A stretch of DNA of 39,093 nucleotides. It comes from Candidatus Amphirhobacter heronislandensis (lineage in GTDB: Bacteria; Pseudomonadota; Gammaproteobacteria; Tethybacterales; Tethybacteraceae). The stretch is taken from contig MEIE01000010.1 of the NCBI GenBank assembly GCA_001750625.1, forward strand, positions 1 to 39,093. The letters run 5' to 3'. The translations under genes and the position numbers were made by a program. Under the pieces are notes generated by a model, which ran no database searches, was not told the DNA's origin, and saw only the letters and a list, made by a program, of their open reading frames with translations. Of the stretch, positions 1-39,093 are shown piece after piece. Numbering within the stretch: the first letter of the stretch is position 1; each line of letters begins with the position of its first letter.

Positions 1-5
1 GCATC

Positions 6-383
6 ATGGCTAGAACAACCGTAGAAGACTGCCTCCGGCAGACCCCCAACCATTTCGAGCTCGTCATCGGCGCCGTCGCCCGCGCCAACGAGCTGCGCCG
101 CGGCGTGCCCGCCGAGCTCCCCGAGGAGAACGACCGTCCCGTCGTCGTCGCCCTGCGGGAGATCGCGGCCGGCCACTACGTCGTCGACCTCGAGAAGATC
201 GTGGTCGAGAGCCTCAAGGAATCCGTCGCCATCACCTCCGGCGAGACCTCGATCGCGCCGCAGGAGGAAGGCGAAGGCGCGGAAGCGGCCCAGGAGGACG
301 CCGGCGAGGCCAAGCCCGCGGCGGACGAGGCGGCGTCCGGCGAAGCGGCGGGCGAAGCTGACGACCGGCAGCCAGACGCTTGA
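6..383 (+). CDS. rpoZ: DNA-directed RNA polymerase omega subunit with acidic Ala/Glu-rich C-terminal tail
   Basis: MARTTVEDCLRQTPNHFELVIGAVARANEL is typical of omega N-termini; located directly upstream of spoT as in many proteobacteria. Confidence 0.93.
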   Translation: MARTTVEDCLRQTPNHFELVIGAVARANELRRGVPAELPEENDRPVVVALREIAAGHYVVDLEKIVVESLKESVAITSGETSIAPQEEGEGAEAAQEDAGEAKPAADEAASGEAAGEADDRQPDA

Positions 384-486
384 CGCCCCCGCGCTAGCGG
401 CGGCGGCCAGCCTGCCCGCGACCGAGCGGGACACGCTGGTCAGCGCCCTGCGGCGCAGCCTCACCCAGGAGCAGATCGGCCGCCTC

Positions 487-2556
487 TTGGAGGTCGCCGA
501 GTTCGCGGCCCAGGCCCACGCCGGCCAGCAGCGCCACAACGGCGCCCCCTACATCACCCATCCGGTCGCGGTGGCCTGCATCGCGGCGGGCTGGCACCTC
601 GACGAGGAGAGCGTGGCGGCGGGGCTGCTGCACGACGTGGTCGAGGACTGCCCGTACAGCGTCGCCGACCTCGAGGAGCGCTTCGGCCCGAAGGTCGCGG
701 CGATCGTCGACGGGGTCAGCAAAATCGAGCGCCTCGAGCAGTTCGAGCCGCCCGGCAGCCGCGAGCGCCGGCAGGCGGAGAGCTTCCGCAAGCTGCTGCT
801 GGCGGTGGCGAAGGACTGGCGGGTGCTGTTGATCAAGCTGGCGGACCGCCTGCACAACATGCGCACCCTGGCGAACGTCCCTCGCCGCAGCAAGCGGGAG
901 CGCATCGCCGACGAGACCCTGGACATCTACGCGCCGCTGGCCGAGCGGCTGGGCTTCCAGCAGGTCAGGGACGAGCTGCAGATGCTGTCCTTCGAGCACC
1001 GCCACCCCTTGCGCTTCGCGGCGCTCAGCAGCGCCTTAGAGCGCTCGGCGGAGCGGCAGCGGGTGGCGCTGCCGAAGATCCGGCGGCAGCTGACGGCGGG
1101 ACTGGAGAAAGCGGGGATCAAGGCGACGCTGCAAAGCCGCAGCAAGAACGTGTACTCGGTGTACCGCAAGATGGTCGACAAGGACCTGAGCTTCCGCGAG
1201 GTGGACGACCTGATCGGCTTCCGCCTGGTCACCGAAAGCCGGCTGGACTGCTACACGGCGCTCGGCGTGGTCCACGAGAAGTTCCGGCCGGTGCCGGAGA
1301 AAGTGAAGGACTACATCGCGCAGCCGAAGGTCAACGGCTACCAGTCGCTGCACACCACGGTGCTGGCGCCGAACGGCAACATCATCGAGCTGCAGATCCG
1401 CACCAAGGAGATGGACCAGCTCGCCGAGGTCGGGGTGGCGGCGCACTGGGAGTACAAGTCCAGCAACGCCGCGGCCCACGGCGGCGAGGCCGCGATCCAG
1501 CACGACACCAACAAGCAGCTCGACAACCTGTTCTCGATGAGCAAGCTCGGCATCGAGCCCGGCGAGTTCCTGCGCAACCTGCGCCTCGACCTGTACCCGG
1601 ACGACATCTTCGCCCTGACCCCCCGGGGCGAGGTGATCCAGCTCAACCGCGGCGCGACGGTCCTCGACCTCGCCTACGCCGTCCACACCGACCTGGGCAC
1701 CAAGGCCGACCACGCCCTGGTGAACGGGACGCGGATGCCGATCTCGACCAAGCTGAACTCCGGCGACATCGTCGAGGTGAGGACCGCCGCGCACGTCGCG
1801 CCCAAGCCGCAGTGGCTGGGCTACGTCGCCACCCCGAAGGCGCGGACCCAGATCCGCCACCAGCTCAAGGAGGCCTGGAACGCCGAGCTGGTGCAGCTGG
1901 GGGCGCGGCTGCTGGCGCAGGCGCTGCAGCGCTGCGGCGGCGACTTCGCCACCTTGGACCCGAACCGCTACCTCAACTACGTGAGGCACAACGCCGGCCT
2001 CGACAGCAAGGAGCAGCTGCAGACCCAGCTGGCGCTGGGGATCTACCAGGCGGACGTGGTGGCGCGGGACCTCATGGGCGCGAAGGCGCGGACCGGCGGC
2101 CGGGCCGAGGGTATCAAGGTCCGCGGCGACCGGCACGCGGGCATGGTGCGGGCCTCGTGCTGCGAGCCGCTGCCGCCGGAGCCGGTGGTGGGCGTGATGA
2201 AGCGGGCCGAGGGGGTGCAGATCCACCGGCGCGGCTGCCCGGCGGTGGCGAAGCGGCTCGAGGCCGGCGACTGCGTCGAGCTGGAGTGGGAGGCGGGCGA
2301 GGACGCGCTGTACCAGGCGGCGCTGCGGCTCGAGTGCACCAACCGCAAGGGCCTGATCGCGAACGTGCTGGGGCAGTTCGGCTCGCAGCAGGTCAACATC
2401 GTCACCCTGAGCCTCGCGAGCGCCGAGCAGGACAACCCGGTGGCGCGGATCGAGCTGGTGGTCGAGGTGGCGGACGGGCCGCAGCTCGAGCGGCTGCTGC
2501 GGACCCTGAACCGGATCGCCGGGGTGACGGCGGCGCGCGAGAAGCTGCCGGTCTAG
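487..2556 (+). CDS. spoT: Bifunctional (p)ppGpp synthetase/hydrolase (RelA/SpoT family)
   Basis: HD motif LLHDVVED, synthetase motifs (DDLIGFRLVTES, ELQIRT), TGS and ACT domains recognisable; the true start is probably upstream of the TTG at 487. Confidence 0.93.
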   Translation: MEVAEFAAQAHAGQQRHNGAPYITHPVAVACIAAGWHLDEESVAAGLLHDVVEDCPYSVADLEERFGPKVAAIVDGVSKIERLEQFEPPGSRERRQAESFRKLLLAVAKDWRVLLIKLADRLHNMRTLANVPRRSKRERIADETLDIYAPLAERLGFQQVRDELQMLSFEHRHPLRFAALSSALERSAERQRVALPKIRRQLTAGLEKAGIKATLQSRSKNVYSVYRKMVDKDLSFREVDDLIGFRLVTESRLDCYTALGVVHEKFRPVPEKVKDYIAQPKVNGYQSLHTTVLAPNGNIIELQIRTKEMDQLAEVGVAAHWEYKSSNAAAHGGEAAIQHDTNKQLDNLFSMSKLGIEPGEFLRNLRLDLYPDDIFALTPRGEVIQLNRGATVLDLAYAVHTDLGTKADHALVNGTRMPISTKLNSGDIVEVRTAAHVAPKPQWLGYVATPKARTQIRHQLKEAWNAELVQLGARLLAQALQRCGGDFATLDPNRYLNYVRHNAGLDSKEQLQTQLALGIYQADVVARDLMGAKARTGGRAEGIKVRGDRHAGMVRASCCEPLPPEPVVGVMKRAEGVQIHRRGCPAVAKRLEAGDCVELEWEAGEDALYQAALRLECTNRKGLIANVLGQFGSQQVNIVTLSLASAEQDNPVARIELVVEVADGPQLERLLRTLNRIAGVTAAREKLPV

Positions 2557-3329
2557 GCGGCCCGGCGGCCGGCGTACAGCACGGCGGCGGCGGCGGCGAG
2601 CAGCGGCAGCGACAGCAGCTGGCCGGCGCTGAGGCCGGCGTACAGGCCCATGTGGGCGTCGGGCTCCCGGAGGAACTCGACCCAGAAGCGGATGACGGCG
2701 TAGCCGGCCAGAAAGGCCGCGGCCACGTGGCCGGGGCGGGCGCCCCGCCAAAAAACCACCGCGAGCAGCAGCGCGAACAGCAGCGGGCCCTCGGCGAGCA
2801 GCTCGTAGAGCTGGCTGGGATGGCGGGCCAGCCCGTCGCCGGCGGCGGGGAAGACCATGCCCCAGGGCAGGCCGGTGGGCCGGCCCCACAGCTCGCCGTT
2901 GATGAAGTTGCCGAAGCGGCCGAGGGCGAGGCCCAGCGGCGCGCCGACCGCGAACAGGTCCGCCAGCCGCAGGACGGGCTCGCCGGCGAAGCGCGCCAGC
3001 AGCCAGCAGGCCAGCGCCATGCCGGCGACGCCGCCGTGGAAGGACATGCCGCCCTCCCAGATCGCGAACAGCCACAGGGGGTCGGCGCGCAGCACGTCCC
3101 AGCCGTAGATCAAGGCGTAGCCGAGGCGGCCGCCGACCAGGCTGCCGAGCAGCGCGGCGGCGAGGATGTTGTCGTGGACCCTGCGGCTGCGGGGGTCGCG
3201 CAGCAGCCGCGGCGCGAAGCGGCTGGTGACCGCCATGAACTGCAGGGCGGCGGCGAACCACAGGACGCCGTACCAGTGGATGGCGAAGCCGAAGAAGCTG
3301 GCGGCGACGGGGTCGAAGGATACGGTCAT
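2553..3329 (-). CDS. lgt: Prolipoprotein diacylglyceryl transferase
   Basis: MTVSFDPVAASFFGFAIHWYGVLWF, GGRLGY, WEGGMSFHGG, GRFGNFINGELWGRPT, RHPSQLYE motifs; start set at the internal ATG (3327-3329) rather than the longer ORF start. Confidence 0.95.
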   Translation of the reverse strand: MTVSFDPVAASFFGFAIHWYGVLWFAAALQFMAVTSRFAPRLLRDPRSRRVHDNILAAALLGSLVGGRLGYALIYGWDVLRADPLWLFAIWEGGMSFHGGVAGMALACWLLARFAGEPVLRLADLFAVGAPLGLALGRFGNFINGELWGRPTGLPWGMVFPAAGDGLARHPSQLYELLAEGPLLFALLLAVVFWRGARPGHVAAAFLAGYAVIRFWVEFLREPDAHMGLYAGLSAGQLLSLPLLAAAAAVLYAGRRAA

Positions 3330-3455
3330 GGGATGCCGGGTGGGCTGCGGGATATTGTAAGAGGCGGTGGCGGGAACGCCCGGATTTATGGAGAAAAAAT
3401 TTGTTCTACAAAATAACCGGCAAGAGATCCAGGCCTTTGGCATGGAACTTTGCAT

Positions 3456-4310
3456 CTATTTCTTTGAGGAAGTCGACTTTATGCTCCTGGGCTTTTCATA
3501 GTTTTCGCTCTCATTTCTCGCCCTGCTTATCGTTATGAAGTCGCTCTCCTTTCTTTCCCTAAAAAAGTCCCGGCCCATCCTGCGCCCGGCCTCATGCAGA
3601 GAAATCCCCTCTTTCTCCTTAAGCCTTACCGCGGCCTCGGACGGCTTTGAAAAATTAAGGTGCATGCAACCGCTAGGCGTCAGACTGGGAAAAATATTCC
3701 ACCCCCTTCGGAACGATTTCTCCCTCATTTCCTTTAGAATTTTTATTTCCGCTTCCGTGAGTCTATTCGGCAGGACTACATCCACATTCAGTATTGCTAT
3801 ACTTGCATGCATGAATGCATCGTCTCTCGCTGCTGCTGGAAATTTTTCATCCCTAATTTTTAACGCTATTTTTTCAAGCTCCTGCGCCCGCTCCTGCAAA
3901 AAGTAGTACTCTCGAATTGTCGAGCGATCATATAAATAATAAAAAGGAGAAGCCTCTGTTATCAACCACCCTTCTCTTACTTTATTTTGGCCTTTCCCCA
4001 TCTCTAACGCCTCTTCGTTCTCCAGAATGCGCCGGGCTGTTTTCTTTGGATTTATCAAAAGGTCCGCTATGAGATCTTGCAGAACATACTCGGCTCTTCG
4101 CAACCGCAGTAAAAGTGCGAAAGGGAGGACGCAAAGAATCAGCCCCGCTCCGGCGGCAACTACTTTAAGAGAGCCCGCGCGCGCCTCTACTTGTTCAAGT
4201 AGCTGCGAGGAGAGCAAGGCAATCTGCTCATCTAGGGCCCATAACAAGAGCGCGCCACCAACCCAAGCCGAGAAAATTGCGGCGGCTATGTAGAGCAAAG
4301 CTCTCATCAC
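3456..4310 (-). CDS. Orphan protein with two N-terminal TM segments and a charged cytosolic domain
   Basis: 284-aa ORF in an AT-rich island; hydrophobic stretches at about aa 1-25 and 48-68; no family recognised. Confidence 0.7.
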   Translation of the reverse strand: MMRALLYIAAAIFSAWVGGALLLWALDEQIALLSSQLLEQVEARAGSLKVVAAGAGLILCVLPFALLLRLRRAEYVLQDLIADLLINPKKTARRILENEEALEMGKGQNKVREGWLITEASPFYYLYDRSTIREYYFLQERAQELEKIALKIRDEKFPAAARDDAFMHASIAILNVDVVLPNRLTEAEIKILKEMREKSFRRGWNIFPSLTPSGCMHLNFSKPSEAAVRLKEKEGISLHEAGRRMGRDFFRERKESDFITISRARNESENYEKPRSIKSTSSKK

Positions 4311-4336
4311 TTTTTTATTTTACTGTTCCAGTGTAC

Positions 4337-4344
4337 TTATTTAG
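4337..4344. repeat. Left copy of 8-bp target-site duplication TTATTTAG
   Basis: Identical to 5023-5030; directly abuts inverted-repeat end CCCGCT. Confidence 0.85.
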
Positions 4345-4399
4345 CCCGCTTATATACTTAGCTTGACAGGCTAATCCACAAAGCCGCCTGGATGATAGC

Positions 4400-4702
4400 C
4401 TATTCAGCGACAGGCTTGGTGAAGTTCAGGTTGCGGTTGGTGCTGATATTTGCCACTTTCGCCCAATCGTAGGCGAGCAGCCAGTCATGCAGCTCGGCCC
4501 TGTCCCTTTTCAATACAATACCAGTAGCGAGCTTGTCAGTGCGTCTTTCCTTCGATCTGGCGGGAACGGGCTTTACAAGTTGCCCGTGCCTAACGCCTTT
4601 GGGAATAAATAGATTGCACAGGTGCTCTTTTTTGAGCTCCGTGCCGCGGTAATCGACGCGGAAGAAGTTCGCGTAGCTGGCGCAAGTCGATCCACACCAC
4701 AT
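4400..4702 (-). CDS. 100-aa orphan protein carried by the mobile element
   Basis: ORF MWCGSTCASYANFFRVDYRG...NFTKPVAE wholly inside the TIRs; no recognised family. Confidence 0.5.
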   Translation of the reverse strand: MWCGSTCASYANFFRVDYRGTELKKEHLCNLFIPKGVRHGQLVKPVPARSKERRTDKLATGIVLKRDRAELHDWLLAYDWAKVANISTNRNLNFTKPVAE

Positions 4703-4781
4703 AACAGCGGCATTATAACCGCGAATGCCAGCTATTCTAGCGGACTTTGCCCTGCAAAGATGCGAGATTCGGCTCTATATA

Positions 4782-4790
4782 TGCTAAAAT
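4782..4790 (+). promoter_or_regulatory. Extended -10 promoter element TGCTAAAAT
   Basis: TGnTAAAAT; predicted start about 7 nt downstream coincides with the 5' edge of the stem at 4797; no good -35. Confidence 0.5.
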
Positions 4791-4796
4791 TCGAGC

Positions 4797-4872
4797 CCGA
4801 GGAGGTGGCCCGAAGGCCTCACGCTAGGACGCGCTTTGGCCAAAGCTGTTACACTTAGACCTGCCTCCTCGG
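4797..4872 (+). ncRNA. Candidate structured small RNA (about 76 nt, three-way-junction-like)
   Basis: Perfect 9-bp closing stem CCGAGGAGG (4797-4805) / CCTCCTCGG (4864-4872) enclosing hairpins GTGGCC-CGAA-GGCC(T)CAC and GCTTTGGCCAAAGC. Confidence 0.4.
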
Positions 4873-5022
4873 AGTCTTCTGCATTTGTGGATTTGTTCCC
4901 GCGGTTAGGGTCGCGCCCGGCAGCGCTGCAGTAATCCTATTCTACAACAAAACACCCTATCTTTTGCTGGTCGCGTGGCAAGCCCCTATATGTAGTGCCT
5001 GTCAAGCTATCTATATAGCGGG

Positions 5023-5030
5023 TTATTTAG
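5023..5030. repeat. Right copy of 8-bp target-site duplication TTATTTAG
   Basis: Identical to 4337-4344; directly abuts AGCGGG. Confidence 0.85.
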
Positions 5031-5042
5031 TTAAACATCGAG

Positions 5043-5281
5043 ATGACACACGCAAACATTTCTCCGTCTTATGACGGCAAGACCTTCCTGTCACCAGCGA
5101 GGTCGAAGGCATGAGCCGGGCGGAAATCAAGCGCCTGATCATCGCCAACGGCGGCACGATCGGCGGCTCGGTGTCGAGCAAGCTGAGCTTTGTCAACAAG
5201 ATCCAAAAGGCGGAGGAGCTGGGCATCATCATGATGCCGGCGGTGGAGTTCATCGAGGCCCTCCAAAGCGTGGAGGCCTGA
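5043..5281 (+). pseudogene. Small stand-alone BRCT-domain protein, frameshifted near 5090
   Basis: Frame 1 from ATG 5043: MTHANISPSYDGKTFL; frame 2 from 5090: VTSEVEGMSRAEIKRLIIANGGTIGGSVSSKLSFVNKIQKAEELGIIMMPAVEFIEALQSVEA*. Joined product reads as one BRCT domain. Confidence 0.7.
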
Positions 5282-5472
5282 GGCCGCGCGGGGGGCGGCG
5301 AAGCTCCGGGGACGGGGCGCAGGCCCGATGCAGGCGCTGGGCCAGCCGGCGGGCGGCCTGATTCGGGCCTGCGGCGCAAACCCGAAACTCATAAAATTCG
5401 CTGGAAAAACAACAAAATAAGCGCGGCAGGCCGGCTTGGGGGCGATTTGGCTTGCAATTGGGGGCGCAAAGG

Positions 5473-5481
5473 TGCTAGAAT
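5473..5481 (+). promoter_or_regulatory. Extended -10 element TGCTAGAAT upstream of the beta-barrel gene
   Basis: TGnTAGAAT about 29 nt upstream of the ATG at 5510, followed by AGGAGG ribosome binding site. Confidence 0.5.
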
Positions 5482-5509
5482 TGTGCTCTAACCTTCTTAG
5501 GAGGATCCT

Positions 5510-6254
5510 ATGAACAAAAAAATCATGATTGCGTCCATCGTCGCCGTGCTGGCTTCGCCGCTGGCCCTTGCGCGCGGTCACACCCAAGATGTCTACGGAG
5601 GCGTCGACATGGGCGCCGCCGCACTCGGCGACCAGGGCGCGTTCTGCGACACCATCGACTCAATCGGCCGTCACCCTCACTGTGACCCCGGATACCGATC
5701 ATTCAAGCTCCCCTTTCACCAATGGGGATTGCGGCGATTCGGAAACCTCGATCCGCGTGTTCGCTGGCTACAAGATCAACGACATGATTTCGGTCGAAGG
5801 CTTCTGGCTTTCCTCGAGCGGCTACGCCACCAGCCACAGCGGACAGATTGATTTTGTCCCTTCTGTCGGTAACACGACTAACGCCTCCATCTCCTTTACC
5901 AGCGAAACCGACTACACCAGCTTTGGAGCCTCGGCCGTAGGAAAATACGAGGTTTACGACAACCTCAGCATCAAAGGAGTGCTTGGCCTGCACAGCTACA
6001 GCATCGAGCCGAGCTTCACTCCGGGGACCCCGAGCAGGACCCTCACAAGTGCAGAGAGTACGGCAATGGCTGATTTCCAGAAAGCCAAGGTTGACGCTCG
6101 GACAGACGACGGCGTGAGCCTGCTGTACGGCATTGGCGCTGAGTACTCGCTCGGCGGCAACTTCAATGTCCGGGCCGGCTACGACGTCCTCAGTTCTGGC
6201 GACGAATCAGTCTCCTACCTGAGCGCGGGCGCGTCCTACACCTACAGCTTCTAG
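5510..6254 (+). pseudogene. Outer-membrane beta-barrel protein, paralog of the 6799-7698 product, one-base frameshift near 5667
   Basis: Signal peptide MNKKIMIASIVAVLASPLALA in frame of 5510; remainder VTLTVTPDTDHSSSPF...SAGASYTYSF in the +1 frame ending at 6254. Confidence 0.75.
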
Positions 6255-6273
6255 GGCAACTCTCTACAAGCAC

Positions 6274-6303
6274 AAAGGGCTGCCTCGCGCAGCCCTTTTT
6301 TTT
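6274..6303 (+). terminator. Rho-independent terminator
   Basis: AAAGGGCTGC-CTCGC-GCAGCCCTTTTTTTT, perfect stem plus T-tract just after the stop at 6254. Confidence 0.9.
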
Positions 6304-6329
6304 GAACTTAGTGTAGAATTTACCCACAT

Positions 6330-6710
6330 ATGAGCGCTGAAATCGCTGACATGGAAGAATTTTTCGCTTCCGCCTCCCCTTCCACAGTGATTGCACGCTG
6401 CCTGGAAAGAAATCCGGCCGGTGACGGCATTTACGAAGTCGTCGAAGGCGGGCAGCTTGAGGTCCACCAAGGAATCTCCCTGGTTGACGAAAGGGACAAG
6501 CACCTCATGTCTTCCCTCGAGGTCGATGTTTCTCGCGACTGCCACGTGTCAAGCATCTGGACCCAGGAAGACGGAAGGGAGGTCTTCGCTATCTGGGACG
6601 TGCACAATAACGTCACGTACAATCCGGAGACCGACGAAGTAACTTACACCTATCCCGCCAAGAACTGGGGGAGTGGCAAGGGGTGGCTTCCTAAAAATCC
6701 ACAAGGATAG
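6330..6710 (+). CDS. Hypothetical 126-aa acidic protein
   Basis: ORF between the two OMP paralogs, preceded by a -10-like TAGAAT; no family recognised. Confidence 0.55.
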   Translation: MSAEIADMEEFFASASPSTVIARCLERNPAGDGIYEVVEGGQLEVHQGISLVDERDKHLMSSLEVDVSRDCHVSSIWTQEDGREVFAIWDVHNNVTYNPETDEVTYTYPAKNWGSGKGWLPKNPQG

Positions 6711-6798
6711 AAGGGCCCTGCGCTACGCTCCCTTTAATCTGAAGTTCTTCTCTGAACAACCTTACTGATTCATATTTTTCTGACCGGGAAAAATAATC

Positions 6799-7698
6799 AT
6801 GAAAAAAATCGCCATCGCCACCACAATCGCCCTGCTGGCCTCCCCGCTGGCCTGGTCCCAGCGCAGCGCCGACACCGCCGTCACGATCGGCATCGATTTC
6901 GGCGAACTCGAGCTCGCCAACTACGGCGAGTACTGCAGGCAGGCGCAGAGCCATCTCGAGGGCGTCACGCTGCAGCGGTTCAGCAGCGGCGGCGCCACGA
7001 CAACGCTAACGCCGATGCGGGCGCAGGGCCCCTGCGCGGACATCCAGTACACCTACCGCCTGCGCGCCGCCTTGCGGATTAACGACTGGCTCACGGCCAA
7101 GGGATCGTACATGACGGCCGAAACCTTCTCCAGCTCGCACAACATGACCGTGGTCTTCGCTGATGACGGCCTCGAGCCCGACGAAACTAGATTCAAAAGG
7201 TTCATGGGCGGGCTCGGCAGCTACGAGACCGAGTTCAGCCTCTTCCAGCTCGTCCTGCAGGGCGAGCGCGAGATGGCGCCGGACCTGTTCGTCGCCGGCC
7301 GGGCGGGAATCCGCAACTACGACATCGAGACCAGCTTCAGCCACGAGTACCACCACGAAATACCCGACAACGAGGCCGACAAGGCCTATCTCGACACCAA
7401 CCGCGAGATCCTGAACGGCCACATGCCTTCCCTCACCGAGCAGCGCACCGGCTCGGGCTCGGTCCTGCTGCTCGGCGGCGCCGTCGAGCGCCAGGCCAAC
7501 CGCAACCTGGCCGGCGTGATCGAGGCCGACCTCGCCTACGATTTCGAGACCGAGGAGACCGCGGTGGAGTACGCCTTCTTCGCCGACTGGACCGTCATCG
7601 AGAACGCCAGCCTGCGGCTCGGCTACGAGGCCTTCGCGGCGGGCCCCGAGGAGATGTCCCAGCTGTTCCTGGGCGCGGGCTACAGCCTGGAATTCTAG
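6799..7698 (+). CDS. Outer-membrane beta-barrel family protein
   Basis: Signal peptide MKKIAIATTIALLASPLAWSQ, amphipathic strands, C-terminal ...LFLGAGYSLEF beta-signal; paralog of the 5510-6254 gene. Confidence 0.75.
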   Translation: MKKIAIATTIALLASPLAWSQRSADTAVTIGIDFGELELANYGEYCRQAQSHLEGVTLQRFSSGGATTTLTPMRAQGPCADIQYTYRLRAALRINDWLTAKGSYMTAETFSSSHNMTVVFADDGLEPDETRFKRFMGGLGSYETEFSLFQLVLQGEREMAPDLFVAGRAGIRNYDIETSFSHEYHHEIPDNEADKAYLDTNREILNGHMPSLTEQRTGSGSVLLLGGAVERQANRNLAGVIEADLAYDFETEETAVEYAFFADWTVIENASLRLGYEAFAAGPEEMSQLFLGAGYSLEF

Positions 7699-7758
7699 GG
7701 GCCGGGATGGGCTAAAATCCCGCCTTATGCTCCACAGGCAGGATTGACTGGCAATTAG

Positions 7759-9435
7759 GTGGCCCACCCCGGGAAGACCCGCAGCGGCGAGATAACGGAC
7801 GGCGACGCCCGCGCGCCGAACCGCTCCATGCTCCGCGCCGTCGGCTTCGGCGACGGCGACTTCGCCAAGCCGATTTGCGGCGTCGCCCACAGCCATTCGG
7901 ACCTCACCCCCTGCAACGCCAGCCTGGCGCCGCTGGCCGAGGCGGCCGCCGCCAGCCTCAAGGAGGCCGGCGTCATGCCCCAGACCTTCGGGACCATCAC
8001 GGTCTCGGACGGCATCTCGATGGGGACCAAGGGCATGAACTATTCGCTGGTCTCGCGGGAGGTCATCGCCGATTCCATCGAGACCGTCGCCAACGCCCAG
8101 CGCATGGACGGCATCCTGGTGGTCGGCGGCTGCGACAAGAACATGCCCGGCGGCATGATCGCGATCGCCCGCCTCAACATCCCGGCGGTCTACGTCTACG
8201 GCGGCACCATCATGCCCGGCAAGCTCGACGGCGAGGACCTCACCATCGTCAGCATCTTCGAGGCGGTCGGCCAACACGCCGCCGGCAAGATCGGCCGCGA
8301 GCGCTTCGAGGCGGTCGAGCGCAGCGCCATCCCCGGCCCGGGCTCCTGCGGCGGCATGTACACGGCCAACACCATGTCCAGCTCCATCGAGGCCCTCGGC
8401 ATGGCCCTGCCCTACTCCTCGACCATGGCCGCGATCGCGGCCGAGAAGGTCCAAAGCGCCAAGGAGGCCGGCGCCGCGCTGGCTGAAGCGGTCAAGCGGG
8501 GCATCCGCCCCCGCGACATCATGACCAAGGAGGCCTTCGAGAACGCCATCGTCACCACCATGGCGGTCGGCGGCTCGACCAACGCCGTCCTGCACCTGCT
8601 CGCCATCGCCCAGGCGGCCGAGGTGGACCTGTCCATCGACGACTTCGCCCGCCTGCGGGCCTCGTCGCCGGTGATCTGCGACCTCAAGCCCTCGGGCCGC
8701 TACGTGACCATCGACCTGCACCGCGCCGGCGGCATCCCGCAGGTGATGAAGCTGCTGCTGGACGCCGGCAAGCTGCACGGCGGCTGCCTCACCATCACCG
8801 GCAAGACCATCGCCGAGACCCTGGCGGAGGTCCCGGCGGCGCCGCCGGCGGACCAGGACGTCATCCGGCCGCTGGCCGAGCCGCTGTACGCCGAGGGCCA
8901 TCTGGCGATCCTGAAGGGCTCCTTGGCCCCCGAGGGCGCCGTGGCCAAAATCTCCGGCATCAAGGCCACCAGCTTCAAGGGCCCGGCGCGGGTCTTCGAG
9001 GACGAGGAAAGCGCCCTGCAGGCCATCTTGGCGGGCAAGATCAAGGCCGGCGACGTGGTCGTCATCCGCAACGAGGGCCCCAAGGGCGGCCCGGGCATGC
9101 GGGAGATGCTGGCGCCGACCTCGGCGATCATCGGCCAGGGCCTGGGCGACAGCGTCGCGCTGATCACCGACGGCCGCTTCTCCGGCGGCACCTACGGCTT
9201 CGTCGTCGGCCACATCGCGCCCGAGGCCGCCGTCGGCGGGCCGCTGGCGCTGGTGGCCGAGGGCGATGTCGTCAGCATCGACGCGAAGGCGCTGCGCCTC
9301 GACGTCGAGGTCGACGAGGCCGAGCTGCAGCGCCGCAAGGCCGCCTGGCAGGCGCCGGCGCTCGAAACCAGGGGCGCCCTGGGCAAGTACGTCCGCATGG
9401 TCGCCTCGGCCAGCGCCGGGGCGGTGACGGGCTAG
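7759..9435 (+). CDS. ilvD: Dihydroxy-acid dehydratase
   Basis: [55 protein letters not shown] motifs. Confidence 0.96.
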
Positions 9436-9444
9436 GAGACGGAC

Positions 9445-9912
9445 ATGGCGCCACCGAACAAGAAGAACGGCCGCCGCCCCAAGATCGGCATGCTGGTGAT
9501 CAGCCACGGCGACCTCGGCGAGCATTTCATCGAGGCGGCGCGCATCATCTGCCAGGAGACCCTTGACGACCTTGAATCCCTGTCGATCCAGGCCTCCTAC
9601 GAGCGCGACAAGGTCCGCGAGCAGCTGGCCCGCAGCATGGAGCGCCTCGAGGCCAAGACCGACGAGATCATCGCCCTGTGCGACACCTACGGCTCGACGC
9701 CGTCGCGCATCCTGTGCGCCGGCAACTACAAGGCGCGGGTCAAGTGCGTCTTCGGCCTGAACCTGCCGATGCTGCTGGACTGCATCAACCTGCGGGGCGA
9801 GCTGGACCTGGACGGCCTCGCCGAGCAGATCTGCCAGGCCGGCGCCGAGGCGATCTTCGCCCGCGAGGCCGACGACGATGTCACGCCCGACCTCAAAGCG
9901 AGCGAAGCCTAG
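9445..9912 (+). CDS. PTS EIIA component, mannose family
   Basis: IGMLVISHGDLGEHFIEAA with conserved His; LCDTYGSTPSRI; next to HPr-EI. Confidence 0.85.
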   Translation: MAPPNKKNGRRPKIGMLVISHGDLGEHFIEAARIICQETLDDLESLSIQASYERDKVREQLARSMERLEAKTDEIIALCDTYGSTPSRILCAGNYKARVKCVFGLNLPMLLDCINLRGELDLDGLAEQICQAGAEAIFAREADDDVTPDLKASEA

Positions 9913-11878
9913 CCCGGGCAAGCGCATCGCGCACGCCGCGGTCGAGGTCATCAACGACTGGGGGCTGCACGCGCGGCCGTCCGCCGCCCTCGGGCGGCTC
10001 GCCAAGGGCTTCGACGCCAAGATCACGATCCGCCACGACGGCCGCAAGGCCTCGGCGAGCTCGATCGCGCAGCTGCTGATCCTCGAGGCGGTCAAGGGCA
10101 GCCATCTCGAGCTCGAGGCCGAGGGCCCCGACGCCGAAGAGGCGATCGCCGCCCTCGCGGGGATGTTCGCCGACGGCTTCGGCGAGGACCACCGGGTCCT
10201 GCCCGGCGAGGGCAGCCGCTGCGGGGTCGCGGTCGGCGGGGTCCACATCCTGCACCAGGCCAACGACATCCCGCACTACTCCATCCCCAAGACCGCGGTG
10301 GCGCAGGAGCAAAAAAGGCTGGCGCAGGCGATCAAGGACGAGCGGCGGCACGTCCGCGAGCTCGACAAGGGCGGCGACCGCCTGATCGCGGAGTTCAGCA
10401 GCATGATGCTCGGCATGCTCGACGAGGAGCACGTCGCCGCGCAGCCGGCGCAGCAGATCCGCGCCGGCCTGGTCAACGCCGAGTGGGCCCTGAAGGTCTG
10501 CCTCGACGAGGTCATCGAGCAGTTCAACGCCAGCGGCAACGAGGTGATCCAGGCCCACGCCAACGACTACAGCCAGATGCTGCTGCGCCTGGTCGGCCGC
10601 ATGGCGGCGACCCGCCGCAAGCGGGCCAAGGTCCGCGAGGGCACCAAGCGGGTGGTGGTCAGCGCCAGCGTCGGCGCCGCCGACGTCATCGACTGCTACC
10701 GGGCGGGCTACGCCGGCCTGGTGACCAGCAGCGGCTCGTACAGCAGCCACGCGGCCATCCTGGCGCGCGGCCTGGGGATGCCGGCGCTGTTCGCGGTCGA
10801 CGCCAAGGCGCTGCGGGGCCTGGCCGAGGACACCCAGCTGATCCTCGATTCGGACGCCGGCGAGCTGCACGTCAAGCCCGACAAGGAGGTCGTCAAGCGC
10901 TTCGCCAAGAAGACCGCCCGCCGGCGCCCGCCGGCGGCCCGCGGCAAGGCGCCGGCGGCGACCAAGACCCGCGACGGCGTCCGCGTCCACCTGCACGCCA
11001 ACATCGAGTTCCTCGACGAGCTCGCGCCCGCCTACGCCGCCGGCGCCGAGGGCATCGGGCTGTACCGCACCGAGTTTTTGTTCCTCAACCGCGACGACGA
11101 GCCCGGCGAGGAGGAGCAGTACGTCGCCTACGCCGCCGCCGTCAAGGGCAGCGGCGGCCGGCCGGTGACCTTCAGGACCGCCGACATCGGCCACGACAAG
11201 GGCGGCGACGGCTCCAGCCACTCCTCGGCGATGGGGCTGCGCGGCATCCGCGACAGCCTGCGGCGGCCGGCGGCCTTCAAGGAGCAGCTGCGGGCGCTGC
11301 TGCGGGCCTCCGCGCACGGCCCGATGCGGATCATGCTGCCGATGGTCGTCCACGCCGCCGAGCTCGACGAGGCGGTCCGGCTGCTGCGCGAGGCCGCCAG
11401 CGAGACCGGCCAGCCGCCGGACCGGCTGCCGCCGGTCGGGGTGATGATCGAGATCCCCGGCGCGGTCTACGCCATGCCGCAGCTGGCGCGGCGCGCCGAT
11501 TTCTTCGCCATCGGCACCAACGACCTGATCCAGTACGCCCTGGCGGTGGACCGCAACCTGGCGGAGGTCGCCGAGCTGGCCGATTCCTGCCATCCGGGGG
11601 TGATCTCGCTGCTGGCGCGGACGGTGCGCCAGGGCAAGGAGCTGGGCCGCGAGGTGACGATGTGCGGCGAGCTGGCGGCCGACCCGCTGATGGCCTGCCT
11701 GTACTGCACCTTGGGCCTGCGGGGCCTGTCGATGGGCGCCGGCAAGATCGAGGCGGTCCGCGCCGCCTTGGGCCGTCACAGCATCCGCGGCCGGCGGCGG
11801 CTGGCCGAACGGCTGGCCGCCGGCGGCTCGGCGGCCGAGATCCGCGAGCTGCTGCAGGGCTTCGCCGAAGGCGGCTAG
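9878..11878 (+). CDS. HPr-Enzyme I fusion phosphotransferase
   Basis: N-terminal HPr domain (WGLHARPSAAL) followed in the same frame by EI (SSHAAILARGLGMPALF, TEFLFLNR, MIEIPGAVYAM, IGTNDLIQYALAVDR, MCGELAADP). Confidence 0.92.
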   Translation: MSRPTSKRAKPSPGKRIAHAAVEVINDWGLHARPSAALGRLAKGFDAKITIRHDGRKASASSIAQLLILEAVKGSHLELEAEGPDAEEAIAALAGMFADGFGEDHRVLPGEGSRCGVAVGGVHILHQANDIPHYSIPKTAVAQEQKRLAQAIKDERRHVRELDKGGDRLIAEFSSMMLGMLDEEHVAAQPAQQIRAGLVNAEWALKVCLDEVIEQFNASGNEVIQAHANDYSQMLLRLVGRMAATRRKRAKVREGTKRVVVSASVGAADVIDCYRAGYAGLVTSSGSYSSHAAILARGLGMPALFAVDAKALRGLAEDTQLILDSDAGELHVKPDKEVVKRFAKKTARRRPPAARGKAPAATKTRDGVRVHLHANIEFLDELAPAYAAGAEGIGLYRTEFLFLNRDDEPGEEEQYVAYAAAVKGSGGRPVTFRTADIGHDKGGDGSSHSSAMGLRGIRDSLRRPAAFKEQLRALLRASAHGPMRIMLPMVVHAAELDEAVRLLREAASETGQPPDRLPPVGVMIEIPGAVYAMPQLARRADFFAIGTNDLIQYALAVDRNLAEVAELADSCHPGVISLLARTVRQGKELGREVTMCGELAADPLMACLYCTLGLRGLSMGAGKIEAVRAALGRHSIRGRRRLAERLAAGGSAAEIRELLQGFAEGG

Positions 11879-11888
11879 AATAAGAAGC

Positions 11889-12512
11889 ATGAACTACAGC
11901 CACAAGATGCTGCTGGCCTCGTCGACCACCGAACCCGACAGCCTGTTCCACCACTCGCTGGTCTACATCACCGCCCACACCGACCGGCACACCCTGGGCT
12001 TCATCGTCAACCGGGAGTCCACCACCTTGCTGAGCGAGCTGGTCAAGGGCACCGAGCTCGACCCGGACACGGCGGCCGCGCCGAAGATGACCCGGCCGCT
12101 GCTGCTGGGCGGCCCGGTCAGCTCCATGCACATCTCCTTGATGTACCAGGGCGTCCCCGCCGCCCCCGCCCTGGCGAAGATCGAGCGCGGCGACCGGGTG
12201 TACACCGCCTACGACGGCGACGGCGACAAGACCCAGGCGATCAAGGTCACCAAGACCGCCGAGGTGACCGAGAAGCTGCTGCGGGACATGCTCGAGCGGC
12301 CGGACCCGGAGGTCCGCTACCAGCTGTTCATGGGGCACGCCAGCTGGGAGCCCGGCCAGCTCGACGACGAGGTCAAGTACGACCAGTGGCTGGTGCTGGA
12401 CGCCGACCCCGAGATCATCTTCCACCCCAGGACCACGAAGCGCCGGGAGATGGCGGCGCGCTCCATCGACCTGAACCTCGGCCGCTGGCTGCCGCCGCTG
12501 CAGCACCCGTGA
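11889..12512 (+). CDS. yqgE: YqgE/AlgH family protein
   Basis: MLLASSTTEPDSLFHHSLVYITAHT, GFIVNR, LLLGGPV, GHASWEPGQLDDE motifs; directly upstream of ruvX. Confidence 0.92.
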   Translation: MNYSHKMLLASSTTEPDSLFHHSLVYITAHTDRHTLGFIVNRESTTLLSELVKGTELDPDTAAAPKMTRPLLLGGPVSSMHISLMYQGVPAAPALAKIERGDRVYTAYDGDGDKTQAIKVTKTAEVTEKLLRDMLERPDPEVRYQLFMGHASWEPGQLDDEVKYDQWLVLDADPEIIFHPRTTKRREMAARSIDLNLGRWLPPLQHP

Positions 12513-12934
12513 GCGTGGTCCAGGGCCTGTTCTTCGCGCTGGACCCCGGCACCAAGAAGACCGGGGTGGCCATCGGCAACACCATCACCAACATGGCGAC
12601 CGCGCTCGAGCCGGTCGACGGCAACGCCGCCGAGCAGCTGACGCGGCTGGCGGACCTGTACCGGGTCTGGAAGCCGCAGCTGGCGGTGATCGGGCAGCCC
12701 GCCGGCGACGGCACCGCCAAGAAGGCGCGGGCGCGCAGCGACGAGCTCGCCGAGGAGCTGCGGCGCAAGCTGAAGATCCCGGTCGAGTTCATCGACGAGG
12801 CCTACTCCACCCAGGCGGCGCGGGCCGAGCGGGCGCTAAGCGGACAGCGGCGCGCCAGCGGCATCGACAGCCACGCGGCGCGGCTGTTGGCGGAGGCGTG
12901 GCTGGCGGATCTGCTGCGGCGGGAAGCCGCATAA
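12509..12934 (+). CDS. ruvX: Holliday junction resolvase-like protein YqgF/RuvX
   Basis: FALDPGTKKTGVAIGN, VIGQPAGDGT, EFIDEAYSTQAA, IDSHAARLLAEAWL; GTG start overlapping the yqgE stop. Confidence 0.9.
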   Translation: MSVVQGLFFALDPGTKKTGVAIGNTITNMATALEPVDGNAAEQLTRLADLYRVWKPQLAVIGQPAGDGTAKKARARSDELAEELRRKLKIPVEFIDEAYSTQAARAERALSGQRRASGIDSHAARLLAEAWLADLLRREAA

Positions 12935-12949
12935 ATAAAGGAGTCGAAA

Positions 12950-13144
12950 ATGCCACTCGAAGAAGAAAAACAAAACCCCGGCGGAGCCCAAGAGCAAGCA
13001 CAGCCAGCAACGCAGGTACAACCTCCGGACAAAACCACCTCCCTTCTGGATCAACCCGCTCCGAAACATGACCAACGGGCCGAAGGACCGGATCTTTCGC
13101 AGATACAACTCGGAAAACCACCTGAGTCTTCCTCAGAGGAATAG
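12950..13144 (+). CDS. Small Pro/Glu/Gln-rich, probably disordered protein
   Basis: 64-aa ORF preceded by AAGGAG; ends 2 nt before the start of the next ORF. Confidence 0.45.
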   Translation: MPLEEEKQNPGGAQEQAQPATQVQPPDKTTSLLDQPAPKHDQRAEGPDLSQIQLGKPPESSSEE

Positions 13145-13146
13145 CC

Positions 13147-13779
13147 TTGACCTTTTGGGAATTCATCGTGAGGATGGTTGCCTTTCCTCACTATGCGACC
13201 AAAAGAGGGCTGCGGGACGTCATGGTCGGCGCGAATCTAATTGCGCTGAAGCAGGTCATTGCCCGAGAGGTGATTGATAGGAAAATCACTTCCGAGGGGA
13301 CAAACGTATCCGGGCCCTTTCTTCCCGAAGAACGAGAAAAAGCTATGAAGAGCACACTAGAATATTTGGAAGAAAGAGATCTTCTTCTAGCCTGCAGAAT
13401 TAATGAGCTTTCTGTTCATGTCGCTTTCATTAGTGATGATGAAAAACATGAAAATATTTTTCAGGATTTGGGAAAAATCTGCAGGGGGCAGGGCGGCATT
13501 CACTGTTTATCTAAGAAGAAAGGCGTGTATGAAATCGTTCTTTCTAGCAATGAAGATGAAATTCCTCATTATCTAGCAAAAGATGATGGCAAAGAAATAG
13601 CGCTCTTTTGGGTGAAGCTTTTGCTATGTTTTCTGGCATACGGTCTGATTTTTGATGGGGGCAAGCAAGGTGTCGTCAATAGCCTCTGTGATTTTATCTC
13701 CGTAACTTCTTTTTATTTCTGCCTTTACTTTATTATCATTCAAATTAATTTACCAGAAAAGTCCGGCAAAAGTGATTAG
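13147..13779 (+). CDS. Orphan protein with C-terminal TM segments
   Basis: 210-aa ORF; hydrophobic segments IALFWVKLLLCFLAYGLIF and FISVTSFYFCLYFIIIQINL; AT-rich. Confidence 0.65.
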   Translation: MTFWEFIVRMVAFPHYATKRGLRDVMVGANLIALKQVIAREVIDRKITSEGTNVSGPFLPEEREKAMKSTLEYLEERDLLLACRINELSVHVAFISDDEKHENIFQDLGKICRGQGGIHCLSKKKGVYEIVLSSNEDEIPHYLAKDDGKEIALFWVKLLLCFLAYGLIFDGGKQGVVNSLCDFISVTSFYFCLYFIIIQINLPEKSGKSD

Positions 13780-14213
13780 GGCTTTTCTCTTTCGGTAATT
13801 TCTTCAAATACGAAGCGGCATTGCTCCTCTTTAAGATATCTCCAATAAGTGCCAACAAATCTTCCCGCCATTTCCCGACGCACGCTTTTATAGTTTATCC
13901 AGATATCATAATCTTCTTCGTCTTCAAAATAAAACGGCAGAGCGTCTATTGATACATAAAGTCTTGTAAAATTATCTTTGAAGTGCCAGCTCTCAGGCGA
14001 GTTTCCAAGCACAAGCAGAATCGGGCGCTCCGGCTTCAGCCATCCTTTGCGAGATGCCCAGGCACGAAAACGTCTGCTAGCAGTCGCCCAATCCTCTAGG
14101 TTTTTGATGATTTTTTCAGGTCCAGAAGCCGCTAAAAGGGCTAGGACAAGCCAGCCGATAGTAGGTGAGGATGAAAGAAACTTCCATGCCAGAGAGAAAA
14201 AGTCGGAAACCAT
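13776..14213 (-). CDS. Orphan protein with one N-terminal TM segment
   Basis: 145-aa ORF; TM IGWLVLALLAAS; directly downstream of gltX on the same strand; stop codon overlaps that of the 210-aa gene. Confidence 0.65.
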   Translation of the reverse strand: MVSDFFSLAWKFLSSSPTIGWLVLALLAASGPEKIIKNLEDWATASRRFRAWASRKGWLKPERPILLVLGNSPESWHFKDNFTRLYVSIDALPFYFEDEEDYDIWINYKSVRREMAGRFVGTYWRYLKEEQCRFVFEEITEREKP

Positions 14214-14235
14214 CTAACTGTTCCAAAATCTCTTG

Positions 14236-15633
14236 TTATTTGCCTATTTTACTCACCGAACGCAGTCGTTCGCAACAAATATTTGATTCCAAAATAGAAG
14301 CCACCAGCGCCACATCTGGAGATTTGGTCTTCCCCGTCAGCGCCACCCGCAGCGGCATCCCTAGCCGTGGGAACTTCAGGCCGTGCTCCTTGCAGCAGTC
14401 CTTGATCGCCTGCTTGATGGCGCCCTGGCTGAACTCCTCCAGCTTCTCCAGCCGCTGTACCAGCGCGGCGAAGGCCTCCCGGTTGTCGTCCCCCAGCTGC
14501 CCCTGCAGCGTCGCATCCAGCCCCTCCGGCGGCTGCAGCCATGACAGCTCCTCCCGCAATTCGGTCAGGGTACGGGCCTTCTCCATGCCGATCTCGATGG
14601 CCTCGGCAGAGGTTTCGATGCCGGCCAGCTCTGCCACCTCGGCCGGCGGCAGCGCGCGCAGGTGCTGCTGGTTGATCCATTGCAGGCGCTCGAGGTCGAA
14701 ACGCGCCGCGCTCTTGTTCACCTTGCCCAGCTCGAAGGCCGCCGCCAGCTCGGCGGGCGTGTAGACCTCCTGCCCCGGCTGGGTCCAACCCAGCTGCGCC
14801 AGGTAGTTCACCATCGCCGGCGCGATGATGCCCATCTGCCGGTAATGGTCGACGTCCACCGCCATGTTGCGCTTGGACAGCCGCTCGTACGCCGGCTCGC
14901 CGCTCTCCAGCGTCGCGGGCTCGCCGTTCTCGTCCAGCCGCCGCCCGAGGATCAGCGGCAGGTGCGCGAAGCGGGGGATCTCCTGCCCCAGCGCCCGGTG
15001 GATGTGCACCTGGCGCAGGGTGTTGGTCAGGTGGTCCTCGCCGCGGATGACGTCGGTGATGCCCATCTCGCCGTCGTCGACAACGGCCGCGAAGTTGTAG
15101 GTGGCCGAGCCGTCGGCCCGCAGGATGACCGGGTCGTCGAACTCCTTGTTCGCGACCGAGACCTCGCCGCGGATCAGGTCGCTGATCGCGCAGTCGCCCT
15201 CGGTCGGGGTCGCGAAGCGCAGGCAGTACTCGCCGGTCGCCGGCCAGTCGGTCCGGCCGCGCCAGCGCCGGTCGTACTGCGGCTTGAGGCCCTGGCGCTC
15301 CTGCGCCGTCCGCAGCTCGTCGAGCTCGGCGGCGGTCGCGTAGCAGCGGTAGGCCTTGCCCTCCTCCACCAGCCGTTCGGCCGCGGCCTGGTACAGCGCG
15401 GCGCGCTCGGACTGCCGCACCGCCGGTCCGTCCCGCTCCAGCCCCAGCCAGTCCAGGGCGGCGATGATCGCCTCCTCGTGCTCGGGCAGCGAGCGCTGCC
15501 GGTCGGTGTCCTCTATCCGCAGCAGGAAGGTCCCGCCCGAATGCCGGGCCCAGGCCCAGTTGAACAGCGCGGTCCGGGCGCCGCCCAGATGCAGCCTGCC
15601 CGTCGGGCTCGGCGCGAAGCGGCAGACGGCCAT
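14236..15633 (-). CDS. gltX: Glutamyl-tRNA synthetase
   Basis: RFAPSPTGRLHLGGARTALFNWAWAR (HIGH-like), YERLSKRN (KMSKS-like). Confidence 0.96.
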   Translation of the reverse strand: MAVCRFAPSPTGRLHLGGARTALFNWAWARHSGGTFLLRIEDTDRQRSLPEHEEAIIAALDWLGLERDGPAVRQSERAALYQAAAERLVEEGKAYRCYATAAELDELRTAQERQGLKPQYDRRWRGRTDWPATGEYCLRFATPTEGDCAISDLIRGEVSVANKEFDDPVILRADGSATYNFAAVVDDGEMGITDVIRGEDHLTNTLRQVHIHRALGQEIPRFAHLPLILGRRLDENGEPATLESGEPAYERLSKRNMAVDVDHYRQMGIIAPAMVNYLAQLGWTQPGQEVYTPAELAAAFELGKVNKSAARFDLERLQWINQQHLRALPPAEVAELAGIETSAEAIEIGMEKARTLTELREELSWLQPPEGLDATLQGQLGDDNREAFAALVQRLEKLEEFSQGAIKQAIKDCCKEHGLKFPRLGMPLRVALTGKTKSPDVALVASILESNICCERLRSVSKIGK

Positions 15634-15639
15634 GACGGT

Positions 15640-16922
<1,283 letters not shown>

Positions 16923-16926
<4 letters not shown>

Positions 16927-17672
16927 GCCGCCGCGGCTTCTTCGGGCTGGGAAATCAGGCGCATGAAGGCCTCCTCGAGGTTCGGCGCGTCGCCCTGCTC
17001 CTTCATCAGCTCGGCGGGGGTGCCGATGAAAGCGACCTTGCCTTCGTGCAGCAGCGCCATGCGCTCGCAGACCTCGTCGATGTCCGACAGCGAGTGGGAG
17101 GTGAAGAACAGGCTCGCGCCGCGGTCGCGGATGCGCTGGAACAGCCGCTTGAGCAGCGCCCGGGCCTTGGGATCGAGGCCGCTCATCGGCTCGTCGAGGA
17201 TGTACAGGTCGCGCTCGAGCAGGAAAATGCTCGCGAGGCCCAGCTTCTGGGTCATGCCCTTGGAGAAGGACCGCACCGGCTTTTTGAGGGCGTCCAGGTC
17301 CAGGTCGATGTCTTTCAGCATCGCCGCGGTCTTTTCCTCGTCGTAGGTGGCGTGGTTCAGGCTGAGGATGAACTTGACGAACTGCCGGCCGTTGAGGTAG
17401 TACGGCGGGACGAAGCGCTCGGGCAGGAAGCACAGCCGGGCCCGCGAGGAGCGGTTCTTCGAAGGCTTGCCGAAGATCCTGATGTCGCCCTTGTCGTAGT
17501 AGCAGAAGTCCAGCAGGCACTTGAGGAAGGTGCTCTTGCCGGCGCCGTTGACCCCGGCGCAGCCGAAGGACACCTGGGCGGGGACCTCCAGGTCGAAGCC
17601 CCGCAGGACGTGGTTTTGGAGATATTTCTTGTGGACGCCGCGCGCCTCGATGGCCAGTTCTTTGTCGCTCAT
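16923..17672 (-). CDS. ABC transporter ATP-binding protein
   Basis: Walker A GVNGAGKST, signature-like FSKGMTQKLGLA, Walker B LYILDEPMSGLD, H-loop SHS; overlaps the serS start (ATGA). Confidence 0.9.
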
Positions 17673-17890
17673 AGGCAGATATCTGATATTTGCTGGGGTG
17701 ATTTTATTGTTTTTCCTTATGCCTGGGACGCGGCCATTTTTGAAGGATTTAACCCCACCCCGAGGCTCTTTCGTACTCCGCGCATTTCCTCATCTACAGC
17801 TATATATCGGTGGCTACAAAAAACCCTAGTTAGCCGGCGCAGATGAGCCGAGGAGATGTTGTTTTGTTCCCGTAGTAAGAAGCCGCAGCA

Positions 17891-17900
17891 GGGGGGGGGG
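17891..17900. repeat. 10-bp poly-G tract
   Basis: GCAGCA-GGGGGGGGGG-CAG, just downstream (minus strand) of the 204-aa ORF stop. Confidence 0.9.
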
Positions 17901-17915
17901 CAGAAACGCACCCTC

Positions 17916-18467
17916 TCAACTTTCGTTTTGAGGGTTGTGTGGCAAATCTAGTTTACCCTCCCGACGCACTAGGGGGAGTGTTAGATGTATGGCGGTGGGG
18001 AAGTGCTGCACTTTCCAAAACTCCCCCGCGTGCTTTTTGCTCCATTCTTTTTTTCTATCTTCGTCGGGGAAAGGTATGGGGTCCAGCGTTAGCATCACTT
18101 TGTCATAATGGCTTTCGTAAAAATAATACTGCACCCGGTTTTGGTAAGGAAATAGTGCAGCCATTTGCCTAGCCATCTCGTTTTGCGCCCTTTCTGTTAG
18201 CGCGCTTATTGATTCTTTGTTGTGTTTTTGTATGTATTCCAGCATTCTTTCCTGCTTCACCAGATCTTCTTCGGGGGGTGTATGCCCTTCGCTTTTCTTG
18301 CCTTCGAACAGGCGCTCTGCGAGCGAGGCAGCGAAAAGGGCCCACTTGGGAAGGGTTTTCAGCAGTTCCTTCCATCTGTCGTTTGTCTCGACATTTGTGA
18401 AAACGCCCATGACTAGGATGCCTACCGCCAGAGTGAAGATGAGGGTCCAGAAGTCAATGGTTATCAT
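17916..18467 (-). CDS. Orphan protein with one N-terminal TM segment
   Basis: Start taken at MITIDFWTLIFTLAVGILVMGVF with upstream AAGGA; a longer ORF start exists at 18530. Confidence 0.6.
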   Translation of the reverse strand: MITIDFWTLIFTLAVGILVMGVFTNVETNDRWKELLKTLPKWALFAASLAERLFEGKKSEGHTPPEEDLVKQERMLEYIQKHNKESISALTERAQNEMARQMAALFPYQNRVQYYFYESHYDKVMLTLDPIPFPDEDRKKEWSKKHAGEFWKVQHFPTAIHLTLPLVRREGKLDLPHNPQNES

Positions 18468-18492
18468 TATGGTTATCCTTATGGTGGTTGGA
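18457..18492. repeat. 12-bp tandem repeat, two near-perfect plus one degenerate unit
   Basis: ATGGTTATCATT / ATGGTTATCCTT / ATGGTGGTTGGA. Confidence 0.75.
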
Positions 18493-18649
18493 ACCGAGTC
18501 CCATTCTATTACGGCGCTGTTTGCAGCCATTGATACAATGTGTCTTTGGCGCGCACTACATGCCTAGATGCAAACTCTGTGGCTAGGGGGTGCTTCGTAA
18601 ACAATCCGTTCGTATGTAGTGTGGTAAAACATCGGGCGCAGAGGTGACT

Positions 18650-19381
18650 ATGAAAAAAGGAAAGAGAAAACAGCCGTTGCCTAGGGCCAATCCTATCCAA
18701 GCAGATATAAACGCCGTGCACCTTCCTCTGGCTTTGGCACTGGCGTCAATGGGCAAGGAAAGAAAAATTCCTATGCCGATTAGAAAGCTTGAAAGGGCGC
18801 TGGACGCTATGGCAGCCACCGGGCGGCTGCCTCGCAAAAAGAGTGTGCATCTGGACTATGATGGGCTCGCTGCCTATATTCAAGTAATCCCTCCTGATGT
18901 TGAAATCATCCCTTCTTGGCAGCAATGGGTGCGGCAGATGAACAATGAGATTGGAGTGAAGCAGCGCGGCGATGTCAACCGCGTGGATCATTTCAAGACA
19001 AAAGGGAACGCTGTTTATATCGCTTTGGAAATGTCTGGTCGCAGATCTTCCCGTCGTCTTGCATGGAGCGAAGGGATGTCTGTGAAAAGCGGACAGACTA
19101 AAAAACTGCAGGGACAAGGGTCGCGCCCTTGCTATCTGCGGAGCAGCGGTTATCGTGGCAAAGCTTATCTGGCGGTGGCGGCCTGCTGGTGTGAGGAATC
19201 TGGCTTAGTGATGAAATCAATCCAGAACGCTTTGGGGCTTTCCTTAAACAAAAAAGCGACGACTGAAAAATCACCAGAGGATTTTGTTCGGGCTATAAGT
19301 AAGGCCTTTGTCGAAAATCATGGCCGCAATCCCGAATGGCTGATGACGGGAAGAAATATAAACCGGAGATTTCGCAAATAA
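18650..19381 (+). CDS. Orphan basic soluble protein
   Basis: ORF MKKGKRKQPLPRANPIQADIN...NPEWLMTGRNINRRFRK; GAGG ribosome binding site before ATG 18650; no family recognised. Confidence 0.6.
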   Translation: MKKGKRKQPLPRANPIQADINAVHLPLALALASMGKERKIPMPIRKLERALDAMAATGRLPRKKSVHLDYDGLAAYIQVIPPDVEIIPSWQQWVRQMNNEIGVKQRGDVNRVDHFKTKGNAVYIALEMSGRRSSRRLAWSEGMSVKSGQTKKLQGQGSRPCYLRSSGYRGKAYLAVAACWCEESGLVMKSIQNALGLSLNKKATTEKSPEDFVRAISKAFVENHGRNPEWLMTGRNINRRFRK

Positions 19382-19503
19382 TGTGGCTCTGTAGGCAGGT
19401 ACATAGTGCGCTATTTGGCGCAGAAACAACGAAAGAGCAAGGCCAAATAATATTAGAAGATTGTTCTTATCGGCCTAGCCACCGGCTATCCTGCAAAGCC
19501 ACA
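19382..19503. other. Long imperfect inverted repeat / foldable 122-nt element
   Basis: TGTGGCTCTGTAGG (19382-19395) pairs with CCTGCAAAGCCACA (19490-19503), 13 of 14 positions including one G-T; internal hairpins TGCGC-tatttg-GCGCA and TAGCC-acc-GGCTA; flanked by direct CGCAAAT copies (19373-19379, 19509-19515). Confidence 0.55.
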
Positions 19504-19520
19504 CATAGCGCAAATCATAG

Positions 19521-20204
19521 TTACTTTCCTGCCGGTACTAGCCGCCGTACCAGCGGCAGCAGCTCAGCGAAATCGTCGATGAGGTGGTCCGCTCCCAGCT
19601 CACGGGCATCCTCCCCCAGGTGGTAGCCGTAGCTGACCCCGATCATCCTCACCCCGGCCGCCCGCGCCGTCGCCACGTCCACCAGCGTGTCCCCGACGAA
19701 CAGCGCCTGGACCGGCGCCAGCCCCAGCCGCGCCAGGATGTCGTGGACCATCGCGGGATCGGGCTTGGCCTGCGGCTGCGAATCCCGGCAGCGGACGCAG
19801 GCGAAGTCGATGTCGCCCAAGAAGCACTCCAGCAGCGGCCGGGTGAACATCTCCAACTTGTTGGTCGCGATCGCCAGCTGCCAGCCCTCCTCCCGCAGAT
19901 CCCGCAGGGTCTCCGGGACCCCGTCATACAGGCTGTTTCTGCTCAAAAGCAGGTGCTTGTACTCGAGCTGGGCCCGCTTGAACAGCCGCTCGTGGTCCTC
20001 GGGGTCGGGCTCGCCGTCCATCTCGCCGGTAAGCACCCGCTTGGCGAAGCGCGACAGGCCCCCGCCCATGAAGCCGCGGGCAGCCTGCTCGTCGGCGGCC
20101 AGCTCCAGGCCCAGGCCCCGCGCGGCGGCCGCGACCGCGGCGTAAATCTCCGGATAGGTGTCGAACAGCGTGCCGTCGAGGTCGCAGATCAGCGCCTTAG
20201 CCAT
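19521..20204 (-). CDS. gph: HAD-superfamily phosphoglycolate phosphatase
   Basis: LICDLDGTLFDT, IATNK, FVGDTLVDVATARAAGV. Confidence 0.88.
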   Translation of the reverse strand: MAKALICDLDGTLFDTYPEIYAAVAAAARGLGLELAADEQAARGFMGGGLSRFAKRVLTGEMDGEPDPEDHERLFKRAQLEYKHLLLSRNSLYDGVPETLRDLREEGWQLAIATNKLEMFTRPLLECFLGDIDFACVRCRDSQPQAKPDPAMVHDILARLGLAPVQALFVGDTLVDVATARAAGVRMIGVSYGYHLGEDARELGADHLIDDFAELLPLVRRLVPAGK

Positions 20205-20843
20205 TGATGGCGTCCAGCAGCTTCTGGCGGTTCGCGGCGTAGTCCTCCGCCCCGAACCAGGCTGAGCCCGCAACGAAGGTGTCCGCGCCGGCGTCCGCGA
20301 GGCGCCGCGCCGTCGCCAGCGTCACCCCGCCGTCGACCTGCAGGCGCATGTCCAGCTCCTGCTTGGCGATCAGCTGGCTGGCGGCCGCGACCTTCGGGAT
20401 CACCCCCTCGATCAGCTGCTGGCCGCCGAAGCCCGGCTCCACCGTCATCAGCACCAGCATGTCGAGCTCGCCCATCATTGGCTCGGCCGCCGCCAGGCCC
20501 ACCGCCGGCGACAGGGCGTAGCCCGCCTGGGCGCCGGCCTCGTGGATGCGGCTGACGCATTCATGCGCCCGCCGGGTGGTCTCGGGATGGAAGCTGACCA
20601 GGTCGGCGCCGGCCGCGAGCATCGCGTCCAGGTGCCGCTCGGGCACTTGGCCTCGGGAGCGGTTTCCTTGACCAGCCGGACGACGTTGGCGCCGAAGCTC
20701 ACCGGCGGGACGAAGTTGCCGTCCATGACGTCGACGTGGAACCAGTCGATGCCGGCCTCAGCGCTGGCGGCAATCTCCTCGGCCAGCCGGCCGAGGTCGG
20801 CGGCCAGCAGGCTCGCGGCGATGATGCGTTCGTTAACCGGCAT
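20197..20843 (-). pseudogene. rpe: Ribulose-phosphate 3-epimerase, disrupted by deletion/frameshift near 20646
   Basis: N-terminal part (20843-20646: IAASLLAADLGRL, WFHVDVMDGNFVPPVSFG) and C-terminal part (from 20646: VPERHLDAMLAAGADLVSFHPE, TVEPGFGGQQ, LQVDGGV) are in different frames, and the DVHLMV segment between them is missing. Confidence 0.85.
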
Positions 20844-20958
20844 GGCGTGGCGGGGAGGCGTCGGGCGTATTCTAACTAATTGAAATTATACGCTTCTAGG
20901 CGCTTGCGGGCAGCGCAGGGCTGGAATTACTTGATTCATAGAGTAAGATTATTACATC

Positions 20959-22107
20959 ATGGTCTCGAAATTCAACCCATTTACGCCGGGCACCGGCCAT
21001 GTGCCGCCGCTGCTGGCGGGCCGGGCGGCGGAAGTCGAGCTGCTGACCAACACCCTTGGCCAGCTGCGGGGTCCTCGCGTCAGGAGAACGAAGCTGCTGG
21101 TGGACAAGCCCCTTCCGCCCATCAGAATCTGCGGGCCGCGCGGCGTGGGGAAAACAACCCTGCTGAGCTGGCTGAACCGGCAGCCCCAATTCAGAGACAT
21201 CCGCATTATCTGGCACGCTTATCTCAGCAAGGCTCGCCCTACGGATGTGCCGCTGCGGTCGCTTCTGTTCAACATGTTCAGGGAGCTGAGCGCGCTGGAG
21301 CGCTTCATGGGATCCAAGGCCCTGCGAGCAGTGACAATCAGCATGGAAAATGGGGAAGCCAATCTTGCGTACGAAAGAATGGCCGAGTTCATGGCTGCCA
21401 AAGGGCCTCTGCTGATGGCTTTTGACGAAATCCCTCATTTCGACCTTGATTCCCTCGCTGCGATTCTGAGGACCAACCAAAGGCTGATTGAGGAAGGCTA
21501 CCCGCTGGCGATGCTTCTGATTGGAACGCCTGGGCTGGACGCCCATCTGCGCAAAGCAGACGCTTCTTTCATAGATCGCAGCACGGGCATGTACATCAAC
21601 CTGATTAGCGACGAAGCAACGCGGGATGCCATGCGGGTGCCGCTCGAGCAGGAAGGCTTTGCGGTGCAGCCTGACGCCTTAGAGGCAATGGCGGCGCAGG
21701 CGGACAACTATCCTTACTTCACCCAGGTGGTGGGAGCAGCGGTCTGGGACGCGATGAGGAAATCCGGCCACAAGAAGGTTGATGTCGGAATTGTGGAACA
21801 AAGCGCTGAAAAGGCAGAGAGCAGGCAAAATGAACTGCACTACGACTCCTACGGAATGCTGGTCGACAACGGATTGCTGTATCACTCACGGCGGGTCATG
21901 GACTTGCTGGAAAGCAGCGGCGGCTCAGCCAGCCCTGAAGTGGTCTTCAATCTCTTGGCCGAACACTGCACTGAGGAGGACGAAGGCGGCCCTGAGGCAA
22001 TCCTCGACGGCCTGCAGCTGGACGGCTTGATATGGACTGTGGACGGTGTGACAAGGACGGGCCGGCCGTCTCTTTTCAGATATTGCCAAGAACAGCGGTT
22101 GGACTAA
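20959..22107 (+). CDS. AAA+/STAND-type ATPase of the NPFxPxxGxxPPxLAGR class
   Basis: NPFTPGTGHVPPLLAGR leader, Walker A GPRGVGKTTLL, Walker B LLMAFDE, sensor-like LLIGTPGL. Confidence 0.8.
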   Translation: MVSKFNPFTPGTGHVPPLLAGRAAEVELLTNTLGQLRGPRVRRTKLLVDKPLPPIRICGPRGVGKTTLLSWLNRQPQFRDIRIIWHAYLSKARPTDVPLRSLLFNMFRELSALERFMGSKALRAVTISMENGEANLAYERMAEFMAAKGPLLMAFDEIPHFDLDSLAAILRTNQRLIEEGYPLAMLLIGTPGLDAHLRKADASFIDRSTGMYINLISDEATRDAMRVPLEQEGFAVQPDALEAMAAQADNYPYFTQVVGAAVWDAMRKSGHKKVDVGIVEQSAEKAESRQNELHYDSYGMLVDNGLLYHSRRVMDLLESSGGSASPEVVFNLLAEHCTEEDEGGPEAILDGLQLDGLIWTVDGVTRTGRPSLFRYCQEQRLD

Positions 22108-22119
22108 GGAGCGCCGCGG

Positions 22120-23394
22120 CTAGTCGGCCGCCGCCTCGTCGAGGCTGCGCAGGAACTCCAGCCGCCGCCCCACCCGCTCCTCGAAGCCCTGCGCCGTGGG
22201 CTTATAGGCGTCCAGCGGCCCCACGCCCTCGGGCAGGTAGGTGGCGTTCGCCGCGTAGTGATGCGGCTCGTCGTGGGCGTAGCGATACTCCTTGCCGTAG
22301 CCCAGCTCCTTCATCAGCTCGGTCGGAGCGTTGCGCAGATGCGGCGGGACCTCGGCCGAGGATCCCTTCGCGACCAGCTTGGAGACCTTGCCGAAGGCGT
22401 TGTAAATCGCGTTGCTCTTGGGCGCCACCGCCAGGTAGACCGCCGCCATCGCGATGCCGAGCTCGCCCTCCGGCGAGCCGAGGATGCGATACTGCCGGTC
22501 GGCGTTCAGCGCCACCGTCAGGGCGTTGACGTCGGCCAGGCCCACGTCCTCGGTCGCGATGCGGATCAGCCGCCGCGTCACGTAGCGCGGCTCGGTGCCG
22601 CCGTCGAGCAGCCGGCACAGCCAGTACAGGCAGCCGTCGACGCTCGAGCCCCGGATCGACTTGATCAGAGCCGAGATCTGGTCGTAATAGGAGTCGCCGC
22701 CCTTGTCGTGGCGCCGCAGCACCGCCCGCCGCAGGTCCTTGACGCTGGATTCGTCCAGCTTCGGGCCCTTCTTCGCCAGCAGCTCGATGACGTTCAGCAA
22801 TTGCCGCGCGTCGCCGTCGGCGTAGGCGGTCAGCAGCTCCAGCAGCTTGGGCGCGATGCTCAGCCCCTTGACCTCGCTGATGCGGGCCGCCAGCGCCGCC
22901 AGGTCCGCGTCCCCCAGCGGCCGCAGCTGGTAGACCGTCACCCGCGACAGCAGCGCCGAGTTGATCTCGAAGGACGGGTTTTCGGTGGTCGCGCCGATGA
23001 AGGTGAACACCCCCTGCTCCACCGCCGGCAGGAAGTAGTCCTGCTGCGCCTTGTTGAAGCGGTGGACCTCGTCGACGAAGATCACCATCTCCTGGCCCAG
23101 GTTGCTCAGGCTCTCGGCCTCGGCGATGCGCTCCTTGACCTCCTTGATGCCGGCCACCACCGGCGACAGCGAGGCGAAGCGCGCGCCGCTGCGCGTCGCC
23201 AGCAGCCGCGCCAGGGTGGTCTTGCCGCAGCCCGGCGGCCCCCACAGCAGCATCGAGTGCAGCCCCTCCTCCAACAGCGGGCTGCCCTCGCCGAGCAGGT
23301 GGCGCTGGCCGACGAAGTCCTCGAGGCGCTGCGGGCGCAGCTCCTCGGCCCACGGCGGCTGCCGGCCGCCCTCAGTCGATGATTTCGACGCCAT
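22120..23394 (-). CDS. rarA: Replication-associated recombination protein A (RarA/MgsA)
   Basis: RPQRLEDFVGQRHLLGEGSPL, WGPPGCGKTTLARLLA, FVDEVHRFNKAQQDYFLPAVEQG, IGATTENPSFEIN. Confidence 0.96.
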   Translation of the reverse strand: MASKSSTEGGRQPPWAEELRPQRLEDFVGQRHLLGEGSPLLEEGLHSMLLWGPPGCGKTTLARLLATRSGARFASLSPVVAGIKEVKERIAEAESLSNLGQEMVIFVDEVHRFNKAQQDYFLPAVEQGVFTFIGATTENPSFEINSALLSRVTVYQLRPLGDADLAALAARISEVKGLSIAPKLLELLTAYADGDARQLLNVIELLAKKGPKLDESSVKDLRRAVLRRHDKGGDSYYDQISALIKSIRGSSVDGCLYWLCRLLDGGTEPRYVTRRLIRIATEDVGLADVNALTVALNADRQYRILGSPEGELGIAMAAVYLAVAPKSNAIYNAFGKVSKLVAKGSSAEVPPHLRNAPTELMKELGYGKEYRYAHDEPHHYAANATYLPEGVGPLDAYKPTAQGFEERVGRRLEFLRSLDEAAAD

Positions 23395-23980
23395 CGGGCG
23401 GCTCGAAGGCGAACAGCGCCGGCCCCACCGCCGCGCCGTTCGCGGCGAAGTGGGCCTCGATCCGGTTGCCGAGCAGGTCGTCGATCCGCGTCTTGACCAT
23501 GCGGCCCTCGCCGTCAAAGCCCAGCGCCGCGAGCTCGAAGCCCGCCGCCGCCGGCTCCGGCGGCGTCAGCAGCAGCCAGCGCAGGCCGTCGGCCCCGCCT
23601 TCCTGCGCGGCCAGCCCGAAGCGCTCCGCCACTCCGTCGCCGGCGAGCACGTCGAGCAGGCCGCGGCCCTCGCGCAGCTCGGCCTGCGGCGTGAGCACCG
23701 CCTGCGCCAGCTCGGCGTCGTAGACCCACACCGCGGCGCCGTCGCCCACCACCAGCAGCGGCGCCGGCGCGGCGTACTCCAGCCGGAAGCGGTCCGGGCG
23801 CTGGTAGGCCAGCGTCCCCTTCGAGTCCGCGACCTTGCCCCGCGGGCTGGTGACCTGCTGGACGAAATCCCAGGAGCCGGCGTCCGCCGCGTCCAGCAGC
23901 GCGGCCAGCTCGGCCGCCAATTCGGCCCGCGCGCCCGCCGCGGCCAGCAGCAGCGCCGCCGCCAGCGGCGCTAGCCGCAT
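23372..23980 (-). CDS. lolA: Outer-membrane lipoprotein carrier protein LolA
   Basis: Signal peptide, GTLAYQRPDRFRLEYAAP, WVYDAELAQAVL; linked to rarA. Confidence 0.87.
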   Translation of the reverse strand: MRLAPLAAALLLAAAGARAELAAELAALLDAADAGSWDFVQQVTSPRGKVADSKGTLAYQRPDRFRLEYAAPAPLLVVGDGAAVWVYDAELAQAVLTPQAELREGRGLLDVLAGDGVAERFGLAAQEGGADGLRWLLLTPPEPAAAGFELAALGFDGEGRMVKTRIDDLLGNRIEAHFAANGAAVGPALFAFEPPDGVEIID

Positions 23981-24441
23981 CGCTCGTTGCGGCAGTCGGC
24001 GATGATGTACAAGGACTGTTCGGCGGCGGCGAACTTCGAGTTCCGCGCCACCGTGCTGCGGATGGACGCGAACTCCGGCAGGTCGCCGATGCTCTCGGTC
24101 TTGCCGCAGCGCGAGCAGACCACCTGGCCGCCGCCGGCCGCCGCCGGCGGCGCCGGGGCGTACTGGGCCGAATCGCTGCCGACGCGCGGCTGCCGGCGCG
24201 CGACGCCGGCGTCCTCGAGCACCGCCAGCGCCCGATACACCGTCGCGAGCCCCACGGTGGAATCGGTCCGACTCAGGCGCCGGTGGATTTCCTTGACCCC
24301 GACCGGCTGCGCGGCCGCGGCGATGATGCGCGCCACCGCCATGCGCCGCTTGGTCGCCCGCAGGCCCTTGGCGGCCAGCATTTCCCGCACCTGGGCCTCG
24401 GCCAGCGGCTGCTCCTTTCTGGCTAGCGTTCTAGATCTCAT
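23971..24441 (-). CDS. Fur-family metalloregulator
   Basis: LRATKRRMAVARII, STVGLATVYRALAVLEDAGV winged helix, CSRCGK and CRNERC zinc-binding pairs; exact start uncertain. Confidence 0.85.
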   Translation of the reverse strand: MRSRTLARKEQPLAEAQVREMLAAKGLRATKRRMAVARIIAAAAQPVGVKEIHRRLSRTDSTVGLATVYRALAVLEDAGVARRQPRVGSDSAQYAPAPPAAAGGGQVVCSRCGKTESIGDLPEFASIRSTVARNSKFAAAEQSLYIIADCRNERCG

Positions 24442-24472
24442 TTACCCGTTTCTTCTTCACTATTATCTTAAC

Positions 24473-25426
24473 CTAAACTGCAAATTGCAATGCAAAGACA
24501 GCCCCGCCAGCTCCCAGCATAACCAGAATGCGCTCCCAAATCGGATTCTCCTTTTTGGGAAACAGGCCGAAAAATATCCATGCGACAACAGAAAAAAAGA
24601 AAAGTAGCGCGGCGCCTATGTAAATTTGCTTTTCGTGTCCAGCATAAATGATTGCCGTATATGTCTTCACAGTCCAATTTGTGAGAATCACCAGAATGGC
24701 TAGCCGCAAGAGTAAGTATTGCCAGAACTTAAATCTGCTCTTTTGGAAAAGAGCGGTCGAAAGCATTAGCCAAAAAGCAACGCCGATTAAGCTGAACAGC
24801 ACCCACACGAAATACGGATATACTTCGTCATCTACATAGAGCAAAAGATAAAACTTTGACAGCATCCATAGGGTCATTATCATAAATAAAATAACTCTGT
24901 CGGCAATGGCAAGCAAGAGAAAAGCAACGATTACAGTTGTCCACAGGGGCTTGATGCCTAACATGAGCGTCGCCAAAGAGATTATCATGGCTGCCATGAA
25001 TGCCCATGTCACGAAACTGCTCACCCCTGCCCGAAGTTCATAATGAGGAATTTTTCTCACCGCCTCCAGCACGATGTCGCTCAGCAAAGCTGCAGTGATT
25101 CCTTGTAAGATTGCTTGAAGCCCAGCATCCAGGCTCAGGCCAGACGGATGCAGATAATAGTAGCAAAGAAGCAGAAAAGGAATGTAGACGAGGATTTTCA
25201 CCGGCAAGCGCTCAAAACGCATTGCAGTCGCAATCGAAGTTTTGAACTCCCTGTGTATCCCGTCTTCGCTAAGATACTGCTCGGATTCGCCGAAGCTGCT
25301 TCGACTTTCTAGTGGCTGCTCGGATTCGCTGAAACCGCTCCGGCTTTTTAGTAGATCCAAGCCGATTGACAGTCTGGCCGCCTTGCGATTCGACGTTTTA
25401 GCCGGGCCGGATTCTTCCTTTTCCAC
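24473..25426 (-). CDS. Multi-TM membrane protein, J-domain-less paralog of the neighbouring DnaJ-TM protein
   Basis: Shares FERLPVKILVYIPFLLLCYYYLHPSGL and C-terminal PIWERILVMLGAGGAVFALQFAV with the 25439-26248 product; AT-rich. Confidence 0.75.
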   Translation of the reverse strand: MEKEESGPAKTSNRKAARLSIGLDLLKSRSGFSESEQPLESRSSFGESEQYLSEDGIHREFKTSIATAMRFERLPVKILVYIPFLLLCYYYLHPSGLSLDAGLQAILQGITAALLSDIVLEAVRKIPHYELRAGVSSFVTWAFMAAMIISLATLMLGIKPLWTTVIVAFLLLAIADRVILFMIMTLWMLSKFYLLLYVDDEVYPYFVWVLFSLIGVAFWLMLSTALFQKSRFKFWQYLLLRLAILVILTNWTVKTYTAIIYAGHEKQIYIGAALLFFFSVVAWIFFGLFPKKENPIWERILVMLGAGGAVFALQFAV

Positions 25427-25438
25427 GGCTGTCCTAGC

Positions 25439-26248
25439 CTACAGGACGAACTGCATGGTGTAGAGCACGCCGCCGACGCCCACCCACACCAACAGGGGCT
25501 CCCAGAGCGGGTCGTATTTTTGGAACATGAAGCAGAACACCACCCAGGCGTAGACCGCGACCACGCTCAGCAGCAGCGACAGGGCGTACATGTACTCCTC
25601 GTCGGCCTTGATCACCCCGAACGAGGTCAGGATGCCGATCGCCATCGCCCCCAGCAGCCCCAGCAGCACGAAGTTGTTGACGCGGCTGCGCAGCGTGTAG
25701 CGCGTGGTCTCGCGCGCCATCTCGACGATGGTGTCGGTCGCGAACGCCGCCAGCGCCCCCTGCCACAGCGCCCGCAGCACCGTCGGCGGCTCGATGCCGG
25801 CCGGATGCAGGAAGTTGTAGCAGACCAGCAGGAAGGGGACGTAGACGAACATCTTCAGCGGCATGCGCTCGAGCCGCAGCGCGATCACCGCCGCGAGCTT
25901 GAACTCCATCCACAGCGCCCGCGGCCGCTTGTTGCGGAAGGAGGCCGCCGCCGCGTGGAACTCCTCGGCGGTCTGCGGGCCGGCGTATTTGCCGCCGGGC
26001 TCGGCGGCGGCGGCGTAGGCGCTGTACAAGGTCACGATGTCGCGCACCCGGGCGCGGCTGTTCTCGCTCTTGAGCAGCTGGTACGAGGCCTGCACCCGCT
26101 TGAACTCCTCTTCGGCGCCGCCGCTGGGGTTGCGGTCCGGATGCAGCTTCATCGCCAGGCGCCGGTACGCCTTGCGGACTTCGTCGTCGCTGCAGTGGAG
26201 GTCCACGCCGAGGACCTCGAAAGGCGAATTGCCGGGCTTGATCCGCAT
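25439..26248 (-). CDS. DnaJ-domain protein with C-terminal transmembrane segments
   Basis: J domain SPFEVLGVDLHCSDDEVRKAYRRLAMKLHPDRNPSGG with HPD, then several hydrophobic segments. Confidence 0.85.
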   Translation of the reverse strand: MRIKPGNSPFEVLGVDLHCSDDEVRKAYRRLAMKLHPDRNPSGGAEEEFKRVQASYQLLKSENSRARVRDIVTLYSAYAAAAEPGGKYAGPQTAEEFHAAAASFRNKRPRALWMEFKLAAVIALRLERMPLKMFVYVPFLLVCYNFLHPAGIEPPTVLRALWQGALAAFATDTIVEMARETTRYTLRSRVNNFVLLGLLGAMAIGILTSFGVIKADEEYMYALSLLLSVVAVYAWVVFCFMFQKYDPLWEPLLVWVGVGGVLYTMQFVL

Positions 26249-26284
26249 CGCCGCTGCTCCGCCGGCTCGCTGCGCCTGTCCTCC

Positions 26285-27520
26285 CTACAGGTCCAGCAGC
26301 ATCCGCGCCGGATCCTCGAGCGCGTTCTTGACCGCCACCAAAAACAGCACCGCGTCGCGGCCGTCGATGAGGCGGTGGTCGTAGGACAGCGCCAGGTAGT
26401 TCATCGGCCGGATCACGACCTGGCCGTCGACCGCCACCGGCCGCTCCTTGGTCGCGTGCACGCCTAAGATCGCGCTTTGCGGCGGATTGATGATCGGCGT
26501 CGACAGCATCGAGCCGAAGACCCCGCCGTTGGTGATCGTGAAGGTCCCGCCGGTGAGCTCCTCGACGCCCAGCGCGCCGCTTTGGGCCCGCGCGCCGAAG
26601 TCGGCGATCGCGCCCTCGACCCCGGCCATGCCCATCGCCTCGGCGTTGCGCAGCACCGGCACCACCAGCCCCCGCGGGCTGCCGACCGCGATGCCGATGT
26701 CGCAGTAGTCGTGGTGGACGATCTCGTCGCCGTCGATGCCGGCGTTGACGATCGGATGCTGGCGCAGGGCCGCGACCGCGGCCTTGACGAAGAAGGACAT
26801 GAAGCCCAGCTTGACGCCGTGGACCTTCTCGAACTGCTCGCGGTGCTTTTGCCGCAGGCTAATCACCGCCGACATGTCGACCTCGTTGAAGGTCGTCAGG
26901 ATCGCCGCCTCCTGCTGCGACTGCAGCAGCCGCTGCGCGACCCGCGAGCGCAGCTTGCTCATCTTCTCCCGGCGCTCGCCGCGGCTGCCGACCGGCGGCG
27001 GCGGGGGCGCGGCGGCAGGAGCCGCTGCGGGCGCTGGTGCTGCGGCGGGCGCGGCAGGAGCCGAGGCCGCCTCTTCGACGTCGCCGCGGGTGATGCGGCC
27101 GTTGCGGCCAGATCCCTTGACGGTGGCGATGTCCACGCCGAGCTCGGCCGCGATGCGGCGGGCCGCCGGCGACGCGGCTATTTCTTCGGCGGGCGCCGCG
27201 GGGGCCGCGGCGGGAGCCGCTGGCGCGGCGGCCGCGGGAGCCGCTGCTTCAGCGGCGGGCGCAGCGGGAGCCGCCGCCGGCGCGCCGCCCGCCTCGAGCC
27301 GGCCGATGACCTCGCCGCTGGCGACGTCGGCGCCCGCGTCCTTGATGATCTCGGTGAGGACGCCGTCCACCGGCGCCGGGATCTCCAGCATCACCTTGTC
27401 GGTCTCGACCGCCACCAGCGTCTGTCCCGCCTGCGCGTGCTCGCCGACCTTCACCGCCCACGAGTCGATGGAGGCCTCCGAGACCGATTCGGCGAGTTCC
27501 GGTACTTTGACGTCGGTCAT
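26285..27520 (-). CDS. sucB: 2-oxoglutarate dehydrogenase E2 (dihydrolipoyl succinyltransferase)
   Basis: Lipoyl domain ETDKV, peripheral-subunit-binding domain, catalytic [13 protein letters not shown]. Confidence 0.95.
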
Positions 27521-27554
27521 GATGCTGCGCTCCCTCTCGGCTTTCGGTCCCGTT

Positions 27555-30314
27555 TCATTTTAACGCCACCTCGATTATCTCAAGCTGCTGGGCCTTGTGC
27601 TCGGCGCCGTGGCCGGTGGCGGTCGAGGCCGAGGACTTGCGCAGCGAGTAGCGCAGCTCCTGGCCGCGCAGATGCCGCCGCAGGTAGTGCTGGATGCGGT
27701 GCCACGCGCCCTGGTTGCCCGGCTCCTCCTGGCACCACAGCACCTGCTTGCAGTTCGGGTAGGAGGCGACGATCGCCTCGAAGGCGTCGTGCGGGAAGGG
27801 ATAGACCTGCTCGAGGCGCGCGATCGCGATGTCGTTGATCTTCTTGTCGCGCCGCGCCGCGCGCAGCTCGTAGTAGACCTTGCCGCTGCACACCACCAGC
27901 TTGCGGACCTTCTTGGGCGCGATGTCCTCGTCGGTCTCGCCGATCACCGGCTGGAACGCGCCGGAAGTGAACTGCTCTTTCGGGCAGGCGACCTCCTTGT
28001 TGCGCAGCAGGCTTTTCGGCGTCATCACCACCAGCGGCCGCCGCAGGTTGTTGACCATCTGCCGCCGCAGCAGGTGGAAGATCTGCGCCGCGGTAGTCGG
28101 CACGCAGACGAAGATGTTGTACTCGGCGCACAGCTGCATGTAGCGCTCGAGCCGCGCCGAGGAGTGCTCGGGGCCCTGGCCCTCGTAGCCGTGCGGCAGC
28201 AGCATCACCAGGCCGCTGAGCCGGCCCCACTTGTACTCGCCCGAGGTGATGAACTGGTCGATCACCACCTGCGCGTTGTTCGCGAAGTCGCCGAACTGCG
28301 CCTCCCACACCACCAGCATGTCCGGGCTCGTCAGCGACACGCCGTACTCGAAGCCCAGCACCGCCGCCTCCGACAGCAGGGAATCGACCACCCGCACCGG
28401 CGCCTTGCCCGCCGCGGCGCGCTCGAGCGGGATGTGGACGTGGCCGTCGCGGCCGCTGCGGTGCTGGTCGTGCCAGACCGCGTGGCGGTGGAAGAAGGTC
28501 CCCCGCCCGACGTCCTGACCCGACAGCCGCACGCCGAAGCCCTCCTCCAGCAGCGAGGCGTAGGCCAGGTTCTCGGCCATGCCCCAGTCCAGGTCGGCGT
28601 CGCCGGCCGCCATCGCCGCCCGCGCCTCGACGACCTTCGCCACGCGTGGATGCAGGGTGAAGCCCTCGGGGACCTCGCTGAGGATCCCGCCGAGCCGCTT
28701 GAATCTCTTCGCGTCGATCTCGGTCCTGCACTTGGCCTTCCAGTCGTTCTTCTCGGGCTTGTACTTCGACCAGTCGATGAACTCGCTGACGCTGCCCTCG
28801 GTCGCCAGCGGGTTGGCGGTCTCGAAGCGCTCGAGCTTGCCCTCGTAGTCCTTGCGCGCCTTCTCCTCGTCGCCCGCGCCGATCACGCCCTCCTCGACCA
28901 GCTGCTGCGCGTAGTGGCTCGCCGGATTGGCCATCTTGGATATGCGGCCGTACATGTACGGCTGGGTGACCTTGGGCTCGTCCTGCTCGTTGTGGCCGTG
29001 CCGGCGGTAGCAGACCAGGTCGATGAAGACGTCCTGGCCGAACTCCTTGCGGAAGTCCAGCGCCAGCTTGGCGGCGAAGTGCGCCGCCTCGGGGTCGTTG
29101 CCGTTGACGTGCAGCACCGGGCACTCGGCCATCTTCGCCAGGTCGGTGCACCAGTAGGTCGAGCGCGCGTCCTTGATGTGCGAGATCGTGAAGCCGACCT
29201 GGTTGTTGACGGTGACGTGCACCGTGCCGCCGGTGCCGTAGCCGCGCGTCTGCGACATGTTGAGGACCTCCATGCCGATGCCCTGCCCGGCAAGCGCCGC
29301 GTCGCCGTGCACCAGCACCGGCAGCACCGAAGCGCCGTCGGCGTCGCCGCGCCGCTGCTGCCGCGCCCACACCGAGCCCTCGACCACCGGGTTGACGATC
29401 TCCAGGTGCGAGGGGTTGAAGGCCAGCGCCATGTGCATGGTGTTGCCGGCGTGCTCGAGGTTCGAGGAGTAGCCCATGTGGTACTTGACGTCGCCCGAGC
29501 CGGCCTCGTCGCGATGCGCCTTGCCCTCGAACTCGTCGAACAGCTCGTGCGGATTCTTGCCGAGGATGTTGATCAGCACGTTGAGGCGGCCGCGGTGCGC
29601 CATGCCGATCATCGCCTCCTTGACGCCGTCGGCGCAGGCGCCGCGCAGCAGCACGTCCAGCAGCGGGATCAGCGCGTCGCCGCCTTCGAGCGAGAACCGC
29701 TTCTGGCCGGTGTAGCGGCGGTTGAGGTAGTTCTCCAGCGCGTCGGCCGCGACCATGCGCTCGAGCACGTACAGCTTCTCCTCTTTGCTCAGCGGCGGCC
29801 GCGCCCGGACGCCCTCGTAGCGCTCGATGAACCAGCGCCGGATCGCCGGCGAGGTGATGTGCATGAACTCCGCCGAGATCTGCCCGCAGTACATCTGGCG
29901 CAGCGCCGCGACGATGTCGCGCAGCGGCGCCGCCTCCAGCCCCGGGATGTCGGTGGTGAAGCTCCGGTCGAGGTCGGCCTCCTCGAGGCCGTGCATCGCC
30001 ATCTCCAGCGACGGGTGCCGCGGCCGCTCTTCGATGTGCAGCGGGTCGATCAGCGCCGCGCGGTTGCCCAGCAGCCGGTAGGCGTCCACCAGCCGCGCCA
30101 CCGCCAATTGCCGCCCCGCGTCATAGCCGGCCGCCGGCGCGGCCGCCGCCGCGGGCAGGGGCCGCGGCCGCGGTCCCGCCGCCATGCCGTTGCCGAAGAA
30201 CTCCCGCCAGCCCGGCCCGGCGGCGCCCGCCGCCTTCTCCTGGTCCTCCAGGTAGCCGATGTTGGTGCCGTACAGCGCGCCGGTCGCCGCCTTGCTGTCG
30301 TAGTCCGCGCCCAT
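27555..30314 (-). CDS. sucA: 2-oxoglutarate dehydrogenase E1
   Basis: [43 protein letters not shown]. Confidence 0.97.
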
Positions 30315-30329
30315 GGCCTGGTCCCCCGC

Positions 30330-31674
<1,345 letters not shown>

Positions 31675-31682
<8 letters not shown>

Positions 31683-31965
31683 GGCTTGCTCCTTGCGTGG
31701 CTTGGGGGCCGGCCGCCAGCAGCGACCGCACCAGTTCTTGCTGCGCCGGCGCCGGCGCCCGGCGGCGCAGGACGAGGACGTCCCACAGCTCGTCGTCGCC
31801 GCACTCCAGCAGGCCGGCGGCGGCCTCCAGGCCGGCGGCGTCCAGCTCGTCCAGCCGCGCCGCCAGCGGGCGCAGCAGCACGTCCAGCTCCAGCATGCCG
31901 CGGCGGCAGCCCCAGGCGAGGCGGCGCCGCAGCGCGTCCGCGTCCAGTCCGGCCTCAGAGCTCAC
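31675..31965 (-). CDS. sdhE: FAD assembly factor SdhE/YgfY
   Basis: RRLAWGCRRGMLELDVLL signature; between sdhB and gltA. Confidence 0.9.
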
Positions 31966-32653
31966 GGCTGAGCATCGTCTCCTTGATCTTGACGATCGCC
32001 TTGGTCGGGTTGAGGTGCTTCGGGCAGGCGTCGACGCAGTTCATGATCGTGTGGCAGCGGAACAGCCGGTACGGATCGTTGAGGTCGTCGAGGCGCTCGT
32101 TGGTGCGGGTGTCGCGGGTGTCGGCGATGAAGCGGTAGGCCTGCAGCAGCCCCGCCGGGCCGACGAACTTGTCCGGATTCCACCAAAACGACGGGCAGGA
32201 GGTCGAGCAGCAGGCGCACAAGATGCACTCGTACAGGCCGTCGAGCTCGGCGCGGTCCGCCGGCGCCTGCAGCCGCTCTTTCAGCGGCACCGGCTCGTCG
32301 GACTGCAGGTAGGGCTTGACCGAGCGGTACTGCTTGAAGAACTGCGACATGTCCACCACCAGGTCGCGGATCACCGGCAGCCCCGGCAAGGGCCGCACCA
32401 CCACCGGCTCCTTGAGGCCCTTGAGCGGCGTGACGCAGGCCAGGCCGTTGCGGCCGTTGATGTTCATGCCGTCCGAGCCGCAGACGCCCTCGCGGCAGGA
32501 GCGCCGCAGCGTCAGCGAGTCGTCGACCTCGTCCTTGATCTGCAGCAGCGCGTCGAGCAGGAACTTGGCCTCGGGCCCGGGCTCGATCTCGAAGTCCTGC
32601 AGCTGCGGGCTGCGCTGGGTCTCGGGGTTGTAGCGGTAGATCGACAGGCGCAT
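31955..32653 (-). CDS. sdhB: Succinate dehydrogenase iron-sulfur subunit
   Basis: CREGVCGSDGMNINGRNGLAC, CILCACCSTSCPSFWWN, CHTIMNCVDACPKHLNP. Confidence 0.97.
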   Translation of the reverse strand: MRLSIYRYNPETQRSPQLQDFEIEPGPEAKFLLDALLQIKDEVDDSLTLRRSCREGVCGSDGMNINGRNGLACVTPLKGLKEPVVVRPLPGLPVIRDLVVDMSQFFKQYRSVKPYLQSDEPVPLKERLQAPADRAELDGLYECILCACCSTSCPSFWWNPDKFVGPAGLLQAYRFIADTRDTRTNERLDDLNDPYRLFRCHTIMNCVDACPKHLNPTKAIVKIKETMLSREL

Positions 32654-32664
32654 GGGTGGCTCCT

Positions 32665-34434
32665 TCAGTAGGTGCGGGGCTTGGGCTTGAAGGTCTCGAC
32701 CGTCAGCGGCTGCATCGCGATCGGCCGGTAGCCGATGCGGTCGCCGTCGCCGTGGTACAGCGTGTGCTTGAGCCAGTGCTCGTCGTCCCGCTCGCGGTGG
32801 TCGTCGCGGGCGTGGGCGCCGCGGCTCTCGGTGCGGTTGAGCGCCGAGACGATGGTCGCGCGCGCCACCGTCACCAGGTTGTCGAGCTCCAGCGCCTCGA
32901 TGCGGGCGGTGTTGAAGATCTCGCAGGCGTCCTTGACCGCGACCTGCTCGCAGCGGCCGGCGAGCTGCTCGAACTTGATCCAGCCCTCGCGCATGGTCTG
33001 CTCGGTCCGAAACACCCCGCAGTGCGCCTGCAGCGTGTCGCGGATCTCCTCGCGCAGCAGGTCGGGGCGCTCGCCCTCCTTGCGCGCCAGGCGGTCGATG
33101 CGGCCCAGCCCCAGCTCCGCCGAGGACTCGTCGAGGTCGGCCGGCGCGCCGAGCTCGGCGAAGTTGTCGCTGATGTGGCGGCCGACCGCGCGGCCGAAGA
33201 CCACCAGGTCGACCAGCGAGTTGCCGCCGAGGCGGTTGGCGCCGTGCACCGAGACGCAGGCGCACTCGCCGACCGCGTACAGCCGCGGCACGATCTCGTC
33301 CTCGCCGCCGTCGTTGGCGATCACCTGGCCGAAGCGGTTGGTCGGGATGCCGCCCATCATGTAGTGCACCGTCGGCACCACCGGGATCGGCGTCTCGATC
33401 GGGTCGACCCCCGCGAACTTGATCGCGATCTCGCGGATCGCCGGCAGCCGCTCCATGATGATGTCGCTGCCGAGGTGGTCGAGCTTGAGCAGCACGTGGT
33501 CCTTGCGCGGGCCGACGCCGCGGCCCTCCATGATCTCCAGCGCCATCGAGCGCGCCACCACGTCGCGGCCCGCCAGGTCCTTGGCGTTCGGCGCGTAGCG
33601 CTCCATGAAGCGCTCGCCGTCGCCGTTGACCAGGTAGCCGCCCTCGCCCCTGCAGCCCTCGGTGACGAGGACGCCGGCGCCGGCGACGCCGGTCGGGTGG
33701 AACTGCCAGAACTCCATGTCCTGCAAGGGCAGGCCGGCGCGCGCGACCATGCCCAGCCCGTCGCCGGTGCAGGAGAAGGCGTTGGTGGTGTGCTTGAAGA
33801 TGCGGCCGCCGCCGCCGGTCGCGAGCACGACCGCCGCCGCCTCGAACAGGTAGCGCTCGCCGGTCTCGATCTCGATCGCGAGCACGCCGGCGATGCGGCC
33901 CTGCGAGTCGCGGATGAAGTCCACCGAGTAGAACTCGTCGAAGAAGTGCGTGCCGTGGCGCAGGTTCTGCTGGTACAGCGTGTGCAGCAGCGCGTGGCCG
34001 GTGCGGTCGGCCGCCGCGCAGGTCCGCGAGGCCTGCGGCCCGCCGAAGTTCTGCGACTGGCCGCCGAAGGGCCGTTGGTAGATGCGGCCGTCGTCGAGCC
34101 GCGAGAACGGCAGGCCCATGTGCTCGAGCTCGTAGACCACCTCGATGGCGTTGCGGCACAGGTACTCGATCGCGTCCTGGTCGCCGATGTAGTCCGAGCC
34201 CTTGACGGTGTCGTACATGTGCCAGTGCCAGTGGTCCGGTGAGACGTTGCCCAGCGCCGAGGTGATGCCGCCCTGCGCCGCCACCGTGTGCGAGCGGGTC
34301 GGGAAGACCTTCGAGACCACCGCGACGTGGTAGCCGCGCGCCGCGAGCTCCAAGGAGGCCCGCAGGCCGGCGCCGCCGCCGCCGACGACCACCGCGTCGA
34401 AGCGCCGCTTTTTGAGCTTCGCCCCCGCCGCCAT
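32665..34434 (-). CDS. sdhA: Succinate dehydrogenase flavoprotein subunit
   Basis: [53 protein letters not shown]. Confidence 0.97.
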
Positions 34435-34778
34435 CACCACAGCACCGCGAGGAACCACACCAGCACGAAGCTGAAGTAAAAGAAGGCGCCGACGTACTTG
34501 GCCACCCGCAGCCAGGTCCACTTGATGTAGTCCATGAGGATGGACTTGGTCCCCAGCCAGGCGTGCCAGATCAGCGCCGCCGCGCCCACCGTCGCCGGCA
34601 CCCGGAAATAGCTCGCCGCGAGCAGTTCCCGCAGCTCGGCGTGGCCGGCCGGCGCCGCGAGCATGAACAGCACCAGCAGGTAGGCGGTCAGCACCAGCAT
34701 GAAGATAGCCGTGAAGGTCTGGCCGGCCCACAGCGCCAGGCCGCGGCGGCTGCCGACCACCATGCGCATCCTCGCCAT
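34434..34778 (-). CDS. sdhD: Succinate dehydrogenase membrane anchor subunit
   Basis: Three TM helices, [20 protein letters not shown], position between sdhC and sdhA. Confidence 0.88.
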
Positions 34779-34794
34779 CGTCCCGTCCCCTTCC

Positions 34795-35184
34795 TTACAG
34801 CAGCAGCAGCCAGCCGCAGACGGCGGTCAGCGCGAGGCTCGCGGCCATGACGGCGCCCGCCAGCCGCCGGGTGGTCTCCAGCTCCAGCCCGATGCGCAGC
34901 TCGAGCAGCAAAAAGCGGATGCCGGCGCACAGGTGGTGCAGCGCCGCCCAGATCGTCGCCAGCAGCAGCAGCTTGACGAGCGGGTGGCCGAACACCGCCG
35001 CGACCTGCGCGTAGCCGGCGGGGCTGTCGGCGGCCACCGCCAGTGCCCAGACCAAAAAGGGCAGCGCGTAGATCAGCAGCACGCCGCTGACCCGGTGCAG
35101 GATCGACACGATCCCCGGCAGCGGCAGCCGGATCACCAGCAGGTTGAGGTGCTTGGGCCGCTTGGCCGGGGCGCCTTCCATCAT
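34795..35184 (-). CDS. sdhC: Succinate dehydrogenase cytochrome b556 subunit
   Basis: SILHRVSGVLL, LHHLCAGIRFLLLE. Confidence 0.92.
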   Translation of the reverse strand: MMEGAPAKRPKHLNLLVIRLPLPGIVSILHRVSGVLLIYALPFLVWALAVAADSPAGYAQVAAVFGHPLVKLLLLATIWAALHHLCAGIRFLLLELRIGLELETTRRLAGAVMAASLALTAVCGWLLLL

Positions 35185-35196
35185 GCCTCCTCGCCG

Positions 35197-36534
35197 TCAG
35201 GCCGCGGCGTCGGCCGGCGTCCAGGCCGCCTCGATCGCAGGGACCATGTGCCCGCGCAGGCGGGGGTCGTCCTGCTTGGGCAGGATGTATTCAGGGCCGA
35301 ACTCCATCGCTTCCTTGCGATACATTTTACGCAACTCGGGCGGCGCCGGCTCCTCGGCGAGCCCGGCGAGGGCCGCGACCGCCGCCGCGAACATCGCGTG
35401 GGTGAAGCGGGTCGCCCGCGCGTCGAGGGCGGCGCGGAACAGGTACGGGAAGCAGACCGAGTTGTTGACCTGGTTCGGCAGGTCCGAGCGGCCGGTCGCG
35501 ACGATCGCGTCGGGACGGACGGCGTGGACCGCGGCGGGCATGATCTCGGGATCGGGGTTGGCCATCGCCATGATCACCGGCTTGCCGGCCATGCTCGCGA
35601 CCATCTCCGGCGTGACGATGCCGCCGCCGGAGACCCCGATGAGGACGTCGGCGCCGCGGACCGCCTCGGCCAGCGACGCGTCGCGGACCGGCGGCTTGGC
35701 GTAGGGAAGCTTGTGGGTCGGCAGGTCGAGGCGGTCGACGGTGACCAGCCCCCGGCTGTCGACGAGGTGGATCTGCTCCAGCGCCAGGCCGAAGTACGCC
35801 CGCGCCAGCTTGAGGATGCCGATGCCGGCGGCGCCGGCGCCGACGCAGACCAGCTTGACGTCGCAGATCTTCTTGTCCTGGATGCGCAGGGCGTTCTCGA
35901 TCGCGGCGCAGGCGACCACCGCGGTGCCGCTCTGGTCGTCGTGCATGATCGGGATGGACAGCTGCTCGGCGAGGCGGTCCTGGATCTGGAAGCAGTCCGG
36001 CGCCGCGATGTCCTCGAGGTTGATCGCGCCGAAGGTGTCCGCCAGCGCCAGCACGATCTCGATGAAGTGCTCCGGCCGCTCGGTGGACAGCTCGATGTCG
36101 AAGACGTCGATGCCGGCGCACTTTTTGAACAGCATCGCCTTGCCCTCCATCACCGGCTTCGCCGCCAGCGGGCCGATGTTGCCCAGCCCCAGGACCGCGG
36201 TGCCGTTGCTGATGATGCCGACGAGGTTGCCCTTGCCGGTGTAGCGGTAGGCGTCCTCGGGGTTGCGGCTGATCGCCAGGCAGGGCGCCGCCACCCCCGG
36301 CGTGTAGGCCAGCGACAGGTCCGCCGCGCCGCGCATCGGCTTGCTCAGGACGACCTCGATCTTGCCCGGCCGCGGCTTTTCGTGGTAGCGCAGCGCCTTG
36401 GCCGCGAGGGACGCGGGCGGCGCCGCGGCCTTCTTGCGCGCCGGGGCCTTCTTCTTCGCCGGCGCGGCCTTCTTCTTCGCCGCAGCCGGCTTTTTGCGCG
36501 CGGGCCGCTTGGCCGCCGGCTTGCGCGCGGGCAC
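35197..36534 (-). CDS. NAD(P)-dependent malic enzyme with lysine/proline/alanine-rich N-terminal extension
   Basis: LAYTPGVAAPCLAI, NGTAVLGLGNIGPLAAKPVMEGK, FQIQDRLAEQLSIPIMHDDQSGTA; N-terminus MPARKPAAKRPARKKPAAAKKKAAPAKKKAPARKKAAAP. Confidence 0.93.
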   Translation of the reverse strand: MPARKPAAKRPARKKPAAAKKKAAPAKKKAPARKKAAAPPASLAAKALRYHEKPRPGKIEVVLSKPMRGAADLSLAYTPGVAAPCLAISRNPEDAYRYTGKGNLVGIISNGTAVLGLGNIGPLAAKPVMEGKAMLFKKCAGIDVFDIELSTERPEHFIEIVLALADTFGAINLEDIAAPDCFQIQDRLAEQLSIPIMHDDQSGTAVVACAAIENALRIQDKKICDVKLVCVGAGAAGIGILKLARAYFGLALEQIHLVDSRGLVTVDRLDLPTHKLPYAKPPVRDASLAEAVRGADVLIGVSGGGIVTPEMVASMAGKPVIMAMANPDPEIMPAAVHAVRPDAIVATGRSDLPNQVNNSVCFPYLFRAALDARATRFTHAMFAAAVAALAGLAEEPAPPELRKMYRKEAMEFGPEYILPKQDDPRLRGHMVPAIEAAWTPADAAA

Positions 36535-36537
36535 TGC

Positions 36538-37521
36538 CTAGCCGAGCAGGGCGGCGACCGCGTCGCGCTCCTCGCGCAGCTCGGCCTCGGTCGCCTTCAT
36601 CATCTCGGCCGCGAAGTCGTCGCGCGCCAGGTCCGGGACCACGCTCCACTTGCCGCCGGCGCAGGTGCAGGGGTAGGAGTAGACCAGGCCCTCCTCGATG
36701 CCGTACTCGCCGCCGGAGACCACCGCCATGCTGACCCAGGTCCCTTCGGGGGTGCCGTGGATCCAGTCGTGCATGTGGTCGAGCGCCGCCGAAGCCGCCG
36801 AGGCCGCCGAAGACAGGCCGCGGGCGGCGATGATCGCGGCGCCGCGCTGCTGCACCACGCCGATCATCTCCTCCTTGTACCACTTGGCGTCGACCGCCTC
36901 GGCGGCCGGCTTGCCGGCGACGGTGGCGTGGGCGATGTCGGGGAACTGGGTCGCCGAGTGGTTGCCCCAGACCACGACGTTGCGGACCTCGCCGACCGCG
37001 GCGCCGGCGTGGGCCGCGACCTGGGCGGCGGCGCGGTTCTGGTCCAGCCGCGTCATTGCGGTGAAGCAGGCCGGGTCCATGCCGGCGGCGTTGCGCTGCG
37101 CGATCAGGCAGTTGGTGTTCGCCGGGTTGCCGACGACGAGGACCTTGGCGTCGGGGCGGGCGCCGGCGGCGAGGGCCTGGCCCTGGACCTTGAAGATCGC
37201 GGCGTTGGCCTCGAGCAGGTCCTTGCGCTCCATGCCCTTCGAACGCGGCCGCGCCCCGACCAAGAAGGCGGCGTCGGCGTCCGCGAAGCATGCGGCGGCG
37301 TCGGTGTGCGTCGTGCAGGACTCGAGCAGCGCGAAGGCGCCGTCCTCAAGCTCCATCTTGACCCCCTCCATCGCCTTGGCGACCGCCGGGACGTCGACCT
37401 CGAGCAGGCTGAGGGACACCTTCGTGTCCGGGCCGTACAGCCCGCCGGCCGCGATCCGAAACAGCAGGGAGTACGAGATGTTGCCGGCGGCCCCGGTGAC
37501 CGCGACCTTCTTTGCTGCCAT
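36538..37521 (-). CDS. mdh: Malate dehydrogenase
   Basis: VAVTGAAGNISYSLLFRIA, VVGNPANTNCLIA, FTAMTRLDQNRA, NVVVWGNHSATQFPD. Confidence 0.95.
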   Translation of the reverse strand: MAAKKVAVTGAAGNISYSLLFRIAAGGLYGPDTKVSLSLLEVDVPAVAKAMEGVKMELEDGAFALLESCTTHTDAAACFADADAAFLVGARPRSKGMERKDLLEANAAIFKVQGQALAAGARPDAKVLVVGNPANTNCLIAQRNAAGMDPACFTAMTRLDQNRAAAQVAAHAGAAVGEVRNVVVWGNHSATQFPDIAHATVAGKPAAEAVDAKWYKEEMIGVVQQRGAAIIAARGLSSAASAASAALDHMHDWIHGTPEGTWVSMAVVSGGEYGIEEGLVYSYPCTCAGGKWSVVPDLARDDFAAEMMKATEAELREERDAVAALLG

Positions 37522-37591
37522 TGCCTGCCCTCCTGTGGTGTCCTGCGCTGGCTGGACGGGGGATTTTAACCTTTTGCCTTACATTAAGCCG

Positions 37592-38500
37592 ATGGCCGCC
37601 GCCTCCGCGATCAGCGCCCGCAGCTGGCTGCTGCTGAACCTCGTCGCGATGCTGTGGGGCAGCTCGTTCATGTTCTTCGAGATCGGCCTCGCCGGCCTGC
37701 CGCCGCTGACGCTGGTCGCGGTCCGCTGCCTCAGCGCCTTCGGCTTCATGCTGCTGCTGTTCGGGGCGCGGCGCGCCGCCCTCGCCGGCATGTGGCGGCA
37801 CCGCCGCCAGCTCGTCGTCCTCGGCCTCGCCGGGACCGCCCTGCCCTTTTCCTGCTACGCGCTCGGCCAGCAGCACGTCGCCTCGTCCACCGCCGGGACC
37901 ATCAACGCCCTGATGCCGCTGTTCACGCTGCTGCTCGCGATCCTCGCCGGCCAGGAGCGTTTCGCGCCGGCGCGGCTCGCCGGCGTGCTGCTCGGCCTCG
38001 CCGGGGTCGCGGTCCTGCTCGGCCCCGACGGCGTCAGCGACCCCGCCGAGCTTGCCGGCGCCGCCCTGTGCGTCGGCGCGACCATCTGCTACGGCGTCTA
38101 CGCGGTGCTGCTGCGGCGCTACGCGCTGCCGCTGGCCGCCGGCGCGGTCGCGACCGGCATGGTCGGCTGGGGCGCGCTGGCCGCGACCGGGCTGGCGCTG
38201 GGCGTCGAAGGCCTGCCGGCCGAATGGCCAGATACGGGGCCGGTCGCGGCGGGCTTCGCGCTGGGCATCGGCGGGACCGCGGTCGCCTACCGCCTCTTCG
38301 TCGGCCTGATCGGCAGCCTCGGCGCCACCAACGCCTCGCTGGCGACCTTCTTGATCCCGCCCTACGCGATCGCCTTCGGCGCGCTGCTGCTCGGCGAGCG
38401 CATCGACGCGTGGTTCGGCGCCGGCGCCCTGGTCATCCTGGCCTCGCTGCTGCTGGTCGACGAGCGCCTGCGCCGGCTGCTGCGCCGCGGCCGCGGCTAG
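37592..38500 (+). CDS. EamA/DMT-family transporter
   Basis: About ten hydrophobic segments, AMLWGSSFMFFEIGL; start set at the internal ATG 37592, not the longer ORF start at 36698. Confidence 0.85.
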   Translation: MAAASAISARSWLLLNLVAMLWGSSFMFFEIGLAGLPPLTLVAVRCLSAFGFMLLLFGARRAALAGMWRHRRQLVVLGLAGTALPFSCYALGQQHVASSTAGTINALMPLFTLLLAILAGQERFAPARLAGVLLGLAGVAVLLGPDGVSDPAELAGAALCVGATICYGVYAVLLRRYALPLAAGAVATGMVGWGALAATGLALGVEGLPAEWPDTGPVAAGFALGIGGTAVAYRLFVGLIGSLGATNASLATFLIPPYAIAFGALLLGERIDAWFGAGALVILASLLLVDERLRRLLRRGRG

Positions 38501-39093
38501 CCGCCGCGCTCCTCCTCGGCGGCCCGCGCGTGGGCGTCGAAGCCCTCGTAGGCCGCGAAGCGCCGGGTGTGTTCCGCGAGCTCGGGGTAGGCGTCCGCGT
38601 CGACCTTCGCGACGGTGCGGGCCTTGAGGAAGTCCAGCGGCGACAGCGGCCCGTGCGCCCGCGCCGCGCCGCCGGTCGGCAGGATGCAGTTGGGCCCGAG
38701 GACGTAGTTCGCGATCGATCCCGGCAGGTTCTCGCCCAGCAGCACCTCGGCCGCCTCGGTGATCTTGCCGGCGTGCCGCTCGGGCTCGGTCCCCATGATC
38801 TGCAGGTGCTCGGGCGCGTAGTCGTTGACGAAGGCGCAGGCCGCCTCCATGTCCGGCGCGACCGCGATGCCGCCGCGCTCGCCGCCGAGCACCGCCTCGC
38901 ACCAGGCCCGGCGGCCGGCGTCCATTTTCGCCAGCAGCTCGGGCAGCAGCTTCGCCACTTCGTCGGCCAGCGCCGCCGAGTCGGTCACTAGATAGACCGA
39001 GCTGTCGGGGCCGTGCTCGGCCTCGATCAGCATGTCCAGCGCGCACAGCCGCGGCGTCGAAGTCGAATCGGCCAGGATGATCGCCTCGCTCGG
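38497..39093 (-). CDS. hisD: Histidinol dehydrogenase (5' end outside window)
   Basis: PSEAIILADSTSTPRLCALDMLIEAEHGPDSSVYLVT, DYAPEHLQIM, GPNCILPTGGAARAHGPLSPLDFLK; open at window edge. Confidence 0.93.
   Translation of the reverse strand, partial: PSEAIILADSTSTPRLCALDMLIEAEHGPDSSVYLVTDSAALADEVAKLLPELLAKMDAGRRAWCEAVLGGERGGIAVAPDMEAACAFVNDYAPEHLQIMGTEPERHAGKITEAAEVLLGENLPGSIANYVLGPNCILPTGGAARAHGPLSPLDFLKARTVAKVDADAYPELAEHTRRFAAYEGFDAHARAAEEERGG

Follow-up and report, generated by a model that had tools for sequence, protein, structure and literature searches.

We describe a 678-bp element without a transposase gene, at positions 4345-5022 of the window (the whole 39,093-nucleotide stretch of DNA that was analysed), on a contig of Candidatus Amphirhobacter heronislandensis. 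It is bordered by imperfect terminal inverted repeats (TIRs) and by a perfect 8-bp target-site duplication (TSD). Overall, we consider it probable that this is a non-autonomous element of the MITE/MIC kind, mobilised in trans by a DDE transposase, most likely of the IS1595 family.

Borders and target duplication

The element and its flanks comprise the following features:

4337-4344, no strand: left TSD copy, TTATTTAG (sequence)
4345-4371, plus strand: left TIR, IS1595-subgroup-like (CCCGnTTATATACTT ... GACA; end matrix)
4400-4702, minus strand: ORF100, a 100-codon orphan and possible cargo gene (ORF and codon-position GC)
4770-4900, minus strand: possible structured leader 5' of ORF100 (fold z-score)
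4997-5022, minus strand: right TIR, reading inward CCCGCTATATAGATAGCTTGACAGGC (match to the subgroup matrix needs a 1-nt gap)
5023-5030, no strand: right TSD copy, TTATTTAG (sequence)

Both arms start with CCCGC: the left one (27 bp) reads CCCGCTTATATACTTAGCTTGACAGGC, and the right one (26 bp), as given above, is the reverse complement of 4997-5022. When compared, they show 24 identical columns, two mismatches and one 1-nt gap. The direct repeat adjoins both outer TIR borders exactly and cannot be extended by one base on either side; thus, the duplication is exactly 8 bp. The original prediction, which had placed arms with one gap and a few differences at these positions and a perfect 8-bp repeat against their outer ends, is borne out in coordinates and in letters.

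Across the entire window, we looked for 24-nt inverted ends with an 8-bp direct repeat on their outer sides and scored the pairs against 40 block shuffles; the element pair ranked first, with a score of 19.5 (shuffle maximum 17.5, n = 40). Could inverted and direct repeats merely adjoin here, without transposition? Lower-scoring pairs are present in this GC-rich window, the runner-up, itself GC-rich and probably due to chance, reaching 18, and a 13-bp exact inverted pair would by itself be no rarity. Yet the arms agree in 24 of 27 columns, each outer border adjoins an exact copy of the 8-bp repeat, and a rough estimate by arithmetic puts such long similar arms with exact outer repeats at about 1e-7 per window; moreover, the target is AT-rich, and the GC content of the segment is 0.52 versus 0.66 for the window. 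We regard mere coincidence as highly improbable.

No transposase was detected inside the element by Pfam, PHROGs or NCBIfam, nor when all six frames were searched with an HMM of the IS1595 subgroup, which confirms that no transposase-like ORF lies within. TIRs, TSD and profile searches together support the predicted DDE-type insertion with an 8-bp duplication and without a transposase.

Possible IS1595-type ends and the likely transposase family

A script that looks around transposases for inverted ends bordered by a perfect direct repeat of 8 bp recovered several subgroups of IS1595 (PF12762). One of them, recovered with the L024 transposase and its relatives in IMG/VR, has the end consensus GGCAATTATATACTTGACAAAGCA and 8-bp duplications; its elements mostly measure 2.0-4.3 kb, with room for passenger genes. 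We take this subgroup to be ISNwi1/ISSod11-like, from the GGnnATTAT signature, and a plasmid homologue of its transposase is annotated 'IS1595 family transposase'. The subgroup ends contain the blocks TTATATA and CTTGACA, with a spacing of 6 between TTATATA and GACA in 50 of the 56 ends measured. Their first dinucleotide is GG in 52 of 88 ends and CC in 20, as in CCCGATTATATGG (L245) and CCCAATTATATACTTGAC (L265), and the CC terminus was therefore dropped as an objection to IS1595. As far as the family is characterised in the account of PMC8101967 (citing Siguier 2009), it makes 8-bp duplications and has the DDE_Tnp_IS1595 domain; additional genes are known to travel in its members (transporter IS; PMC3129680).

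The left end of the element, CCCGCTTATATACTT-AGCTT-GACAGGC, fits the subgroup over its first 15 positions, anchored at the terminus, and scores 10.5 bits on the subgroup matrix. Counting the end itself, only 2 of 78,154 window positions score as high, as do 2 of 20,000 shuffles. The right end, CCCGC-TATATAGA-TAGCTTGACAGGC, needs a 1-nt gap to fit the matrix, and in both ends the TTATATA and GACA blocks stand five bases further apart than in the subgroup (the extra bases being AGCTT in the left). Matrices of other IS1595 subgroups gave a far poorer match or none, and the TSD has the same size as in the collected IS1595 elements. Since no DDE_Tnp_IS1595 transposase is found inside, the element is not an IS1595 insertion sequence itself, but possibly a derivative of one.

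The original prediction had named IS1595 or IS66 as compatible families. The left-end match favours the former; IS66 also makes an 8-bp duplication but has a characteristic GTAA terminus, absent here, where both ends start CCCGC, and judged from the ends alone it was rejected. Two further families were likewise set aside, as matrices built from 10 control ends each match neither end of the element: ISL3, with ends of the type GGCTC..TCGTGTGGGT, and IS256, with ends of the type GAG.GTGTTCA...CTGTGTCA. Transposase searches in the element's own genome, which covered IS1595, ISL3 and IS256, recovered no IS256 transposase and a single, weak match to the ISL3 profile (31.7 bits) that does not look like a transposase. 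A match of this kind, at about profile positions 78-197, is found a single time in the majority of genomes in the class (e.g. G000:C112:43777-44142), inside an ORF of about 400 codons that is probably a conserved non-transposase protein.

It is conceivable, albeit unlikely, that the element was moved by a transposase of another family with 8-bp duplications, the likeness of the left end to IS1595 being convergence. The deviating right end and block spacing would agree with this, as would the absence of these exact ends from every IS1595 element found; a few bases are also in common with IS1016-type ends, GGGGCTGTCCTAGATAAGTT, so that likeness of ends is not specific evidence. On the other hand, the ISL3 and IS256 matrices fail, the own genome has no IS256 and, for ISL3, only the weak profile match above, and the left end fits the IS1595 subgroup when anchored at its terminus. 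We place the transposase in IS1595 with about two-thirds confidence.

Related elements in the genome and in IMG/VR

On contig C200 (L017 929-1906), the own genome contains a single decayed IS1595 copy, interrupted by several stop codons and changes of frame. Its ends, GGGGCTTACACGG and GGGACTTATATAGG, have a block RCTTAYAYR in common with the element, and in its flanks, ATTGATAG and ATTGATAA, 7 of 8 target-duplication bases still match. Related elements have thus been present in the host lineage; the ends of the decayed copy nevertheless differ from those of the element. By eye, the copy adjoins a gene that reads like DUF3800.

A scan of IMG/VR with the subgroup end returned 15 rows, each a pair of ends with a perfect 8-bp duplication, and 13 of them contain a transposase recognised by the subgroup HMM; among these 13, L350 is counted from both strands, and L327 and L343 look identical. 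The remaining two have no match to the HMM: L302 5696-6012 (317 bp; AGGAGTCG) and L365 170-1448 (1279 bp; AAATAAAA). Thus, non-autonomous derivatives of the subgroup do occur. One of the 13, L295 4102-4930 (829 bp), has only a truncated transposase, beside a 90-codon ORF; L302, L365 and L295 all have subgroup ends and lie on contigs classed as viral. The subgroup block CTTGACA contains a -35-like TTGACA, and in L295 and L365 a plausible -10 can be seen by eye 17 bp after it, which suggests that the subgroup end supplies a promoter for the genes inside.

Copies, partners and genomic neighbourhood

The copy number of the element in its own genome (87.6% complete, 239 contigs) is one. Short repeats often drop out of draft assemblies, and for this reason the single copy is a lower bound. 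At a tolerance of 3 mismatches over 20 fixed positions, no second copy of the ends was found in the own genome or in four relatives of the same order. The element itself matched nothing else among the 55 relatives' genomes, nor anything in plasmids. The end search likewise gave no match in the class genomes, and none in IMG/VR beyond 14 unpaired ones; these, together with a single end match on GTDB contigs (a 19-mer in Bartonella) and 76 matches to CCCGnTTATATACTT, none of them paired, were put down to chance. The exact block RTTATATACTTGAC has only ten matches in 369 class genomes, among which the pairing script found no transposase-less pair.

The further copies sought in the own genome and its relatives were thus not found. 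A full-length insertion sequence with the same ends was equally missing from the own genome, the 369 class genomes, IMG/VR and the GTDB contigs, the nearest approach in the own genome being the decayed IS1595, with ends that are related and not identical.

The element lies between lgt (2553-3332, minus strand) and ilvD (7759-9435, plus strand). Here and below, the names lgt, ilvD and spoT were read off translations and backed by sequence matches. In G001, the one further genome of this family, the order spoT, lgt, ilvD is kept, and lgt and ilvD are about 70-90 bp apart, with the G001 pieces on two contigs. The 4.4-kb stretch that separates the two genes in the window, and holds a 284-codon orphan ORF, the element, a BRCT-like fragment and two outer-membrane-type genes, has no counterpart there; the lgt-ilvD region is therefore variable. 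As G001 lacks the insertion neighbourhood, an empty site with one TTATTTAG cannot be read from it. The orphan ORF (3456-4310, minus strand; GC 0.48), located between lgt and the element and also without a G001 counterpart, has no match in Pfam, PHROGs or phages, nor in NCBIfam above weak noise. Beyond the right border, a 63-codon stretch (5090-5281, plus strand) gives a partial BRCT match in Pfam (E 8e-4, just under the cut-off). It is probably a gene fragment, resembling the C-terminal part of a DNA-ligase-type protein and showing a change of frame near 5089.

Neither other copies nor an empty site came to light, an outcome that the original prediction had named as refuting it. Because the genome is a draft and the family has only one sequenced relative, this weakens the case for mobility rather than refuting it. 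The other refuting outcome that it had named, retention of the segment at the same place in divergent genomes, was not seen in the genome searches.

Interior of the element

ORF100, whose stop codon ends 28 bp inward of the left TIR, may be a gene and travel as cargo. Its codon-position GC (GC1 0.51, GC2 0.43, GC3 0.66) is compatible with coding, and its length is unexceptional, 100 aa being reached in 172 of 2000 shuffles. No relatives were found in Pfam, PHROGs, NCBIfam or PDB, by tblastn against plasmids and phages, or in GTDB and IMG/VR, and an AlphaFold model built without an alignment was unusable (pLDDT 35). About 23 of its residues align to the N-terminal region of the transposase in the subgroup profile, at 2.6 bits and near chance level; this alignment was noticed post hoc and is equalled by 11 of 2000 shuffles, and the idea that ORF100 is a transposase fragment was rejected.

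Alternatively, the element could be the dead remnant of an insertion sequence whose transposase disappeared through internal deletion and drift; it would then have no cargo function, its ORF would be incidental and no mobilisation would have followed. We find this improbable. A single copy, ends that have diverged and need a gap, an ORF of ordinary length, the faint transposase alignment and the presence of a decayed IS1595 in the same genome would all suit it. However, the 8-bp duplication is still perfect, and the last insertion is therefore not ancient; the alignment consists of one short block near chance, and its place and orientation are wrong, as the gene of autonomous elements starts close inside one end.

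Upstream of ORF100, a possible leader would adopt a multi-branched fold closed by CCGAGGAGG/CCTCCTCGG (4797-4805, 4864-4872). The region folds more stably than shuffles chiefly on the minus strand (z -2.7, versus -1.5 on the plus strand). A search of Rfam up to E 10 gave no family for it, and no library tried contains a homologue. Unlike in L295 and L365, no sigma-70-type promoter was found in the element. A distinct IS1595-type lineage, with ends that carry 5 bp more between the blocks and moving small cassettes with an RNA leader and without a transposase, could be imagined, but we think it rather doubtful.

Proposed origin and comparison with known systems

Mobilisation in trans, as a MITE or MIC, had been predicted and is the best reading of the element; on the other side stand the lack of further copies and of an intact partner. 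We infer that a DDE transposase of the IS1595 subgroup with GGCAATTATATACTTGACAAAGCA ends, supplied in trans, would bind the paired ends. The 678-bp segment would then be cut out (released or copied) and inserted at a cut staggered by 8 bp in an AT-rich target, repair of which would leave the TTATTTAG duplication. The small orphan ORF, perhaps together with a structured leader, would travel as cargo. There is no evidence of activity or of copy-number success. The element is one more example that transposase-less cassettes can bring orphan ORFs into little-sampled bacteria, and further hidden cassettes can be sought with the end consensus, beginning GG or CC, of an IS1595 subgroup that carries passenger genes.

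With the ISNwi1/ISSod11-like IS1595 elements, the element shares the 8-bp duplication, at its left end the sequence [GG/CC]nnnTTATATAC.T followed by GACA, and an AT-rich target, such targets being common among them. Unlike them, it is devoid of a transposase, its right end has diverged and its end blocks are five bases further apart; the autonomous elements of the subgroup are also larger, at about 2.0-4.3 kb versus 678 bp. Similarly to MICs and MITEs (PMC3129680), it combines paired IS-type ends and a TSD with the absence of a transposase and an assumed activation in trans, and like MICs it has an ORF inside, here a candidate cargo gene. It departs from them in being single-copy, MITEs typically occurring several times per genome, and in that no intact cognate insertion sequence was found. 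The same architecture is seen in L302 and L365, equally transposase-less and with 8-bp duplications, although their ends fit the subgroup consensus closely and those of the element less so. Overall, the element seems to be an ordinary, single-copy addition to an already known kind.
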